This document shows positions 1 through 64,000 of a DNA stretch of 64,000 nt, piece after piece. Under the pieces are notes generated by a model. That model did no database searches and had not been told where the DNA came from. It worked only from the letters and a program-made list of their open reading frames with translations. The DNA is taken from contig NZ_QGKL01000012.1 of NCBI RefSeq assembly GCF_003172895.1, forward strand, positions 1 to 64,000, written 5' to 3'. The stretch is from Leucothrix arctica (lineage in GTDB: Bacteria; Pseudomonadota; Gammaproteobacteria; Thiotrichales; Thiotrichaceae). Position numbers and translations under genes: made by a program. Positions within the stretch are counted from its first letter, which is position 1, and every line of letters begins with the position of its first letter.

Positions 1-199
1 GTTGTCTGACGGTTCAAACGGGAAGAAAGTCAGCAGATGTTGTGATATATTTAAACGAATAGGCTTACTATGAGACTGAATTGGACGACGAGTCTGGTCG
101 TTTAATGGGCCAAAATAGATAAGTCATTTAAGGCGAGGTGAGACCATGAAAAGCAATCCCCTTAATAATAAGGTGTGGGACTCCGTAGTACGCGGTTTT

Positions 200-261
200 G
201 CTCAACCAGACATTTATCCCCAGTGCTGCCGCACTCGGTATAAAATGCTTTAACGTTAGGC
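200..261 (+). other. attC-like site upstream of cassette 1
   Basis: GCTCAAC at 200-206 and GTTAGGC at 255-261 form the outer R''/R' boxes, and the inner segments ACATTT and AAATGC are roughly complementary. The R'' box has one mismatch from perfect symmetry. The next gene starts 20 bases downstream. Confidence 0.6.
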
Positions 262-280
262 GTCAAAAATAAGGAACTCT

Positions 281-919
281 GTGACTAAAGACTATAAAAG
301 CTTTTCTTCTGTTTCAAAATCACGTTTTAGAAAAATGGCAAAAGAACTGGGATATGAACAACTCAGTGGCATTAATTATATAAAACAACGTGATGGTTGG
401 TTTGAAGGGTTTTCACTTCAAGCATCTTCATATGGTAATGATTTCTTTTACATCAATTATGGAATCTCCGTCCCTAACCTTTGGGAACCATTTGATGAGG
501 AAATCAATTTAAAGAATTTAGGATATAGTCTATCGCACAGACTTCATCATAATTCTGGCCAAGGTTTTCCAAATGGAACTAAGGTACAGATAGAAGAAAG
601 TGTTGATCTTGCCATAGAAAAATATATGGAGCAGGCTTCACCTTGGTTTAATAAAATTAACGGATTAACTGATATTACAGAAATGTATTTTAATTCAACA
701 GATTTAGAGGAAAATAAACTAGGAGAACATGATAGCTTTTTATGTTTAAAAGCGGCTAATTATGGTTTGTTTTTATTTAAGTCTGGCGACTTAGAAAATT
801 CATTAGTATGGTTAAAAGAAGCCGGCCGATTATATTCAGAAGAAGAATATCTAGAGGATTATGAGATTGATCAGAAAAATACTATAAATAATGTCATTAA
901 AGTTATTAAAAGCGCCTAA
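281..919 (+). CDS. cassette-borne hypothetical protein, DUF4304-like
   Basis: A 212-residue soluble protein with no signal peptide or membrane segment. The N-terminal half (a GY.. motif, then a Trp/Tyr-rich stretch around residues 25-70 with RDGWFEGF) resembles DUF4304 proteins, which are often found on mobile cassettes and have no assigned function. The start is GTG at 281 with AAGGA at 271-275. Its codons are much more AT-rich than those of the core genes downstream, which fits acquisition by transfer. The stop codon lies inside the next attC site. Function unknown; the family call is from memory of sequence style and is moderate. Confidence 0.6.
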   Translation: MTKDYKSFSSVSKSRFRKMAKELGYEQLSGINYIKQRDGWFEGFSLQASSYGNDFFYINYGISVPNLWEPFDEEINLKNLGYSLSHRLHHNSGQGFPNGTKVQIEESVDLAIEKYMEQASPWFNKINGLTDITEMYFNSTDLEENKLGEHDSFLCLKAANYGLFLFKSGDLENSLVWLKEAGRLYSEEEYLEDYEIDQKNTINNVIKVIKSA

Positions 920-974
920 CAAATTGCATCATCGGAACGTCGCTACGCTCCGCCCGCTGTGCAAGGCGTTATAT
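914..974 (+). other. attC site between cassettes 1 and 2
   Basis: R'' GCCTAAC (914-920) and R' GTTATAT (968-974) flank a 61-base imperfect dyad. The inner boxes TTGCA and TGCAA pair, and the centre (GGAACG ... CGCTCC) forms a further hairpin. This is the clearest attC in the window. The stop codon of the preceding gene is embedded in R''. Confidence 0.85.
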
Positions 975-989
975 GCATGGAGGTATCCA

Positions 990-1484
990 GTGATTAAAAC
1001 GGAACGTTTGGAGCTTAGAAAGTTTGCTCAGCAAGACCGTAGTGAAGTAATAAAATTACTAGGAAATGCTGATTTTATGGCGTTCTCTCCAACTGGCGCA
1101 ATGAAACATGACCAAGCAGATATGCATTTTGAAGAGCTTGTTAGTGCATTTCAAAACAAGGGCATTGGAAAGTTTTGTGTAGTGGAACGTACGACTGGCG
1201 AGCTAGTCGGTTATTGTGGGATAGAATCATTTAACTATAGAGGCGAAAGTGTAGTCGAGCTTGGATATCGGCTGAAGGTTTCAGCTCGAGGTAAAGGATA
1301 TGCATTCGAAGCAAGTTCCGCAGTTCTTTCTTTTGCCAGTCAAATTGGTTATACGAAAGTTCTTGCTTTAACTGAGCCTGAAAACATGCCTTCTCAGCAT
1401 ATACTTCTTAAACTTGGTTTCAAGCCGTGTGGTGACGGTTACTATCAAAATATGCCAGTTCAGTACTTCGAAAAATGCATATAA
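990..1484 (+). CDS. GNAT family N-acetyltransferase (cassette 2)
   Basis: A 164-residue protein of the RimJ/RimL-like branch of GNAT acetyltransferases, which move an acetyl group from acetyl-CoA to an amine. The N-terminus (IKTERLELRKF) is the usual first strand; the acetyl-CoA loop is seen at SARGKGYAFEA near residue 100, and a C-terminal LLKLGFK strand closes the fold. I chose GTG at 990 because GGAGG lies six bases upstream at 979-983; an upstream in-frame ATG at 891 would put the start inside the previous gene and the attC. The substrate cannot be told. GNAT genes are common integron cargo, some giving drug resistance, but nothing here points to an aminoglycoside enzyme. Confidence 0.85.
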   Translation: MIKTERLELRKFAQQDRSEVIKLLGNADFMAFSPTGAMKHDQADMHFEELVSAFQNKGIGKFCVVERTTGELVGYCGIESFNYRGESVVELGYRLKVSARGKGYAFEASSAVLSFASQIGYTKVLALTEPENMPSQHILLKLGFKPCGDGYYQNMPVQYFEKCI

Positions 1485-1497
1485 CAGGGCGTTATGC
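1478..1497 (+). other. truncated attC remnant between cassettes 2 and 3
   Basis: ATATAAC (1480-1486 region) is followed after only a few bases by GGGC and GTTATGC (1491-1497). The outer R'' and R' boxes look present but the roughly 40-base central dyad is missing. Cassettes 2 and 3 may therefore now behave as one fused cassette. Confidence 0.5.
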
Positions 1498-1510
1498 CTA
1501 GGAGAATGAA

Positions 1511-2323
1511 TTGAAATCAGTTGAGTATGGGAATTCAGAAGGTAAAACTGTTATTTATTTTCATGGTGCACCCGGAGCTCCTGAAGAGTGCGCAATATTT
1601 GACAGATTTGCTAAAGAAAACAATTTAAATATAGTTTGTTATGATCGTTTTTCTATTAACTCATCGTTAAAGAACCAGGCTTATTATCAAAAGCTGGCAG
1701 ATGCCATTATAGATAAAGCTAATGGTCAGCAAGTTGATCTAATTGGTTTCTCCATTGGATGTCATGCGGCGATTGAAACTAGTCTTTATTTACAAGGTAA
1801 AATTCGTAATATTCACCTTATATCCGCGGCTGCACCACTTGATGCTGCAAGCTTTCTTGATGGCATGGCCGGAAAGATGGTATTTTTGATGGCAATGAAG
1901 CATTCAACTGCATTTACTCTGCTATCTTATTGGCAAGCTTTACTGGCTAAGTTACTTCCCAGTGTATTATTCAAAATGTTATTTGCTAGTGCAGCAGGTA
2001 AAGATAAAGAGTTATCTAAAACTTCAGCATTTATAGGCTATGCTACTCCTCTTTTAACCCATTGTTTCAATCCTAATGTGAAGGGTTATATTAGAGAAAT
2101 TAATCAATATGTGAGTCCTTGGAAAGAGTCCGTCCTCAAATGTAACGTTAATACCCATATTTGGCATGGTACTAGTGATAATTGGTCTCCTATCGATATG
2201 GCAAATTATCTTAAAGATAATATTTCAGGGCCGACAACCCTTGAGACAATGCAAGGCTTGTCGCACTATACGTGTCTATACGCGGCGGTCCCTAAAGTAT
2301 GCAATCAACTAGCCAAAGCATAA
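1511..2323 (+). CDS. alpha/beta hydrolase (cassette 3)
   Basis: A 270-residue alpha/beta hydrolase. An oxyanion-hole motif YFHGAPG lies near residue 16, the nucleophile elbow is GFSIG near residue 79, and the acid and base are plausibly in SDNWSP and GLSHY near the C-terminus. No signal peptide is seen. The start is TTG at 1511 with AGGAG about seven bases upstream; no ATG fits better. It lies directly behind the truncated attC and its stop overlaps the next attC-like site. Substrate unknown; ester or lactone hydrolysis is the family norm. Confidence 0.8.
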   Translation: MKSVEYGNSEGKTVIYFHGAPGAPEECAIFDRFAKENNLNIVCYDRFSINSSLKNQAYYQKLADAIIDKANGQQVDLIGFSIGCHAAIETSLYLQGKIRNIHLISAAAPLDAASFLDGMAGKMVFLMAMKHSTAFTLLSYWQALLAKLLPSVLFKMLFASAAGKDKELSKTSAFIGYATPLLTHCFNPNVKGYIREINQYVSPWKESVLKCNVNTHIWHGTSDNWSPIDMANYLKDNISGPTTLETMQGLSHYTCLYAAVPKVCNQLAKA

Positions 2324-2392
2324 CAAAGCGCTCAAGATAAGAAGTGGCAAGCTCTAGCGATGTTCGATATGGAGTTACCTAATGCGTTACTT
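2318..2392 (+). other. degenerate attC-like site at the array end
   Basis: GCATAAC at 2318-2324 matches R'', and GCGTTAC at 2384-2390 is a weak match to L'/R'. The inner arms pair poorly, so this may be an eroded terminal attC. It abuts, and slightly overlaps, the stop codon of lldD. Confidence 0.45.
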
Positions 2393-3553
2393 ATGAATAG
2401 TTTGCTTGGTGTTTATTAGACGTGATGATAATTCGCTTAGATTACGGCAACCCAGCTGAATCATATTGTTCCGCAGGTCTTCACTTAAGATTTCAATCGT
2501 ATGATCACCTCCCGCTTCGCCAAGCGCTGCAACCCCATATATAAAGGGTCTGCCCATTAGTACAAAGTCTGCACCTAAAGCGATGGCGCGCGCGATGTCT
2601 AATCCAGAGCGCACACCACTATCCAGCAATACACTCATTTGGTCACCAACAGCCGCTTTGATCAGCGGTAGCATGTCGATTGAAGCAGGGGCTGCATCAA
2701 ATTGTCGACCACCGTGGTTTGATACAATGACGCCATCAAGTCCTGCTTGTTGCGCTTGAATAGCCTGTTCGACGCTAAGGATGCCTTTTAGCAAAATAGG
2801 GCCATCCCACTCTTCACGAACGGCTTTTAAATAGTCCCAGTCTAAAGTGCCTGCCAGCTCCTTTGCCATGAATGCAGTCATGTTTTGGATGTCTTTGGCG
2901 TCGAGGTATTTTTCTAGTGTTCGAAAGGACGGCTCTCCATAGCGCAAAGTTGCCATTGTCCAAAACGGGCGAATGGCGGCGTGGTAGATCATTCGTAGGT
3001 CTTTTTTTGGTGGAACTGTGACACCCGCACGAGTTTGACGTTCTCGACGGCTGCCTGTAGGGACATCAGCGGTAACGATTAGCGTGGTAAAGCCAGAGTC
3101 TTTTGCGCGTTTTAACAAGTCCTGACGAAGCGCTTTGCGGTGTGGCGGGTAGAGTTGAAACCATCCCATACCATTGCTGAGTGGGCCAACAGTTTCAGGC
3201 GTTTCGGTGGCAACGGTGCTAAGGCTGTAGGGTATGCGATGTTTAGCACAGGCGCTTGCTAATATCTTTTCTGCTTCTGGCCACATTAACCCTGTAAAAC
3301 CGACGGGTGCCACGCCAAAGGGTTGGTCATATTCAACACCCAATAAGCGAGTGCGTACGTTGGGTTCAAACGAGCCTTTCATAAACTCGGGCGTCATTAA
3401 CACCTTTGAAAAAGCATCTCGGTTACGCGGTACACAGTCTTCAATACCTGTTCCACTGTCTAAGTATTCCCAGGCAAAGTGTGGAATTCGACGCTTAGCT
3501 TGGCGAGCTAAGTCAGCAATGGCAGGATACTTGATGTGTAGTGCATGGCTCAT
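2387..3553 (-). CDS. lldD: FMN-dependent L-lactate dehydrogenase family protein
   Basis: A 388-residue FMN-dependent alpha-hydroxy-acid dehydrogenase, which oxidises L-lactate (or a similar 2-hydroxy acid) and passes electrons to the respiratory chain. The active-site signature SNHGGRQ is at residues 278-284 (His280 as base, Arg283 for the carboxylate), Lys256 is in the LLKG strand, and the N-terminal AWEYLDSG motif is typical. Length equals bacterial LldD. The start ATG has AGAGGA ten bases upstream. No lactate permease or lldR neighbour is present. A mandelate- or glycolate-type substrate cannot be excluded. It is the first chromosomal gene after the cassette array and its stop codon overlaps the last attC-like site. 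Confidence 0.85.
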   Translation of the reverse strand: MSHALHIKYPAIADLARQAKRRIPHFAWEYLDSGTGIEDCVPRNRDAFSKVLMTPEFMKGSFEPNVRTRLLGVEYDQPFGVAPVGFTGLMWPEAEKILASACAKHRIPYSLSTVATETPETVGPLSNGMGWFQLYPPHRKALRQDLLKRAKDSGFTTLIVTADVPTGSRRERQTRAGVTVPPKKDLRMIYHAAIRPFWTMATLRYGEPSFRTLEKYLDAKDIQNMTAFMAKELAGTLDWDYLKAVREEWDGPILLKGILSVEQAIQAQQAGLDGVIVSNHGGRQFDAAPASIDMLPLIKAAVGDQMSVLLDSGVRSGLDIARAIALGADFVLMGRPFIYGVAALGEAGGDHTIEILSEDLRNNMIQLGCRNLSELSSRLINTKQTIHK

Positions 3554-3744
3554 GAAGTCAGTTTCCTCTGTTAGATAATGGCTCCTCAGCCCTATAATCT
3601 AATAGAACACTCAGAAGGTGTTGATTCGTTTTATGAAGCGATTGATCAAAGACACACCGTTCAAGGTATTACTGATTTTAGATCACTTACGATTACATTT
3701 ATGTGAAGTGGATTTTATTGCAGTGATTGAGGCTCACGACAGAT

Positions 3745-3782
3745 AAAGAAAGTAAGCCACGTTAATGCAGCTCACTTTCTTT
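3745..3782 (-). terminator. stem-loop after the SH3b gene
   Basis: AAAGAAAGT (3745-3753) pairs with ACTTTCTTT (3774-3782), extended by AGC/GCT across one mismatch. It lies just behind the stop of the 3793-4413 gene. The following T-run is weak, so strength is uncertain. Confidence 0.5.
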
Positions 3783-3792
3783 GGTGCAGTGT

Positions 3793-4413
3793 TTATTGGC
3801 TCTGCTCATACTGAAGAGATATAGATGCATCTATGCTGCTGTAGCGGCTATGCGTAACACCTTCGTTGCGAAGATCAATTTCTTCAGCGGTGTTAGGAAT
3901 AACGACAACAGAGTGTGTCGTTGTCATGACTTTAGGTTGCTGAGTCGTATTATGAGGGTCTTCATAAATACTGTCTGCGCTCGCGCTCCAAGGAACAGAA
4001 TCTAGAGTAGGTTCTGCAGCGCTATCGTATTGCTCAGTTGTTGGTGCGGCTTCGGTATAAGTTTCGGCTTCAGGCTCAGGCATTGCAAATACTGCTGCTT
4101 GTTGAGTAGGTGCGGCCGACTCTGCTGGAAGTTCCGATACGTAGGAAGCTTCAACCCACCCAACTTGATTTTCAAAGGCAACCTGCAACCAGTTGTTTTC
4201 GTTGAGTAAAATATTTTTACCTGTCGGTATAATTTCAGTCGTATTGTGTGGAATATTGGCTATAGGTTGAGAGACATGACTAGGCCAAGCACGTAATGTT
4301 AAAGTGCTAGATTCGGGTATGCCGGCTGTAGTGTAGTAAGTTGTCTGCGCATAAGCAGATAGATTTACCATGAATAAGCTAGCCCCCAAAAATAATGATA
4401 TTATTTTTTTCAT
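3793..4413 (-). CDS. exported SH3b-domain protein
   Basis: About 206 residues from ATG at 4413. The N-terminus (MKKIISLFLGASLF ... SAYA-Q) is a signal peptide. A bacterial SH3 domain follows at residues about 25-95, with the usual LRAWPS, small/polar turn and NNWLQVAFENQVGWV strands, then a Pro/Glu/Ala-rich low-complexity tail. SH3b domains usually bind peptidoglycan or peptides in the periplasm. I prefer the ATG over a TTG at 4443 because the signal peptide begins there. No catalytic domain is present, so the precise role is unknown. It is divergent from miaB. Confidence 0.7.
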   Translation of the reverse strand: MKKIISLFLGASLFMVNLSAYAQTTYYTTAGIPESSTLTLRAWPSHVSQPIANIPHNTTEIIPTGKNILLNENNWLQVAFENQVGWVEASYVSELPAESAAPTQQAAVFAMPEPEAETYTEAAPTTEQYDSAAEPTLDSVPWSASADSIYEDPHNTTQQPKVMTTTHSVVVIPNTAEEIDLRNEGVTHSRYSSIDASISLQYEQSQ

Positions 4414-4572
4414 AGTTATTCTTCTTTTTGTTAGTGTTTTCAATGGGATAGTAATTTAAGCTGTTTTTTAAAAAATGAACGGCTTAGCTATCGCATTCCA
4501 TTATTTACAAGGTAGTTACAATTCGTGATAATACACGGCTAAATATTGCTTACCGCTGAACAAGGTTAAATT

Positions 4573-5934
4573 ATGACCGGCAAAATCTTTGTGCAAACGC
4601 ACGGCTGTCAAATGAACGAATACGACTCCGCCAAAATGGCAGAAGTTATGAAAGACGCCGATGGGTTAGAGCTAACAGATGATCCAGAGCAGGCAGATGT
4701 TTTATTACTAAACACTTGTTCAATTCGCGAAAAAGCTGAAGATAAGGTTTATCACCAATTAGGGCGTTGGCGAAAACTTAAAGAGAAAAACCCAAACTTA
4801 ATTGTGGGTGTTGGCGGTTGTGTAGCAAGTCAAGAAGGTGACAATATTCGTAAGCGTTCACCCGTTGTGGATGTTATTTTTGGCCCTCAAACACTACATC
4901 GCTTACCTGAGTTGATCAAGGAATCTAAAACTACAAAGAAAGTGGTGATGGATATTTCGTTCCCTGAAATCGAGAAATTTGATAATCTACCTGAGCCGAA
5001 GGCTGATGGCGCATCAGCTTTTGTATCAATAATGGAAGGCTGCAGTAAGTATTGTACGTTTTGCGTTGTGCCTTACACACGTGGAACAGAAATCTCACGT
5101 CCTTTTGACGATGTAGTTGCGGAAGTAGCGTTGCTAGCTGAGCAGGGTGTTCGAGAAGTTAATCTACTTGGGCAAAATGTAAATGCGTTTCGTGGCGTCA
5201 CTCATGATGGTGAAACTGCGGATTTAGCGATGTTGATCTCTTATGTTGCACAAATTGAAGGTATTGACCGAATTCGGTACACAACGTCACATCCGGTTGA
5301 GTTTAGTGATAGCTTGATTAAAGTATATGGCGAAGTACCAGAGTTAGTGAGTCATTTGCACTTGCCTGTGCAAAGTGGTTCTGACCGTATTTTGGCAGCG
5401 ATGAAGCGTGGCCACATGGCCATCGAATACAAGTCTAAAATACGAAAGCTGCGTGAAGTTAGACCAGACATTAGTTTATCATCAGACTTCATTATTGGTT
5501 TTCCTGGCGAAACTGACCAAGATTTTGAAGACACAATGAAGCTAATCGAAGATATCGGTTACGATCATAGTTTTAGTTTTATATACAGCCAACGACCAGG
5601 TACTCCAGCAGCATCGCTGCAAGATGATGTACCGATGGATGTTAAAAAGGCACGCTTGCAACGCTTGCAAGATAGAATCAATGAAATGGCTACGAGTATT
5701 AGCCAAGAGATGCTAGGAAGTGTACAACGTGTTCTAGTAGGACATGTTTCTAAGAAGGACACAGCGGAGCTGTCGGGCAAAACAGAAAATAATCGTTCAG
5801 TAACATTTTTGGGTGATCCACGTTTAATAGGTAGATTTGTGGATGTGAAAGTTACTGAAGCGTATAGAAATTCTTTGAAAGGTGAAGTAATAGCGGTTGA
5901 AGATGATAATCGCCTTATGACACCTGTTCAATAA
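4573..5934 (+). CDS. miaB: tRNA-2-methylthio-N6-dimethylallyladenosine synthase
   Basis: A 453-residue radical-SAM methylthiotransferase that converts i6A37 to ms2i6A37 in tRNAs reading UNN codons. The N-terminal UPF0004 domain carries Cys12, Cys49 and Cys83 for the auxiliary 4Fe-4S cluster. The radical-SAM cluster is CSKYCTFC at Cys157, Cys161 and Cys164. A TRAM RNA-binding domain fills the C-terminus from about residue 380. Length and cysteine positions match E. coli MiaB. It stands about 65 bases before nqrA on the same strand; in E. coli miaB precedes ybeZ, which here lies beyond the nqr operon, so the nqr genes sit between miaB and its usual partners. Confidence 0.97.
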
Positions 5935-5998
5935 GCGTTATGTATACAGTGAGTATGATAACGACAGAAACGATTTTAAAATTGAGTGAAATAAGCAC

Positions 5999-7351
5999 AT
6001 GAAGATTGAAACTGGTCTGGACGTCCCTATATCGGGACAACCTATACAGTCAATCGACTCTGTATCACCTGCAATTACCAAAGTGGCAATTTTGGGAAGA
6101 GACTTTCACGGTCTCCGTCCATCAATGCAAGTCAAGGTAGGCGATACGGTCAAGATTGGCCAAACCCTTTTTACTGATAAAAAGAATCCGGGTGTGAACT
6201 TCACATCGCCGGGTGCTGGAACAATTACAGCAGTTAACCGTGGTGCGAAGCGTGTACTACAGTCAATTATTGTTGAATTGGATGGCAGTGAAGAGTCTAT
6301 TAATTCTCCAAAGTACTCTGCTGAGCAGATTGCAGACCTAGATGCCGGCGATATTCGTCGTAACATGCTTGAGTCTGGTGCTTGGACGTCGCTAAGAACG
6401 CGTCCTTTCAGTAAAGTACCTCAGGCAGATGCTAAAGCAGTTCATATCTATGTGAACGCGATGGATACTAATCCATTAGCGGCTGAGCCTAGCTTGATCA
6501 TCAATGAGCGTGAAGAAGACTTTCAAAATGGTTTGGCGATTCTAGCTAAGCTGAGTGAAGGTAATGTTTACGTTTGTCATGAGTCTGGCAAGTCTATTCC
6601 ACAGGTAACGAATCGCTCTGTGTTATATCGCGAGTTCTCTGGTGTTCATCCAGCAGGCTTAGTTGGTACACACATGCACATGATCGAGCCTGCGAGCATT
6701 GATCGTGAAATGTGGCACATGGATTATCAAGATGTCATGGCTCTGGGTAGTTTCTTTACTTCAGGTAAGCCTTCTCTTGAGCGTGTTATTTCATTAGCGG
6801 GTCCTAAAGTTAAGAACCCTCGTTTGATTCGTACGCGTGCCGGTGCTTGCACCTCTGAAATCATTAGTGGTGAGCTAGAAACAGGCGATGCGCGTGTTAT
6901 CTCTGGTTCTGTACTAGGTGGTTTCCGTGCAGCAGGTTGGAGCGAATTCCTAGGTCATTACACACTTCAAGTGTCTGTAATTGCTGAAGGTGAGCCGCGT
7001 AACCTACTACATTGGGTTAACCCAACGTTGAATCAGTTCTCTGTGATGAATGTGTTTTTTAACGCGTTTTCTAGAGCAAAGGGTCAGTTGTTCCCAATGA
7101 GCAGTACGCAAAATGGTTCTCCTCGTGCGATGGTTCCTATTGGAAACTTCGAGGAAGTCATGCCTTTGGATGTTTTACCGACACAGTTATTACGTGCTTT
7201 ATTAGTACGCGATACAGAAGTTGCAAAAAGCTTAGGTTGCTTTGAGTTAGATGAAGATGATCTAGCGCTTTGTACTTTCGTTTGCCACGGTAAATATGAA
7301 TACGGTCCAGCACTACGTGCTTGTCTAGAAATGATCGAGAGGGATGGATAA
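5999..7351 (+). CDS. nqrA: Na+-translocating NADH:quinone reductase subunit A
   Basis: A 450-residue NqrA, the cytoplasmic-face subunit of the Na+-NQR complex that couples NADH oxidation by ubiquinone to sodium export. The start [15 protein letters not shown] and the region around FTSPGAGT near residue 65 are typical. There are no membrane segments. First gene of nqrABCDEF; it overlaps nqrB by one base (TAATG). Confidence 0.97.
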
Positions 7352-8580
7352 TGAGTTCTTCAAGTCCTAGTCGTTTACGTCGACTACTTGACGGCGCGGA
7401 GCCTCATTTTACCCAAGGTGGTAAACTCGAGCGTTTCTACGTGCTGTTCGAAATGGTGGATACGCTGTTTTACAGCCCGCCAAACAAAACTATTGGCGGT
7501 CCACACGTCCGTGATGCGTTAGATCTTAAGCGCGTTATGGGTATGGTTTGGATGTGTACCTTCCCAATGATGTTCATGGCTTGTTTCAATACAGGTTACC
7601 AAGCGAATGAAGCAATGCAGACGCTTGGTCTAACTAGTACTGAAGGCATGCGTGGCTTCTTTATGAATGGTATTGGTTACGATCCTAGTAGCTTCTTTGC
7701 CAACTTTTTCCACGGTATGACTTATTTCATTCCAATTTACCTAACGACATTTATCGTTGGTGCGGTTGCGGAAGTAGTATTCTCATTAGTACGTGGTCAC
7801 GAAGTTAACGAAGGCTTCTTCGTAACATCAATCCTTTACTCTTTGACACTACCACCAGACATTCCATTATGGATGGTTGCCGTAGGTATCGTATTCGGTA
7901 TCGTGATCGGTAAAGAAGTATTCGGTGGTACGGGTAAAAACTTCCTAAACCCTGCGCTTGTTGGACGTGCATTCCTATACTTCGCATACCCTGCATCGAT
8001 GTCAGGCGATGCGGTTTGGACAGCAGTTGACGGCTACACGGGTGCAACAGCACTAGGTATTGCTGCAGCAGAAGGTATGGCAGCAGTTGAAGCGCAGTTC
8101 ACTTGGTGGGAAGCGTTTGTTGGAATGGTGCCGGGTTCAATCGGTGAAACTTCAACACTAGCTATCATGATTGGTGGCGGTATCTTGCTAGCAACTAAGA
8201 TTGCTTCATGGCGCATCGTGTTAGGTTGCTTCTTCGGTATGATGGCAACGGCAACACTATTTAACCTTATCGGTAGTGACACAAACCCAATGTTCGGTAT
8301 GAGCTGGTGGTGGCATTTAGTTGTTGGTGGTTTTGCATTCGGTATGTTCTTCATGGCAACTGACCCTGTGTCAGCGTCTATGACAAACACCGGTCGCTTC
8401 TACTACGGTTGCTTGATTGGTTTCATGACGGTTTTGATTCGTGTAATCAACCCAGCTTTCCCAGAAGGCATCATGTTGGCGATCCTGTTCTCAAATATAT
8501 TTGCACCGATGATCGACTACTGTGTCGTGAAAGCAAATATTGGCCGCCGTGAAAAGCGTCTAGAAGGAGGCAAAGCATGA
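7351..8580 (+). CDS. nqrB: Na+-NQR subunit B
   Basis: A 409-residue polytopic membrane subunit with roughly ten hydrophobic segments. It carries the covalent FMN on a threonine in the DGYTGAT motif (Thr233 by my count) and is part of the sodium channel. ATG at 7351 sits in the TAATG overlap with nqrA; an upstream in-frame start would extend into nqrA without a ribosome site. The gene ends with AGGAGG about ten bases before the nqrC start, so it carries that gene's ribosome site. Confidence 0.97.
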
Positions 8581-9386
8581 TTAAAGCTAAATTTAATGAA
8601 ATGCTAGCGTTGTCAAATGACAGTACGAAAAAGACAATCTTCGTTGCGCTTGCTACCTGCTTAGTGTGTTCAGTTTTAGTATCTGTTGCGGCAGTTGCAC
8701 TAAAGCCTATGCAAGAAGCAAACAAGGCATATGATAAGAAACGTAACATTCTACAAATCGCAGGTTTGATGGAGGAAGGCAAGTCAGTTGATGAGCTTTT
8801 CCAGCAGATTGAGCCTCGCGTAGTAAATGTTGATACGGGTGAATATGTTGCAGATGTTGATGCGACGACTTACGACCAACGCAAAGCATCTAACGATCCT
8901 GCACAAAACGTGTTGATTGATAAATCTGATGATGTTGCTGGTATCAAACGTCGTGCTAAGTATGCTTCGGTTTACTTAGTTAAAGACGGTGATGCGGTTA
9001 AGTCTTACATCTTGCCAATCAAAGGCTACGGTCTTTGGTCTACACTTTATGGATTTATCGCGCTTGAAGCTGATGCTAAGACAGTTGTTGGTCTTGGTTA
9101 CTACGAGCATGCTGAAACACCTGGTTTAGGTGGTGAAGTTGATAATCCTGGCTGGAAAGCTAAGTGGGTTGGTAAAGAAGTTTACGGCCCTGATAATCAG
9201 GTATTGATTGATGTTGTTAAAGGGGCGGTTAACCCTGCTAGCAAAACAGCAATTTATGAAGTAGACGGCTTATCAGGAGCAACACTTACGAGTGTTGGTG
9301 TTGAAAATATGCTGCACTACTGGCTGGGTGAGCAAGGCTTCACAAAGTACCTAAATAAAGTCCGTGCAACAGGAGGCGAGTCATGA
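8577..9386 (+). CDS. nqrC: Na+-NQR subunit C
   Basis: A 269-residue subunit with one N-terminal membrane helix (about residues 20-43) and a periplasmic FMN domain. The flavinylation motif [10 protein letters not shown] puts covalent FMN on Thr236. It overlaps nqrB and nqrD by ATGA junctions, implying translational coupling. Attachment of FMN needs ApbE, which is not encoded in this window. Confidence 0.97.
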
Positions 9387-10060
9387 AAATGAGCCCTGAA
9401 GCAAAAAGTAATTTATTAGACCCGCTGATTGGTAATAACCCAATCACGCTTCAGATACTGGGTATCTGTTCAGCACTAGCGGTAACAACCTCGCTTAAGA
9501 CAGCTCTTTTGATGTCTATGGCGCTGACATTAGTAACTGCGTTTTCTGGCGCGTCTATTAGTGCTATTCGTAATCACATTCCTGGCAGTATTCGTATCAT
9601 CGTTCAGATGACGATCATTGCTTCTTTGGTAATTGTGGTAGATCAGTTGTTGAAAGCCTTTGCATACGATACTGCTAAGCAGTTGTCTGTATTCGTTGGT
9701 TTGATCATTACAAACTGTATCGTAATGGGTCGTGCTGAAGCATATGCCATGAAGAACCCGGTTGGCCTCAGTTTCCTAGATGGTATTGGAAACGGTTTGG
9801 GTTACAGCTTAGTTCTAATCGTTGTCGCTTTCTTCCGTGAATTGTTAGGTGCTGGTGCGCTTTTAGGCTACCAAATCCTACCACTAACTACCGAAGGTGG
9901 TTGGTATCAATCTAACGGCATGTTGCTACTACCTCCAAGTGCGTTCTTTATCATCGGTCTGATGATTTGGGCTATACGTGCATGGAAGCCAGAGCAAAAT
10001 GAAGCGCCTGACTTTGTGATTCACGAATCTCATAGTCACAGCACAGGGGAAGCACACTGA
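9383..10060 (+). CDS. nqrD: Na+-NQR subunit D
   Basis: A 225-residue integral membrane protein with six hydrophobic helices, pseudo-symmetric with NqrE. NqrD and NqrE together hold a 2Fe-2S centre within the membrane; the conserved cysteines are in GICSAL near residue 29 and [11 protein letters not shown] near residue 112. The C-terminal tail is His-rich (HESHSHS), a mild curiosity. Overlaps nqrC by ATGA and nqrE by one base. Confidence 0.96.
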
Positions 10061-10656
10061 TGGAAGCTTATTTAAGTTTATTTGTTAAAGCGGTTTTCGT
10101 AGAAAACTTAGCTTTATCGTTCTTCCTTGGTATGTGTACCTTTTTGGCACTATCAAAGAAGATCGAAACAGCAATTGGTTTGGGTATCGCAGTAGCGGTA
10201 GTTCAGGCTATTACAGTTCCAGTTAACAACTTGATCCTTAACTTCCTGTTGAAAGACGGCTCGTTAATGGCAGGTGTTGATCTTACATTCTTGGGTCTAA
10301 TCAGTTACATCGGTGTTATCGCAGCGATGGTTCAGATTCTTGAAATGGTGTTGGATAAGTTCATGCCGTCGCTATACAACGCGCTGGGTGTGTTCTTGCC
10401 TTTGATCACAGTTAACTGCGCGATCTTGGGTGGTTCATTGTTCATGGTTGAACGTGACTACACATTTGGTGAGAGTGCGGTATACGGTATTTCTAGTGGA
10501 CTAGGTTGGGCGTTAGCAGTTGTTGCGCTTGCCGGTGTACGTGAAAAGCTTAAGTACAGTGACGTACCAAAAGGTCTTCAAGGTCTTGGTATTACATTTA
10601 TTACGGTTGGTTTGATGTCTATGGGTTTCATGGCATTTTCCGGCGTACAACTCTAA
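10060..10656 (+). CDS. nqrE: Na+-NQR subunit E
   Basis: A 198-residue six-helix membrane protein of the NqrDE/RnfAE family. The cysteines in GMCTFLA (near residue 26) and VNCAILGG (near residue 120) are the NqrE half of the intramembrane iron centre. The length is the same as in Vibrio. The start ATG shares a base with the nqrD stop. There is a 12-base gap to nqrF. Confidence 0.97.
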
Positions 10657-10668
10657 GGATTAACAATC

Positions 10669-11892
10669 ATGGCACTAGAAATAGTACTGGGTATTGTGTT
10701 GTTTACCCTAATCGTAATAACACTGGTATACGTTATTCTGTTTGCTCGCTCTAAGCTTGTTCCAAGTGGTGATGTGACACTAACGATTAACAATGAAAGA
10801 GAGATCAAAGTACCTGTTGGTGGCAAGCTACTAAGCACGCTGTCAGAGAATGGTCTATTTGTAGCATCAGCTTGTGGTGGTGGTGGAACGTGCGCGCAGT
10901 GTCGTGTACAGATTCATGATGGTGGTGGTTCGCTACTACCGGTTGAAGAAGCACACATCAATCGTAAGCAAGCAGCTTGTGGTGATCGTCTAGCGTGTCA
11001 GGTAACTGTTAAGCAAGACATGAACCTTGAAGTTCCTGAAGAAGTCTTTGGTATTAAAAAGTGGAACTGTAAAGTTCGCTCTAACCATAACGTGGCAACT
11101 TTCATCAAGGAATTGGTTATCGAGCTACCTACGGGTGAGAACGTTGATTTCCGAGCAGGTGGTTACATCCAGATTGAGTGTCCTCCACATGAGTTGGCAT
11201 ACAAGACGTTTGATATCGAAGAAGAGTATCGTGGTGACTGGGATCGCTTTAAAGTTTGGGACAATGTGTCAAACGTTAAAGAAGAAACAGTACGTGCTTA
11301 CTCGATGGCTAACTATCCAGAAGAGAAGGGCATTATTATGCTCAACGTGCGAATCGCTTCGCCACCTCCTGGTAGTTCTGACATTCCTGCAGGTATCATG
11401 TCTTCATATATCTTCGATCTGAAGCCGGGTGATGACGTTGTTATCTCTGGACCATTTGGTGAGTTCTTTGCAAAAGAGACTGACAATGAAATGGTGTTTG
11501 TGGGTGGTGGTGCTGGTATGGCGCCAATGCGTTCTCACATCTTTGATCAGCTTGGTCGTCTTGCTAGTCAGCGTAAGATCAGTTTCTGGTACGGTGCACG
11601 TAGTTTACGTGAGGCGTTCTATGTTGAAGAGTTCGATAAGCTAGCAGAAGAGCACGAGAACTTCACTTGGCACTTAGGTCTATCTGATCCGCAGCCTGAA
11701 GATAACTGGACAGGTTACACGGGCTTCATTCATGACATTCTTTATAAGAATTACTTGAATAAGCACGAAGCGCCAGAAGATTGTGAGTTCTACATGTGTG
11801 GACCTCCAATGATGAACTCGGCGGTAATTGATATGTTGGACGACCTTGGTGTCGAAGAAGACAATATCATGCTAGATGACTTTGGTGGCTAA
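10669..11892 (+). CDS. nqrF: Na+-NQR subunit F, NADH-oxidising subunit
   Basis: A 407-residue subunit that takes electrons from NADH. One membrane anchor (residues 3-25) is followed by a 2Fe-2S ferredoxin domain with Cys69, Cys75, Cys78 and Cys110, an FAD domain with RAYSMANYP, and an NADH domain with [11 protein letters not shown]. The C-terminus DDFGG is typical. It is the last gene of the operon and is followed by a strong terminator. NqrM (DUF539), often next to nqrF and needed for assembly in Vibrio, is not here. Confidence 0.97.
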
Positions 11893-11921
11893 GCGTTAGT
11901 TAATCAAAAGTTGCTAGAATT

Positions 11922-11955
11922 AAGGCATTGACTGGAAACAGTCAGTGCCTTTTTT
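11922..11955 (+). terminator. rho-independent terminator of nqrABCDEF
   Basis: GGCATTGACTG and CAGTCAGTGCC form a GC-containing stem around a GAAA loop, followed by six T residues. It lies 30 bases after the nqrF stop. Confidence 0.92.
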
Positions 11956-11961
11956 GTTTTG

Positions 11962-11994
11962 ATTTGTATCAGTTTAAAACTAATTGATACAAAT
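11962..11994. promoter_or_regulatory. 10-base inverted repeat upstream of ybeZ
   Basis: ATTTGTATCA (11962-11971) and TGATACAAAT (11985-11994) are perfect inverted repeats with a 13-base AT-rich spacer. It lies right after the nqr terminator and about 90 bases before the likely ybeZ start. It may be an operator for the ybeZYX-lnt operon or a second, weak hairpin. The binding protein is not identified. Confidence 0.45.
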
Positions 11995-12086
11995 AATGTA
12001 AATTGGCTATTCCCAATGTCGCCTTGTTTACATTATGCTTAGGTCTAACATCAACAATAATTACGCTTTCGGAGAAACCGTACTTT

Positions 12087-13064
12087 TTGAAAAATTCAAA
12101 TAATGAATACGCAGAAACGAACTCAGTCAGTTTTGACTTAGAGCCTGCAGACAGCGAACGCTTGATGAACCTCTGTGGTCCAGTTGACCAGCACTTGAGG
12201 CAAATCGAGACGAGCTTAAGCGTTGATATTAGTAACCGAGGTCACCAGTTCACTATTAAAGGCTCACCAGCCGAAGTGAATAAAGCGATTGATCTGGTAC
12301 AGCATTTGTATCAACTCACTGGTACGGGTGAAGAAATTACGTCAGAAGGTCTTCACTTACACCTCCACGAATCCACCAGTAAAGATAGTAGCGACGCAGA
12401 AGGCTTAGCAATTATTCGTACCAAAAAAGGTGTGATACGTGGTCGTGGTCCTAATCAAAATGGTTACATTCGTGGCATTCAGCGAAATGACCTTACCTTT
12501 GGTGTGGGCCCTGCCGGAACAGGAAAGACTTATCTTGCTGTTGCTTGTGCGGTAGAAGCGCTGGAGCGTGATGAAGTCCGGCGCATTATTTTAGTTCGTC
12601 CTGCGGTAGAAGCAGGGGAGAAGCTAGGCTTCTTACCGGGTGATTTGTCACAGAAAGTAGATCCGTATCTACGTCCGATGTACGACGCTTTATTTGAAAT
12701 GATGGGCTTCGAAAAAGTGAATAAGCTGATTGAAAAGCAAATCATTGAAGTTGCACCGTTAGCGTATATGCGTGGTCGTACTTTGAATGATTCATTCATC
12801 ATCATGGATGAAGCTCAGAACACGACGACAGAACAAATGAAAATGTTCCTGACTCGACTTGGATTTGGTTCTACAGCGGTTGTCACTGGTGACGTAACGC
12901 AAATCGATTTGCCCAAGCATCAAACGTCAGGTCTTAAAGATGTGATCAAGGTACTTGAAGGTGTTGAAGAGGTTGAGTTTTGCTTCTTCGAATCGAAGGA
13001 CGTTGTTAGACATTCGTTGGTACAAAAGATCGTTGAAGCTTACGACAAGGATGATAACCGCTAA
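12087..13064 (+). CDS. ybeZ: PhoH-like ATPase YbeZ
   Basis: About 325 residues from a TTG start at 12087. The PhoH P-loop GPAGTGKTYLA and Walker B IIMDEAQN are clear, with an N-terminal KH-like RNA-binding segment beginning near DLEPADSERL. YbeZ is an NTPase that interacts with the RNase YbeY in ribosome maturation and quality control. I chose the TTG because GGAG lies at 12071-12074 and the protein then starts like E. coli YbeZ; a further in-frame TTG at 12003 would add 28 unsupported residues. Overlaps ybeY by one base. Confidence 0.93.
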   Translation: MKNSNNEYAETNSVSFDLEPADSERLMNLCGPVDQHLRQIETSLSVDISNRGHQFTIKGSPAEVNKAIDLVQHLYQLTGTGEEITSEGLHLHLHESTSKDSSDAEGLAIIRTKKGVIRGRGPNQNGYIRGIQRNDLTFGVGPAGTGKTYLAVACAVEALERDEVRRIILVRPAVEAGEKLGFLPGDLSQKVDPYLRPMYDALFEMMGFEKVNKLIEKQIIEVAPLAYMRGRTLNDSFIIMDEAQNTTTEQMKMFLTRLGFGSTAVVTGDVTQIDLPKHQTSGLKDVIKVLEGVEEVEFCFFESKDVVRHSLVQKIVEAYDKDDNR

Positions 13065-13540
13065 TGTTTCAACTTGAGGTTCAGTGTGATGAATCATTGG
13101 TCGTGGATGCTGACTGGCTGAAGAAGTGCGCAGCACAAGCTTATAGCGGTGACAGTGAGCAGGGTTCGGCGGTATTACGAATCGTTGGTCGCGATGAGGC
13201 TCAAACGCTCAATCGTGACTATCGTGAGAAAGATTACGCCACTAACATACTGTCTTTTCCTAGTGATTTCGGTGATTTACCCGAAGGTGTGCTGGATGAA
13301 GAGGAAGCCGGTTATCTAGGTGATTTAGTGGTTTGTACTGAAGTTGTTTATGATGAAGCACAGCAGCAACAAAAAACATTGTCTGACCACTGGGCGCATT
13401 TGGTAATACATGGCGTATTACATTTGCAAGGTTATGACCATATTGAAGAACAAGAGGCTCAAATAATGGAGTCGCTTGAAATTAAACTACTTAGTGAATT
13501 AGGAGTTCCAGACCCGTACAATGAAACACCAAAAGGTTAA
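13064..13540 (+). CDS. ybeY: endoribonuclease YbeY
   Basis: A 158-residue zinc-dependent RNase that works in 16S rRNA 3'-end maturation and 70S quality control. The metal motif HLVIHGVLHLQGYDH (H-x3-H-x5-GxDH) is intact near residue 110, and the NRDYREKDYATNILSFP segment is family-typical. It overlaps ybeZ by one base and ybeX by 20 bases, so expression of the three is tightly coupled. Confidence 0.97.
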   Translation: MFQLEVQCDESLVVDADWLKKCAAQAYSGDSEQGSAVLRIVGRDEAQTLNRDYREKDYATNILSFPSDFGDLPEGVLDEEEAGYLGDLVVCTEVVYDEAQQQQKTLSDHWAHLVIHGVLHLQGYDHIEEQEAQIMESLEIKLLSELGVPDPYNETPKG

Positions 13541-14363
13541 ATTAAAACCCCCGTCGTGGTTAAAGACATGGTTTTTAGATAAGTTCGACTTATCTGCAGA
13601 GACTAGTGATGAACTGGTTTCACGCTTACGCTCTGCACAGAAAAAAAATATTTTAGCACCAAACTCCCTCAGCATGATGGAAGGGGTTATCCAAGTAGAT
13701 AACCTACAGGTGCGGGACATTATGATCCCACGTTCACACATACAGTTTGTATTTCACGATGATAAATATCATGACATATTGACGCGTATTCTTGATTCAG
13801 GCCACTCGCGCTATCCCGTTCTAGATAAAAATCTTGATGATGTTGAAGGGGTTCTTCTCGCTAAGGACTTACTGAAATATGTGGGTAGGGAAGATGAGTT
13901 TGATATGGATGACATTCTTCGTCCAGCCATCGTCGTACCAGAGAGTCAAAAATTAGAAAGTCTGTTAGCTCACTTCCGTAGAAGCCGTAATCATATGGCC
14001 GTTGTGGTGGATGAGTACTCTGGAACAGCCGGTTTGGTGACGATAGAAGATGTGCTTGAGCAAATCGTTGGGGAAATAGACGATGAGCACGATCATATTG
14101 ATGATAAATTAGATATTAGAAAACACGGTGATGGGCGTTTCACCGTGCTAGCAGGCACGGAAATAAGTGTCTTTAATCATTACTTTAAAACAACACTGCC
14201 TGATACCGCGTTTGATACGGTTGGGGGTGTGGTAACCAACGAGTTTGGCAAAATTCCTAAGCAGCATGAAGAGCTTATAATCGAAACAATGCGGTTTAAA
14301 GTGTTGCGCAGTGATAGTCGTCGGATTCAGCTTCTTGAGGTTAATACCGCACAGGCAGCGTAA
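13521..14363 (+). CDS. ybeX: CBS/CorC-domain protein YbeX
   Basis: A 280-residue soluble protein with two CBS domains (from about MIPRSHIQF to IEDVLEQIVGEI, residues 70-185) and a C-terminal CorC/HlyC transporter-associated domain. It lacks the DUF21 membrane domain of larger CorB-type proteins, as YbeX/CorC does. The family is linked to magnesium homeostasis and, in E. coli, to ribosome metabolism. ATG at 13521 lies inside the end of ybeY. Confidence 0.93.
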   Translation: MKHQKVKLKPPSWLKTWFLDKFDLSAETSDELVSRLRSAQKKNILAPNSLSMMEGVIQVDNLQVRDIMIPRSHIQFVFHDDKYHDILTRILDSGHSRYPVLDKNLDDVEGVLLAKDLLKYVGREDEFDMDDILRPAIVVPESQKLESLLAHFRRSRNHMAVVVDEYSGTAGLVTIEDVLEQIVGEIDDEHDHIDDKLDIRKHGDGRFTVLAGTEISVFNHYFKTTLPDTAFDTVGGVVTNEFGKIPKQHEELIIETMRFKVLRSDSRRIQLLEVNTAQAA

Positions 14364-14374
14364 GGGCTCACAAC

Positions 14375-15946
14375 ATGCAATCTGTTATTAAGAAGCGTCA
14401 TTATTTAATGTCGCTTATTGCTGGTGCTTGTATGGTGCTTTCTTTTGCACCATTAAGCTTCTTCCCAATCGCGTTTATTTCACCAGCAATACTCTTTTAT
14501 TTGATGTTGCAGACTACTCAACGACGTCAATTGGTTGGGTTGGGCTGGGCGTTTGGTATCGGGTTGTTTGGTGTAGGTGCCTCTTGGGTTTTTCAGAGTA
14601 TGCATAGTTTTGCGCAAGCTCCGGTCATTTTAGCCGGTGGTTTGACCTTTCTGTTTGTGCTGGTGTTAGCACTGCTCGTTGCCCTGTTTGGCTTTATCGT
14701 TTCTTTCTTCACCAAAAGTTTGTTAATCGTTCGGCTGCTGTTTGTATTCCCTGCCGCTTGGGTGTTTGTTGAATGGTGCCGCGCTTGGGTACTAACAGGC
14801 TTTCCGTGGCTATATGCAGGCCATTCGCAGATAGATACATGGCTTTCCCAGTACGCGCCAGTAGGTGGTGTGTTACTCGTCAGCTGGGTTGTTGTACTGA
14901 TTTCCGGAGGCATTGTGCTACTTCTGGCGGGGCCAAATGCTGAGCGTGTTTATAACTCAGGTATTCCTGGCGCGCACTTCATGCGTGTTGAAGAGCCTTT
15001 TTCAAACTATTGCCGTGTCATCGGCTTCACTGTTATCGCGGCATTGGTCGCAGGTGGTTGGGGACTCAATCAGTTTTCTTGGGTCAAAGACACGGGTGAT
15101 ACGTTACGAGCGAGTTTAATACAGGCCAATATTACTCAAGATCAAAAGTGGCTTCCCGAGCAGCGAGTCCCATCAGTGGAGCGTTACATGTCTATGACAC
15201 GCGCTAACTGGGAAAGCGATATCATTGTTTGGCCAGAGACAGCTGTTCCGGGCATATTAGCTCAGTACACTGACTTAGTTATCACGCCGATGCACAGTGA
15301 AGCGGTCGCCAATAATACTAGAATTGTTTTAGGTGGTTTTTACCAAACAGATGATGGACAAGTTCAGAACAGTGCCATGGTTGTCGGTGAGCCAAATAAT
15401 ATGGCAGACATCTATTCTAAGCGTCATCTCGTTCCACTAGGCGAATACATTCCGTTACTGAAATATTTACAATGGCTTAGTCGTTGGATGAATATCCCAT
15501 TCGACAATGTGTCAGTAGGTGGTAGTGATGGTTTGCTGTCAGTTGGGCAATATCAGGCGCAGTTGAGTATTTGTTATGAAGATGCGTTTGGTGAGGAGAT
15601 TATTGCCGATTTACCTGAGGCTGACTTCCTAATAAATATCACCAATGATGGTTGGTTTAGCGGATCTTTCCAGCCTTTTCAGCACATGCAAATAGCGCGT
15701 TTTAGGGCGCTTGAGACAGGGCGTTATTTGCTTCGTGCAACAAATACCGGCGTGTCAGGAATAGTGGATCATAAAGGTAAGATTACTGAGACAATTCCAG
15801 AGTACACACAAGGTGTTGTATCTGGTGAAGTGAAGATCATGAGCGGCTCGACGCCTTATGTGAAATACGGTAATTACTTAACCGTCTTGAGTACTTCATT
15901 ATTGTTATTACTTGGGTTCTTCCTTAGAAGAAGAGATTTTCGCTAA
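14375..15946 (+). CDS. lnt: apolipoprotein N-acyltransferase
   Basis: A 523-residue inner-membrane enzyme that adds the third acyl chain to lipoproteins before outer-membrane sorting. About seven N-terminal helices precede a periplasmic nitrilase domain. The catalytic triad is visible: Glu288 in WPETAVPG, Lys349 in YSKRHLVP and Cys400 in SICYEDAFGEE. Last gene of ybeZYX-lnt, 11 bases after ybeX, followed by a strong hairpin. Confidence 0.96.
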   Translation: MQSVIKKRHYLMSLIAGACMVLSFAPLSFFPIAFISPAILFYLMLQTTQRRQLVGLGWAFGIGLFGVGASWVFQSMHSFAQAPVILAGGLTFLFVLVLALLVALFGFIVSFFTKSLLIVRLLFVFPAAWVFVEWCRAWVLTGFPWLYAGHSQIDTWLSQYAPVGGVLLVSWVVVLISGGIVLLLAGPNAERVYNSGIPGAHFMRVEEPFSNYCRVIGFTVIAALVAGGWGLNQFSWVKDTGDTLRASLIQANITQDQKWLPEQRVPSVERYMSMTRANWESDIIVWPETAVPGILAQYTDLVITPMHSEAVANNTRIVLGGFYQTDDGQVQNSAMVVGEPNNMADIYSKRHLVPLGEYIPLLKYLQWLSRWMNIPFDNVSVGGSDGLLSVGQYQAQLSICYEDAFGEEIIADLPEADFLINITNDGWFSGSFQPFQHMQIARFRALETGRYLLRATNTGVSGIVDHKGKITETIPEYTQGVVSGEVKIMSGSTPYVKYGNYLTVLSTSLLLLLGFFLRRRDFR

Positions 15947-15959
15947 CTAAAATATTGTT

Positions 15960-15991
15960 ATTCAGTCTCTCAATATCACGAGAGACTGAAT
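15960..15991. terminator. bidirectional hairpin between lnt and prmB
   Basis: A perfect 12-base stem (ATTCAGTCTCTC with GAGAGACTGAAT) around an 8-base loop separates two convergent genes. There is no long T-run on either side, so efficiency is a guess. Confidence 0.7.
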
Positions 15992-16002
15992 ACATGAACC
16001 GT

Positions 16003-16938
16003 TTAAAAGAAGGTTTCTAACTGCTCTTTAGTCAGTAAGAAAATTCCATCACCACCTCTTTCAAATGCTAACCACTGGAAAGGTACTTGTGGGTAAGCTT
16101 CTTGTAATGCGTACTGGCTGTTTCCAACTTCTACAACCAAGATACCGTTTTCATTTAAGTGGCTAGCAGCCTCTGTCAGTATGTGGCGCGTCAAATCCAA
16201 ACCATCATGACCTGAGCTTAATCCTAGTTCTGGCTCGTGCTTGTACTCAGCACTCAACGCATCCATGTCTTCTGCATCAACATAAGGAGGGTTGCTAACA
16301 ATGATGTCATACATGCGGCCGTCTAAGTTCTTAAACCCATCCGATGCGACTGCAGATACAAAGTTTCTACAGTCATGACGATCAATATTGATGTTAGCCA
16401 CTTCAAGTGCGTCTTCTGAAATATCGACTAAGTCTACTTTTGCGCCAGGAAATGCGTAAGCGCTGGCAAGACCAATGCAACCACTACCGGTACATAAGTC
16501 CAAAATACTAGTGACTTCTTCTGGGTCAACCCAAGGTGAAAATTGTGACTCTACAAGCTCGGCAATCGGAGAGCGAGGAACCAGTACGCGCTCATCAACA
16601 TAAAAAGATAAGCCTGAAAACCAACCTTCCTGCATGATGTAAGCGGCAGGAATACGCTCATCTATGCGACGAGAAATGATTTTAAACAGCTGCTCTTTCT
16701 CAGAAGTCGTCAATATGCCATCCCAGTAGACCGACGACGTATCAACAGGTAGGTGTAAGCCACGTAGCACCAAGTAGACGGCTTCATCGATTGCTGTTGA
16801 CATACCATGGCCAAAATCAAGGTTAGCCTCGCTAAAGCGGCTTGCGGCCCAGCGCATGATATCTTTTGCGGTCTGTAATTGCTTAAATTCGTCGAAAGAG
16901 GGCATAGGGTTTTTTCCAGTTTGCGAATCGCGTATCAT
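16003..16938 (-). CDS. prmB: ribosomal protein L3 glutamine N5-methyltransferase
   Basis: A 311-residue SAM-dependent methyltransferase of the HemK family. The SAM motif ILDLCTGSGCIGLA and the catalytic NPPY (VSNPPYVDAED) are intact. The N-terminal helical domain with FGHGMSTAIDEA and the EEVT/ILDLC context fit PrmB, which methylates ribosomal protein L3, rather than PrmC. The start ATG at 16938 has GGAG nine bases upstream. It is divergent from psd. Confidence 0.92.
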   Translation of the reverse strand: MIRDSQTGKNPMPSFDEFKQLQTAKDIMRWAASRFSEANLDFGHGMSTAIDEAVYLVLRGLHLPVDTSSVYWDGILTTSEKEQLFKIISRRIDERIPAAYIMQEGWFSGLSFYVDERVLVPRSPIAELVESQFSPWVDPEEVTSILDLCTGSGCIGLASAYAFPGAKVDLVDISEDALEVANINIDRHDCRNFVSAVASDGFKNLDGRMYDIIVSNPPYVDAEDMDALSAEYKHEPELGLSSGHDGLDLTRHILTEAASHLNENGILVVEVGNSQYALQEAYPQVPFQWLAFERGGDGIFLLTKEQLETFF

Positions 16939-16987
16939 CGCTTAATTCTCCGCCCCTGAAAAGGCAGTCACTTAATTAAGGTTAAAA

Positions 16988-17836
16988 ATGAACGCATCAA
17001 TACTTGATTATATAAAGTCTGGCGCTCTTTACGCGCTTCCACATCATGCAATCTCTAGAGTCGTCTATAAACTGACCCGTATTGAATCGCCAAAAGTACT
17101 GCCTGTTATTAAGTGGTTTACTAAAGCATTTGGTGTTGACCTGAGTGAAGCTAAGCAGCCAGATCCTGCCAGTTACCCTAGCTTTAATCAGTTCTTTACC
17201 CGTGAAATTAAAGAAGAACTACGTCCAATTGCTGATACAGCCATTGTAAGTCCTGTTGATGGAACGGTTAGTCAGTCTGGCGCGATTACAGAAGGTCGTA
17301 TTTTCCAAGCTAAGGGCCAAGAATATACCGTACAAGAGTTACTAGCGTGCAGTGCAGTAGAAGCCGGTATTTATGATCGCGGACAGTTTGCGACGGTTTA
17401 TTTGTCGCCACGTGATTACCACCGTATTCACATGCCATTTAAAGGCGAACTAGTTGAGCAAGTGCATGTACCAGGTCGCTTGTTTAGTGTGGCACCACAT
17501 ACTGTAAAAACAGTGCCACGTATTTTCGCTAGAAATGAGCGTGTCGTTGCAAGCTTTGACACAGAGTTCGGTCGTATGGCGATGGTACTAGTGGGTGCAA
17601 TCAATGTTGCTGCAATCGAAACGGTTTGGGATGGTTTAGTAACGCCACCAAAAGGTAAGAAGATCTCTCGTAAGTCTTACGAGCAAGGTGATGTTACGTT
17701 GGATAAAGGGGCAGAACTAGGGCGCTTTAACATGGGCTCAACCATTGTTATGTTGATGGAGTCAAAAGACCCAGCGATTGGCGAGTTTTTGAAAGAAGGC
17801 TTACCTGTAAAAATGGGGCAAGCCTTCTCTAATTAA
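16988..17836 (+). CDS. psd: phosphatidylserine decarboxylase proenzyme
   Basis: A 282-residue membrane-associated pyruvoyl enzyme making phosphatidylethanolamine. The DYHRIHMP motif and the processing site FNMGSTIVML are present; self-cleavage between Gly and Ser makes the pyruvoyl group. The first residue of the usual LGST is Met here, which is tolerated elsewhere. Its partner pssA is at 39448. The last four bases overlap the stop of the convergent HD-GYP gene. Confidence 0.96.
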   Translation: MNASILDYIKSGALYALPHHAISRVVYKLTRIESPKVLPVIKWFTKAFGVDLSEAKQPDPASYPSFNQFFTREIKEELRPIADTAIVSPVDGTVSQSGAITEGRIFQAKGQEYTVQELLACSAVEAGIYDRGQFATVYLSPRDYHRIHMPFKGELVEQVHVPGRLFSVAPHTVKTVPRIFARNERVVASFDTEFGRMAMVLVGAINVAAIETVWDGLVTPPKGKKISRKSYEQGDVTLDKGAELGRFNMGSTIVMLMESKDPAIGEFLKEGLPVKMGQAFSN

Positions 17837-18894
17837 GCGGAGATTGTTGTCCTGCGGGTCGGTTCAGAATAAGCCTGTCTAATACGCTGCATTTTAGGCA
17901 GGTTTTTAACAAATAATTGAAATAACGCTGGGTCGAAATGCTTGCCGACCATTTGTGCCATTAGTTTTAGTGCGGCCTGTTCACTACTGGCTTTCTTGTA
18001 AACGCGCTTGTGAACTAAAGCATCGTATACATCCACGATAGTCGTTATACGCGCTTCAATAGGGATTTCTTCTCCCTTCAAGCCTTTTGGATATCCCGTT
18101 CCATCCCAGCGTTCATGATGACAAAGTGATACCTGTGCAGCCATGTTCAGTAATGGGATTCTGGTCTTGTTGAGCATGTCAGCACCTATTGCTGGGTGAC
18201 CCTTCATTATCTCGAATTCTTCCTGCGTTAGCTTGCCAGGCTTTAGCAAAATACTATCTGGGATGCCGATTTTACCAATGTCGTGCATTGCCGCGGCGAT
18301 ACGTAAGTCAGCGGCTTTCTCAAGGTCCCAGCCAAGTTCTTTTGCAAGCGCTTCAGCGTATAGCCCGATACGACGGACATGTTCCGCGGTTTCATGGTCT
18401 CGATGACCAGAAGCTGCAAGCAGTGTCATTGCAATCTCTTCTTCACGACGTCTGATTTGTTGTGTTTGTTCGGTAATTGCTATTTCTAATCGTTCCTTCT
18501 CAAGCGCTTGATCGCGGAATGTCTGTAAGCGTGATGCCTCAGTATAGTATTCCTCTCCAAGGTCTTGGATAACTAAAACACACTCGCCATCGATACAAAC
18601 AGCAGTAGCTTCCAGAGGGAATTCTTCCCCTTCAGGTGTAAAGTCAACCCAAGGGCCAGAGCGATGTGGTGTCTCTGTTTGGGCTTCCCATACTTCAAAG
18701 GCTTCAGCAACAAAGCAGTCCAAAAATGGGAATATACCATCTAGGTGAACGATGCTACCTTTATTGGTGCCGACAGGTGTAAAGTGTTTTAACCAGGTAG
18801 GGGACAACGTAATCAGCTCAAATTGATCATCTTGATTGAGGCGAAATGCCGCAATATTCATCATGTCATAGAGGCCGTACAGTATCTTGCTCAT
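17833..18894 (-). CDS. PAS-like sensor / HD-GYP phosphodiesterase
   Basis: A 353-residue cytoplasmic protein. Residues 1-115 look like a PAS-type sensor fold, 115-155 a coiled-coil linker, and 160-335 an HD-GYP domain. His204-Asp205 (HDIGKIGIPD), the HHE at 259-261 and GYP at 267-269 are all intact, so cyclic-di-GMP hydrolysis is likely. There is no receiver domain. Last gene of a four-gene minus-strand operon, overlapping the small GTPase gene by ATGA. The arrangement suggests that GTPase state and cyclic-di-GMP turnover are linked; that is inference. Confidence 0.88.
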   Translation of the reverse strand: MSKILYGLYDMMNIAAFRLNQDDQFELITLSPTWLKHFTPVGTNKGSIVHLDGIFPFLDCFVAEAFEVWEAQTETPHRSGPWVDFTPEGEEFPLEATAVCIDGECVLVIQDLGEEYYTEASRLQTFRDQALEKERLEIAITEQTQQIRRREEEIAMTLLAASGHRDHETAEHVRRIGLYAEALAKELGWDLEKAADLRIAAAMHDIGKIGIPDSILLKPGKLTQEEFEIMKGHPAIGADMLNKTRIPLLNMAAQVSLCHHERWDGTGYPKGLKGEEIPIEARITTIVDVYDALVHKRVYKKASSEQAALKLMAQMVGKHFDPALFQLFVKNLPKMQRIRQAYSEPTRRTTISA

Positions 18895-19445
18895 GTGTTT
18901 TCCAATACATTGTGCTCTTGGAGCATCTTTTTAGTTAGCTTCTGGAAGACTTCATCAACGCCATCACCTGTTTTAGCACTGGTATACAGTACCTCAATAC
19001 CTGACGCCTCAAGTGCGGATAGCTGTTCTTGGTCGAGCTCCCAATCAGTGCTACTTTGCAGGTCAAATTTATTAATAATGAGCACAAAAGAAATATCACC
19101 AGAATATTCACGAGCTTCTTTGTGCATATTTAAAGCTACTTTTAGTGAGAAGGGACGCGTACCGTCACAAACCAAAATATAGCCTGATGTGCCGCGTAAA
19201 TAGGATGTTCTCAATCTCGTTAAGTCATCTTGTCCTGCAAGGTCCCAAATGATCAGTTTTACTTCCTGCTCTTCAACAGTTAGTTCTTTCTTACTGATTT
19301 TAACGCCCACAGTTGTATGATATTTATCACCAAATATGCTCTCTACATATCTCGTAACAAGACTCGATTTTCCAACGGAAAATGCGCCCAACATACATAT
19401 CTTTTTTTGTAACACAGCGTTCACCTTATTATTAACGTCACTCAT
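18891..19445 (-). CDS. Ras/Rab-like small GTPase
   Basis: A 184-residue single-domain GTPase with all motifs: P-loop GAFSVGKSS (20-28), switch I TTVGV with Thr44/Thr45, DLAGQ with the catalytic Gln72 (68-72), NKFD (125-128) and TSAK (155-158). DLAGQ is like eukaryotic Rab/Ras and unlike MglA, which lacks this glutamine context. No lipid-attachment cysteine is seen at the C-terminus. Prokaryotic Ras-superfamily proteins of unknown function (Rup groups) are the nearest named class. It lies 8 bases after the roadblock-like gene and overlaps the HD-GYP gene by four bases. Confidence 0.9.
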   Translation of the reverse strand: MSDVNNKVNAVLQKKICMLGAFSVGKSSLVTRYVESIFGDKYHTTVGVKISKKELTVEEQEVKLIIWDLAGQDDLTRLRTSYLRGTSGYILVCDGTRPFSLKVALNMHKEAREYSGDISFVLIINKFDLQSSTDWELDQEQLSALEASGIEVLYTSAKTGDGVDEVFQKLTKKMLQEHNVLENT

Positions 19446-19453
19446 GTAGCAAC

Positions 19454-20848
19454 TTACTGAGTACGGATTGTTTCTAGTTTGTCGAGATTAATACTATTGA
19501 CGCCAGCAAATAATGGCGCGTTTATTTTTAGCTGTTCTAGCCACTTCGGCTCAGCAAAACCACTGACGTAAAGTACTTCGTCATTTAGATTTAACTGGAT
19601 CGTTGGTGGCGGTAATAGCGCCTTTTCTATGCGTTGTTGAACGAGTTCTGGTTCTAGCGATAGGTAGGGTCTAAAGTTACTTTTGACTGATAATTTATTT
19701 AGCGCGTACTCATTAATCAGTGACTCGGGCGATCTTGCCGTTGAGTCTGCTAACCCATGTAGTTGGTAAGTACCATTTTCATAGGCGGTATGAGATAAAA
19801 TGATGCCTGGCTCAGAACGAAATACCTGCTGTAGCTTATTCCATTGTTTATTTTCAACATAGTTCGAGTAGCTTAGGTAAGCGATGCCAACGATAGCTGC
19901 AAAACCAATCCCTACAAAAATCATTTGCTTTTTCGAAAAACTTTCCTTCAGTTTTTCTTCAGCTTTGTCAGGCGTCTCACGAGACTGCTTCTTTATGCAA
20001 TTCATGAGAAGCGGCTGTAAGTGATCAAACTGACTTGAATCGCCGTCATAACCATCGAGCTGTAGTGACTCTTCCTGATGAATTGCTTCCATTGTCTCTG
20101 AAAGTGTTAAATGCATGCCCGAAGGTACGATACCTCTAACGACTGCAGCAATAACTGCCGTAGGGCCATATTCTATTAATAGGGTCAAGTCGCCTAGTTT
20201 TAGGGTGTCTAGGTCGCTATCTTTTTCTGTGGTAAACGAGTCTCTCAAAAAATCTTGAATAGCCGTTAACATGCTAGATATTAGATCTGGATCTTTACTC
20301 ACCGCGTTATCTGTAACCACATGTTGAAGCAGTAGCCCTGTTTCTCGATGAACCAGAAAAACTTGTTCAACTTGAAAGACTAGGGTGCTTGTAAAAACAA
20401 CCTCAGCATAACTTTTGCCTGTTCGCCAAGCGTCAAAGCGCCAGCGAAATGACTTTGGTGAGAGGCTATTTTCCAACAATTCATTCATGTTGAGCACCAT
20501 CTGACTGATGCTGACATTAATTGACTTGCGAATAGCAGGCCCAATAATAGGGTAGAGCGCATCAGCAATAGGCTTCGGGTTTACGGTTACTGACTCTGAG
20601 AGTGACTTCTGCAAAATTGGTGTAAAAAACTTTAGGATGCTGCCATCATCTTTTTCACGCGTTTTTAACGCTTGGGTAATAACCGATGACATATGTTCTG
20701 CAAGCAATGCAGGATCTTCTTGTATGTTTTTTTGCCGTAATAATTCTTTATACTCAGGCCCTAATAACAAGTTGCGCAAAGTCTCGAGGTCATCATGTGA
20801 TAACTCGCTTTGTGCTTGCTTAGGATGAGTGTTTATTGCGGCAGACAT
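19454..20848 (-). CDS. membrane-anchored GTPase-partner candidate with roadblock-like and BON-like regions
   Basis: About 464 residues from ATG at 20848, four bases after the upstream stop; an upstream in-frame start would overlap that gene by 125 bases. Residues about 95-150 are helical with IGPAIRKSI. Residues about 155-260 have the strand order VFLVHRETGLLLQHV, a long helix, then DLTLLIEYGPTAVIAAVVRG, reminiscent of roadblock/longin folds that bind Ras-like GTPases. One membrane helix is at about 308-327. The C-terminal 135 residues look like two BON-type repeats in the periplasm. Related proteins I recall carry a C-terminal OmpA domain, absent here. The roadblock reading is inference. Confidence 0.65.
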   Translation of the reverse strand: MSAAINTHPKQAQSELSHDDLETLRNLLLGPEYKELLRQKNIQEDPALLAEHMSSVITQALKTREKDDGSILKFFTPILQKSLSESVTVNPKPIADALYPIIGPAIRKSINVSISQMVLNMNELLENSLSPKSFRWRFDAWRTGKSYAEVVFTSTLVFQVEQVFLVHRETGLLLQHVVTDNAVSKDPDLISSMLTAIQDFLRDSFTTEKDSDLDTLKLGDLTLLIEYGPTAVIAAVVRGIVPSGMHLTLSETMEAIHQEESLQLDGYDGDSSQFDHLQPLLMNCIKKQSRETPDKAEEKLKESFSKKQMIFVGIGFAAIVGIAYLSYSNYVENKQWNKLQQVFRSEPGIILSHTAYENGTYQLHGLADSTARSPESLINEYALNKLSVKSNFRPYLSLEPELVQQRIEKALLPPPTIQLNLNDEVLYVSGFAEPKWLEQLKINAPLFAGVNSINLDKLETIRTQ

Positions 20849-20852
20849 CGCG

Positions 20853-21422
20853 TTACTTTTCCTCGGTAGCGAGTTGTTCCGCCATACCGCGTAGTAACTT
20901 AGCAAGGTCTCCTCGATCTGTTTTATCAGAGCGTAGCTCTTTCGCTGCAACTTCAAGCTTCTGAGAAAGCGCTTCATAGTGCTTTTTAGACTGAACGTCT
21001 AGCGTATCAGTAGCTTGAGTAAACTCTTTTTGTAGTTGTGACTGCGCACATTGGTGGGTCTGGTTCGACTCATCTAACGACTGCTGTAACTGTGTAATGT
21101 GTTGGCTTGCGCCTTTGCCGCTTGCGATGCGCTGCTCTGTTTCACTAGTAATAAGGCTATGTAGCTTCTTAAGCTCTGAAGACACCTGCTCAAACTGGTT
21201 TTGAGTTTCCTGTTGCAACTGGCCAAGATTAGCTTTTAGTTCTTTATGTAGACTACTACGCTTTTCTTCATCTTCACGCGCTTGCTCGCCAAACAAAATA
21301 TCACGAATAGTAGATAGTTTATTAGCATCTTCAGACGTATTCATTGAGTCTTCAACCAACTGTTTAGCAGGGTTTACTCTATGATTAGAGGCGTTCTTTT
21401 TATGGTGAGTATTCTTATTCAT
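20853..21422 (-). CDS. coiled-coil protein, first gene of the GTPase operon
   Basis: A 189-residue hydrophilic protein with no signal peptide or membrane segment. From about residue 50 to the end it is a long Gln/Glu/Lys/Leu-rich helix with heptad spacing, so an extended coiled coil is likely. No known domain is recognised. Its stop lies four bases before the next start, and a GAGG ribosome site for that gene is inside its last codons. The position suggests a scaffold for the membrane protein and GTPase; no function can be assigned. Confidence 0.7.
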   Translation of the reverse strand: MNKNTHHKKNASNHRVNPAKQLVEDSMNTSEDANKLSTIRDILFGEQAREDEEKRSSLHKELKANLGQLQQETQNQFEQVSSELKKLHSLITSETEQRIASGKGASQHITQLQQSLDESNQTHQCAQSQLQKEFTQATDTLDVQSKKHYEALSQKLEVAAKELRSDKTDRGDLAKLLRGMAEQLATEEK

Positions 21423-21521
21423 TAACTAGCTTACCAAGTCATTATTAGGAGACATTAGTACGACAGGTAACACTCAGGATAGGGGATAGTGCGGTTATTC
21501 TGAGAGTAAGGTCGTGCAGAA

Positions 21522-21559
21522 GGGAAAGCCATTAGTTCTTTTATAATGTGGCTTTTCCC
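21522..21559 (-). terminator. stem-loop after ylqF
   Basis: GGGAAAGCCA pairs with TGGCTTTTCCC (one bulged T) around a 17-base loop, about 70 bases after the ylqF stop. There is no T-run, so it may instead be an mRNA-stabilising hairpin. Confidence 0.45.
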
Positions 21560-21627
21560 GTCAGTCTACCCAAGACTCTATACCTTGCGCATGAATCTTT
21601 AATGAATATGGTGTGTTCTAGAGCTAC

Positions 21628-22557
21628 CTAACGTCGCTTCTTCTTAAAGCCCTTCTTCCTTGCCTCATCTTTAATGCGCTTAGCTTCCTTGGCGATAACA
21701 ACTTCAGTTTGCTCCTTCTCAACACGAGCAGGGTCTTCCATTGTAATCGGTCCTAAGAAACCAGAGCGAAGCTCAGAAATTAGAATATTACTGACTTTTT
21801 CAAGCAGTATAGAACCACCCGAACGCAAACTACCGCGAAGTCGACCAATAGCTTCTAGCAACTCGATTTCAGATTCTGGAACAGACTCCAACTTATAACG
21901 ATCAACCAAACGTTCTGGGTAAGCTTCCAATAAGTACTCTGCTACTGCAAACGCTACGTCGGTATTATCCGTCGCCGTTTCTTTGATTGCACCAGTAGCG
22001 GCTAATCGGTAGCCACTGTTTTCATGGTCGATTTTTGGCCACATCATACCCGGTGTATCAATAAGAATAATGCCGTGCTCTAGTTTTATACGCTGTTGCT
22101 GCTTCGTAACGGCAGGTTCATTACCCGTTTTAGCAATGGTGCGACCCGCCAAGCCATTAATCAGCGTTGATTTACCGACGTTAGGGATACCAATAATCAT
22201 CGCGTTGATGACTCGGTGATCACCCGCACGGCCTTTGTTAGGCACCATACGATGACATAGGTCAGTGATCTGACGCAGCTGTCCTGAGCCTTTCACATTC
22301 GTTGCGATGGTCCGAACATTATCGTTCTTCTCAAAGTACTCCTGCCAAATTGCCGTCATTTCAGGGTCGGCCATGTCGCTTTTGTTGAGTAGCTTAATGC
22401 AGGGCTTATCGCCAATTATTTCAGCAATCATTGGATTCTGGCTGCTAAACGGAATACGCGCATCCAACACTTCAATCAGAATATCAACCTCTGGCAAAGC
22501 CTCACGAACTTGTTTCGCGGCTTTGTGCATGTGGCCTGGAAACCATTGAATGTGCAT
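21628..22557 (-). CDS. ylqF: ribosome-biogenesis GTPase, YlqF/RbgA type
   Basis: A 309-residue circularly permuted GTPase. It begins with IQWFPGHMHKA; G4 NKSD comes before G1 GIPNVGKSTLIN and G3 DTPG, the permuted order of this family. The C-terminus is very basic (KKGFKKKRR), fitting rRNA binding. RbgA works in late 50S assembly in Bacillus; the gammaproteobacterial members are less studied. It starts one base after the cvfB stop, so they form an operon. Confidence 0.92.
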   Translation of the reverse strand: MHIQWFPGHMHKAAKQVREALPEVDILIEVLDARIPFSSQNPMIAEIIGDKPCIKLLNKSDMADPEMTAIWQEYFEKNDNVRTIATNVKGSGQLRQITDLCHRMVPNKGRAGDHRVINAMIIGIPNVGKSTLINGLAGRTIAKTGNEPAVTKQQQRIKLEHGIILIDTPGMMWPKIDHENSGYRLAATGAIKETATDNTDVAFAVAEYLLEAYPERLVDRYKLESVPESEIELLEAIGRLRGSLRSGGSILLEKVSNILISELRSGFLGPITMEDPARVEKEQTEVVIAKEAKRIKDEARKKGFKKKRR

Positions 22558-22558
22558 A

Positions 22559-23401
22559 TTATTCTTCTTCGCTTAGCGTAATTAATTCGTGTGTAATCAG
22601 TATTTTTCGCTGCTTGTAAAGGCTACTTAACGCACGCTTATAGTTAGACTTACTGACTTGGTAGCTGCGATAAATCGCCTCTGGTGGGCTCTTATCCGTA
22701 ATTTTTGAACTGCCATCATTGTCTTTTAAGTGCTGCAAGACTTTATCTTCCAATAGCTCAACCGTCGTTTTTTTACCAGGGTCTAAGCGTAAGTCGATTT
22801 TGCCGTCGTCACGAATGGCTTTAATGAAGCCTTTCATTTCGTCACCCATACGCAAGTCACGGAAGACTTCGTTACGAAAGATCAGACCCAGATAGTCATG
22901 GTTGATAACTGCCTTATAGCCAAGGTCAGTTTGTCCCGAAATGATCAAATCAACTTTTTGGCCAACGACGAGGTCTTCGTCTGCTTCTTCTTCAAGATAA
23001 TTGTGAAGGCGTGATGACGCCATAATGCGGTTAGTTGCATCGTCTAGCGCTACAACAACGGTGTAAGATCTGCCAACTTCCATCGGGCTGTCTTGCTCGC
23101 TGTATGGCACTAGTAAGTCTTTTGGTAAACCCCAGTCAAGAAATGCGCCGACAGCATTAACACTGACAACTTTTAGACAAGCACACTCATCAACCATGAC
23201 TTTAGGTGTTTCAGTGGTCGCGATTAAGCGGTCTTCTGAGTCAAGGTAGATAAAGAGGTCTAGCCAGTCCTGCACGATAGTGCCTTCAGGTACGTAGCGC
23301 GTGGGTAGCAAGATTTCGCCTGCTTCGCCGCCGTCCATATACATTCCGAAAGTCACTTGTTTAGTGACTTGAAGGGTATTGATGCGCCCGATTTCCAGCA
23401 T
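22559..23401 (-). CDS. cvfB: S1-domain RNA-binding protein, CvfB family
   Basis: A 280-residue protein with two or three S1-like OB folds (residues about 5-60, 70-130 and 145-215) and a C-terminal winged-helix segment ending in SLYKQRKI. The VGAFLDWGLPKDLLVP strand pair is the family hallmark. CvfB proteins bind RNA; in Staphylococcus the protein affects virulence-gene expression. No catalytic residues are expected. Same operon as ylqF, which fits a ribosome or RNA role. Confidence 0.85.
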   Translation of the reverse strand: MLEIGRINTLQVTKQVTFGMYMDGGEAGEILLPTRYVPEGTIVQDWLDLFIYLDSEDRLIATTETPKVMVDECACLKVVSVNAVGAFLDWGLPKDLLVPYSEQDSPMEVGRSYTVVVALDDATNRIMASSRLHNYLEEEADEDLVVGQKVDLIISGQTDLGYKAVINHDYLGLIFRNEVFRDLRMGDEMKGFIKAIRDDGKIDLRLDPGKKTTVELLEDKVLQHLKDNDGSSKITDKSPPEAIYRSYQVSKSNYKRALSSLYKQRKILITHELITLSEEE

Positions 23402-23558
23402 CGTGTGTCGTCCTATAAATTAATTTCAAGCAGGAGTTCCTGCAATGAAGGCATTCTACCGTTGATTGGAGTGGGTCACCATAGAATTCGTTGGTCGCAT
23501 GGGATAGCTTGACTAAAGCGCTGGCAACGCAGGGAGAGAGTGGTTAATAACTACTCTT

Positions 23559-25454
23559 TTAACTAACGGTTAAGACCTTATTAAAACTCTCTAGGGAGTC
23601 TATAAACTGTTTTTCAGGTACTGCCTTAGACCATAAGTAGCCCTGTGCAAAATCACACTTAAGATTGACCAGTATGTTCCTGACTGCGGTTGTTTCAACG
23701 CCTTCTGCAACGACATTTAGGTTTAAAATATGAGCCATCTGTATGACTGCTTTAACTACTGCAAAATGGTTTTTAGAGGTGTTGAGTTCCAAAATAAAGG
23801 ACTTATCAAGCTTGATCGTATCGACTTTGAAATTAATTAAGTAACTAAGGTTTGAGTAACCCGTAACAAAATCATCAATTGACAGTTGAATACCTAAGTC
23901 TTTTAACGACTTTAATTGAGCAGTGATGGTTGCATTGTGTTGAATCAATACGTGTTCAGTCAGTTCAATCTCTAAAAACTCAGGGGCTAAGTCATACTTT
24001 TTTAAGGCGTTAAATACATGCGTTTTGAAGCTATTTCTCATGAACTGTACGGATGAAACATTGACCGAAATACACAGTTGATCAAAGCCAGCATCATGCC
24101 ATTTTTTACAAACGCGGCACGCTTCGTCAATTACCCATTTACCAATTTCGTGAATCAGTTCGGTAGACTCAAGAATAGGGATAAACTCATCTGGCATGAA
24201 ACCACTAGGGTTGTCACGGCTCCAGCGTAATAAGGCTTCCGCACTTTCCACTTTACCGTTTGATAAATTAACTTTCGGTTGAAAGTGAAGGTCGAATGAC
24301 TCCTGCTCAATAGCGTCTTTCAGGCCAGTCAAAATTGACGTTTTTCGTAAGGCTTCTTCGTGTAATTCTTTGGAGTAATAGCTGAATGTATTTTTACCAA
24401 GCTGCTTAGACTCATACATTGCGATATCCGCTTTTTTACGCATCTCATCAAACTCTCTACCATCAATAGGCGCTATCGCAATGCCCACTGAGCCGGTCAT
24501 TCGAATAGAGGTTTCAAAAACGTAGTAGGGCGTAGCAATGACCTGCATTACGCTAGTGGCGAATTTATTGATATCAAACTGTTTATCTCGCTTGATAATT
24601 AAAACAAACTCATCTCCACCTAGGCGGCAGGCAACATCAGTCGGAAGCAGTAACTTCTTAAACTCATTTGAAATAGCGATGAGAAGCTCATCTCCTGCAT
24701 TATGGCCGAACGAATCATTGATGTTTTTGAAGTTATCAAGGTCTATGAATAACAACGTAATGAGTTCGTCTTTATCTTTGATTTGCGCCAGCAGTTTCTG
24801 GTAATAATCTTCACAGGCGTTACGGTTGAGCAGTCCTGTTAGTGGCTCTTGCTCTAGTAATAGTTGGATGGTTTGTTGTGAGGCAGTCGCTTTGTCATTT
24901 TCGAGGCCTAAACGTTTCAGTGTGACTTTCATATCTGCATTGATTACCCATGCGACATAGGCAGATAATATGGTAATCAAAACAATATCAACGACTTGCT
25001 CTGCCCCTAGTGTCGTTAAGGGAGAAGGAGTCCAGTTGTTAATACTATTGGCACCTAGGAATATGATGGCGACAATTAGGTAAGCGAGTATCGAAAGAAA
25101 CATTTTCACACCGCCCAGCAGTGCGGAAAAATTGATTATGACGGGGTAACATAAAATTGATGAATCACGTAGCCCGCCATTCATCCATGTTATGTACGTT
25201 ATTCCAATGGTAATCGACCATAACGTAATGCCTCTTGCTAAGTGTTCTCTTTCTGTTTTTAAGAGGTAAAAAGACAAGAGGATGGCGCAAACAATAGTAG
25301 AGATGATTACAAGCGTTCCGGTCAAATCTCTACCAGAGAACAGAATATTCACTATAAACAGTAGTGAAAATACTAAGGTTACCCAAAGCAGCTGGCGGAA
25401 CCGTTTCACAAGGAATACATTGTTTATATTAGAATTATAATGACTGACTTTCAT
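23559..25454 (-). CDS. membrane GGDEF-EAL protein
   Basis: A 631-residue protein with about six N-terminal membrane helices (residues 20-175), GGDEF at 279-283 and an EAL domain from about 375. Both the GGDEF and the EAL (406-408) motifs are intact. The inhibitory RxxD site before GGDEF reads LPTD, so product inhibition is probably lost. The EAL metal motif DDFGTGYS reads DDFVTGYS (527-534), keeping both aspartates. It could make or break cyclic-di-GMP; which activity dominates is not readable. Alone in its transcription unit. Confidence 0.92.
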   Translation of the reverse strand: MKVSHYNSNINNVFLVKRFRQLLWVTLVFSLLFIVNILFSGRDLTGTLVIISTIVCAILLSFYLLKTEREHLARGITLWSITIGITYITWMNGGLRDSSILCYPVIINFSALLGGVKMFLSILAYLIVAIIFLGANSINNWTPSPLTTLGAEQVVDIVLITILSAYVAWVINADMKVTLKRLGLENDKATASQQTIQLLLEQEPLTGLLNRNACEDYYQKLLAQIKDKDELITLLFIDLDNFKNINDSFGHNAGDELLIAISNEFKKLLLPTDVACRLGGDEFVLIIKRDKQFDINKFATSVMQVIATPYYVFETSIRMTGSVGIAIAPIDGREFDEMRKKADIAMYESKQLGKNTFSYYSKELHEEALRKTSILTGLKDAIEQESFDLHFQPKVNLSNGKVESAEALLRWSRDNPSGFMPDEFIPILESTELIHEIGKWVIDEACRVCKKWHDAGFDQLCISVNVSSVQFMRNSFKTHVFNALKKYDLAPEFLEIELTEHVLIQHNATITAQLKSLKDLGIQLSIDDFVTGYSNLSYLINFKVDTIKLDKSFILELNTSKNHFAVVKAVIQMAHILNLNVVAEGVETTAVRNILVNLKCDFAQGYLWSKAVPEKQFIDSLESFNKVLTVS

Positions 25455-25527
25455 TCTGCGCTCGTTTTATTTTTGTGAACTAGTGTAATAGAATAGATAG
25501 CAAGCGCGCAGCTACTTGCACAGCTAG

Positions 25528-26460
25528 TTAATTTAGCCCCATCAAAACCCGAACATGCTCAGTAGCACAACGTCCCAATGAGACGAGGTCATAGCCGCCC
25601 TCTAACATAGAGATTACTCGCCCTTGAGAAAATTCGTCTGCTACTTTGCAAACCTCTTCGGTTACCCAAATGTAGTCACTGTCCATAAGGCTAAAGCCGC
25701 CCATCTCATCATCAATATGCCCATCAAAACCTGCTGAAATATAAATAATTTCAGGTTTGAATTTTTTTAATGAAGGTAACCATTCATCCTGAATAGCTTT
25801 TCGAAAGTCTGAGCCTTTAGTCCCAACTGGCAGCGGTACATTGACCATTAAGTCGTCGACTGTTTTTCCTGCATAGCCCGGATAAAATGGGTGCTGGTAA
25901 GTTGAGCAAAACAGCACATTAGGGTTGTGCGCTAAAATATCTTCTGTGCCATTACCATGGTGCACATCAAAATCAACAATCGCTACGCGTTTGAGTTTGT
26001 GATGATTGACCGCGTGTAATGCGGCAATGGCTACATTATTAAAAAAACAAAACCCTCCAGCGGCACCTTTCTCTGCGTGATGTCCCGGTGGTCGAACATT
26101 ACAAAATGAGTGTCTTACCTCACCTGCAACCGCAAGGTCAGTTGCCAAAATGCCTGCACCGGCGGAGCGTTGTGCAGCTTCTAGCGTAAAAGGGTTCATA
26201 CAAGTATCAGGATCTACATTGCGGAAACCATCTAAAGGAGAGTTGTTAAAGATGTCCTCAACAAAGGCTTTATCATGTGCTCTCTCGATCTGAGGTATCG
26301 TCGCACTTGGCGCGTCAAAGTGGCGTAAAAAGTCCATTAACCCTTTCGCAGCCAACTGATCCTCGATGGCACTAATGCGTCGGGGGCACTCTGGATGGTG
26401 CTCGATCATTTCATGCTTTAAGCAATCAGGGTGAGTGATGTAAGCAGTTTGCATAGACAA
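25528..26460 (-). CDS. histone deacetylase family protein
   Basis: A 310-residue zinc-dependent deacetylase of the AcuC/HDAC superfamily. The general bases are His126-His127 in PPGHHAE, zinc ligands are Asp165, His167 (DFDVHHGNG) and Asp246 (SAGFD), and Tyr290 in EGGYD is the transition-state residue; all are intact. Substrates may be acetyl-lysine or acetyl-polyamines. It is divergent from a Pat-type acetyltransferase, which favours lysine deacetylation; that is inferred from position. Confidence 0.9.
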   Translation of the reverse strand: MSMQTAYITHPDCLKHEMIEHHPECPRRISAIEDQLAAKGLMDFLRHFDAPSATIPQIERAHDKAFVEDIFNNSPLDGFRNVDPDTCMNPFTLEAAQRSAGAGILATDLAVAGEVRHSFCNVRPPGHHAEKGAAGGFCFFNNVAIAALHAVNHHKLKRVAIVDFDVHHGNGTEDILAHNPNVLFCSTYQHPFYPGYAGKTVDDLMVNVPLPVGTKGSDFRKAIQDEWLPSLKKFKPEIIYISAGFDGHIDDEMGGFSLMDSDYIWVTEEVCKVADEFSQGRVISMLEGGYDLVSLGRCATEHVRVLMGLN

Positions 26461-26548
26461 TTTCCTTTTATCTTGTAACGTAAGATCCCTATCTAAAATA
26501 ACTTAAAATTGTAGGTTTAATCCAGTCATGTTTTGCTATCCTTGAACT

Positions 26549-29023
26549 ATGTCTGAACATTACTTAAAAGCATTATTTGATCCAGCCTCACTAGTCGTTA
26601 TCGGCGCAAGTGAAACTGTGAACACTCAAGCAGCCGCAATCACGGCCAAATTACAGGAACAATTTACCGGTAAATTGTATTTTGTGAACCCGAAGCATAA
26701 GAGCATTCTAGAGCGAACCTGTCACAAGTCAGTCGAAGCTATAGAAGACTCGATCGACCTAGCGGTTATTGTGAGTCCAATAAAGTCGGTTGAAAAAGTG
26801 ACTAAGCAATGTGCTGCTCAAGGGATACGAAATGTTCTAGTGATGACTCACTTTCCGAGTCGGTATCGAGGAGAAATAACGAAGGCGATAGCCTCACTTG
26901 ATAGCGTCGCTAAAGAATTGGGTGTTAGGTTACTAGGGCCCAATGCAAGTGCTTTGATCAGACCATCAACAAAACTAAATGTCAGCACAACGGTTAATTC
27001 GATCTTACCGGGTAAACTAGCCTTGGTGTCGCGTTCAAGCTCTATTTGCAACAGTATTATAGATTGGGCTGAAACCGAAGAAGTTGGGTTTTCATCGATA
27101 ATTTCTCATGGTGCAGGTGTAGATGTTGACCTTGCCGATATTCTTGACTTTCTGTCGAGTGACTATCGAACAAATAGTATCATTCTTTATATTAATCATA
27201 TTCATAACTCTAGACGTTTCATGAGTGCTTTACGTGCTGCGGCAAAGATTAAGCCGGTGATTGTGCTTAAGTCTGCTCATGAAAACGGTAGTTACAGTGA
27301 CGCATTCACTAAAATTCCAAATGTACATGTGATGCACGACATTTTCCTTGCTGCGGTATTAAGAGCAGGCGCTGACCATGTATCAAGCCTCAGTAACTTG
27401 TTTGCGGCTGCAAAAATCTTAGGTAGTAGCCAGAAGACTAAAGGTGAAAGGTTAGGTATTATTTCCAATGGCTATGGCCCTGTAATGCTTGCGAATGACA
27501 GGTTAAGAGATTTAGGTATTCAGACAACGACTTTAAGTCCTGAGCTTGTTAAAGACTTAAAAAATACTGCTGATAATCTATTGTTTTTTGAAAATGCGAT
27601 TATGATCTCGAATAGGAAAGACATCGCCGAAGTCTACGCAGAAAATGTTAAACGATTATTGGCGAGTAAGGAAATAGATGCTGTCGCCATTTTTCTAGCA
27701 CCATCGGCAATGATTGATGCGGAAGCCATTGCCTTTGAAGTAGCTAAGGTAGTGAAGCGCGCACAAAAGCCAGTTTTAGCTGTGTGGCTCGGTAGTAATA
27801 ACGCGGGTAAAGGCCGTAAGGCTTTGATTCAGGAGAAAATATCTAATTACAGAACACCTGAGTCTGCTATGGAAGCCTTTAGGTTTCTTTGTCACCATTT
27901 TGCTAACAGACAGCGTTTGCTGCAAGTGCCGTTTGCTTTAAAAAAGATGCAGCCGCCTAAGGTGACAGATTCACGAGCATTGATTCAACAGAGTCTAAAA
28001 AACAAAACTTATGTGCTTTCAATGGTTGATACGCAAGCGTTGTTAGAAGCATTCCATATCAAATGTGATTTTACAAAACATTCTGAAGCGTCGGCATCTC
28101 CTCTTTCAGACCGGTCACTTAAAGTCTCTATTTTAAATGATCCTATTTTTGGGCCTGTCATCAGCCTAGGTTTTGGTGGCGCGATGTCATCAGCACTTAA
28201 AAACAGTGCCATACAACTGCCTCCGTTGAACCGACGATTGTCTGAAGGCCTGATTAATGATGCTCAGGTCACGACGATATTGAATACTATTCACGATGTA
28301 ACTAAGGTCAACCGTGAAAAGCTACGAGGTGTGTTGATTAGAGTCTCAGAGATCGCGACTAATTTACCCGAGGTGTTTGAGTTAACGTTGAACCCTTTAA
28401 TGCTAGGTGAGCATGAAGCGGTAGTGTGCGGTGCACAGGTCGTTGTGCAAAAGGTAAATAAGGACCATAAGTTATTTAGCCATTTGGCTATTCATCCTTA
28501 CCCTTCGGATTGGCACCGTCATATCGTCATTCAAGATAATCAGAAAGTTGAAGTGCGTCCCATTCGTGCTGAGGATGCGAAGGCTGAGATGAAATTCATC
28601 GATAATATGTCTAAAGAGTCAAAGTACTTTAGGTTTATGTATGTAGTGAACACGCTGACTCCCGAAATGCTGTCTAACTTCACTAAGATGGATTATGACA
28701 GAGAGATGGCGTTTGGTGCCTTCATGCAAAAAGAAGGTGAGGATATATTGTTGGGTGAGAGCCGTTACGCGATTAATCCAGATAAGCAGAGCTGTGAGTT
28801 TTCAATTGTCGTTGATGATAATTATCAGGGAATGGGTTTGGCTAGACAGTTGATGCTGATTCTTATTGAGCATATTAAAGATCATGACTTGAAGGTAATT
28901 GAAGGGACTGTGCTTAAGAAAAATACAGCGATGGATAAGTTGATGAAGTCTTTAGGCTTTTCGAAGCGTGCATCACAAGAAGATTACGATATAAATATTT
29001 ATACACTGAAATATGACGACTGA
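26549..29023 (+). CDS. Pat-type protein lysine acetyltransferase (acyl-CoA synthetase-like plus GNAT)
   Basis: An 824-residue protein. A CoA-binding Rossmann domain (about 1-130) and succinyl-CoA-ligase-like domains (about 145-460) are followed by a short degenerate ATP-grasp-like segment (about 475-650) and a GNAT domain (about 665-824) with acetyl-CoA loop QGMGLA. This is the order in PatZ/YfiQ, which acetylates acetyl-CoA synthetase and other proteins. E. coli PatZ is about 60 residues longer; most of the shortfall seems to be in the ATP-grasp part. The ligase-like half probably senses acyl-CoA rather than making it. Divergent from the deacetylase gene. Confidence 0.88.
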   Translation: MSEHYLKALFDPASLVVIGASETVNTQAAAITAKLQEQFTGKLYFVNPKHKSILERTCHKSVEAIEDSIDLAVIVSPIKSVEKVTKQCAAQGIRNVLVMTHFPSRYRGEITKAIASLDSVAKELGVRLLGPNASALIRPSTKLNVSTTVNSILPGKLALVSRSSSICNSIIDWAETEEVGFSSIISHGAGVDVDLADILDFLSSDYRTNSIILYINHIHNSRRFMSALRAAAKIKPVIVLKSAHENGSYSDAFTKIPNVHVMHDIFLAAVLRAGADHVSSLSNLFAAAKILGSSQKTKGERLGIISNGYGPVMLANDRLRDLGIQTTTLSPELVKDLKNTADNLLFFENAIMISNRKDIAEVYAENVKRLLASKEIDAVAIFLAPSAMIDAEAIAFEVAKVVKRAQKPVLAVWLGSNNAGKGRKALIQEKISNYRTPESAMEAFRFLCHHFANRQRLLQVPFALKKMQPPKVTDSRALIQQSLKNKTYVLSMVDTQALLEAFHIKCDFTKHSEASASPLSDRSLKVSILNDPIFGPVISLGFGGAMSSALKNSAIQLPPLNRRLSEGLINDAQVTTILNTIHDVTKVNREKLRGVLIRVSEIATNLPEVFELTLNPLMLGEHEAVVCGAQVVVQKVNKDHKLFSHLAIHPYPSDWHRHIVIQDNQKVEVRPIRAEDAKAEMKFIDNMSKESKYFRFMYVVNTLTPEMLSNFTKMDYDREMAFGAFMQKEGEDILLGESRYAINPDKQSCEFSIVVDDNYQGMGLARQLMLILIEHIKDHDLKVIEGTVLKKNTAMDKLMKSLGFSKRASQEDYDINIYTLKYDD

Positions 29024-29144
29024 GCGTAGGCTTATGAGCCACTCGTAGGCGACCTTACACCACTGCTCTTTAAGCGAATAGTCAGCTATGAACCCGCACT
29101 TTATAATTTACGGATTATAAAAGTAACGGTTGTATCGCTTAAGT

Positions 29145-29732
29145 ATGAAAACCCTCTTAGTCATCATTGTGCTCACAGTCGTCGGCGGTTTGTTATTGAC
29201 CTCAGTAGCGGATGAGAAGGAGAGTGCCTCAAAGGCCTTAGGCTTTAATAATCCTGCTTTAAGTCAGATCAAACTCACCGACCACGATCAGCAACTATTT
29301 AAACTAGGTGACTTAATAGGGAAAACAGTCGTACTCAACTTCATGTTTAACGGCTGTAGCCCGGTCCAAACGGTTGCGTTGCGCCGTGCTTACCTTGATC
29401 ACCAGCTAGAAAAAAAAGATAAAGGTATTGTGTTTTTATCCATTTCGGTGGCCACCGAAACAGATACGCCTCAGCAGTTAAAAGAGTTTGCGCAGCGTTA
29501 CGGCATTTATTCCAAAAACTGGCGCTTAGCGATCACGGATAAAACATCATTAGGTACGTTACTCGAAACATTGAATGCTGGTATTCCACCTTCCGAAGGG
29601 AGAATTGGGCATCTCAATACGGTATTTTTGTTCAATAAAAAAGGTATCCTGAGTAAGCGCTATAAAGGTTATCCGGTCAGTCCTAGCCTAATATTCGATG
29701 ATCTTTATAGCGTTTTGGCTCCCCAAAATTAG
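29145..29732 (+). CDS. SCO-like thioredoxin-fold protein lacking one copper cysteine
   Basis: About 195 residues from ATG at 29145, with a signal anchor (residues 3-20) and a thioredoxin-like domain of the SCO1/SenC type. The CxxxC copper/redox motif reads GCSPVQ, keeping Cys71 but with Gln75 in place of the second cysteine; His156 in GHLNTVF matches the third copper ligand. Normal SCO1 at 51575 has both cysteines. It may bind metal weakly, act as a thiol protein, or use another partner. An in-frame TTG 15 bases upstream is the alternative start. Single gene. Confidence 0.65.
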   Translation: MKTLLVIIVLTVVGGLLLTSVADEKESASKALGFNNPALSQIKLTDHDQQLFKLGDLIGKTVVLNFMFNGCSPVQTVALRRAYLDHQLEKKDKGIVFLSISVATETDTPQQLKEFAQRYGIYSKNWRLAITDKTSLGTLLETLNAGIPPSEGRIGHLNTVFLFNKKGILSKRYKGYPVSPSLIFDDLYSVLAPQN

Positions 29733-29858
29733 CAATTAAAACAAGATTAAACTGATTTAAAATAAAGCGTATTAAACCGCTATTCACTATGGTGTCATTC
29801 CACCAAAAGTATATGATGTTAGTCACTCAAAACGCATATATACAAGGAGTAACTAGTG

Positions 29859-30866
29859 ATGAAAGTAGCAGTGTTTGGTGCAAAATCTTACGATAGTAAG
29901 TATCTTTCTAAAGAAAATGAACACTTCGGACACGAGCTCGTATTTATCGAGGCTCACTTAAATGCGTTAACCGCTCCACTTGCTCAAGGCTTTGGTGCGG
30001 TGTGTGTGTTTGTAAATGATGACATTGATGCAGACTGCTTAAAAGCGCTGTCAGAAGTAGGGGTTGGTACCGTTGCGCTTCGTTGTGCAGGCTTTAATAA
30101 CGTAGACCTTGAAGCGGCTGCTTCTCTAGGGATTAATGTTGTGCGTGTGCCGGAGTATTCGCCGCATGGCGTTGCTGAGCATGCGGTTGCTTTATTACTA
30201 TCCCTCAACAGACAAACCTACCGCGCCTATAACCGAGTTAGAGAAAGTAACTTTTCACTGGAGGGGTTGCTTGGCTTTAACGTCAACACCAAAACAGTGG
30301 GTGTAATTGGTACGGGGAAGATAGGTGCAGCTTTCTGTTCTATTATGAAAGGCTTTGGTTGCCGTGTAATCGCTTACGATATGTACCCAAATGAAGCGTG
30401 CCTCAAGCAAGGCATTGAGTATGTTGATTTGGATACGCTGTTAAAGCAATCTGATATTATTAGTTTGCACTGCCCTCTGACACCAGAAACAGAACACCTC
30501 ATTGATGATGAAACGATATCGGTCATGAAAAAAGGCGTCATGCTGATTAATACCAGTCGAGGCGGGTTGATCGATACCGCAGCGGTCATTCGTCAACTTA
30601 AATCAGGTCAGATCGGTTATTTAGGCTTGGATGTGTACGAAGAAGAAGGGGATATTTTCTTCGAAGATATTTCAGATAAGGTGCTAGAAGATGATGTATT
30701 TGCTCGCTTATTAACGTTCCCCAATGTGTTGGTAACAGGTCATCAAGCATTTTTCACGAGCGATGCGCTAGAAAGTATTGCCAAAACGACACTTCAAAAC
30801 CTTAGCGATATTGATCGAGATAACAGCTGTGCTAACTCTGTTTCAGCGGATTTAATTAAACACTAG
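29859..30866 (+). CDS. ldhA: D-lactate dehydrogenase (fermentative)
   Basis: A 335-residue NAD-dependent 2-hydroxyacid dehydrogenase reducing pyruvate to D-lactate. The NAD motif GTGKIG, the substrate Arg in NTSRGG, the Glu in DVYEEE and the catalytic His in GHQAFFT are all present, and the sequence style ([12 protein letters not shown]) is LdhA. ATG at 29859 follows AAGGAG by nine bases; a GTG directly before it is an alternative. Together with lldD this gives both lactate stereoisomer enzymes in one window. Confidence 0.93.
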
Positions 30867-30971
30867 CGTGTGCAATATTGTCTAATAAGATGATTTTTCG
30901 CTAATTTTTTGTATAATGCATCCTTTTTTTAATGCGCCAGATTTACGCTCTGGACAGCAGAAGGATGCACT

Positions 30972-31970
30972 ATGCCACAAACAGTCGTTTGCGCACTTTA
31001 TAAGTTCGCCACTCTAGATCAGTTCGCTGAGCTTCGTCAGCCACTCTTACAAACCATGTTAGATAACGAGGTGCGAGGCACTTTGTTATTAGCCCAAGAA
31101 GGTATCAACGGTACGGTTGCAGGTTCTCGTGAGGGGATTGATACCGTATTAGCATGGTTACGTTCAGACCCTCGCTTAGCAACATTAGACAGTAAAGAGT
31201 CACTGACTGATGAAATGCCATTCAAGCGCACCAAGGTTAAACTGAAGAAAGAAATTGTCACGATGGGTGTTGAAGGCATTGACCCTCAGCGTGTTGTGGG
31301 TACCTATGTTGCTCCTGAAGATTGGAATAGTCTGATTAGCGACCCAGATGTGATGTTGATTGATACGCGTAATGACTATGAATACCAAGTCGGTACGTTT
31401 AAGGATGCAATCAACCCTAAAACTGACAGTTTTCGTGAGTTTCCAGCGTACGTCAGTGATCATGTGTTGCCACAAAAGCCTAAGAAAGTTGCGATGTTTT
31501 GCACCGGTGGTATCCGTTGTGAGAAGTCGACTGCGTACTTAAAAGAGCAAGGTATTGAAGAGGTTTACCATCTTAAAGGCGGTATCCTGAAATATTTAGA
31601 GCACGTTGCTGAAGAGGAAAGTCTTTGGGAAGGTGAGTGTTTTGTATTTGATGACCGTGTGACGGTTAATCATCAGTTGGAGCGTGGTGGATACGATCAG
31701 TGCCATGCCTGTCGACTACCGATTACAGACGAAGATAAAGCAAGCGAGAAGTACATGCCGGGTGTAAGTTGCCCATCATGTCATGACTCGTTGACTGAAG
31801 AAAAGAAAGCACGCTTTGCAGAGCGTGAAAAACAAATTCAATTAGCCAAAGCACGTGGTATTTCGCATATTGGTGGTGATGTGGCTGAATCGATTGAAAT
31901 GACGCGTGAACAAAAGCGTCAATCCATTCAGGCGCAGCAAGCGCGTGATCGATCGCGTGCTCAGAAATAA
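30972..31970 (+). CDS. trhO: tRNA uridine(34) hydroxylase TrhO
   Basis: A 332-residue rhodanese-family protein (YceA type) that hydroxylates U34 of certain tRNAs using oxygen, towards cmo5U. The N-terminal acylphosphatase-like domain contains EGINGTVAG, the rhodanese loop is [10 protein letters not shown] with the catalytic cysteine, and a Cys-rich segment (CHACR ... CPSCH) near residue 245 is typical. Basic C-terminal tail. An AAGG ribosome site precedes the ATG. Confidence 0.95.
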
Positions 31971-32010
31971 ACATTACGATATTCATCGTTAAAAAAGATT
32001 AGGAGAGAGT

Positions 32011-32733
32011 ATGTTTGAGTGGTTTGCTAGTCCCGAAGCATGGATCGCGCTGGGTACATTGACAGCGTTAGAGATTGTTTTGGGGATTGATAATATTATT
32101 TTCATCTCAATCTTGGTGGCAAAACTCCCAGACGAGCAACGTGATAAAGCCCGTCGCTTGGGTATTATGTTTGCGATGGTTACGCGCTTAGCGTTACTGT
32201 TCTCTATTTCTTGGGTGATGGGGTTAACCGATCCTTGGTTTACGATATTTGGCGAAGATATTTCAGGGCGAGATCTTATTCTCATCTTGGGTGGGTTGTT
32301 CTTGCTGGCTAAATCAACTCATGAAATTCATAACAGTGTTGAGGGTGTCGAAGACGAAGTGACTGTCTCTAAAGCTGCTGCTGGTATGGGAATGGTGTTA
32401 GCGCAGATCGCTATTCTAGATATCGTATTTTCTTTGGACTCAGTCATAACAGCCGTTGGTTTGGTTGATCACGTGTCTATTATGGCTATCGCAATCGTTA
32501 TTGCGGTGGGTGTTATGTTACTTGCGTCTAAGGCAATTAGTGACTTTGTTGATAATAATCCTACGATCAAAATCTTGGCATTATCATTCCTGATCATCGT
32601 TGGTTTGACACTGATGATGGAAGGTTTGGATTTCCATATTCCAAAGGGTTACATCTATTTTGCAATGCTGTTCTCACTGAGTGTGGAATTGGTAAACATT
32701 AAGATGAGAAAAAAGCACCTAGCTAAAAAATAA
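32011..32733 (+). CDS. TerC family integral membrane protein
   Basis: A 240-residue protein with seven hydrophobic helices and the family motif LEIVLGIDNIIF near residue 20, repeated in part as DIVFSLDSVITA near residue 140. TerC/YgaP-type proteins are linked to metal ion export at the membrane, in several species manganese; no tellurite operon is present here. Ribosome site AGGAGAG is just before the ATG. The 40-base gap upstream is too short for a yybP-ykoY manganese riboswitch. Confidence 0.9.
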   Translation: MFEWFASPEAWIALGTLTALEIVLGIDNIIFISILVAKLPDEQRDKARRLGIMFAMVTRLALLFSISWVMGLTDPWFTIFGEDISGRDLILILGGLFLLAKSTHEIHNSVEGVEDEVTVSKAAAGMGMVLAQIAILDIVFSLDSVITAVGLVDHVSIMAIAIVIAVGVMLLASKAISDFVDNNPTIKILALSFLIIVGLTLMMEGLDFHIPKGYIYFAMLFSLSVELVNIKMRKKHLAKK

Positions 32734-32779
32734 TACCCGTCAAACGGCAAGGTATTAGTGAATTTTCTGATGTAGTATG

Positions 32780-32816
32780 AAGTGTGCTTCGAACCTTTAC
32801 GGTCTGGAGCACACTT
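32780..32816 (+). terminator. stem-loop after the TerC gene
   Basis: AAGTGTGCT and AGCACACTT form a 9-base stem about 50 bases after the stop. The T-run is missing, so this is a weak terminator call. Confidence 0.5.
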
Positions 32817-32870
32817 AGCATTACGGGCTTACTCTTTTGAGTGAGCGAGATTCACGCTGGGGAGAGTATT

Positions 32871-33368
32871 GTGGTTAATCCTTCATCGATCGAGTTTATA
32901 CCTGCTGATTTAGCTCAGAACATGGCAAGTTGCATTGCGTTTAGGCGCGATTCGTTTCAAATCAACTACGGTTCTGACAAGTCCTTTAAGACTGAAATGG
33001 GTGAGGGCGGTGCTGACTATGCATCTCGACTCATCGACTTTCAGCAGCAATTTCCTTACGGCGTTATCCACGTGACACGTGGCGATGAAATTATCGGTCA
33101 AATCGATTTTCGTATTGAAAAGTTGTTCATGGACAAGGCGTTTATCTCCATGTTTTACCTCATTCAATCTGAACGTGGGCGAGGCATCGGTACATTGATG
33201 CATAAATACCTGATTAATACACTGCGAGAGCAGGGCTGTAATGGCGCACGCATCTTGATTCAGTCGAGTAATGAGCGTGGTTTGGCGTTTTATAAAACGC
33301 ATGGCTGGCGCTACGTTAAGCCTGATCTCAGTAATTCTAATATTGATACTTACCAACTGAACTTCTAA
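32871..33368 (+). CDS. GNAT family N-acetyltransferase
   Basis: About 165 residues from GTG at 32871, preceded by GGGGAGAG at a good distance; another GTG 30 bases upstream lacks a ribosome site. The acetyl-CoA loop is SERGRGIGTL near residue 108, followed by SSNERGLAFYKTHGWR, the usual last strands. The N-terminal part (IAFRRDSFQINYGS) is less typical. Substrate unknown. Its stop overlaps the next gene's start by one base (TAATG), so the acetyltransferase and methyltransferase are co-translated. Confidence 0.85.
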   Translation: MVNPSSIEFIPADLAQNMASCIAFRRDSFQINYGSDKSFKTEMGEGGADYASRLIDFQQQFPYGVIHVTRGDEIIGQIDFRIEKLFMDKAFISMFYLIQSERGRGIGTLMHKYLINTLREQGCNGARILIQSSNERGLAFYKTHGWRYVKPDLSNSNIDTYQLNF

Positions 33369-34015
33369 TGCCTGATAGTACTTCTGTTTGCCCGCTTTGC
33401 GAATCTCATTCGACGACTCATTATTTCCGTGATCAACGTGATTATCTGCAATGCGATGTGTGTGATTTGGTGTTTGTCCCGCCTGAGTTTCACCTCAATG
33501 AGCAAGATGAAAAAGAGCGTTATGATGACCATGAAAACAGTATTGAGGATGAAGGCTACTGTCTTTTTCTGAAGCACTTACTCACGCCATTAGTGGAGCG
33601 TTTACCCAAAGATGCCCAAGGTCTAGATTTTGGAAGCGGCCCGGGGCCAACGTTGTCGTTGCTGATGGCGAAAGAAGGCTTTCAGATGGTTTGCTACGAT
33701 AAATACTACGCGGCAGACGAATCGTTATTAAACCAATCATACGACTTCATTACTTCAACGGAAGTGATTGAGCACCTGCGTGAACCAAAAGTGGTCTTAG
33801 AGCAACTGATTGGTATGTTAAAGCCGGGTGCATACCTTGGCATAATGACCAGCTTATTACCCCCGATTGAGAAGTTTGCTGGCTGGCATTATAAGAGAGA
33901 CTTAACCCACATTGTTTTTTACTCTGATAGCACTTTTGAGTGGATAGCAAAGCGATGGAATTTACAGTTAGAGATAATCAGGCGAGATGTGATTATTTTA
34001 AAAAAAGGGAACTAA
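33368..34015 (+). CDS. class I SAM methyltransferase with N-terminal zinc ribbon
   Basis: A 215-residue protein. Residues 5-40 form a zinc-ribbon-like knuckle pair (CPLC ... CDVC), and a class I methyltransferase domain follows with motif I LDFGSGPG near residue 80 and the STEVIEHL post-motif. This layout resembles Methyltransf_23-type enzymes that act on small molecules or wobble-like tRNA substrates. The acceptor is unknown. Coupled to the upstream GNAT gene. Confidence 0.85.
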   Translation: MPDSTSVCPLCESHSTTHYFRDQRDYLQCDVCDLVFVPPEFHLNEQDEKERYDDHENSIEDEGYCLFLKHLLTPLVERLPKDAQGLDFGSGPGPTLSLLMAKEGFQMVCYDKYYAADESLLNQSYDFITSTEVIEHLREPKVVLEQLIGMLKPGAYLGIMTSLLPPIEKFAGWHYKRDLTHIVFYSDSTFEWIAKRWNLQLEIIRRDVIILKKGN

Positions 34016-34090
34016 ACCCTAACAATTGGGCACTAAAACCCAGTAACTGTCGTATAAACAGTACAGCCATATAATGGAGAGACTGACTAA

Positions 34091-34555
34091 ATGAACACAA
34101 AAAAACTTCCCCTGAAGATACTAGCAACTATCGTGTTATCAAGCGTGTTTTTAACCGCTTGTGACGATACTCGTGTCAGAGTATCAGCTGACCTCGGTTC
34201 ACGAGTGGGTGGCCATCATGGCGGATACCTAACTCACACACCTCATAGACACCGTGTTACTTATAACAGCGCACTGGGTATGTATGTCGTTGTTGGTTTA
34301 GCAAATACTTATTACGATAATGGTAGTTACTACCGTTATTATAACTCTGGTTGGCAGCGTTCTAGAGACTACCGTGTTTGGAGCGTGTTAGGTAATAGCT
34401 ATGTGCCTAAGCGTTTATATGCTCGTCACTATAAGAAACCTCGTTACCAACAACCACGTCAGCAAATTCGTCGTGATGATCGTCGAAATGACCGTGGTAG
34501 AACAACTAGACCACAACGTGGTAATTCAGGCACGCATACGCGCTGGATTTATTAA
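34091..34555 (+). CDS. small Arg/Tyr/His-rich lipoprotein
   Basis: A 154-residue protein with a lipoprotein signal (lipobox LTAC, Cys24; Asp25-Asp26 follow). The mature part is rich in His, Tyr and Arg with SYYRYYNSGW-type repeats, and ends in a strongly basic Arg/Gln tail. An Asp after the cysteine often keeps E. coli lipoproteins in the inner membrane. No known domain. It stands alone about 75 bases after the methyltransferase gene. Confidence 0.75.
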   Translation: MNTKKLPLKILATIVLSSVFLTACDDTRVRVSADLGSRVGGHHGGYLTHTPHRHRVTYNSALGMYVVVGLANTYYDNGSYYRYYNSGWQRSRDYRVWSVLGNSYVPKRLYARHYKKPRYQQPRQQIRRDDRRNDRGRTTRPQRGNSGTHTRWIY

Positions 34556-34649
34556 GACGGATAATGCTGGAAGTGACTGTGTTTGAACATTATAGTAATA
34601 ACACAGTTGTTTTCAGCTGCTTACTAATAATAAAGGAGAGAATAAAAAA

Positions 34650-35192
34650 TTGAATATTACAGATTTGCTAATGGGAAAAGAGACCTCTGGTTCAGTCAGT
34701 GAGCTAGCGCGTCAGTTTGGTATTACAGAAGAACAGGCACGCGGTGCAGTTGCTTCTTTAGCGCCATCGCTAGCACGTGGTATGCAGCACCAAACGGAAA
34801 AATCATCAGGCCTAGATAGCTTGATCAATGCGTTAGGTCAGGGTGATCACTCGAAATATATCGATGATCCAGGTGTACTTGGTCGTTCTGAAACGACAAA
34901 AGATGGCAACTCTATTCTGGGTCATATCTTTGGTAGTAAGGAAGTCAGCCGTAACGTGGCAACTCATGCTGCTCAAGAGACTGGTCTAGGTTCTACTCTG
35001 TTAAAGAAAATGTTACCGGTTGTTGCAACGATGGTAATGGGTTCTTTAGGTAAGAAGCTAATGGGTGGCGGTACAACTGCCCCAGCTCGTCAGCAATCAT
35101 CAGGAATTTTGGGTTCATTATTGGATTCAGACAAAGATGGTTCGATTATGGACGATGTTTTAGGAATGGCGTTTAAAGCGGCATTTCGTTAA
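34650..35192 (+). CDS. DUF937 family protein
   Basis: A 180-residue protein with the DUF937/YidB layout: an N-terminal helical domain (SELARQFGITEEQARGAV), a middle GHIFG stretch, and the KKMLPVVATMVMGSLGKK helix. The C-terminus carries the common SILGSLLDSDKDGSIMDDVLG motif. Function is not known. The start is TTG at 34650 with GGAGAG about ten bases upstream; no ATG is near. A strong terminator follows. Confidence 0.8.
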   Translation: MNITDLLMGKETSGSVSELARQFGITEEQARGAVASLAPSLARGMQHQTEKSSGLDSLINALGQGDHSKYIDDPGVLGRSETTKDGNSILGHIFGSKEVSRNVATHAAQETGLGSTLLKKMLPVVATMVMGSLGKKLMGGGTTAPARQQSSGILGSLLDSDKDGSIMDDVLGMAFKAAFR

Positions 35193-35233
35193 GCGATAAC
35201 TCTGTTATAGCGTCACTGACGTCATAATGAGAT

Positions 35234-35268
35234 AAAAAAGCCAGCTGCGTTTGTAGTTGGCTTTTTTT
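35234..35268 (+). terminator. rho-independent terminator after the DUF937 gene
   Basis: AAAAAAGCCAGCT and AGTTGGCTTTTTTT form the stem and T-run; the A-run on the other side makes it potentially bidirectional. Confidence 0.92.
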
Positions 35269-35409
35269 ATGAATCTAGATTGGATTTTCGCCAGTAGATA
35301 TATACTTGTTAAATTAGAGTTAATTATTAGGCTTGTAAAAGCTGTGATAATCTTGGATGGTAATTATATCGATATTTACCTTAAATTTACCCGAATTGGA
35401 GTGTTAAGC

Positions 35410-36294
35410 ATGAACCATCCCGCTAAGATTGAAATCCCGCAGGAAGCTTTTGACTGGTACGACGAGTATGCACATGGTGGTATGGATCGCCGTACGTTTT
35501 TGGGCAAGCTAGCGGTTGCTGGTTTGACGATGGCTGCTGTCTCAGGCGCGCTACTGCCAGACTATGCACTAGCGGAGCAGGTGTCATTTAACGATGAAGA
35601 TCTAACGGCTAGTTACGCGACGTTCGAGTCACCAGAAGGTTTGGGTGAAGGTCGTGGGTATTTAGTAGTACCAAAAAATTTAGAAGGTAAGGCACCAGTA
35701 GTGCTAGTGGTTCATGAAAACCGCGGTCTAAACCCTTATGTTAAAGATGTTGCTCGTCGTTTAGCGAAAGATGGTTTTATCGCATTTGCACCTGACATCT
35801 TGCACACGCTAGGTGGTTACCCAGGAAATGACGACGAAGGTCGTGCAATGCAGAAGACACTGGATAAAGCTAAAGTTGAAGCTGACTTTAAAGCGGCGGC
35901 TAAATTCCTAAAAGGACATGAGTTAAGCAGCGGTAAGTTAGGTGTTGTTGGTTTCTGTTTCGGTGGTTATGTGAGCAATATGCTTGCAGCATCGTTACCA
36001 GATGTTGTTGATGCAGCGGTTCCTTTCTACGGAACACCACCAAAAGCTGACTTGATTGCAAATATTAAAAGCCCAATGATGATTCAACTGGGTGAGTTAG
36101 ATAAGCGTGTTAATGCAACATGGCCTGACTACGAAAAAGCACTAAAAGCGAATAAAGTAGATTATCAAGCCTTTATCTATGAAGGTGCTAACCACGGTTT
36201 CCATAATGACTCAACAGGTCGTTATGACGAGAAAAATGCAGAGCTTGCATGGAGCCGTACGATTGAACACTTCAAAAAGCACTTGAGTGCATAA
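35410..36294 (+). CDS. Tat-exported dienelactone hydrolase family protein
   Basis: About 294 residues from ATG at 35410. A twin-arginine signal (MDRRTFLGKL, Arg27-Arg28) with hydrophobic stretch and ALA-E cleavage site precedes a dienelactone-hydrolase fold. The nucleophile is Cys183 in GFCFGG and the base is in ANHGFHND near residue 263. Known relatives called YghX are annotated as hydrolases of unclear substrate. The 29-residue segment before RR is longer than usual for Tat signals. The open frame extends upstream to 35257 but runs through the terminator, so I reject that start. Confidence 0.88.
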   Translation: MNHPAKIEIPQEAFDWYDEYAHGGMDRRTFLGKLAVAGLTMAAVSGALLPDYALAEQVSFNDEDLTASYATFESPEGLGEGRGYLVVPKNLEGKAPVVLVVHENRGLNPYVKDVARRLAKDGFIAFAPDILHTLGGYPGNDDEGRAMQKTLDKAKVEADFKAAAKFLKGHELSSGKLGVVGFCFGGYVSNMLAASLPDVVDAAVPFYGTPPKADLIANIKSPMMIQLGELDKRVNATWPDYEKALKANKVDYQAFIYEGANHGFHNDSTGRYDEKNAELAWSRTIEHFKKHLSA

Positions 36295-36306
36295 TAGTTT
36301 ATAGCT

Positions 36307-36345
36307 AAAAAAAAGGAGCTATGCCTAAGGCGTAGCTCCTTTTTT
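36307..36345. terminator. rho-independent terminator after the dienelactone hydrolase gene
   Basis: An A-run, the stem AGGAGCTA with TAGCTCCT around an 11-base loop, and six T residues. It probably works in both directions, serving also the convergent gene at 36388. Confidence 0.92.
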
Positions 36346-36387
36346 GCGTTATGGCTAACTGAAATGACTCACAGCTAGCGTAAACGT

Positions 36388-37152
36388 TTAACGTCTAATA
36401 TAGCTTTTGCTAGTCTCGTCATATTCAAAGACCGTAAGCAGATCACCAATATTTAGCTCAAAGGTAAACCAGCCACTGTGAAGCTCAGGTGTGATGAGAA
36501 TGTCAGGGTCATTAACAGTCCAACTGTTAATGAGTTTACCTACAGACGGTGGTGCATTTTCTTCTTGGTGAGATCTCGCCTTGTCCATGTCGTCAGTCGT
36601 CATTTGAGCCAGCATCAGCTTGCATGAGTTCTGTTTACAGTTGTCGATCTTTTTATCCAAAATGAACACTTCGAATGTCTTAGGGTTGTTATCTAACTCA
36701 ACGGTACTCATGACTTCACAGTCAGCAGTCTCGTTTTCTTGCATTAGGTAACCGCAAACTAACATCTGATCCAAGAAGGTCTTCATGTAGTCACTAAGCT
36801 TAGCGTTCACAGCAAAGCGATCAGGTGTAGGATGTTCTGGGTGATAGTTTACAAACTTTTGCTCAGGTGGAATAAAGGCAAGGTAAATGACAAATACCGT
36901 CAGTATGATCGTAAAAAATACCGCCCAAATACTGAGCTTATGGCGTTTAAACAATCCTTTTTCATTTAAATGTTTACGCCAAAAATGACGCACAATGAAA
37001 TAAAGCGCGATTAGCGGAAGGATTGATAACTGAAAAAGATCAAACCCATTGTGATGAAACGAGTACTTGGTGTAATAAAATATGATACCCAAGAAAAGGC
37101 ATAGTAATAGTGGCGAGTGAAAGAACAGCGTTCTCTTGATGTTGTTGAGCAT
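36388..37152 (-). CDS. hypothetical membrane protein
   Basis: A 254-residue protein that I do not recognise. Three hydrophobic helices lie at about residues 11-29, 40-60 and 74-95, followed by a soluble domain of about 155 residues with four cysteines (CGYLMQ, DCEV, NCKQNSC) that could form disulfides if periplasmic. There is no motif of a known enzyme. It lies downstream of ptrB on the same strand with a 54-base gap and may be cotranscribed. Confidence 0.65.
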   Translation of the reverse strand: MLNNIKRTLFFHSPLLLCLFLGIIFYYTKYSFHHNGFDLFQLSILPLIALYFIVRHFWRKHLNEKGLFKRHKLSIWAVFFTIILTVFVIYLAFIPPEQKFVNYHPEHPTPDRFAVNAKLSDYMKTFLDQMLVCGYLMQENETADCEVMSTVELDNNPKTFEVFILDKKIDNCKQNSCKLMLAQMTTDDMDKARSHQEENAPPSVGKLINSWTVNDPDILITPELHSGWFTFELNIGDLLTVFEYDETSKSYIRR

Positions 37153-37206
37153 GTAATCGTCCCTGAATGTGTTGCAAAGCAGTGTTTTTGTCAGTGCGCT
37201 AGTATA

Positions 37207-39276
37207 CTAGTTATTATCACCGATACCCAGTTGATCCAATACAAAGGCATAGTCAAACGCCAAGTCCTTCAAGTAAGCATAGCGCCCAGATGAGGCAAAG
37301 TGCCCAGCACTCATGTGCATGTGCAGATATAGCGCATTGTTATCCGTTTTTAAGTCACGTAATTTTGCAACCCACTTAGCCGGCTCCCAATATTGAACGC
37401 GAGGGTCGTTTAGACCAGCCGTTACAAGCGTTGCAGGGTAGCATTGAGCGGTTACATTGTCATAAGGTGAGTATGACAACATATAGTGGTAATACTCTTC
37501 ATCCATTGGGTTGCCCCACTCTTCAAACTCACCGGTAGTGAGTGGAATAGACTCATCAAGCATGGTATTAACCACATCTACAAATGGCACACCTGCTAGC
37601 GCAACATGGAATAGCTCAGGCGCCATATTTAACACTGCACCCATCAACAGGCCGCCCGCACTACGGCCTTCCATAGACATTTTTTCGGGTTTGGTGTAGT
37701 TCTTTTCAATCAGGTGTTTTGCACAGCTGATGAAGTCGGTGAAGGTGTTTTTCTTATTAAGAAATTTGCCATCTTCATACCAGCTACGACCGTAAATTTC
37801 TTCACCACGAACGTGTGCAATCGCATAAACCATACCGCGATCAAGCAGACTCAAACGTGTTGTTGAAAAGTCAGGCTCGATGGTATGACCGTAAGATCCG
37901 TAGCCGTAAAGGTGGCAATAGGTTGCTTCACCATTCCATGCATCTTTTTTGTAAACCAGCGAAATAGGGATCTGTGTGCCATCATCTGCTGTCGCAAAAA
38001 TACGTTCACTGGTATACAAACTTGCATCGTAGTTAGGGACTACCTTCTGTTTTTTCAATACGCGTTCACGGGTTTCCATGTCGTAGTCGAAAGTGGACAT
38101 GGGTGTCACAAGTGACGTGTAAACAAAGCGTAGTGTTGAAGTATTAAACTCAGGGTTAGCCGCTGGGCCTGCACTATAAATAGCTTCTGGTAAGCTAATC
38201 ATATGACTGCTTTGATCTGAAAGCTTGATCACTTTCATGTGATAAAGACCTTCAGAGCGCTCAAGACTCACTAAGAACTCATTGAATAGCTCCACGTGCT
38301 CTAGTTGAACATCATCACGATGCGCAATCATCGTTTCCCAATGTTCACGTGAAGGTGTTGCTACAGGGCAAGTAACCAGTTTTTGGTTGATTGCATCATC
38401 AGCATTAGTGACGATGTAAAATAAACCATTGTGATGTTCAACTGAGTAACGAAGACCGTCAGTGCGGCTCTGAATAACCGTCGGTGCTTGTTCAATGTCG
38501 TTAGTGGCAATGAAGTGCTGCTCAGTCGTTTCGATACTGCCGGTAGAGACAAACAGGTATTGCTCATCCTTACTTAGTGCCGCAGATACATTAAACAGCC
38601 CATCTTTATCATGAAAAACGAGAACATCATCAGCTTGCGAAGTACCGAGGGTGTGACGAAACAGTTTGTCACTACGCTTAGTTTCATCTTCTTCCGTTGT
38701 GTAAAACAACGTGTCGTTATCACCCCAGCTGACACAGCCTGCATTATTCGTAATTTTTTCAGCGAATAGTTCACCAGTGGCTAAATCTTTGGTGTAAATT
38801 GTATAAGCCTCGGCACCCGTCGTGTCGGTAGAGTAGGTGAGTCGCTTGTGGTTTGGGCTGATCTCTAAAGCACCTAATTCAAAGTAATCATGACCACCGC
38901 TTTCAGCTAATTCGTTTTCATCGAGTAATAGCTCTTCTGGCGCGTCTAAAGTCAGGTGCTTACGATAATGTGCCCAGTATTGTTTACCCTCATCAATGCG
39001 ATGATAGTAAAAATAGTCACCCACTTTGACGGGTGTTGAAGCATCGTTTTCTTCTATATGACCTAGCATCTCGTCATATAAAGTTGTTTGCAGTGATGCG
39101 GTATGTGCCATTTCTGATTGTGTGTACGCGTTTTCAGCGTCTAAGTAGGCTTTTACTTCGCTAGATTCCTTGTCACGAATCCACGCATAGTTATCCGTAC
39201 GCTCATGGTTATGGACACTGCTTTTGGACGGGATTTTATTAGCGACAGGTGGCGAAAGTGACTTATTGCTAGGCAT
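37207..39276 (-). CDS. ptrB: oligopeptidase B (S9A family)
   Basis: A 689-residue serine peptidase that cuts oligopeptides after basic residues. The N-terminal beta-propeller (about 70-400) is followed by the catalytic alpha/beta domain with Ser in GRSAGGLLMG, Asp near NDPRVQYWEPAKW, and His in MSAGHFASSGR. No signal peptide is present, so it is cytoplasmic. Length agrees with E. coli PtrB (686). It is divergent from pssA, with a 170-base gap that holds no gene. Confidence 0.95.
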   Translation of the reverse strand: MPSNKSLSPPVANKIPSKSSVHNHERTDNYAWIRDKESSEVKAYLDAENAYTQSEMAHTASLQTTLYDEMLGHIEENDASTPVKVGDYFYYHRIDEGKQYWAHYRKHLTLDAPEELLLDENELAESGGHDYFELGALEISPNHKRLTYSTDTTGAEAYTIYTKDLATGELFAEKITNNAGCVSWGDNDTLFYTTEEDETKRSDKLFRHTLGTSQADDVLVFHDKDGLFNVSAALSKDEQYLFVSTGSIETTEQHFIATNDIEQAPTVIQSRTDGLRYSVEHHNGLFYIVTNADDAINQKLVTCPVATPSREHWETMIAHRDDVQLEHVELFNEFLVSLERSEGLYHMKVIKLSDQSSHMISLPEAIYSAGPAANPEFNTSTLRFVYTSLVTPMSTFDYDMETRERVLKKQKVVPNYDASLYTSERIFATADDGTQIPISLVYKKDAWNGEATYCHLYGYGSYGHTIEPDFSTTRLSLLDRGMVYAIAHVRGEEIYGRSWYEDGKFLNKKNTFTDFISCAKHLIEKNYTKPEKMSMEGRSAGGLLMGAVLNMAPELFHVALAGVPFVDVVNTMLDESIPLTTGEFEEWGNPMDEEYYHYMLSYSPYDNVTAQCYPATLVTAGLNDPRVQYWEPAKWVAKLRDLKTDNNALYLHMHMSAGHFASSGRYAYLKDLAFDYAFVLDQLGIGDNN

Positions 39277-39447
39277 CTAGTGAGACTCAAATTTATATTG
39301 TGTTATTGCTTACAACTGCAAATGGAGCGGTTACTATACACGCCGCTTATAGTAAATTGAATAAAGCCTTCATTCTTCAGAAATCATTCCTTTGAAGCTG
39401 CTACTGAGCGTTTTTTTTTATCATCAATTGTGCTAATAATAGTAACT

Positions 39448-40233
39448 ATGAATCCACAAAAAAATGCACCATCTAAAGGAGTTTATATACTCCCTAATCT
39501 AATCACGACCGCAGCTATGTTTAGCGGTTTCTATGCCATTATAGCGTCTATAAATGGTCGCTTTGAGGACGCCGCTATAGCGATATTTATAGCGATGATT
39601 CTTGATGGGGCAGATGGACGAGTGGCGCGCTGGACAAATACTCAGTCAGCGTTCGGTGAACAATACGATAGCTTGTCAGATCTGGTGTCTTTTGGTGTGG
39701 CGCCTGCGCTTGTGATTTATCAATGGTCGCTGGTACACATGGCAACGGTTTCTCCTGCATGGGGAAAGGTCGGTTGGATGGCCGCATTTATTTATGCAGC
39801 CTGTGCGGCATTGCGTCTTGCTCGATTCAATGTACAGATTGAAGAAGTTGATAAACGTTATTTTGTCGGTTTACCAAGCCCAGCTTCAGCAGGTATTTTG
39901 GTGGGTTTGGTCTGGTTTTTCCATGACCTTGAAGTACCCGGTAATTCGTTACAGATTATTGCGTTGCTAATGACTGTATCGGCAGGCTTATTGATGGTCA
40001 GCAATGTTTCATATAATAGCTTTAAGGATTTCGACTATCGAAGTAAAGTCCCGTATCTCGCTATTTTAGCCGTCGTGTTAGTGTTTGCTTTGACTGCAAT
40101 CGACCCACCTAAAGTGTTATTCACTGTGTTCTTTATTTACGCATTATCTGGGCCTGTGTATTGCATATTACGTAAGTTCGGTATTGTCAAAGCAATGCCT
40201 GTGATTACGTTGCCAAAAGTTGATGACGAGTAA
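39448..40233 (+). CDS. pssA: CDP-diacylglycerol-serine O-phosphatidyltransferase
   Basis: A 261-residue membrane protein of the CDP-alcohol phosphotransferase family that makes phosphatidylserine. The signature D-G-x2-A-R-x8-G-x3-D-x3-D is complete (DGRVAR ... GEQYDSLSD), with about seven hydrophobic helices. It is the integral-membrane type, not the E. coli phospholipase-D-like type. Product passes to Psd at 16988. ATG at 39448 is preferred over GTG at 39430; neither has a strong ribosome site. Confidence 0.94.
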   Translation: MNPQKNAPSKGVYILPNLITTAAMFSGFYAIIASINGRFEDAAIAIFIAMILDGADGRVARWTNTQSAFGEQYDSLSDLVSFGVAPALVIYQWSLVHMATVSPAWGKVGWMAAFIYAACAALRLARFNVQIEEVDKRYFVGLPSPASAGILVGLVWFFHDLEVPGNSLQIIALLMTVSAGLLMVSNVSYNSFKDFDYRSKVPYLAILAVVLVFALTAIDPPKVLFTVFFIYALSGPVYCILRKFGIVKAMPVITLPKVDDE

Positions 40234-40245
40234 GGTTGAATATTA

Positions 40246-41199
40246 GTGTCCGTTAATCAGCAGCAACTCGACTACTTACAAGCGATGGGAATTCCTGTTT
40301 GGATTTCCCGCGACCTTGAGGTGCCTGACGCGCCTGTTTTAACGGAGTTTGTTGCAGAGAGCGCAGTCACTACCGACCTGAGTACGATAGCGGCTGAGTT
40401 AAATGCGACTCACTTAGACGCTCAAACGACCGCTGCTCCAACACCTTCTGCTCAAACGGCTCGACCAACAGCAAATGCGCCTGTGTCGCCCCCAGCGTCA
40501 TCTGGCTCTCTCAAAGTCGCGAATGATTTGATTCGAGATTTAGGCGGCGTGAGTCAAGCAAAACAACGCATTTCGGATCTGGCGGCTAGTCTGGATGCTG
40601 ACACTAAGTCAGCGGCAGTAGAAGCTATCCCTGTTCAAGATTTAAGTCAGTTAGGGTTAGCAGAAATACAGCAAGCAGTGACAAGCTGTACCGCATGCAA
40701 CTTGAGTACGCACCGTAAGCAAACCGTTTTTGCACGTGGTAATACTCAAGCGCAGTGGATGATTGTGGGCGATATTCCACGCTTGCAAGATGAGCAAGAA
40801 CAGTCACCGTTTAGTGGTGAAGTGGGCGTAATGCTTAACAATATGCTGACTAGTTTGTCGCTAGACCCAAGCTCGGTCTATGTGACAAACCTAATGAAAT
40901 GTCGACCGCCGTTAGATGGCTCACCTGCGGACTATCAAGCTCAAAGTTGTAACACTTATTTGCGTCGACAGATTGACTTGGTTAAGCCCGAGTTGGTTAT
41001 TTTGATGGGGCGAGATACCGCGCAACAAATTTTAGGTAGTAATCAACCGATGTCAGCGTTGCGCCAACAAGTGCATCAGGTTGATGGTTACGCTGCACCT
41101 ATGGTCGCGACTTATCATCCTGCTTATTTATTGAAGCAGCCACGTTTAAAGGTACAAACGTGGAAAGACTTACAGTATGCAAAGCGTGTGATGTCATGA
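40246..41199 (+). CDS. HolD-like N-terminus fused to a uracil-DNA glycosylase family 4-like domain
   Basis: A 317-residue protein. Residues 7-22 (QLDYLQAMGIPVWISR) match the chi-binding start of DNA polymerase III psi subunit HolD in pattern (L-x2-MGI-x2-W-x2-R). A Thr/Ala/Pro-rich linker follows (about 40-90), then a family-4 UDG fold with iron-sulfur cysteines at 148, 151, 219 and 235 and the HPAYLL motif near 291. The motif-1 catalytic segment GEAPG reads GDIPR, so glycosylase activity is doubtful. It overlaps rimI by ATGA, the position of holD in E. coli. Role as a psi subunit is therefore likely; a repair enzyme is the alternative. Confidence 0.75.
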   Translation: MSVNQQQLDYLQAMGIPVWISRDLEVPDAPVLTEFVAESAVTTDLSTIAAELNATHLDAQTTAAPTPSAQTARPTANAPVSPPASSGSLKVANDLIRDLGGVSQAKQRISDLAASLDADTKSAAVEAIPVQDLSQLGLAEIQQAVTSCTACNLSTHRKQTVFARGNTQAQWMIVGDIPRLQDEQEQSPFSGEVGVMLNNMLTSLSLDPSSVYVTNLMKCRPPLDGSPADYQAQSCNTYLRRQIDLVKPELVILMGRDTAQQILGSNQPMSALRQQVHQVDGYAAPMVATYHPAYLLKQPRLKVQTWKDLQYAKRVMS

Positions 41200-41678
41200 G
41201 TGACGTGGATGTTGCAAGCGCAGCGGATGCGATGATGCGTCCGATGGAGAAGGGTGATATTCCCACAGTAATGAAGATTGAGTTGTTGGCTTATCCACAA
41301 CCCTGGGAAGTGCAGGTCATGGAGAAGTGCTTGCAGACGACTCACTATCATTGCTTTGTACTAGAAGTAGCTGGCAAGATCGAAGGCTATTTGTTTATGT
41401 CGGTTGTGGTCGGTGAAATGCATATTCTAAATATCTGCATAAGCCCCAGTATTCAAGGCAAGGGTTGGGGGCGAGAACTGCTGCATAGAACCTTTGACTT
41501 AGCGGCTAATCAGTACCAAGCCAATATGTGTTTTCTTGAAGTTAGACCTTCCAATACGTCGGCGTTAGCCTTGTATGAGTCGGAAGGTTTTAGCGAAATA
41601 GGCATGCGTAAAAACTATTATCCTGCCAGCAATGGCCGGGAAGATGCTTTAGTCATGGCAAAGAGCATAATTTCATAA
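41196..41678 (+). CDS. rimI: ribosomal protein S18 alanine N-acetyltransferase
   Basis: A 160-residue GNAT enzyme that acetylates the N-terminal alanine of ribosomal protein S18. The acetyl-CoA loop is SIQGKGWGREL, followed by FLEVRPSNTSALALYESEGF, the classical RimI region. ATG at 41196 overlaps the stop of the upstream gene (ATGA); an earlier in-frame start at 41160 is less likely. Confidence 0.93.
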   Translation: MSDVDVASAADAMMRPMEKGDIPTVMKIELLAYPQPWEVQVMEKCLQTTHYHCFVLEVAGKIEGYLFMSVVVGEMHILNICISPSIQGKGWGRELLHRTFDLAANQYQANMCFLEVRPSNTSALALYESEGFSEIGMRKNYYPASNGREDALVMAKSIIS

Positions 41679-41743
41679 ATATATGTTATTATTCGCACAA
41701 AAGGGATTTAGGGCGTCGATTGTGATTTTCGGGAAGAATAATA

Positions 41744-43051
41744 TTGAAAAATAAAAAGTATAAGGCATTGGCTTTGTCTGCTTCCAAGCTAGGCATTTCA
41801 TCAACGTCAATCAATTCTCAAGCATTAACTATTGTCAAAGCACTGACCAAGGCAAAGTATGAAGCTTACCTTGTGGGTGGCTGCGTACGTGATCTTTTGC
41901 TTGGGGCAGAGCCAAAAGATTTTGATATTGCGACTAGTGCAACACCAGAACAAATTAAGTCAGTGCTACCGAGTACCAGAATCATTGGGCGTCGCTTTCG
42001 TTTAGCGCACGTGCACTTTGGTCGTGAGTACTATGAAGTCGCAACGTTTAGAGCGCCGCACGATAGTTCTGATAAGGGTAAGGTCGGTCAAGAAGGTCGT
42101 ATTACTCATGACAATGTTTATGGGACAATAGAAGAAGATGCAGTGCGTCGTGACTTCGCGATTAATGCGCTTTTCTATGATGTTCAAAACGACAAAATTC
42201 TAGACTTTGTAGGTGGTATGGATGACCTCGAAAAGCGTCAGTTACGCTTGATTGGTGATCCTGAAACACGCTACAGAGAAGACCCTGTCCGTATGCTGCG
42301 AGCGATTCGTTTTGCAGGTAAGTTAGGGCTAAGTATTGAAGAGAAAAGTGAAGCCCCAATTCGTGAGCTTGCACCGTTGTTAACTAATATTGCTTCTGCA
42401 CGCTTATTTGACGAGTCACTTAAGCTGTTTCATAGCGGTAAAGCGTTACCCGTGCTTGAGCTACTTCGCGAATATGGTTTGTTTGAATGTTTGTTCCCTG
42501 CAACTGAAGAAGCACTCGGCAAAGACAAAGATGGTTTCTTTAAAGCGCTTATTTATGACTCTCTAAACAACACGGATACGCGCATAAATGCGGGTATGTC
42601 AGTCACGCCAGCATTTTTGTTTGCAGTGATGTTGTGGAAGCCAATGAAGAAGTTGGAAGCAGCCTATCGTGAGGAGTCGTATCCTGACCTACAAGCAATG
42701 CAGTTAGCCTCTAGCGATATACTTGCTCAGCAGGTTAAAAGTACGGCTGTGCCACGTCGCTTTAGTAATGTGACGCGTGAGATCTGGTTGCAACAGTCAC
42801 GGTTTGAGCAAAAGAGTCATCGCCGTGCGATGGGGTTCTTGGATAATCGTCGTTTTAGAGCAGCTTTTGACTTCTTATGCTTACGATCAGTGGCTGAAAA
42901 AAATGTTGAGTTACAGGCTGACGCTGCTTGGTGGGAAGAATTCCAAAGAGTAGATTCAGAAGCTCAAATAGAAATGTGTAACTCAGCACCTTCAGCTAAA
43001 AAGAAACGTCGTCGCAGTAGCAGTAAGCGTAGAGGCAAACCGCGTACATGA
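41744..43051 (+). CDS. pcnB: poly(A) polymerase I
   Basis: A 435-residue class II nucleotidyltransferase that adds poly(A) tails to RNA 3' ends. The head contains LVGGCVRDLLLG and KDFDIATSA with the metal aspartates, the RRFRLAHVHFG segment is what separates PcnB from CCA-adding enzymes, and the REDPVRMLRAIRFA neck motif is present. The C-terminus is a basic tail (KKKRRR ... SSKRRGK). The start is TTG at 41744; E. coli pcnB also uses a non-AUG start (AUU), which limits its expression. Overlaps folK by ATGA. Confidence 0.94.
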   Translation: MKNKKYKALALSASKLGISSTSINSQALTIVKALTKAKYEAYLVGGCVRDLLLGAEPKDFDIATSATPEQIKSVLPSTRIIGRRFRLAHVHFGREYYEVATFRAPHDSSDKGKVGQEGRITHDNVYGTIEEDAVRRDFAINALFYDVQNDKILDFVGGMDDLEKRQLRLIGDPETRYREDPVRMLRAIRFAGKLGLSIEEKSEAPIRELAPLLTNIASARLFDESLKLFHSGKALPVLELLREYGLFECLFPATEEALGKDKDGFFKALIYDSLNNTDTRINAGMSVTPAFLFAVMLWKPMKKLEAAYREESYPDLQAMQLASSDILAQQVKSTAVPRRFSNVTREIWLQQSRFEQKSHRRAMGFLDNRRFRAAFDFLCLRSVAEKNVELQADAAWWEEFQRVDSEAQIEMCNSAPSAKKKRRRSSSKRRGKPRT

Positions 43052-43545
43052 GTTTGACGCAGTGTTATATAGGTCTGGGCAGTAATTTAGGGGAGTCGCA
43101 AGACACTTTAGCTGCCGCCTTAACCGCACTGAAGTCGAATGATGCTATTAAACATATTGAGGTGTCGTCTTACTACCAAAGTAAACCACACGGCCCTCAA
43201 GATCAGCCTGACTATCTCAATGCGGTAGCGGGCTTTGAAACTAGTTTAGACTCTGAAGTATTACTAGACCTTCTGCAAGCCATCGAACAAAAATATGGTC
43301 GTGTGAGAACGGGAGAGCGTTGGACTGCACGCACTTTAGATCTCGATATTCTTTTATACGGCCAGCAAGTCATTAATACACCTCGTCTTACAGTGCCTCA
43401 TCCTTGGATGACTCGACGTGAGTTTGTATTATATCCACTCTATGAGCTTGCACCTGACCTCTGTCTACCTGATGGAGAGTCATTAAAAGACTGTTTAAAG
43501 AAAGTGTCCGATGACACTTTAGTCCGTTTGAAGTCAGTCACTTAA
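43048..43545 (+). CDS. folK: 6-hydroxymethyl-7,8-dihydropterin pyrophosphokinase
   Basis: A 165-residue folate-pathway enzyme. The HPPK signature RWTARTLDLDILLYG is intact near residue 90, with GLGSNLGES at the N-terminus. It overlaps pcnB by four bases and precedes panC, the order pcnB-folK-pan of many gammaproteobacteria; panB, usually between folK and panC, is elsewhere (62306). Confidence 0.96.
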   Translation: MSLTQCYIGLGSNLGESQDTLAAALTALKSNDAIKHIEVSSYYQSKPHGPQDQPDYLNAVAGFETSLDSEVLLDLLQAIEQKYGRVRTGERWTARTLDLDILLYGQQVINTPRLTVPHPWMTRREFVLYPLYELAPDLCLPDGESLKDCLKKVSDDTLVRLKSVT

Positions 43546-43586
43546 CCTAATTATTCTATCGCTCACGTTCTAATGAGGAAATGATG

Positions 43587-44438
43587 ATGCAAGTCATTAC
43601 TAGCATTGCTCAGCTTCGAAAAGCTATCAACACCGTTAAATCTAAGGGCCATACAGTCGGTTTTGTGCCAACCATGGGGAATCTGCATGAAGGACATCTA
43701 GATTTAGTAAAGCGTGCATCTGATAAGGCTCAGTGCTCGGTAGTGTCTATATTTGTTAACCCTACACAGTTTGATCGTGCAGATGACTTGGATGCTTACC
43801 CGCGCACGATGGAAGCTGACTTAGCAAAGCTAGAAGCAATTGGGACTGATATTGTTTTTTGTCCTGAGCCTAAAGAAATGTACCCATATGGTGGATTGGT
43901 TACCCAAGTTGATGTTCCTGCGATTGGTTCTTTATTAGAGGGGAGTTCTCGGCCTGGGCACTTTTGTGGTGTTGCGACGGTTGTGTGTAAGCTATTTAAT
44001 ATTGTTGCGCCTGATCTGGCGGTCTTTGGTCAAAAAGACTTTCAGCAGCTTATGGTGATTCGTCAAATGGTCGCTGACTTAGATATGCCGTTAGAGATTA
44101 TCGGCGCGCCAACAGTACGTGAAAAAGATGGCTTAGCGATGAGTTCACGGAACAACCGGCTGACATCTGAGCAGCGTGAGATAGCACCTGTATTGAATAA
44201 GTTGTTGGAACAACTAAAGGCTAAGTTACTTGAAGGTAATAAGGCATTTGAGGTATTACAGGAAGAGGTAATCAGTGAGCTTGCTAAAGCTGGATTTAAG
44301 CCTGACTACATTAAAGTCTGTCATGCAAAAACGTTACAACTAGCGGAGCAGGGAGATAGTGAGTTAGTTATTTTGGCAGCGGCTTTCTTGGGTGATGTTC
44401 GATTGATTGATAATGTGCCGGTGACGCTAGCTACTTAA
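43587..44438 (+). CDS. panC: pantothenate synthetase
   Basis: A 283-residue ligase joining pantoate and beta-alanine with ATP. The HIGH-like motif PTMGNLHEGH and the KMSKS-like AMSSRNNRL are present. Three ATG codons stand in a row at 43581, 43584 and 43587; GAGG at 43575-43578 is best spaced for the third, which also gives the E. coli length. The stop overlaps that of anmK by four bases (convergent). Confidence 0.96.
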   Translation: MQVITSIAQLRKAINTVKSKGHTVGFVPTMGNLHEGHLDLVKRASDKAQCSVVSIFVNPTQFDRADDLDAYPRTMEADLAKLEAIGTDIVFCPEPKEMYPYGGLVTQVDVPAIGSLLEGSSRPGHFCGVATVVCKLFNIVAPDLAVFGQKDFQQLMVIRQMVADLDMPLEIIGAPTVREKDGLAMSSRNNRLTSEQREIAPVLNKLLEQLKAKLLEGNKAFEVLQEEVISELAKAGFKPDYIKVCHAKTLQLAEQGDSELVILAAAFLGDVRLIDNVPVTLAT

Positions 44439-45547
44439 GCGGGATAGATAGCACCGAGTACTCTAAAGCCTTTAGCACCTGTTGCAGAAGGCAGATTGCC
44501 CGGTAAGCCTAAGATGGTTTGTCGGGCTAGCCAAGCAAAAGCAACCGCTTCAACCCATTCAGCATCAACGCCAAGTGACGTGGTTAGATCTAACTTTGTG
44601 TCACCTAATAGTGCTTGTAGTCGTGCCATCAGTTGTTTGTTTTTGAAGCCGCCACCGCACACATACATCGTCGTTATTTCATCGGTAGCAGCTTTAACGC
44701 TCTCAACGATACTGCGAGCGGTAAGTTCTAATAACGTCGCTTGAACATCTTCTGCGGCCATTTCAGGACTAAGAAAGGGTGCTAACCAGGCTAGGTTAAA
44801 CAGTTCTTTTCCTGTGCTTTTAGGGAAGCTTCGAGCAAAGTAAGGGTCTGCAAGCATTTGCGTTAGTAGCTCAGGAATAATACTTCCTTGAGCTGCCCAT
44901 TTGCCATTTTCATCATAGGCTTTGCCGAGATGCTTTAAGCACCAAGCGTCCATTAAGCCATTGCCTGGCCCAGTATCGAAACCAATTACATCTTTGTCAG
45001 GTGATAACAGACTGATATTTGCAATGCCGCCAATATTAACGATGACGCGAGTTTCTTTAGGGTGTGCAAAAACAGCTTCGTGAAACGCTGGAACTAATGG
45101 AGCGCCTTCACCACTAGCAGCAATATCCCGATTACGAAAGTCAGCAACAGTGGTTATACCAGACGCTTCCGAAATGCGGTTTGCATCACCTAACTGCCAA
45201 CTATAAGCATGCTCATGTTCTGGTTGATGCCAGATGGTCTGGCCGTGATTACCAATAGCGGTAATATCATCTTTAGCAATGTCGCAATCACGTAATAGCT
45301 GATTAACCGTTTCGCCATAGATTGAACCGAGTTCGGCATTCAAACTAGCAATGTCACTTAGTGAGCCAGTCCAGCTTGGTTGTATGAGTTCGATAAGGTT
45401 TTGGCGGAGTGAGTCAGGGAAGGACTGAGAATGGGTGTGGATAGTATCTAGTGTATTGTCGGTGTTGAAGCGAACCAGTACGGCGTCAATAGCGTCCATA
45501 CTGGTTCCCGACATAATACCAATGTAGTGTTCGATTTGATCAGCCAC
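44435..45547 (-). CDS. anmK: anhydro-N-acetylmuramic acid kinase
   Basis: About 370 residues from a GTG at 45547. It phosphorylates and opens anhydro-MurNAc in peptidoglycan recycling. The N-terminus GIMSGTSMDAID, the GNHGQTIWH segment and the GFDTGPGNGLMD loop are diagnostic. The GTG gives the family length and lets the gene overlap the M23 peptidase stop by eight bases; the open frame reaches 45598, but that start would overlap more. Coupling of a wall hydrolase to a recycling kinase is sensible. Confidence 0.93.
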   Translation of the reverse strand: MADQIEHYIGIMSGTSMDAIDAVLVRFNTDNTLDTIHTHSQSFPDSLRQNLIELIQPSWTGSLSDIASLNAELGSIYGETVNQLLRDCDIAKDDITAIGNHGQTIWHQPEHEHAYSWQLGDANRISEASGITTVADFRNRDIAASGEGAPLVPAFHEAVFAHPKETRVIVNIGGIANISLLSPDKDVIGFDTGPGNGLMDAWCLKHLGKAYDENGKWAAQGSIIPELLTQMLADPYFARSFPKSTGKELFNLAWLAPFLSPEMAAEDVQATLLELTARSIVESVKAATDEITTMYVCGGGFKNKQLMARLQALLGDTKLDLTTSLGVDAEWVEAVAFAWLARQTILGLPGNLPSATGAKGFRVLGAIYPA

Positions 45548-47264
45548 CAGTAGCGCTGTTGATATCAAACTTTTCCATTGCAAAGCGGTGAAGAACATTA
45601 AGCTGCAAGTTCATGTTGATCGCATCAACTTTAAACTTCTTAAGCTCGTTCTTAGTCAATGACATGCTGTTAGGTAACTCAACAGTCAAAGGATTCGCTG
45701 GAATGTTATTTTTTCTGAACTCATAATGAAGGTGAGGGCCGGTCGCTAGACCTGTAGAGCCAACATAACCAATCACATCACCTTGAGCAACCACTTGGCC
45801 TTGCTTTAAGTTACTCTTGAACTTAGACAAGTGAGAGTAAAGTGTTGTGTAACCTTCACGGTGCTTCAGAATAATTGTGTTGCCGTAGCCACCCTTACGT
45901 CCTAAGAACTTAACGTCACCATCACCAGTAGCGATGATTGGCGTACCACGACGCGCTGCAAAGTCGGTACCTTTGTGGGCACGAATTTTATGCAGTACAG
46001 GATGGAAGCGTCCAGGATTAAAGTGTGAAGACACACGAGCGTGCTCAACTGGCGTACGAATAAACGCACGCTTCATTTCACGACCTTCTGGTGTGAAGAA
46101 GTCAGTCAAACCACGATCTGTTGTATGGCGAACGGTGCGGTGGATTTTACCTTTGTTGATAAACTCCGCAGCCAGTAAGTTTTGACTACCGACCAAGTCA
46201 CCGTCATGAAAAATAGTTTCGTAAACAACGGTTACTTGGTCACCGACCCGAACATCGTGTGAAAAATCGATATCCCAATCAAATACGCTCACGACTTGGC
46301 GAGTTATATTGCTAGGAACATTAACCTTTTTCCCATCTAGGAATAGGCCGTTCTTAACCGCAAATGTTGCACGCGCTTGACGTACTTCAAATACTTTTTC
46401 TTGCCACTCACCTTTGTAGCTGCCTTGACCGTCAGGTGTGATAACGAAAGAACGTTTGTTATCTGGTGTGAAAGCAAGTTGCTCAATTTCGCCGTTATGA
46501 GATTTTGCACGAACAATCGTGCCTAACTTCATATCTTTAAGGGCTTTAGCAATCAGTGCAATCTTCTTAACTTTGTTATGCAGACTCTTCTGCTTAACTT
46601 GGCTGAAAACATTGTAAGGATTGTCATAACGCTGAACAGTGTATGTATTCCAAACACTTTCTGTATTGATCAACTGGTGGCCTGTATACGTTTCTAACGC
46701 ATGAGGAGGCAGTTGAAGCTCTACAATGTCTTCAGCAACATCTGTCAACTCTGTGGTAGGTTGGTCAATAGCTACCGGCGTCAGAACGGTTGATGTTGTT
46801 TTAAGTTTACTAACACTCGCTAGTTGAACTTGAGGAGCCTTCTTTATATTTACTGTTGGAGAAATCTCTGTTTCAACGTTTGTAGCATTAGAGTTTAATG
46901 TGATTTCAAACAGGCCTGTCGCCGAATTTGGTAAAAATGACTGTAGCGGTACGTTACCTAGTGCTACTGAGCAACCAAATAAGACAAAAGCGCGTGTCGC
47001 CCATCGACCAGGGTTTTGCTCTTTTGAAGTTGTTTCTGCGTTCGTTGTAGTTAATGGGGCGTCAAAAGCAAGATCTTTGTCATCTTGGTCTTGAATGTCG
47101 AAACGTGCTAATACGTCATCCCAATTTTTATTATTTTTAACTGACGCTTCTTTAGTTCGAGAACTCAAGATTTGGAGCTCCATAAATGGTAAGAATGAAT
47201 CAACTGCATATGAATCACCGTCATGCCCCTCAGCATTCGGAATGGTTCTAACAACATTAGACAT
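45540..47264 (-). CDS. M23 family murein endopeptidase (MepM-like)
   Basis: A 574-residue protein with a cytoplasmic N-terminal stretch, one membrane helix near residues 88-108 (FVLFGCSVAL), an OapA/LysM-like middle (about 190-260) and a C-terminal LytM domain. Zinc motifs HKGTDFA and GPHLHYEF are intact, so it should cut peptidoglycan crosslinks. The roughly 85-residue N-terminal stretch before the membrane helix is longer than in E. coli MepM (440 residues in all). First gene of an operon with anmK. Confidence 0.88.
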   Translation of the reverse strand: MSNVVRTIPNAEGHDGDSYAVDSFLPFMELQILSSRTKEASVKNNKNWDDVLARFDIQDQDDKDLAFDAPLTTTNAETTSKEQNPGRWATRAFVLFGCSVALGNVPLQSFLPNSATGLFEITLNSNATNVETEISPTVNIKKAPQVQLASVSKLKTTSTVLTPVAIDQPTTELTDVAEDIVELQLPPHALETYTGHQLINTESVWNTYTVQRYDNPYNVFSQVKQKSLHNKVKKIALIAKALKDMKLGTIVRAKSHNGEIEQLAFTPDNKRSFVITPDGQGSYKGEWQEKVFEVRQARATFAVKNGLFLDGKKVNVPSNITRQVVSVFDWDIDFSHDVRVGDQVTVVYETIFHDGDLVGSQNLLAAEFINKGKIHRTVRHTTDRGLTDFFTPEGREMKRAFIRTPVEHARVSSHFNPGRFHPVLHKIRAHKGTDFAARRGTPIIATGDGDVKFLGRKGGYGNTIILKHREGYTTLYSHLSKFKSNLKQGQVVAQGDVIGYVGSTGLATGPHLHYEFRKNNIPANPLTVELPNSMSLTKNELKKFKVDAINMNLQLNVLHRFAMEKFDINSATGG

Positions 47265-47645
47265 AAAGTATTCATAGTATGTAATGTAATTGCAAGTTAA
47301 ACACTCTTTAAAAATATAAAAGTACTAGACAGAAACAAGCATGATTGGTTGCTGTTTTCGCCTACCCCCTACGAGCGGCTCAATAATACGGCCATGCGGA
47401 CAGGATGTAAACATTTAGCATGTTCGGGTGATTGCTTTGTAATCTGCTAGGTAATTAGTCATTATCTTATGTCTTATTGTTACTGTTTCTCAGGTTCATT
47501 TTATTCATGATAAGTATGAATAAAGTGAAAAACGTTCCAAATCTCAGGATTAGTGGTAGTGAAAAAATAGCATTTTTAGAACTTGTGGTTGTAACTTTAG
47601 CGCGTCATTATTCCGTAAATACATTATCAAAAAAGAGGTTGTTGA
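47265..47645. other. 381-base intergenic region without a convincing gene
   Basis: It lies between the divergent M23 peptidase and ABC permease genes and must hold both promoters. It is AT-rich, with one GC-richer patch near 47360-47410. A 66-residue frame at 47477-47677 runs into the permease start and has no recognisable motif. In many gammaproteobacteria tyrS lies at this junction; it is absent here. Confidence 0.5.
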
Positions 47646-48452
47646 GTGAGATCAGTCGCATTAATTGCTTGGTATGAGCTATATCGCTTATTTTTAACTA
47701 AACGTGGATTGTTGTCATTATTAGCATTCGCTTTAGTATGGTTTCTGATCTTACGCTATGCGATTTATGGTGCAGCTCAGTTTTTTAGTGTTGATCAAGT
47801 CGGGGGGATTATTGCTGGCTTATTTAATTCCAACATCATTAATAACCTCATGTCGTGGCAAGTCCCAGAAATTGCGATGTTCTGGGTAGTTATGTTGTAT
47901 TTACTACCGATATTTTGTGTGATGTTAGCGGCTGATCAAACCGCTTCTGATCGTGCAAGAGGTACGTTAAGAATATTGCACCTGCGTGCGAGTCGAGACG
48001 GTATCTTCTTTGGGCGCTTTATTGGTCAGCTGCTAGTGCTATTCTTTCTCATAATAATTGCGCTAGCGACTACATTAATACTAGTCATGATGAGAGATAG
48101 CACTCAGTTACTCCCAGCCTTGCGCTTGTCGGGCATCGTTTTAGTTAACCTCATGTTAGTGTTGTTGCCTTATACCGCCTTGATGGCTTGGGTTTCTTCA
48201 ATGGCGCGCTCTGCACGTCAGGCAACTACCTATGCCGTAATCATTTGGATTGTTTGTTCTATCTTAGCGGGTTGGTTATCGCGGCAGTTCCCTGAGTTGT
48301 GGGTGTTGGATATGGTATTACCCGGCTCCCAAGTTTCTTCTCTATTACAACTTTCAGGGTGGAATACTTTATCGTTGGCGCTGATCCCCATAGTGCAGAC
48401 GGTTATTTTATTATTCTTAGGTCGCATGATTATGCAACGGAGTGACTGGTGA
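47646..48452 (+). CDS. ABC-2 type transporter permease
   Basis: A 268-residue membrane protein with about six helices, of the ABC-2 type, NosY-like. A loop with DQTASDRARGTLRILHLR near residue 100 is the coupling-helix region typical of these permeases. The start is GTG at 47646 with AGAGG upstream. It overlaps the ATPase gene by four bases (GTGA), forming a two-gene exporter of unknown substrate. Confidence 0.88.
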   Translation: MRSVALIAWYELYRLFLTKRGLLSLLAFALVWFLILRYAIYGAAQFFSVDQVGGIIAGLFNSNIINNLMSWQVPEIAMFWVVMLYLLPIFCVMLAADQTASDRARGTLRILHLRASRDGIFFGRFIGQLLVLFFLIIIALATTLILVMMRDSTQLLPALRLSGIVLVNLMLVLLPYTALMAWVSSMARSARQATTYAVIIWIVCSILAGWLSRQFPELWVLDMVLPGSQVSSLLQLSGWNTLSLALIPIVQTVILLFLGRMIMQRSDW

Positions 48453-49360
48453 GCTTAATTGAATGTGACAATATTACGAAACGCTATGGCAGTACCTTGG
48501 CGTTGGACGGTGTAACGCTATCACTGGAAGCTGGCGCTCCTATAGCGTTGATCGGCCCGAATGGTGCAGGTAAAACAACACTCTTTAGTTTGCTGTGTGG
48601 CTTCTTACGCGCGAGTAGTGGTGATGTGAAAATCATGGGTTATTCAGCCAGTGATAGTCGCTTGCACGGTCGCTTAGCCGCACTACCGCAGGATGCAAAC
48701 CTTGACCCGCGTTTTACGGTCGGTCACCAGCTGACGATGCTCGCACGTTTACAAGGCATGTCGAGTGGCGTCGCTCATAAAGAAGTGCTGCGGGTATTAG
48801 ACAAAGTTGGCTTGCCTGAAGTGATAGTAAAGAAGCCTGAAGCGTTAAGTCATGGTATGCGTAAGCGTGTGATGTTGGCGCAGGCACTTATGGGTAGCCC
48901 TGAGTTGATACTATTAGATGAGCCTACGGCTGGGCTTGACCCACCCAATGTTAAAGTCATGCGGAGTCTGATTGCTGAGGCTGCAAATAATGCGACCTTT
49001 ATTATTAGTTCACATAACTTAGATGAGTTGGAGCGTGTCTGTAAGAGCGTGGTGCATCTAGAGCAGGGTAAGTTAAAAGGTGTGGTTGATATTGCTCAGT
49101 CTCGAAGCAGCGGTTACTACACGGTTGTCATGGCAGAGATGCCTGTTGCAGCAAACATTATAATAGCGTCATTGAAAAGCTTGCCTAGCGTTAATAACGT
49201 TACATTTAACGAGCCAAATCGTTTTGTCATTGAATATGATGCAGCCCAAGCAGGACTAGATTTAACCATTATGCAGTGCTTATCTGATAAGGGTTGGCCA
49301 TACCGTCAATTGGTTAATGGCCGAACCCTAGAAGATCAGTTGTACTTCGGATCAGAATAG
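48449..49360 (+). CDS. ABC transporter ATP-binding protein
   Basis: A 303-residue ATPase. Walker A is GPNGAGKTTL (about 34-43), the signature is LSHGM in place of LSGGQ, Walker B is LILLDEPTAGLDP and the switch His is in SSHNLDEL. A C-terminal extension (about 215-303) matches NatA/CcmA-like exporters. Partner permease is just upstream. The last nine bases overlap the end of the convergent SDR gene. Confidence 0.92.
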   Translation: MSLIECDNITKRYGSTLALDGVTLSLEAGAPIALIGPNGAGKTTLFSLLCGFLRASSGDVKIMGYSASDSRLHGRLAALPQDANLDPRFTVGHQLTMLARLQGMSSGVAHKEVLRVLDKVGLPEVIVKKPEALSHGMRKRVMLAQALMGSPELILLDEPTAGLDPPNVKVMRSLIAEAANNATFIISSHNLDELERVCKSVVHLEQGKLKGVVDIAQSRSSGYYTVVMAEMPVAANIIIASLKSLPSVNNVTFNEPNRFVIEYDAAQAGLDLTIMQCLSDKGWPYRQLVNGRTLEDQLYFGSE

Positions 49361-50143
49361 CGAGCTAGTCATACCGCCATCAACAACGAGTGTTGAGCCA
49401 GTGACATAGCTGGCTGAATCTGACAGCAAGAATACCGCGACATTGGCAAACTCTTCAGGCTCACCATAGCGGCCTGCAGGGATACTTTGCTTTGAAATCG
49501 CCGCCTGTTCTTCAGGGGTAATTCCTTTATTCGCTGCAGCCTTAGCATCCATACCTTGAACGCGAGGTGTGTCGATGCGGCCAGGAATAATGTTATTCAC
49601 GCGAATGTTTTCACCAGCAAGCTGCTTGGAAAGGCTTTTAACTAAGCTAGTCACACCAGAGCGCATTACATTAGACAGTATTAAGTTGCTGATCGGTTCT
49701 TTCACTGACGAAGAAGTTAGGGTCAATATAGAGCCGTAGCCTTGCTTGCGCATATGAGGAAGTACTTCACGTGCCATGCGTATTGCACTCATCAGTGTCA
49801 GGTTGAAAGCAGCATTCCATGCTTCATCATCAAAGTCGTCAAACTGTCCGGGAGGTGGGCCGCCTGCATTAATTAATATGCCTGCTGGGCTACCAAGGTC
49901 AGCAACCGTGCCATCCACCCAATTTTTTATATCATCGTTTTTGCTCGCATCGACTGTATATGCCTTAACAGTCGCGCCTGTTTTTTGCTGGATTGATTGT
50001 GCGGCAGCTTCGATAACATCAGTACGACGACTACAAATACTAACGATTGCACCTTCCATTGCACAACGCTCAGCAATGGCATAACCCATGCCTGAGCTAG
50101 CAGCTGCAACCATAATGACTTTATCTTTTAATTTTAAATCCAT
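49352..50143 (-). CDS. SDR-fold protein without the usual Tyr-Lys catalytic pair
   Basis: A 263-residue short-chain dehydrogenase/reductase-fold protein. The nucleotide loop AAASSGMGYAIA and the INAGGPPPG motif are present, and Ser143-145 supply the catalytic-serine position. Where YxxxK is expected, the sequence reads S157-N-V-M-R161, so Tyr and Lys are replaced by Ser and Arg. A subfamily with NAGGPPPG and SNxxR is known to me; its reaction is not. It could use another mechanism or be a binding protein. Often annotated as FabG-like, which may mislead. Confidence 0.82.
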   Translation of the reverse strand: MDLKLKDKVIMVAAASSGMGYAIAERCAMEGAIVSICSRRTDVIEAAAQSIQQKTGATVKAYTVDASKNDDIKNWVDGTVADLGSPAGILINAGGPPPGQFDDFDDEAWNAAFNLTLMSAIRMAREVLPHMRKQGYGSILTLTSSSVKEPISNLILSNVMRSGVTSLVKSLSKQLAGENIRVNNIIPGRIDTPRVQGMDAKAAANKGITPEEQAAISKQSIPAGRYGEPEEFANVAVFLLSDSASYVTGSTLVVDGGMTSSLF

Positions 50144-50394
50144 TCTGTATTTACCTTGATGACGTTATTGCGCGTTTATTACTTGGTTATCACGGAATTT
50201 TATGAAGAGTTGCAGTGTCATACGTAACGATCACTTTTTCAATATCCTTTATTACATTGCTGTTAAGTTTCCTTCACCTTTCGTCGACTTAAGCAAAGCT
50301 ATGATGAAATAAGTTAAAGTGTTTGAAACTAATAAAGTGTCGATGACGTATCTATAGATAATCATCAAATATAAACAAATCCGGAGTTATAATC

Positions 50395-50913
50395 ATGGAT
50401 AATGAAAATACAGTATCGAGAAGATCGTTTTTAAGAAATAGTTTACGTATGGCAGTCATCGGCGCAGGAAGTGTTGTAGTGGCTAGCGGTACGGTTCAGG
50501 CGGAGACTGGTGAAGTGTTTGAAGTCGTGAAAACAGATAAAGAGTGGAAAGCTCAATTGGGTAATGCAAGTTACCAAGTGCTTCGTCATGAAGACACTGA
50601 GCGTCCAGGTACGAGCCCACTACTGAGTGAAAAGCGCGAAGGTATTTTCCATTGCGCAGGTTGTGACCTAGCCGTTTATGATTCAAAAACAAAGTATGAA
50701 AGTGGAACAGGCTGGCCTAGTTTTTATGAGTCACTGCCTAATGCGGTAGGGACGCGTGAAGATCGCCGTTTGATTTTCTCAGTACGTACAGAAGTACATT
50801 GCCGTCGCTGTGGCGGTCACTTTGGTCATATCTTTGACGATGGTCCAAAGCCAACAGGTATGCGCCATTGCTTGAATGGATTGGCGCTAACATTTAAGCC
50901 TAAATCTGCTTAA
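50395..50913 (+). CDS. msrB: Tat-exported peptide-methionine (R)-S-oxide reductase
   Basis: A 172-residue MsrB with a twin-arginine leader (SRRSFLRNS, cleavage after VQA at 36). Zinc cysteines are C87, C90, C136 and C139, and the catalytic cysteine is Cys159 in RHCLNG. YESGTGWPSF is the substrate loop. It would repair oxidised methionine in the periplasm; most MsrB proteins are cytoplasmic. The electron donor is not encoded nearby. A terminator follows. Confidence 0.93.
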   Translation: MDNENTVSRRSFLRNSLRMAVIGAGSVVVASGTVQAETGEVFEVVKTDKEWKAQLGNASYQVLRHEDTERPGTSPLLSEKREGIFHCAGCDLAVYDSKTKYESGTGWPSFYESLPNAVGTREDRRLIFSVRTEVHCRRCGGHFGHIFDDGPKPTGMRHCLNGLALTFKPKSA

Positions 50914-50941
50914 AAAAGTTTAGATCCCTGCGTAGCTATGA

Positions 50942-50974
50942 AACAATGCCTCATTAAATGAGGCATTGTTTTTT
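50942..50974 (+). terminator. rho-independent terminator after msrB
   Basis: AACAATGCCTCAT and ATGAGGCATTGTT form a 13-base perfect stem with a three-base loop and a T-run. Confidence 0.93.
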
Positions 50975-50988
50975 GAGGCGTTAGCACG

Positions 50989-51543
50989 ATGGAAAAGAAA
51001 TTTATTACAGCGGGCGAGTTATTACGTGACTCATTCCGCTTAGCTGCACAAGTATACGAAGATGGTTTTCGCCCACAGTTTATTGTCGGTATTTGGCGCG
51101 GTGGTGCACCGATTGGTATTGCTGTGCAAGAGTACTTTGACTATAAAGAAGTCCATGCTGATCACATCGCTGTTCGTACTTCTTCTTACTACGGTATTGG
51201 CCAGCAGGCTAAAGAAATCCGAGTTCACGGTCTTCATTATCTCATCGAAAACGCGAATGCAGGCGATAGCTTGTTGATCGTTGATGATGTGTTTGATTCA
51301 GGTCGTAGTGTTGATGCGCTGATGAAAGAAATTTCTAAGCTGTCACGTTTGAATATGCCGGGTGATATTCGAATTGCTTGCCCTTGGTATAAGCCGTCTA
51401 ACAAGGCTGTGAGCATTACACCTGACTATTTTGTGCGTGAAAGTAACGAGTGGTTGGTGTTCCCGCATGAGTTATGTGGCATGGATAAAGAAGAAATCTT
51501 AAAAGGCCATCCCGAATTAGAAGAAATAGCAGACCTTTTCTAA
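50989..51543 (+). CDS. purine phosphoribosyltransferase-like protein
   Basis: A 184-residue type I phosphoribosyltransferase. The PRPP motif LLIVDDVFDSGRS (about 93-105) and the IVGIWRGGAPIG loop are clear. It resembles the hypoxanthine/xanthine salvage branch, but the hood region (WYKPSNKAVSITPDYFV) is close to that of archaeal/proteobacterial Hpt-like proteins of uncertain base preference. It begins 15 bases after the msrB terminator, so it must have its own promoter or read-through. Confidence 0.85.
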   Translation: MEKKFITAGELLRDSFRLAAQVYEDGFRPQFIVGIWRGGAPIGIAVQEYFDYKEVHADHIAVRTSSYYGIGQQAKEIRVHGLHYLIENANAGDSLLIVDDVFDSGRSVDALMKEISKLSRLNMPGDIRIACPWYKPSNKAVSITPDYFVRESNEWLVFPHELCGMDKEEILKGHPELEEIADLF

Positions 51544-51574
51544 GGCTGCTATTTCCAAGTCTCCACTCTAGTGC

Positions 51575-52171
51575 TTAGAGTGCCTCACGTATTCCTTCGG
51601 CGATTTCTGCAGCCGTTGATGCGTGAGGGCGAGAGGCAACGAACTTACCATCGCGGCCAATAATAAAGGTTGTCGATGTGTGATCAACTAAGTAGCTTAG
51701 TGCCGACTCACTATCTACCTTTGCAAAGTAGCTTCCGTATTGGCGAGCGACTTTCTGAATTTCTTCAGGCGTTCCTGTTATGCCGACAAAGTTCTTATGA
51801 AAATACTGTGCGTATTTCTTTAGGCGCTCACCATTGTCCCGCTCTGGGTCAACGCTAACAAAAAGACCGACAACATCCTCTTGCTCCTTTTCTGAAAGAC
51901 TTTTGATAGCAGAGCCAATAACCGCAAGTGACGTTGGGCATACATCTGGGCATGACGCATAACCAAAATACATAACAACCGCTTTCCCTCTATAGTCACT
52001 GAGTGATGCAGGCGTGCCACCTTTTTCATTTAGCGTGAAGTCACCACCAAACGTTTTACCTGCAATAGGTATCGGTTTACTTGGCTTTGAAGGGTCTGAT
52101 AAATATTGCTGTGCTACTACCAATCCACCGACAAACGCGATGATGGAAGCGAAAAAAAGGATCTGCTTCAT
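51575..52171 (-). CDS. SCO1/SenC family copper chaperone
   Basis: A 198-residue membrane-anchored thioredoxin-fold protein that inserts copper in cytochrome c oxidase. The signal anchor is residues 3-20, the copper motif is Cys74-PDV-Cys78 and the third ligand His164 is in VDHTSTTF; all are intact. The oxidase genes are not in the window. It is the canonical counterpart of the degenerate SCO-like protein at 29145. Confidence 0.92.
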   Translation of the reverse strand: MKQILFFASIIAFVGGLVVAQQYLSDPSKPSKPIPIAGKTFGGDFTLNEKGGTPASLSDYRGKAVVMYFGYASCPDVCPTSLAVIGSAIKSLSEKEQEDVVGLFVSVDPERDNGERLKKYAQYFHKNFVGITGTPEEIQKVARQYGSYFAKVDSESALSYLVDHTSTTFIIGRDGKFVASRPHASTAAEIAEGIREAL

Positions 52172-52247
52172 GGGGTCTTCCTGAATAACAAGTGCCCATG
52201 ATTATAGACCATAGGCACTAAGGGGCAAGAGCCCTGACTTTGAATAG

Positions 52248-53630
52248 TTAGGCTAAGTTTAGAGGTAGCTGCACAGTAACGCTTAAGCCACCGTTAGCAT
52301 TGTTTTTCGCCCAGACCTTACCTTGGTGAAGCTCGATAATGCGATGGGTAATTGCAAGGCCAACACCATTACTTCCTGTCTTTTCATTGCGCGAGGAGTC
52401 ACTTCTAAAGAAAGGCTCAAATAAGCGCTTCAAGTCAGTTTCAGGAACACCAGGGCCTTGGTCAATAATCTTCACTTCCATGATGTTTTGGAAGCATTGT
52501 GCTGTGATAGTGACCGTACTTGGATCAGCAGTGTAATACATGGCATTACGTAGAATGTTCTCTAGCGCACTGCTTAGGTAGTCATAGTCAGCATTGAGTG
52601 GTTTTAGATCTTTTGCGATATTAATGGCAATCGCCTTGTTAGTATCTTGGTACTCATACTGAGCATCATTGACGATCTCATTTAATAAATCACTTAGGTT
52701 TAGCGGGCTAAACACGAGCTCAGGCATGTCGTTGAGTCGGGTAAGGCGGAGAATAGTTTCGATCAAACTATCCAGTCTAAGCGTCTCTTGTTCAATGCGT
52801 GCAAGCTCATTACTTGTGCCTGTCTTTTGCTCGGCTAACGTGTTCGCCATTTGAATCCGCGCCAGTGGAGACCGTAACTCATGAGAAACATCACGTAATA
52901 ACTGGTGCTGACTTCTAGACGTATCATCCAGTCGCTGCGCCATACTATTAAAGTCTCTCCCTAGTTCACCAATCGCATCTTTTCTTTCGGCAACATCCAA
53001 GTCTACTCGCGCTGATAAATCCCGGTCGCCAAACGACTGCGTGGTACGACGTAAGCTACGAATAGGGCGGGTAATGTAATAACTGATGATCAAACTAGAC
53101 AGTAACAACGCAAGCAATGGAATGAGTATTGACGCATATCGCTTGATTTGAGGCTGCGGTAGTAGTTGATGCAATGCATTTTGACTGCGAACCATAACAG
53201 TATAAAGTTCACCGTTATCTGTCGTGACATCTTGAGTAAATTGAACACCAGCAAACGGTGATCTATTTCTGTTGGGTCTAGGGCTTCGCTTTTTTGCATT
53301 CTCATCTGAGTCATCGCGACGTTGGTTAAAACGACGGCGATTATTGCGCTGGATGAATTTTATTAAACCTGTTTCTGTAAACAGAACAATATTGTCTGAA
53401 TTAAATAAGGCAATAGAAGTGCCGCTATCTTTAAGTTCTGCACTGTATTTTTCAAGCGTATCATTTTTCCATGCCTCGACCACACGCTCAGCCAGCACTT
53501 CTGGTGCTTGCTGGGGAGTGATAATCACTTTCTCTTTTTCTAACCACAGCCTAGCACCCATGCCGGAAAGGTATAGGGTGAGGTTAACGGCAATCATTAA
53601 CCCTGCGATTTTTAAAAATAGGCGTGTCAT
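52248..53630 (-). CDS. cpxA: envelope-stress sensor histidine kinase, CpxA type
   Basis: A 460-residue kinase. Two membrane helices (about 7-25 and 166-186) enclose a periplasmic domain; then HAMP, HisKA with His250 in DVSHELRSPLAR, and a HATPase domain with DQGPGVP and NGVGLAI. The periplasmic domain has an unusual basic Arg/Asn-rich stretch at about 94-123. The kinase and HAMP parts are CpxA-like. Overlaps cpxR by ATGA. CpxP is not seen nearby. Confidence 0.87.
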   Translation of the reverse strand: MTRLFLKIAGLMIAVNLTLYLSGMGARLWLEKEKVIITPQQAPEVLAERVVEAWKNDTLEKYSAELKDSGTSIALFNSDNIVLFTETGLIKFIQRNNRRRFNQRRDDSDENAKKRSPRPNRNRSPFAGVQFTQDVTTDNGELYTVMVRSQNALHQLLPQPQIKRYASILIPLLALLLSSLIISYYITRPIRSLRRTTQSFGDRDLSARVDLDVAERKDAIGELGRDFNSMAQRLDDTSRSQHQLLRDVSHELRSPLARIQMANTLAEQKTGTSNELARIEQETLRLDSLIETILRLTRLNDMPELVFSPLNLSDLLNEIVNDAQYEYQDTNKAIAINIAKDLKPLNADYDYLSSALENILRNAMYYTADPSTVTITAQCFQNIMEVKIIDQGPGVPETDLKRLFEPFFRSDSSRNEKTGSNGVGLAITHRIIELHQGKVWAKNNANGGLSVTVQLPLNLA

Positions 53631-54331
53631 GTTTCATCTCTTTGGATGTGAAGCAAGTAGCCGCTGCCACGAACGGTTTGAATAGATAATACGTCTGACT
53701 CAGTCAGTTTTCTGCGTAGGTTGCTGATATGAACATCAATGCTTCGGTCATAAGCGCCTAGCTTGCGGCCCAGTACTTCTTCAGAAATTTGGTTCTTACT
53801 AATCAGCTCGTCAGGTGTCTGTACAAGCATTTGTAAAATATCGAACTCAGTTTGAGTCAAAACCAATGCAGTTTCTTTAATCGTCACTTGGCGGTTGTGC
53901 AGATTCATGTGGAGGTCACCAACAGACAGTTTATCCGTAGGTGTCGCTGGTTTCTTATCCGTCGTCGATGCACGTCTAAGGATAGCTTTGATGCGTGCCA
54001 GTAACTCACGAGGGTTACATGGCTTAGGCATATAGTCATCAGCACCAAGCTCCAACCCTAGGATGCGGTCAATATCATCCCCTCTAGCGGTTAGCATAAT
54101 CACTGGTGTTTCATTGTCGTTTTGACGCACAGCTTTGAGGACATCTAGGCCATCCATACGTGGCATCATGATGTCTAAAATGATCATGTCTTTTGGTGTT
54201 TTACTGGCAGCAAGTGCAGCTTCGCCGTCATTAACGACAGTAACTTGGTAATCTTCACCTTGCAGGTATTCGGCTAATAGTTCAGCGAGTACCGTATCGT
54301 CATCTGCTAATAAAATGTGAGCTTGTGCCAT
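53627..54331 (-). CDS. cpxR: OmpR-family response regulator, CpxR type
   Basis: A 234-residue regulator. The receiver has the acidic pair in LLADDDT, phospho-acceptor Asp53 (ILDIMMPRMDG) and Lys in MPKPCNPRELLARI; a winged-helix domain follows with LTQTEFDILQML and RSIDVHISNLRRKL. It is first in the cpxRA operon, and a GTAAA-N6-GTAAA site lies about 90 bases upstream, so autoregulation is likely. Confidence 0.9.
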   Translation of the reverse strand: MAQAHILLADDDTVLAELLAEYLQGEDYQVTVVNDGEAALAASKTPKDMIILDIMMPRMDGLDVLKAVRQNDNETPVIMLTARGDDIDRILGLELGADDYMPKPCNPRELLARIKAILRRASTTDKKPATPTDKLSVGDLHMNLHNRQVTIKETALVLTQTEFDILQMLVQTPDELISKNQISEEVLGRKLGAYDRSIDVHISNLRRKLTESDVLSIQTVRGSGYLLHIQRDET

Positions 54332-54418
54332 GAGTGAGCCTTCTTATTTCAGTGTTGGGCGCTAACTGCGCTTAGTATGTAAAAATAATAACGCAGTCTT
54401 AATGCAAGTGGTGGTATT

Positions 54419-54434
54419 TTTACGAAGTCTTTAC
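54419..54434 (-). promoter_or_regulatory. candidate CpxR box
   Basis: On the minus strand the sequence reads GTAAA, six bases, GTAAA. The CpxR consensus in E. coli is GTAAA-N5-GTAAA with some spacing tolerance. It lies between divergent cpxR (start 54331) and the 54493 gene and could act on either. Confidence 0.55.
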
Positions 54435-54492
54435 AAGAGAATGTATGTTATACAAGTCTCATAATCATGATTAATAAGAGCGCAAACAACAA

Positions 54493-54999
54493 ATGACAGG
54501 AACACGTAAGCGACTACTGATAAACCTGTGCCTACTTGCTTTAGTAATAGGTGCAGGTTGGATGGCTTATCAGCAAGTTCAAAAGGACAATTCGGGTGTG
54601 GACACTCTCTATACCGATACGATTGGTGACACTATGCGAGAGATTCGTATCTTAGTCCCAGGGAAGGATGAGCTTGTGTTGTCAGCAGAGGGCGAAGACT
54701 GGTTTATCACTCAGCCTATTCAAGCCAAAGCGAACCCAAAGTCACTGAGGCACTTGTTAACAATGATGGCTGAACCAATATTGAAGACTTATGAAGTTGA
54801 GGGAAAAGCACTTGAGACTTATGACCTTGGCGATGCTGCTATTCGAGTGACCTTTAATGATGTCGAGTATGTCTTTGGAAAGTTAAATCCGGTTAATCGT
54901 CAGCGTTACATTCTGTTAGAAAACAAAATTTTGATGGCCAATGAAGTGGTCTATGAACTGCTCAACCGTGGTGTTGACGGTTTTAAAGAGGAAAAGTAA
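54493..54999 (+). CDS. membrane-anchored DUF4340-like protein
   Basis: A 168-residue protein with one N-terminal helix (about 7-25) and a mainly beta domain. The region around LVLSAEGEDWFITQPIQAKA and the following LRHLLTMM resembles part of DUF4340, a family near gliding or ABC auxiliary proteins but of unknown role. It is divergent from cpxR and its stop overlaps the mutM start by one base. Its coupling to mutM looks accidental rather than functional. Confidence 0.7.
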   Translation: MTGTRKRLLINLCLLALVIGAGWMAYQQVQKDNSGVDTLYTDTIGDTMREIRILVPGKDELVLSAEGEDWFITQPIQAKANPKSLRHLLTMMAEPILKTYEVEGKALETYDLGDAAIRVTFNDVEYVFGKLNPVNRQRYILLENKILMANEVVYELLNRGVDGFKEEK

Positions 55000-55811
55000 T
55001 GCCAGAGTTACCAGAAGTCGAAACGACTTGCCGAGGTATTGAGCCTCATACAAAAGGCAGAAAGGTTACGGCAGTTATCGTGCGACAGCCACAGCTTCGC
55101 TGGTTAGTCCCTGAGAGTATTCAAAGCCTTGTTGGGCAAAGTATCGATGCGGTATCACGTCGCTCCAAGTATGTATTTTTAGAGGCACAGACTGGCACAG
55201 TAATGATTCACTTGGGGATGTCAGGAAGCTTGCGACTAGTCGACGCGACGCTAGCACCGGATAAGCATGACCATGTCGATTTAGTTTTAGACTCGGGTAA
55301 AGCGTTACGTTTGCATGACCCTAGGCGTTTTGGTGCTGTGCTTTGGACGACTGAAAATACTGACGACCATAAACTTATTACTCATCTCGGCCCTGAGCCA
55401 CTGACCGATGCATTTGATATGAATCACTTGCACAAGATTGCACATAATCGATCAATGAGCGTGAAGCAGTTCATTATGGACGGTAAAGTAGTGGTGGGTG
55501 TTGGTAATATTTATGCGAGTGAGTCGTTATTTATGGCTGGTATCTCGCCTAAGCGTGCCGCAAATAAAGTTTCAAAGCAGCGCTATGAATTACTCACCAA
55601 GTGCATTAAACAAGTACTGGCTCGCGCCATTGAACAAGGTGGCACGACACTACGTGACTTTGTTCAAGCAGAAGGTAAGCCAGGTTATTTCCAGCAGGAA
55701 CTCAATGTGTATGGTCGAGCAGGTGAGAAATGCTTGGTGTGTGAGTCAGTTATTAAACAAATTAAACAAGGTCAGCGCTCGACATTCTATTGTTCTGACT
55801 GCCAGAAATAA
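54999..55811 (+). CDS. mutM: formamidopyrimidine-DNA glycosylase
   Basis: A 270-residue bifunctional glycosylase/AP lyase that removes 8-oxoguanine. PELPEVE at the N-terminus gives the catalytic Pro2 and Glu3, Lys57 is in RRSKYV, the H2TH segment is near KQFIMDGKVVVGVGNIYASE, and the C-terminal zinc finger is CLVC ... CSDC. The length is typical. A strong hairpin follows. Confidence 0.97.
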   Translation: MPELPEVETTCRGIEPHTKGRKVTAVIVRQPQLRWLVPESIQSLVGQSIDAVSRRSKYVFLEAQTGTVMIHLGMSGSLRLVDATLAPDKHDHVDLVLDSGKALRLHDPRRFGAVLWTTENTDDHKLITHLGPEPLTDAFDMNHLHKIAHNRSMSVKQFIMDGKVVVGVGNIYASESLFMAGISPKRAANKVSKQRYELLTKCIKQVLARAIEQGGTTLRDFVQAEGKPGYFQQELNVYGRAGEKCLVCESVIKQIKQGQRSTFYCSDCQK

Positions 55812-55812
55812 T

Positions 55813-55850
55813 AAAAGCGCCACACACTCATGACAGAGTGCGGCGCTTTA
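55813..55850 (+). terminator. terminator after mutM
   Basis: AAAGCGCC and GGCGCTTT close a longer stem containing CACTC/GAGTG. T-run short. Confidence 0.8.
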
Positions 55851-55977
55851 GGATGGCTATAGTCATAACAACCAAAGTTGTTTTATTTTTTATTAATCGA
55901 CGCTAGTGAGTGGTAAAAGCTATGACTGGCGAAGATTATATGGGTGCTTTGTTACAAGGCCATGACAGTTCTAAAAA

Positions 55978-56217
55978 TTAATCGTCTGCTTTCTTTACGC
56001 GTAGTTTACTGCCTGAGAATTCTTTACCATTCAGTAGTTTAATCGCTGCTTTAGCATCGCCTATTTTTGGTAGCTCTGCAAAACCAAACCCTTTTGATTC
56101 GCCAGTCTCTTTGTCCATGACTAATGTGCATGACTGAACTGTGCCGAACTTCTCAAACATTTCTGTCAAGTCAGCTTGTGTAATGTTGCGGGCGATGTTT
56201 CGTATTAATAATTTCAT
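55978..56217 (-). CDS. RRM-type RNA-binding protein
   Basis: A 79-residue single RRM domain protein. RNP2 is LLIRNI (residues 3-8) and RNP1 is KGFGFAEL (about 43-50). Small bacterial RRM proteins are found in cyanobacteria and many proteobacteria, where cold or RNA-related roles have been proposed. No glycine-rich tail is present. Single gene with its own 165-base upstream region on either side. Confidence 0.93.
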   Translation of the reverse strand: MKLLIRNIARNITQADLTEMFEKFGTVQSCTLVMDKETGESKGFGFAELPKIGDAKAAIKLLNGKEFSGSKLRVKKADD

Positions 56218-56304
56218 GTTTATTCTCTAAATGGTGTACCACGAGGGTGGTGCTTTAAACGATGCGCGTATGATACAGGATATTTAGCAGCGCTTTATGA
56301 ATAC

Positions 56305-56940
56305 CTAATCGGTTTGCACTCTATTTGCCACTGTTAATGTGCCATCTTCTTCGCGCTTAACGATGATTATTTCACCGGAGGCAGGGAATACACCCGTTAA
56401 GGCTGTGATATTGACTTGATGAGTAACGAGGACGATCGGCTTTGAGAGGTCTTGTTTCAATAGCCATGCGTTTAGTGACAATGTTTGCGGAGATGCCTGT
56501 TCGCGTGTCTCGAAGAATGAGCTAATCAGTGGTAGTTCGATAGGCGTGTTTAGGTCCAAATACTTAGCCGTATCAATACAGCGACACCACTCGCTGGTAA
56601 ATACTTGTGCTTCGGTAATGCCACTGTCACGAAATCGTTTACCAATATTCACTGCTTGATCAATCCCTCGCTGCGACAAGTTTCTTTGGGTTGAGCAGTC
56701 TTGTAGGTCGAAGTTTGAAGGGTCGCCCATCCCCGGCGCGAGAGCGTGGCGCATAATCGCAAAGTGATTACCTGATTTGAGCGACTTTAAGGCGGCAGTC
56801 TCGTCAGCTTGCAGGCTGCCTGTGGTGAATATTAGGCAGCTAAAGACTAACAAGGGCAATTGCCAAAATTGCTTAGTCACTGTGGAGAGTTGCTGCTTCA
56901 AGCGGGATAGTGCCGATGTTGAATGAGTCGTCTGTGGCAT
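56305..56940 (-). CDS. exported histidine phosphatase family protein
   Basis: A 211-residue protein. A long cytoplasmic N-terminal segment (about 25 residues) precedes a hydrophobic signal (LPLLVFSCLIFTTGSLQA), then a phosphoglycerate-mutase-like domain with phospho-acceptor RHA (FAIMRHALAPG near residue 64) where RHG is usual, and the second His in VTHQVNITAL. Likely periplasmic; substrate unknown. Similar exported proteins are often linked to polysaccharide or phosphosugar removal. Confidence 0.83.
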   Translation of the reverse strand: MPQTTHSTSALSRLKQQLSTVTKQFWQLPLLVFSCLIFTTGSLQADETAALKSLKSGNHFAIMRHALAPGMGDPSNFDLQDCSTQRNLSQRGIDQAVNIGKRFRDSGITEAQVFTSEWCRCIDTAKYLDLNTPIELPLISSFFETREQASPQTLSLNAWLLKQDLSKPIVLVTHQVNITALTGVFPASGEIIIVKREEDGTLTVANRVQTD

Positions 56941-57160
56941 GCAGTGAATCCTCTTAGTTTAGTGTGTATGACTACATCAGAGTCTATTTTAAAGAAGAAT
57001 GATAATCAGATTAGAAATAGTAATGAAATATTAATAAAGTACGTTGAGATTACCGCTGGGTGCATGACATTACGTTTTTGCTGTATAAGAAAGTTATAGA
57101 CGCTAAGTATCAACGTTTCACATATTATATAAGCGCAGCACTTAACCGATAGGAGAAGTA

Positions 57161-57634
57161 ATGTCAGTAGAAAATGATTCAAAAGGCCCAGCCGTTAAAT
57201 TCCCACCACCACTCATATTCGTCAGCTTTATAATTATTGCCGCGCTTGTTCAACAATACTGGCCGTTGTCATTTTCAGGTGATCTATTTTTTAAAGTGCT
57301 TGGCGCAATGGATATTCTGGCGGGTTTGATAGCGATACTTATTGTTAAGCGTAGCTTTGATAAAGTGGATACTGAGATTGAACCATGGAAGCCGACTTCT
57401 GCAATCGTTAGTGATGGTCTTTTTGCTTACTCTCGAAACCCTATTTATGTCGCGCTGGGTGTTATTACCTTAGGTGTTGGCCTTATTTATGGAAGCTTCT
57501 GGGTGATGTTTAGTTTTTTACCGGCGGCTGTGGTCGTCTACTTTGTCGCGATTAAAAACGAAGAGGCCTATCTGGAGCGAAAGTTTGGTGAAGAGTACTT
57601 AGCTTATAAGGCAAAGGTTAGACGTTGGGTTTAG
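57161..57634 (+). CDS. isoprenylcysteine carboxyl-methyltransferase-like membrane protein
   Basis: A 157-residue protein with four hydrophobic helices and the ICMT/phospholipid-methyltransferase motif YSRNPIYVALG, plus NEEAYLERKFGEEYLAYKAKVRRWV at the C-terminus that holds the SAM-site Glu. Bacterial members methylate small lipophilic or unknown acceptors. AGGAG stands before the ATG. Single gene. Confidence 0.88.
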   Translation: MSVENDSKGPAVKFPPPLIFVSFIIIAALVQQYWPLSFSGDLFFKVLGAMDILAGLIAILIVKRSFDKVDTEIEPWKPTSAIVSDGLFAYSRNPIYVALGVITLGVGLIYGSFWVMFSFLPAAVVVYFVAIKNEEAYLERKFGEEYLAYKAKVRRWV

Positions 57635-57721
57635 CCAGTAGGGCTAGTTTTTTGAATGAAGGGGTAGTATGTCAGTCTGAGTTATCTTAGTGAATATAAC
57701 CCGTTCTTAAATTTTAGGCAT

Positions 57722-57759
57722 AAAAAAAGCCCGCTAACATTACTGTTAAGCGGGCTTTT
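57722..57759 (-). terminator. tRNA-Asn terminator, copy 1
   Basis: On the minus strand AAAAGCCCGCT pairs with AGCGGGCTTTTTTT. It lies just downstream of the tRNA; the sequence is also T-rich on the + side. Confidence 0.9.
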
Positions 57760-57766
57760 CAAAATT

Positions 57767-57842
57767 TGGCTCCTCAGGCAAGACTCGAACTTGCGACCAA
57801 TAGATTAACAGTCTACTGCTCTACCAACTGAGCTACTAAGGA
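57767..57842 (-). tRNA. tRNA-Asn (GTT), copy 1
   Basis: A 76-base cloverleaf with CCA encoded. Acceptor arms TCCTTAG and CTGAGGA pair with one G-U; the D arm is GCTC/GAGC; the anticodon loop CTGTTAA gives GTT; the T arm is GCAAG-TTCGAGT-CTTGC. Confidence 0.98.
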
Positions 57843-57858
57843 ATCGTTTGAGCGGCGT

Positions 57859-57887
57859 ATATTAGTGTCAGACGCTGCTTTCGTCAA
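57859..57887 (-). promoter_or_regulatory. sigma-70 promoter of tRNA-Asn copy 1
   Basis: TTGACG (57882-57887) and TAATAT (57859-57864) on the minus strand, 17 bases apart, just upstream of the tRNA. A GCC/GCG-type discriminator follows the -10, as expected for stable RNA genes under stringent control. Confidence 0.9.
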
Positions 57888-57958
57888 TACCTAATTCTAA
57901 GAGTTTTACAGTCTTTTGTAAATAGTTGTCGCGTAGCTGAACGGGGACTTTATAAAGG

Positions 57959-58789
57959 CTAATTATTAAGCTGCTTATCAACGGTCGTGCGAAATGATCG
58001 ACTAACAGGTACCTCTTTATCATCGATAAGTTTTAGCTTCATGCTTTGTCCCTCGATGACCACATCTTTCACCGCTGCATGTGCCACCCAATGAGAACGA
58101 TGCACCTGCATACCTAGGGTACTTGGCGTTTGTTTGACGGCGTCTGAAAATCGATGCAATACCATCCGGTTGCCATCACTCGTTGTGATCGAGATGTAGT
58201 GCTCTTGAGCTTCCATGCAATAAACACGGCCATCTAATGGTGGGTTAATTGAGTCAAAGAAACTGGCTTGTGCAGTAGTCTCTTTTTTTAAATCACTCTC
58301 GGTTACGTTGGCTACTTGACTACCTATTTGAAGTAATAAGCGTGGCAGCAATAAAATAACACTGAGAATAATGTGATTATCCAGCAGATAGAATAGCTCT
58401 AGCCCAAATGCCCAACCTCTGGAGCCTGAATGCAGATCTATGCTATCGAGCCCAAGTTCAGGGAGACCCATTACCAAGTCCAAAGCTGTGATGGCTAAAG
58501 TGAAAGGTATTAAGCTAAGCAGAATAGCGCTGACGTAGCGGGCCCAAGTCGGCAATATGCGATGACAGTATTTCTCTACAGCAAATAAAACAGCGGTAAG
58601 AAATGCAGTCTCGATGAGTATTCTGAACGTCCAGTACAGGTAACTACCGAGGACACCAAAGATTGCATAATAAGCATCTTGATGAGCCGCTAATGTCCAC
58701 GCGGTTAATAATGCCAGTACAACAATCCAAAACTCTTCTAATTTGATGAAATCTTGTTTCAAATAAGTGCCACTCATGTATTTATTCAT
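57959..58789 (-). CDS. membrane-anchored LytTR transcription regulator
   Basis: A 276-residue protein with four N-terminal hydrophobic helices (about 17-38, 42-68, 85-108, 125-150) and a C-terminal LytTR DNA-binding domain (about 180-276: RVYCMEAQEHYISI, HRSHWVA, VSRSFR). It has no receiver domain, so it is not a two-component regulator in the usual sense. It probably binds repeats upstream of a nearby promoter, perhaps that of the divergent lectin-like gene (58979). This is inferred from position. Confidence 0.88.
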   Translation of the reverse strand: MNKYMSGTYLKQDFIKLEEFWIVVLALLTAWTLAAHQDAYYAIFGVLGSYLYWTFRILIETAFLTAVLFAVEKYCHRILPTWARYVSAILLSLIPFTLAITALDLVMGLPELGLDSIDLHSGSRGWAFGLELFYLLDNHIILSVILLLPRLLLQIGSQVANVTESDLKKETTAQASFFDSINPPLDGRVYCMEAQEHYISITTSDGNRMVLHRFSDAVKQTPSTLGMQVHRSHWVAHAAVKDVVIEGQSMKLKLIDDKEVPVSRSFRTTVDKQLNN

Positions 58790-58845
58790 GCATCTTGAAT
58801 GGATATTTAATTCTATATTGTTGAATAGTAAGTAAATAGTCCGAA

Positions 58846-58924
58846 CACTAATTAGTGATAAATCACGCCAATGCCATTGGTGAAATAGGCGATGTGTGTC
58901 TAAAAAAAACGATCAAAACACATC
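58846..58924. promoter_or_regulatory. three dyads between the LytTR and lectin-like genes
   Basis: CACTAATTAGTG (58846-58857) is a perfect 12-base palindrome. CCAATG-C-CATTGG (58868-58880) is a second. GATGTGT (58891-58897) and ACACATC (58918-58924) form a third, wider inverted repeat. They lie in the 189-base divergent region and could be operators for the LytTR protein or other regulators. Binding is not shown. Confidence 0.5.
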
Positions 58925-58978
58925 TATTATAGGCGTTAGTATGCACAAGTATACAATCACACAAAATAGAGGTGGAGC

Positions 58979-59626
58979 ATGAAATTATCAATCGTATTAG
59001 CCCTAAGTATTGCGGCTGTTACTGCAGGATCAATTGTTCAAGCTGACAGCGATTCAGCAATGAGCTTTTTTGTGACCAGTGAAGGTTCTGGTAAAGGTGG
59101 TGATCTAGGTGGTCTTGAAGGTGCTGATAAGCATTGCACAACATTAGCAGAGTCAGCTGGTGTGAAAGGTAAAGGATGGAAGGCATACCTAAGTACACAG
59201 GAAGAGGGCAAGCGTGGGGTTTCTGCTCGTGACCGTATCGGAACAGGTCCATGGCACAATGCAAAAGGTGAGTTAATCGCAACGAACCTAGATGACTTAC
59301 ATATCTCTCCAAATATCTTTAAAACGACAGCATTGAATGAGAATGGTGAGCTAGTGAATGGTCGTGGTGATGCGCCAAACAAACATGACCTTCTAACAGG
59401 CTCAATGTCTGACGGAACTGCTTACTTCCCAACAGAGACTGCAGATAAGACATGTAGTAACTGGACGAGCTCAGACAAGGGTAGTGCAACGGTGGGTCAT
59501 CACGATAGACATGGTGGCGGTAACACTTCTTGGAACTCAGCACACGGTTCGCGTGGCTGTAGCCCAGAAGCGTTGACTACAACGGGTGGTACTGGTTTGT
59601 TTATGTGTTTTGCAGTTGCTAAATAA
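58979..59626 (+). CDS. secreted lectin-like protein
   Basis: A 215-residue protein with a cleavable signal peptide (to about VQA, residue 21). The mature domain begins MSFFVTSEGSGKGGDLGGL, then repeats such as ARDRIGTGPWHN, NGRGDAPNKHDLLTGS and GNTSWNSAHGSRGC, and contains four or five cysteines. I recall this family being annotated as lectin or C-type-lectin-like/endostatin-fold; its ligand is unknown. Contains an RGD (NGRGDAP). Strong GGAG ribosome site. Encoded between two tRNA-Asn repeats. Confidence 0.75.
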   Translation: MKLSIVLALSIAAVTAGSIVQADSDSAMSFFVTSEGSGKGGDLGGLEGADKHCTTLAESAGVKGKGWKAYLSTQEEGKRGVSARDRIGTGPWHNAKGELIATNLDDLHISPNIFKTTALNENGELVNGRGDAPNKHDLLTGSMSDGTAYFPTETADKTCSNWTSSDKGSATVGHHDRHGGGNTSWNSAHGSRGCSPEALTTTGGTGLFMCFAVAK

Positions 59627-59643
59627 GCACTGAATTTTAGGCA

Positions 59644-59682
59644 TAAAAAAAGCCCGCTAACATTGCTGTTAAGCGGGCTTTT
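59644..59682. terminator. tRNA-Asn terminator, copy 2
   Basis: AAAAAAAGCCCGCT with AGCGGGCTTTT. It is bidirectional in form: it can end the tRNA (minus) and the lectin-like gene (plus). Confidence 0.9.
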
Positions 59683-59689
59683 CAAAATT

Positions 59690-59765
59690 TGGCTCCTCAG
59701 GCAAGACTCGAACTTGCGACCAATAGATTAACAGTCTACTGCTCTACCAACTGAGCTACTAAGGA
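59690..59765 (-). tRNA. tRNA-Asn (GTT), copy 2
   Basis: Identical to copy 1 over the 76 bases, with GTT anticodon and encoded CCA. Confidence 0.98.
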
Positions 59766-59781
59766 ATCGTTTGAGCGGCGT

Positions 59782-59810
59782 ATATTAGTGTCGGATGCTG
59801 TTTTCGTCAA
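59782..59810 (-). promoter_or_regulatory. sigma-70 promoter of tRNA-Asn copy 2
   Basis: TTGACG (59805-59810) and TAATAT (59782-59787) on the minus strand, 17 bases apart. It lies right after the stop of the 59819-60826 gene. Confidence 0.9.
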
Positions 59811-59818
59811 CACCTTTT

Positions 59819-60826
59819 TTAGATTTTTTGGATAAAAAAGTCGGAAACTTTTGATTCTGTGGATTCTTTAAGTCGTGAAGATATTATCTTATGTAGAACA
59901 GGGCACTCTAAGTAACTAATATCATTATCTAATATCGTAGTGTCTAATGTTTTAGACCACGTTAAGTCAGTATTTATCTGCCAAGCTTGCATAAACCGCT
60001 TAACATAGTTGCTATTAGCGGGTGCACCAGGTGCAGCTTCGTCTTCACTGCTAACGGTGACTTCTAAGGCTTCTATCAGAATATCTTGGTTAGAGTTTGT
60101 TTGGCCAAACGCTGCTTTGTGTTGTCTTTTGAACGTATCGCGAAGCATATCAATAGGCATACACTTCATCAGCAGGCTATTCGAGCTATTGTCATAACGC
60201 ATACGTAGCTGCCAATTTGACTGCAATGACTCTGCGTCTACACCACGTTCACTCATCACTTCAGAGCAAGACTCGCGTAAGTCACGGTAGTAAGTTTCGA
60301 TGTCTTGCATAGACACATCATTTAACATCACATTTAGCATATGACGACAAGCCTTAAACTCGGGCACCGGCGCTTGAGCCGTTGTGTCAGTAAATGTTGT
60401 GATATTGAGTGCGTCAGAGAGAAGGGCTAAGTGGAGCGGTGAGGTTGTTGTATTACTAAACAGTCTGCAATCAATAAAGTTTTGATTAAAAAAGCGGTGA
60501 CGTAATATTTCCGCTTCTTTTTCAGCATCTATTTTTAGCGTTGCCAAGGCAAGCTGTTCAAGTCCAAGTCGTCGATTTGACTTTTTCTCATATAATTTTG
60601 CTAATTTCTCAAGCTGTTGTTGCAGGTCGGTCAGCTTATATTGCTTGTCTTCTGTTTTTTCCCCCAGTAGTGCATAACAGGCATGCACATTAAGCATCTG
60701 TTTTTTCTTAGGTTGCTTCACTTCTCGGGTATTTGATAGCGCTAAGTACTGCCCAAGCTTGCTTGAAAAACGTTGCGTAAAACTGGGTTCTAATGTTGGC
60801 AGCTGTTCTCGTCTCGAAAATAACAT
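59819..60826 (-). CDS. hypothetical protein coupled to dusA
   Basis: A 335-residue soluble protein I do not recognise. It has a basic N-terminus, a helical stretch with heptad character (LQQQLEKLAKLYEKK, about residues 68-82), and a C-terminal mixed domain. There is no signal peptide, membrane segment or known enzyme motif. It begins five bases after the dusA stop, so it is almost surely translated with it; a role linked to RNA is possible but unsupported. Confidence 0.7.
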   Translation of the reverse strand: MLFSRREQLPTLEPSFTQRFSSKLGQYLALSNTREVKQPKKKQMLNVHACYALLGEKTEDKQYKLTDLQQQLEKLAKLYEKKSNRRLGLEQLALATLKIDAEKEAEILRHRFFNQNFIDCRLFSNTTTSPLHLALLSDALNITTFTDTTAQAPVPEFKACRHMLNVMLNDVSMQDIETYYRDLRESCSEVMSERGVDAESLQSNWQLRMRYDNSSNSLLMKCMPIDMLRDTFKRQHKAAFGQTNSNQDILIEALEVTVSSEDEAAPGAPANSNYVKRFMQAWQINTDLTWSKTLDTTILDNDISYLECPVLHKIISSRLKESTESKVSDFFIQKI

Positions 60827-60831
60827 ATCTA

Positions 60832-61809
60832 CTACTCCGAATGATTGATAAAGCTTCCTGCTTCTATCAATACCTCAATGCCCGCACCTTTTTTGTGTGC
60901 TTGCTCGCTGATATGGCGTCGAAATGCCTTGGCTCCCACCTGGCCTTGGAATAATCCAAGAATATGACGACTCATATGTTTCAGAGGGACTCCCTCGCTA
61001 AGGTGTGCCTCGGTGTATTCAATAAACTGTTGTAATATTTGTTGGCGTGTCGCTATAGGATGGGGGTCGTTATATAGCGCTGCATCGACATCAATCATGT
61101 GATATGGGTTGTGATAGGCTTCCCGGCCAACCATTGCTCCATCAACAAACTTAAGGTGCTCTTGGCACTCTTCAATCGTTGTTATTCCCCCATTAATGAT
61201 AATTTCTAAATCAGGATATTCCCGCTTTATCTCATATACTAGTGAGTAATTCAATGGTGGGACATCACGATTCTGTTTTGGGCTTAAGCCTTTTAGCCAT
61301 GCTTTACGTGCATGAATAATAAATGTTTTGCAGCCAGAGTCAGCAACGACTTTAACGAAGTTACGTAAGCTAACCTCTTCATCTTGCTCATCTATTCCTA
61401 TTCTGTTCTTCACGGTAATAGGAATTGAAACGGCTTGTTGCATCGCGTCAACACACTCAGCAATCAGCTCAGGTTGAGCCATTAAACAGGCACCAAAGGC
61501 CCCACGTTGTACGCGATCACTTGGGCAACCGACATTAATATTGACTTCATCATAGCCAAAATCTTCTGCCATTTTAGCACAGGCAGTCATGTCGGCAACG
61601 TCGCTACCACCTAATTGTAGTGCAACAGGATGTTCTTCATTATTAAATCGTAAATAACGATCAGAATCACCGTGTATTAATGCACCAGTCGTTACCATCT
61701 CTGTATACAGAAAGGCATGTTTGGAAATTAGGCGTAAAAAATAACGGTCGTGGCGATCAGTCCAATCTAGCATTGGGGCCACGCAATAGCGTCTAGGGGA
61801 GTCTATCAA
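60832..61809 (-). CDS. dusA: tRNA-dihydrouridine(20/20a) synthase
   Basis: A 325-residue FMN enzyme that reduces U20/U20a in tRNA. CVAPMLDWTDRHDRYF at the N-terminus, GCPSDRVQRGAFGACLM with the catalytic cysteine near residue 95, and NGGITT for FMN are typical DusA. The start is TTG at 61809; no ATG lies nearby upstream of the conserved core, and the ribosome site is weak. First gene of a two-gene operon. Confidence 0.95.
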   Translation of the reverse strand: MIDSPRRYCVAPMLDWTDRHDRYFLRLISKHAFLYTEMVTTGALIHGDSDRYLRFNNEEHPVALQLGGSDVADMTACAKMAEDFGYDEVNINVGCPSDRVQRGAFGACLMAQPELIAECVDAMQQAVSIPITVKNRIGIDEQDEEVSLRNFVKVVADSGCKTFIIHARKAWLKGLSPKQNRDVPPLNYSLVYEIKREYPDLEIIINGGITTIEECQEHLKFVDGAMVGREAYHNPYHMIDVDAALYNDPHPIATRQQILQQFIEYTEAHLSEGVPLKHMSRHILGLFQGQVGAKAFRRHISEQAHKKGAGIEVLIEAGSFINHSE

Positions 61810-61892
61810 AGCGGTTGCCGATTTTTTAAAAGAGGCAAATTATAACCGAACACGATAGAATTATTAGAGATATTTAATGACGGATAATAATA

Positions 61893-62225
61893 ATGGATCC
61901 ACAACAGTCAGTTGAAGCTGGAAATTGGGTCGCGTTAGCGGCGTATATGGGGTTTAGTTTTTTCGTAGGATTTGCCATCGGTTTTGCGGTAAAGACCTTC
62001 TTAAAGATTATGTTTTTTCTAGTGGGGACAATCTTACTTATCTTATTTGTGCTGCAGTACAACGGCATGATTGAGGTACATTGGGCGGGGTTTGAAACGG
62101 TTTATAACGGCATCATTACTTGGATTACACCACACCTTGGTGGACTAAAGAATTTTGCGACAGCCAATTTATCATCTGCTTCCATGGCAGGTCTAGGTCT
62201 ATTTTTGGGTCTACGAAAAAAGTAA
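61893..62225 (+). CDS. FUN14 family membrane protein
   Basis: A 110-residue protein with two or three hydrophobic helices (about 13-32, 36-56, 95-108) and a GFxxGFAxGFAxK glycine pattern in the first helix. This is the layout of the FUN14 family, known as mitophagy receptors in eukaryotes but with no clear role in bacteria. Divergent from dusA, 80 bases before panB. Confidence 0.78.
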   Translation: MDPQQSVEAGNWVALAAYMGFSFFVGFAIGFAVKTFLKIMFFLVGTILLILFVLQYNGMIEVHWAGFETVYNGIITWITPHLGGLKNFATANLSSASMAGLGLFLGLRKK

Positions 62226-62305
62226 TACAGGTTATTGCTGTATAAAATTAGCCTACCGACATAGGCTGATACTATTAAATTTTTTGATTAGCATACGGAG
62301 TTATC

Positions 62306-63121
62306 ATGTCTGTACACAACACACCTCAAACGGTCACTATAAAAACACTGGCAAAGCTTAAAGCTGAGGGCGAAAAGTTTAGTTGCCTAACGGCTTATGA
62401 CTACTGTTCGGCTTATGCGGTTAGTAAGGCGGGTGTTGAAGTTATTTTGGTGGGTGACTCGTTGGGTATGGTCATCCAAGGACATGACAGTAGTTTGCCA
62501 GTGACGATTGATGATATTGCTTACCACATTCGCTGCGTTCGTCGCGGTAACGTGGGCAGTATGATCATGGCGGATATGCCATTCATGAGTTTCTACTCAG
62601 AAGATGTCACCTTGAAAAATGCAGCGGCATTGATGAGCGAAGGGGCTCATATTGTGAAGCTAGAAGGTGGAGCATGGCTCTCTGAGACAACACGTTTGTT
62701 ATCTGAGCGCGGTATTCCAGTGTGTGCACATATGGGTTTAACCCCACAATCGGTTAATCACTTAGGTGGCTATTCGGTGCAAGGCCGTGACCCAGATGCC
62801 GCTCAGACGATGGTAGATGAAGCGTTAGTGTTGCAAGAAGCTGGTGCAAGTATGCTGTTGTTGGAATGCATCCCAGAAGAGTTAGGGGAGCGTATTACTA
62901 AGGCGTTGCACATTCCTGTTATTGGGATTGGTGCAGGTGCTAAAACAGACTCACAAATCATGGTATGGCATGACTTTATTGGCATGTGGCCAGGTCGTCC
63001 TGCGAAGTTTGTTAAGAACTTCTTGGCAGACACCGACGGTGATATTCAAGCTGCGATTGCCCTGTATCACTCACAAGTTAAAGCCGGAACATTCCCTGGC
63101 CCTGAGCATAGTTACGAATAA
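62306..63121 (+). CDS. panB: 3-methyl-2-oxobutanoate hydroxymethyltransferase
   Basis: A 271-residue TIM-barrel enzyme that makes ketopantoate, the first step of pantothenate synthesis. The motifs LTAYDYCSA, LVGDSLGMV and GIGAGAKTDSQIMVWHD are typical. GGAG precedes the ATG. It is about 18 kb from panC, instead of adjacent. Its stop overlaps the next start by one base. Confidence 0.96.
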   Translation: MSVHNTPQTVTIKTLAKLKAEGEKFSCLTAYDYCSAYAVSKAGVEVILVGDSLGMVIQGHDSSLPVTIDDIAYHIRCVRRGNVGSMIMADMPFMSFYSEDVTLKNAAALMSEGAHIVKLEGGAWLSETTRLLSERGIPVCAHMGLTPQSVNHLGGYSVQGRDPDAAQTMVDEALVLQEAGASMLLLECIPEELGERITKALHIPVIGIGAGAKTDSQIMVWHDFIGMWPGRPAKFVKNFLADTDGDIQAAIALYHSQVKAGTFPGPEHSYE

Positions 63122-64000
63122 TGAGAAAAACGAATCGCCAGTTATTGCTGGAGTGGGCTGAACAGTCGTCGATTGATGGCCGACAGCTAAAAGATGCGCT
63201 AAATGTGGGTGGCGTTTTACCGACAGTCAGTGACTGGCGCGGGTTTCTAGACAAATTACTACTCTATGTAGGCGCTTTGTTTGTAGCTAGCGGGGTTGTG
63301 TTTTTCTTTGCCTACAACTGGGATGACCTTGGTCGGTTCGCCCAGTTTGCATTAGTTCAGGGCGCTATCGTTGCTGCCTTGGTAGCATTTTGGATGTTAG
63401 GTTTAGAAAAGCTGTCAGGGAAAATATCGTTAATGATGGCCGCCATTTTTGTCGGTGTGTTACTCGCGTTGATTGGGCAGACCTATCAAACAGGTGCCGA
63501 CCCCTATGAGCTATTTACTGTCTGGTGTGTACTGATTTTACCTTGGGCATTATTAGCTCGCTTCGATGTGCTGTGGGTCTTTTGGTTACTCCTGCTCAAT
63601 TTAAGCATCTCTCTCTATTATCAAGTGTTTGGCGGTTTATTTCATGTTTTGTTAGGTGGCGAACAAATGCTTTGGATACTGTTCGTTGTGAATACCGTTG
63701 CTCTGCTGATTTGGGAGTGGGTGGTTACGAAAGGCGCTGACCGTCGTAAAGTCCGCTGGATGACGCGTTTGCTTGCGACAGTGAGTGGTGGTTTGGCGTC
63801 GACGCTAGCGATTTTAAACTTGTTAGGCTCTGATGAGTCATCGTTTTCACAGTATGGTGTATTAGCTTGGCTCGGTTGGATGGCGCTGGCTTACTATTGG
63901 TATCGACACGTTGAGGTAGATGTTTACGTGTTATCGATTGGTGTGTTGTCTGTGATTGCCATCGTCAGTGTGTTCTTAGGGCGCTTCTTATTTTCTGGTG
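63121..64000 (+). CDS. DUF2157 membrane protein (cut by window edge)
   Basis: The frame runs from ATG at 63121 to the end of the window, at least 293 residues. An N-terminal soluble segment (RQLLLEWAEQSSI) and many hydrophobic helices with GALFVASGVVFFFAYNWDDL match the DUF2157 family of unknown function. It starts in the TAATG overlap with panB, so it is probably cotranslated with it. The C-terminus lies outside the window. Confidence 0.85.
   Translation, partial: MRKTNRQLLLEWAEQSSIDGRQLKDALNVGGVLPTVSDWRGFLDKLLLYVGALFVASGVVFFFAYNWDDLGRFAQFALVQGAIVAALVAFWMLGLEKLSGKISLMMAAIFVGVLLALIGQTYQTGADPYELFTVWCVLILPWALLARFDVLWVFWLLLLNLSISLYYQVFGGLFHVLLGGEQMLWILFVVNTVALLIWEWVVTKGADRRKVRWMTRLLATVSGGLASTLAILNLLGSDESSFSQYGVLAWLGWMALAYYWYRHVEVDVYVLSIGVLSVIAIVSVFLGRFLFSG

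Follow-up and report, generated by a model that had tools for sequence, protein, structure and literature searches.

A chromosomal cassette array in a Thiotrichaceae bacterium adjoins the tail of a cassette-like unit with a tyrosine recombinase and an IS91-type transposase

At the left edge of a contig from a Thiotrichaceae bacterium, three plus-strand genes are separated by short repeats, and the initial annotation took positions 1-2392 as a whole for the end of an integron cassette array with three cargo genes. Is this locus part of an integron, and what stands upstream of its cassettes? The window analysed here, 64,000 nucleotides in full, is the left end of contig C4 and starts at the contig edge, in a genome of 4.75 Mb in 44 contigs. 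We find that the array reading holds for 255-2386, the distal end of the cassette array of a chromosomal integron, with intI elsewhere in the genome, and that bases 1-254 are instead the tail of an IS91-type unit.

A cassette array bordering a dehydrogenase gene

The array and its border comprise the following features.

255-967, plus strand: cassette 1, with a DUF4304 gene at 281-919 (GTG start; PF14137, 4.4e-9); cassette start GTTAGGC, R'' GCCTAAC at 914-920
914-974, plus strand: canonical attC of cassette 1, with R'' at 914-920 and R' GTTATAT at 968-974; recognised by the attC models, its bottom strand folding as an attC
968-1490, plus strand: cassette 2, with a GNAT acetyltransferase gene at 990-1484 (GTG start; PF13302, 4.2e-26)
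1479-1497, plus strand: collapsed attC, consisting of R'' ATATAAC, AGGGC and R' GTTATGC
1491-2386, plus strand: cassette 3, with an alpha/beta hydrolase gene at 1511-2323 (TTG start)
2318-2392, plus strand: remnant of the last attC; R'' GCATAAC at 2318-2324 is the exact complement of the cassette 3 start, GTTATGC at 1491-1497
2387-3553, minus strand: convergent gene for an FMN-dependent alpha-hydroxyacid dehydrogenase (PF01070, 411.9 bits), stop codon at 2387-2389

Because Rfam gave no match in the array region, we built two attC covariance models of our own; with a hand-made attC motif scanner, real sites could not be separated from background. Model R1 was made from nine sites, none of them from the window (seven belong to other integrons, two to contig C34 of the same genome), and model R2 from 96 sites. 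Over 660 kb, R1 gave 115 matches; at loci containing intI these occupy the minus strand and precede the integrase gene, as expected of arrays. The initial annotation had made its integron reading depend on an attC model match, and 914-974, its one good site, is matched strongly by both models: by R1 at 31.4 bits (E = 1.6e-4 over 660 kb) and by R2 at 40.0 bits (E = 5.6e-8 for 20 kb of sequence, 1.3e-5 for the full genome).

The other proposed sites fared differently. The one described as truncated is confirmed at 1479-1497, which the model aligns only weakly (11.4 bits, E = 0.58) and with the hairpin (about 64 positions) deleted; a Vibrio cassette whose similarity stops at 1486 fixes the left edge. 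From the collapse of this attC we infer that the GNAT and hydrolase genes now form one double cassette. The eroded site at 2318-2392 is supported in its R'', which is all that survives: the site has no attC model match, its 3' half is unsupported, and GTTACTT at 2386-2392 overlaps the stop codon of the neighbouring dehydrogenase gene. The supposedly fair site at 200-261 has no match to the attC model, even in an unfiltered search at E <= 10.

In all three cassettes the start is the exact complement of the cassette's own R'' (GTTAGGC/GCCTAAC, GTTATAT/ATATAAC and GTTATGC/GCATAAC). The GNAT cassette shares 93.5% DNA identity with a cassette in a Vibrio campbellii plasmid array (NZ_CP050482), in window 962-1486 only. 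This similarity opens at the attC crossover and stops directly after R'', and the cassette thus has identical boundaries in another array. The V. campbellii cassette (L175:5490-5640) is likewise the last of its array and has lost its attC right after R''. As the initial annotation stated, all three genes lie on the plus strand with non-ATG starts, and the first cassette deviates in composition: at 33.7% GC, the DUF4304 cassette lies below every 712-bp stretch sampled in 4-64 kb (mean 43.4%, s.d. 2.3, minimum 35.5).

The metabolic gene noted at the border is the dehydrogenase gene, which is the chromosomal border of the array. Dehydrogenase homologues, 72-76% identical, occur in three relatives, none with intI or an array beside them, and no cassette orthologues were found in the relatives searched. 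The hydrolase was absent from 59 sampled genomes of the family, and the DUF4304 protein had no relative in the genome-contig or plasmid collections searched.

The integrase gene sought beyond the left edge of the contig is on contig C44 (C44:2496-3440; TIGR02249, 429 bits), where it adjoins lysS. Its closest match is in a Cocleimonas metagenome-assembled genome, followed by others from Thiotrichaceae, which points to a Thiotrichaceae-type host. C4:1-126 proved identical to the ends of both C44 and C7. A direct join of C44 to C4 through these 126 bp is plausible, and is not proven because C7 ends with the same sequence. A whole-genome search with the attC model located further attCs on C34, C6, C25 and C22, and weaker ones on C38 and C29. 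As separate observations, an IS110/IS1111-type element apparently sits inside attC sites at two places (L141:9030-10130 on C25 and L144:5309-5578 at the end of C38), and the relatives G006 (L128), G002 (L125) and G044 (L171) carry a different integron-type integrase of 469-501 aa with an N-terminal extension, whose gene adjoins a fumarate-hydratase-like gene in G006 and G002.

That 1-2392 is ordinary chromosome with chance repeats can hardly be credited. Such a reading could draw on the fact that one of the four listed sites passes the attC model, but it is contradicted by the identity to the Vibrio cassette that is bounded by the sites, by the three exact start/R'' pairs, and by intI and the other attCs in the genome. 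Because an attC model match, Vibrio identity ending at the cassette ends, those three pairs and intI in the genome coincide, we read 255-2386 as the distal end of an array.

The window begins with the tail of a recombinase and transposase unit

The bases upstream of cassette 1 have a different origin.

1-254, plus strand: right end of the recombinase and IS91-type transposase unit, downstream of the transposase gene; not a cassette, with the rest of the unit off the contig
200-261, plus strand: attC-like hairpin end of the unit, with R''-like GCTCAAC at 200-206; GTTAGGC at 255-261 belongs to the next cassette

An ordinary cassette attC at 200-261 was rejected, in view of the missing model match and of its position at the conserved right terminus of the unit. 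Window 1-267 is 99% identical to a stretch of contig C34, and the two copies diverge right after the GTTA of the cassette start, continuing into different cassettes. The congeneric genome G002 shares this right end at 78% identity over 361 bp, and Thiothrix-type genomes share it at 87% over about 110 bp. The window contains only the tail of the unit. Another copy lies upstream of the C44 intI, on the opposite strand.

The complete unit measures about 2.4 kb and encodes a 288-aa tyrosine recombinase (PF00589) and a 372-aa IS91-type HUH/Y2 transposase with a zinc-binding domain (PF04986, 208.8 bits; PF14319, 94.9 bits). In the organism's own copies the HUH and YxxxY motifs of TnpA (HVHLHC, YLSRY) and the R/HxxR/Y motifs of the recombinase are intact. 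The left end reads GTTGAACTAAACCGC, next to unrelated flanks in several species. The unit starts at an R'-like core, GTTGAAC, its genes run in array orientation, and its right end contains an R'' (GCTCAAC, GTCCAAC or GTTCAAC) that is complementary, with wobble, to that start; after the right end comes the GTTRRRY of the next cassette. When the right end and GTTGAAC are joined as in a circle, they form a hairpin in nine lineages with differing stem sequences (z from -2.9 to -6.9), and the 200-261 copy forms a single hairpin. We make no claim of covariation because MAFFT could not align the inner stems of the unit ends. Despite the pairing of R'' with the start and the hairpin, 200-261 is not a canonical attC at the 3' end of the unit. 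The layout is that of a cassette, although the attC model does not recognise the end.

The unit occupies cassette junctions in many lineages

We examined where copies of the unit begin and end. The exact complementary R'' of the next cassette lies within 2.6 kb of 15 of 18 right ends, drawn from copies, not all independent, in Thiotrichaceae, Thiodictyon, Pseudoalteromonas, Vibrio, Polaromonas, Legionella and an E. coli class 1 integron. When the starts were permuted between units, the mean was 3.5 such cases, and none of 2000 trials exceeded 9. The exact R'' is missing in G002 (a near miss), Polaromonas and Legionella. The excess of 15 over about 3.5 indicates that the unit either behaves as a cassette or precisely targets cassette junctions.

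In the class 1 integron of the E. coli antibiotic-resistance plasmid pM216_AC2, the unit lies between aac(6')-IIa and aadA4; on the left it is bounded by the crossover of the aac(6')-IIa attC, on the right by the aadA4 start. No near copy of this unit was found in the E. coli genome collection. A G^TT crossover, as in a cassette, is found at both unit ends, between an attI or attC and another cassette. The left flank of a unit copy is either the 3' half of an attC or a position next to intI: Pseudoalteromonas Bsw20308 and Thiodictyon have an annotated integron integrase close to the unit, and one T. unzii copy adjoins a gene for a 472-aa integron-type integrase. Downstream of the right ends in T. 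unzii and G030 stands the exact R'' of the next cassette, two copies on Pseudoalteromonas plasmids stop matching each other exactly where the next cassette starts, with attCs beyond, and in Vibrio the unit is upstream of arr. In 369 evenly drawn genomes of the class, the unit end was found only in the organism's own copies.

Several further left flanks resemble sequence found near integrases. Pseudoalteromonas and Vibrio plasmid units (L201, L204 and L202) are preceded by sequence like that beside the Bsw20308 intI (L210), with no intI annotated beside them. In G030 (L174:1-2070) the unit abuts sequence that, by eye only, resembles the 5' coding part of the gene for a long integron-type integrase (about 470 aa), an indication that attI and the start of the integrase gene have been lost there. 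Sequence like the spacer between intI and the unit on C44 also stands, with no adjacent intI, upstream of the organism's other unit copies (at the ends of C7, C26, C6 and C34) and of some single genes (C22:33809, C8:53018 and C19:54305). These repeats are possibly orphan attI-like sites. We held back from calling the left-flank repeats of the organism's own units proven attI sites because the comparable repeats at C22, C8 and C19 stand before genes that lack a matching attC.

How the unit could reach cassette junctions

Because its boundaries recur in many lineages and because one class 1 integron has it placed exactly between two cassettes, we consider it probable that the window contains the distal end of an array preceded by a cassette-like unit that would move as a folded single strand, by IntI or by its own enzymes. 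Host IntI might carry the unit as a cassette; otherwise, nicking by its own HUH enzyme might make single strands, which its own tyrosine recombinase would join. Either route would place the unit at attI or attC crossovers upstream of other cassettes. Against this reading we count the unrecognised end, the three of 18 right ends that have no exact R'', the dependence among some of the copies, the rhizobial relatives described below, and the fact that no circle or empty site was seen. The window's own copy, moreover, is a tail whose link to intI is unproven.

Because the attC model misses the end and rhizobial relatives exist, the mechanism could be that of a cassette moved by IntI, of an IS91-type element that targets attI and attC, or of the unit's own recombinase. 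The rhizobial relatives lie outside integrons and have an inverted repeat and a hairpin resembling these, with GATT as the core; an end of attC-like form may therefore be common to IS91 elements in general. An IS91-family transposon with GTTR target specificity might thus prefer attC and attI, perhaps as folded single strands, and reach these junctions by targeting and not through IntI, a proposal that falls somewhat short of an even chance. It accords with the HUH/Y2 transposase, with the same design outside integrons and with an end at which a hairpin borders a short target, the arrangement expected of oriIS; its junctions would look like those of a cassette moved by IntI. However, cassette structure predicts the pairing of the unit start with an R'' about 50-90 bases inside the right end, and to our knowledge such pairing is not predicted by known IS91 ends. 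The left flanks, attC 3' halves or positions beside intI, likewise speak against targeting. IS91 inserts beside GTTC or CTTG, whereas all 19 right flanks listed begin with GTTA or GTTG.

Alternatively, the unit's own tyrosine recombinase could act at the hairpin end and so move the unit alongside IntI, integron sites being simply compatible targets. We regard this as unlikely, even though the recombinase (34-61% identical) accompanies the transposase in every lineage examined and the rhizobial right junction repeats GATT, the first bases of the left end, as GTT is repeated here. The activity of the recombinase is a prediction, and its score against the intI profile, 101 bits, is far under the cut-off of 265.

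The cassette-like reading has a bolder form, towards which we are rather more sceptical than not: a self-mobilising cassette with the HUH transposase and tyrosine recombinase as cargo and an attC-like end that doubles as a transposon end. Such a cassette would make its own folded single strand and take neighbouring cassettes to places that have no intI, for which the orphan attI-like loci in its own genome, Thiothrix, Pseudoalteromonas and Vibrio are candidate destinations.

Relation to known systems

The locus resembles a sedentary chromosomal integron in its intI beside a housekeeping gene (lysS), its attC-bounded one-gene cassettes in one orientation, a cassette in common with Vibrio and attCs elsewhere in the genome. 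It differs in being short and fragmented, with one attC collapsed, the last eroded and a transposase unit before the cassettes. The unit is most readily compared with the ISShvi3 type of IS91 element, which has an upstream tyrosine recombinase paired with a zinc-binding HUH/Y2 transposase and a hairpin near the right end, and which lies adjacent to attC in one Shewanella integron (PMC9229058). In the present unit, by contrast, junctions at the GTTR of cassette starts are repeated across many lineages, and an R'' inside the unit pairs with its start, which is the arrangement of a cassette.

ISCR1 of complex class 1 integrons likewise ties an IS91-like transposase to integrons, but it sits beyond the 3' conserved segment and not between cassettes at attC crossovers (PMC6218425 and general knowledge). 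The IS1111-attC group and group IIC-attC introns share a known attC preference (cited in PMC9229058); they differ in their enzymes and in inserting inside attC, which is established for the IS1111-attC group. Unusual cassettes of the Delta-attI type also end in something other than a canonical attC, but they carry no transposase cargo and their ends are attI pieces, not hairpins (PMC12901181). The paper on pM216_AC2 (PMC5598989) mentions neither IS91 nor aadA4, and the only precedent for the unit in the open full-text literature was one sentence, on ISShvi3 (PMC9229058). Subscription papers lay outside this search, and the novelty of the unit is therefore provisional.

The movement of gene cassettes is believed to require the integron integrase. 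If our reading is true, a cassette-like unit with a transposase that makes single strands and a recombinase would give cassettes a second way to move, which could help to explain cassette clusters that have no intI. Such a unit precedes arr in Vibrio and separates two resistance cassettes in a class 1 integron of clinical origin.
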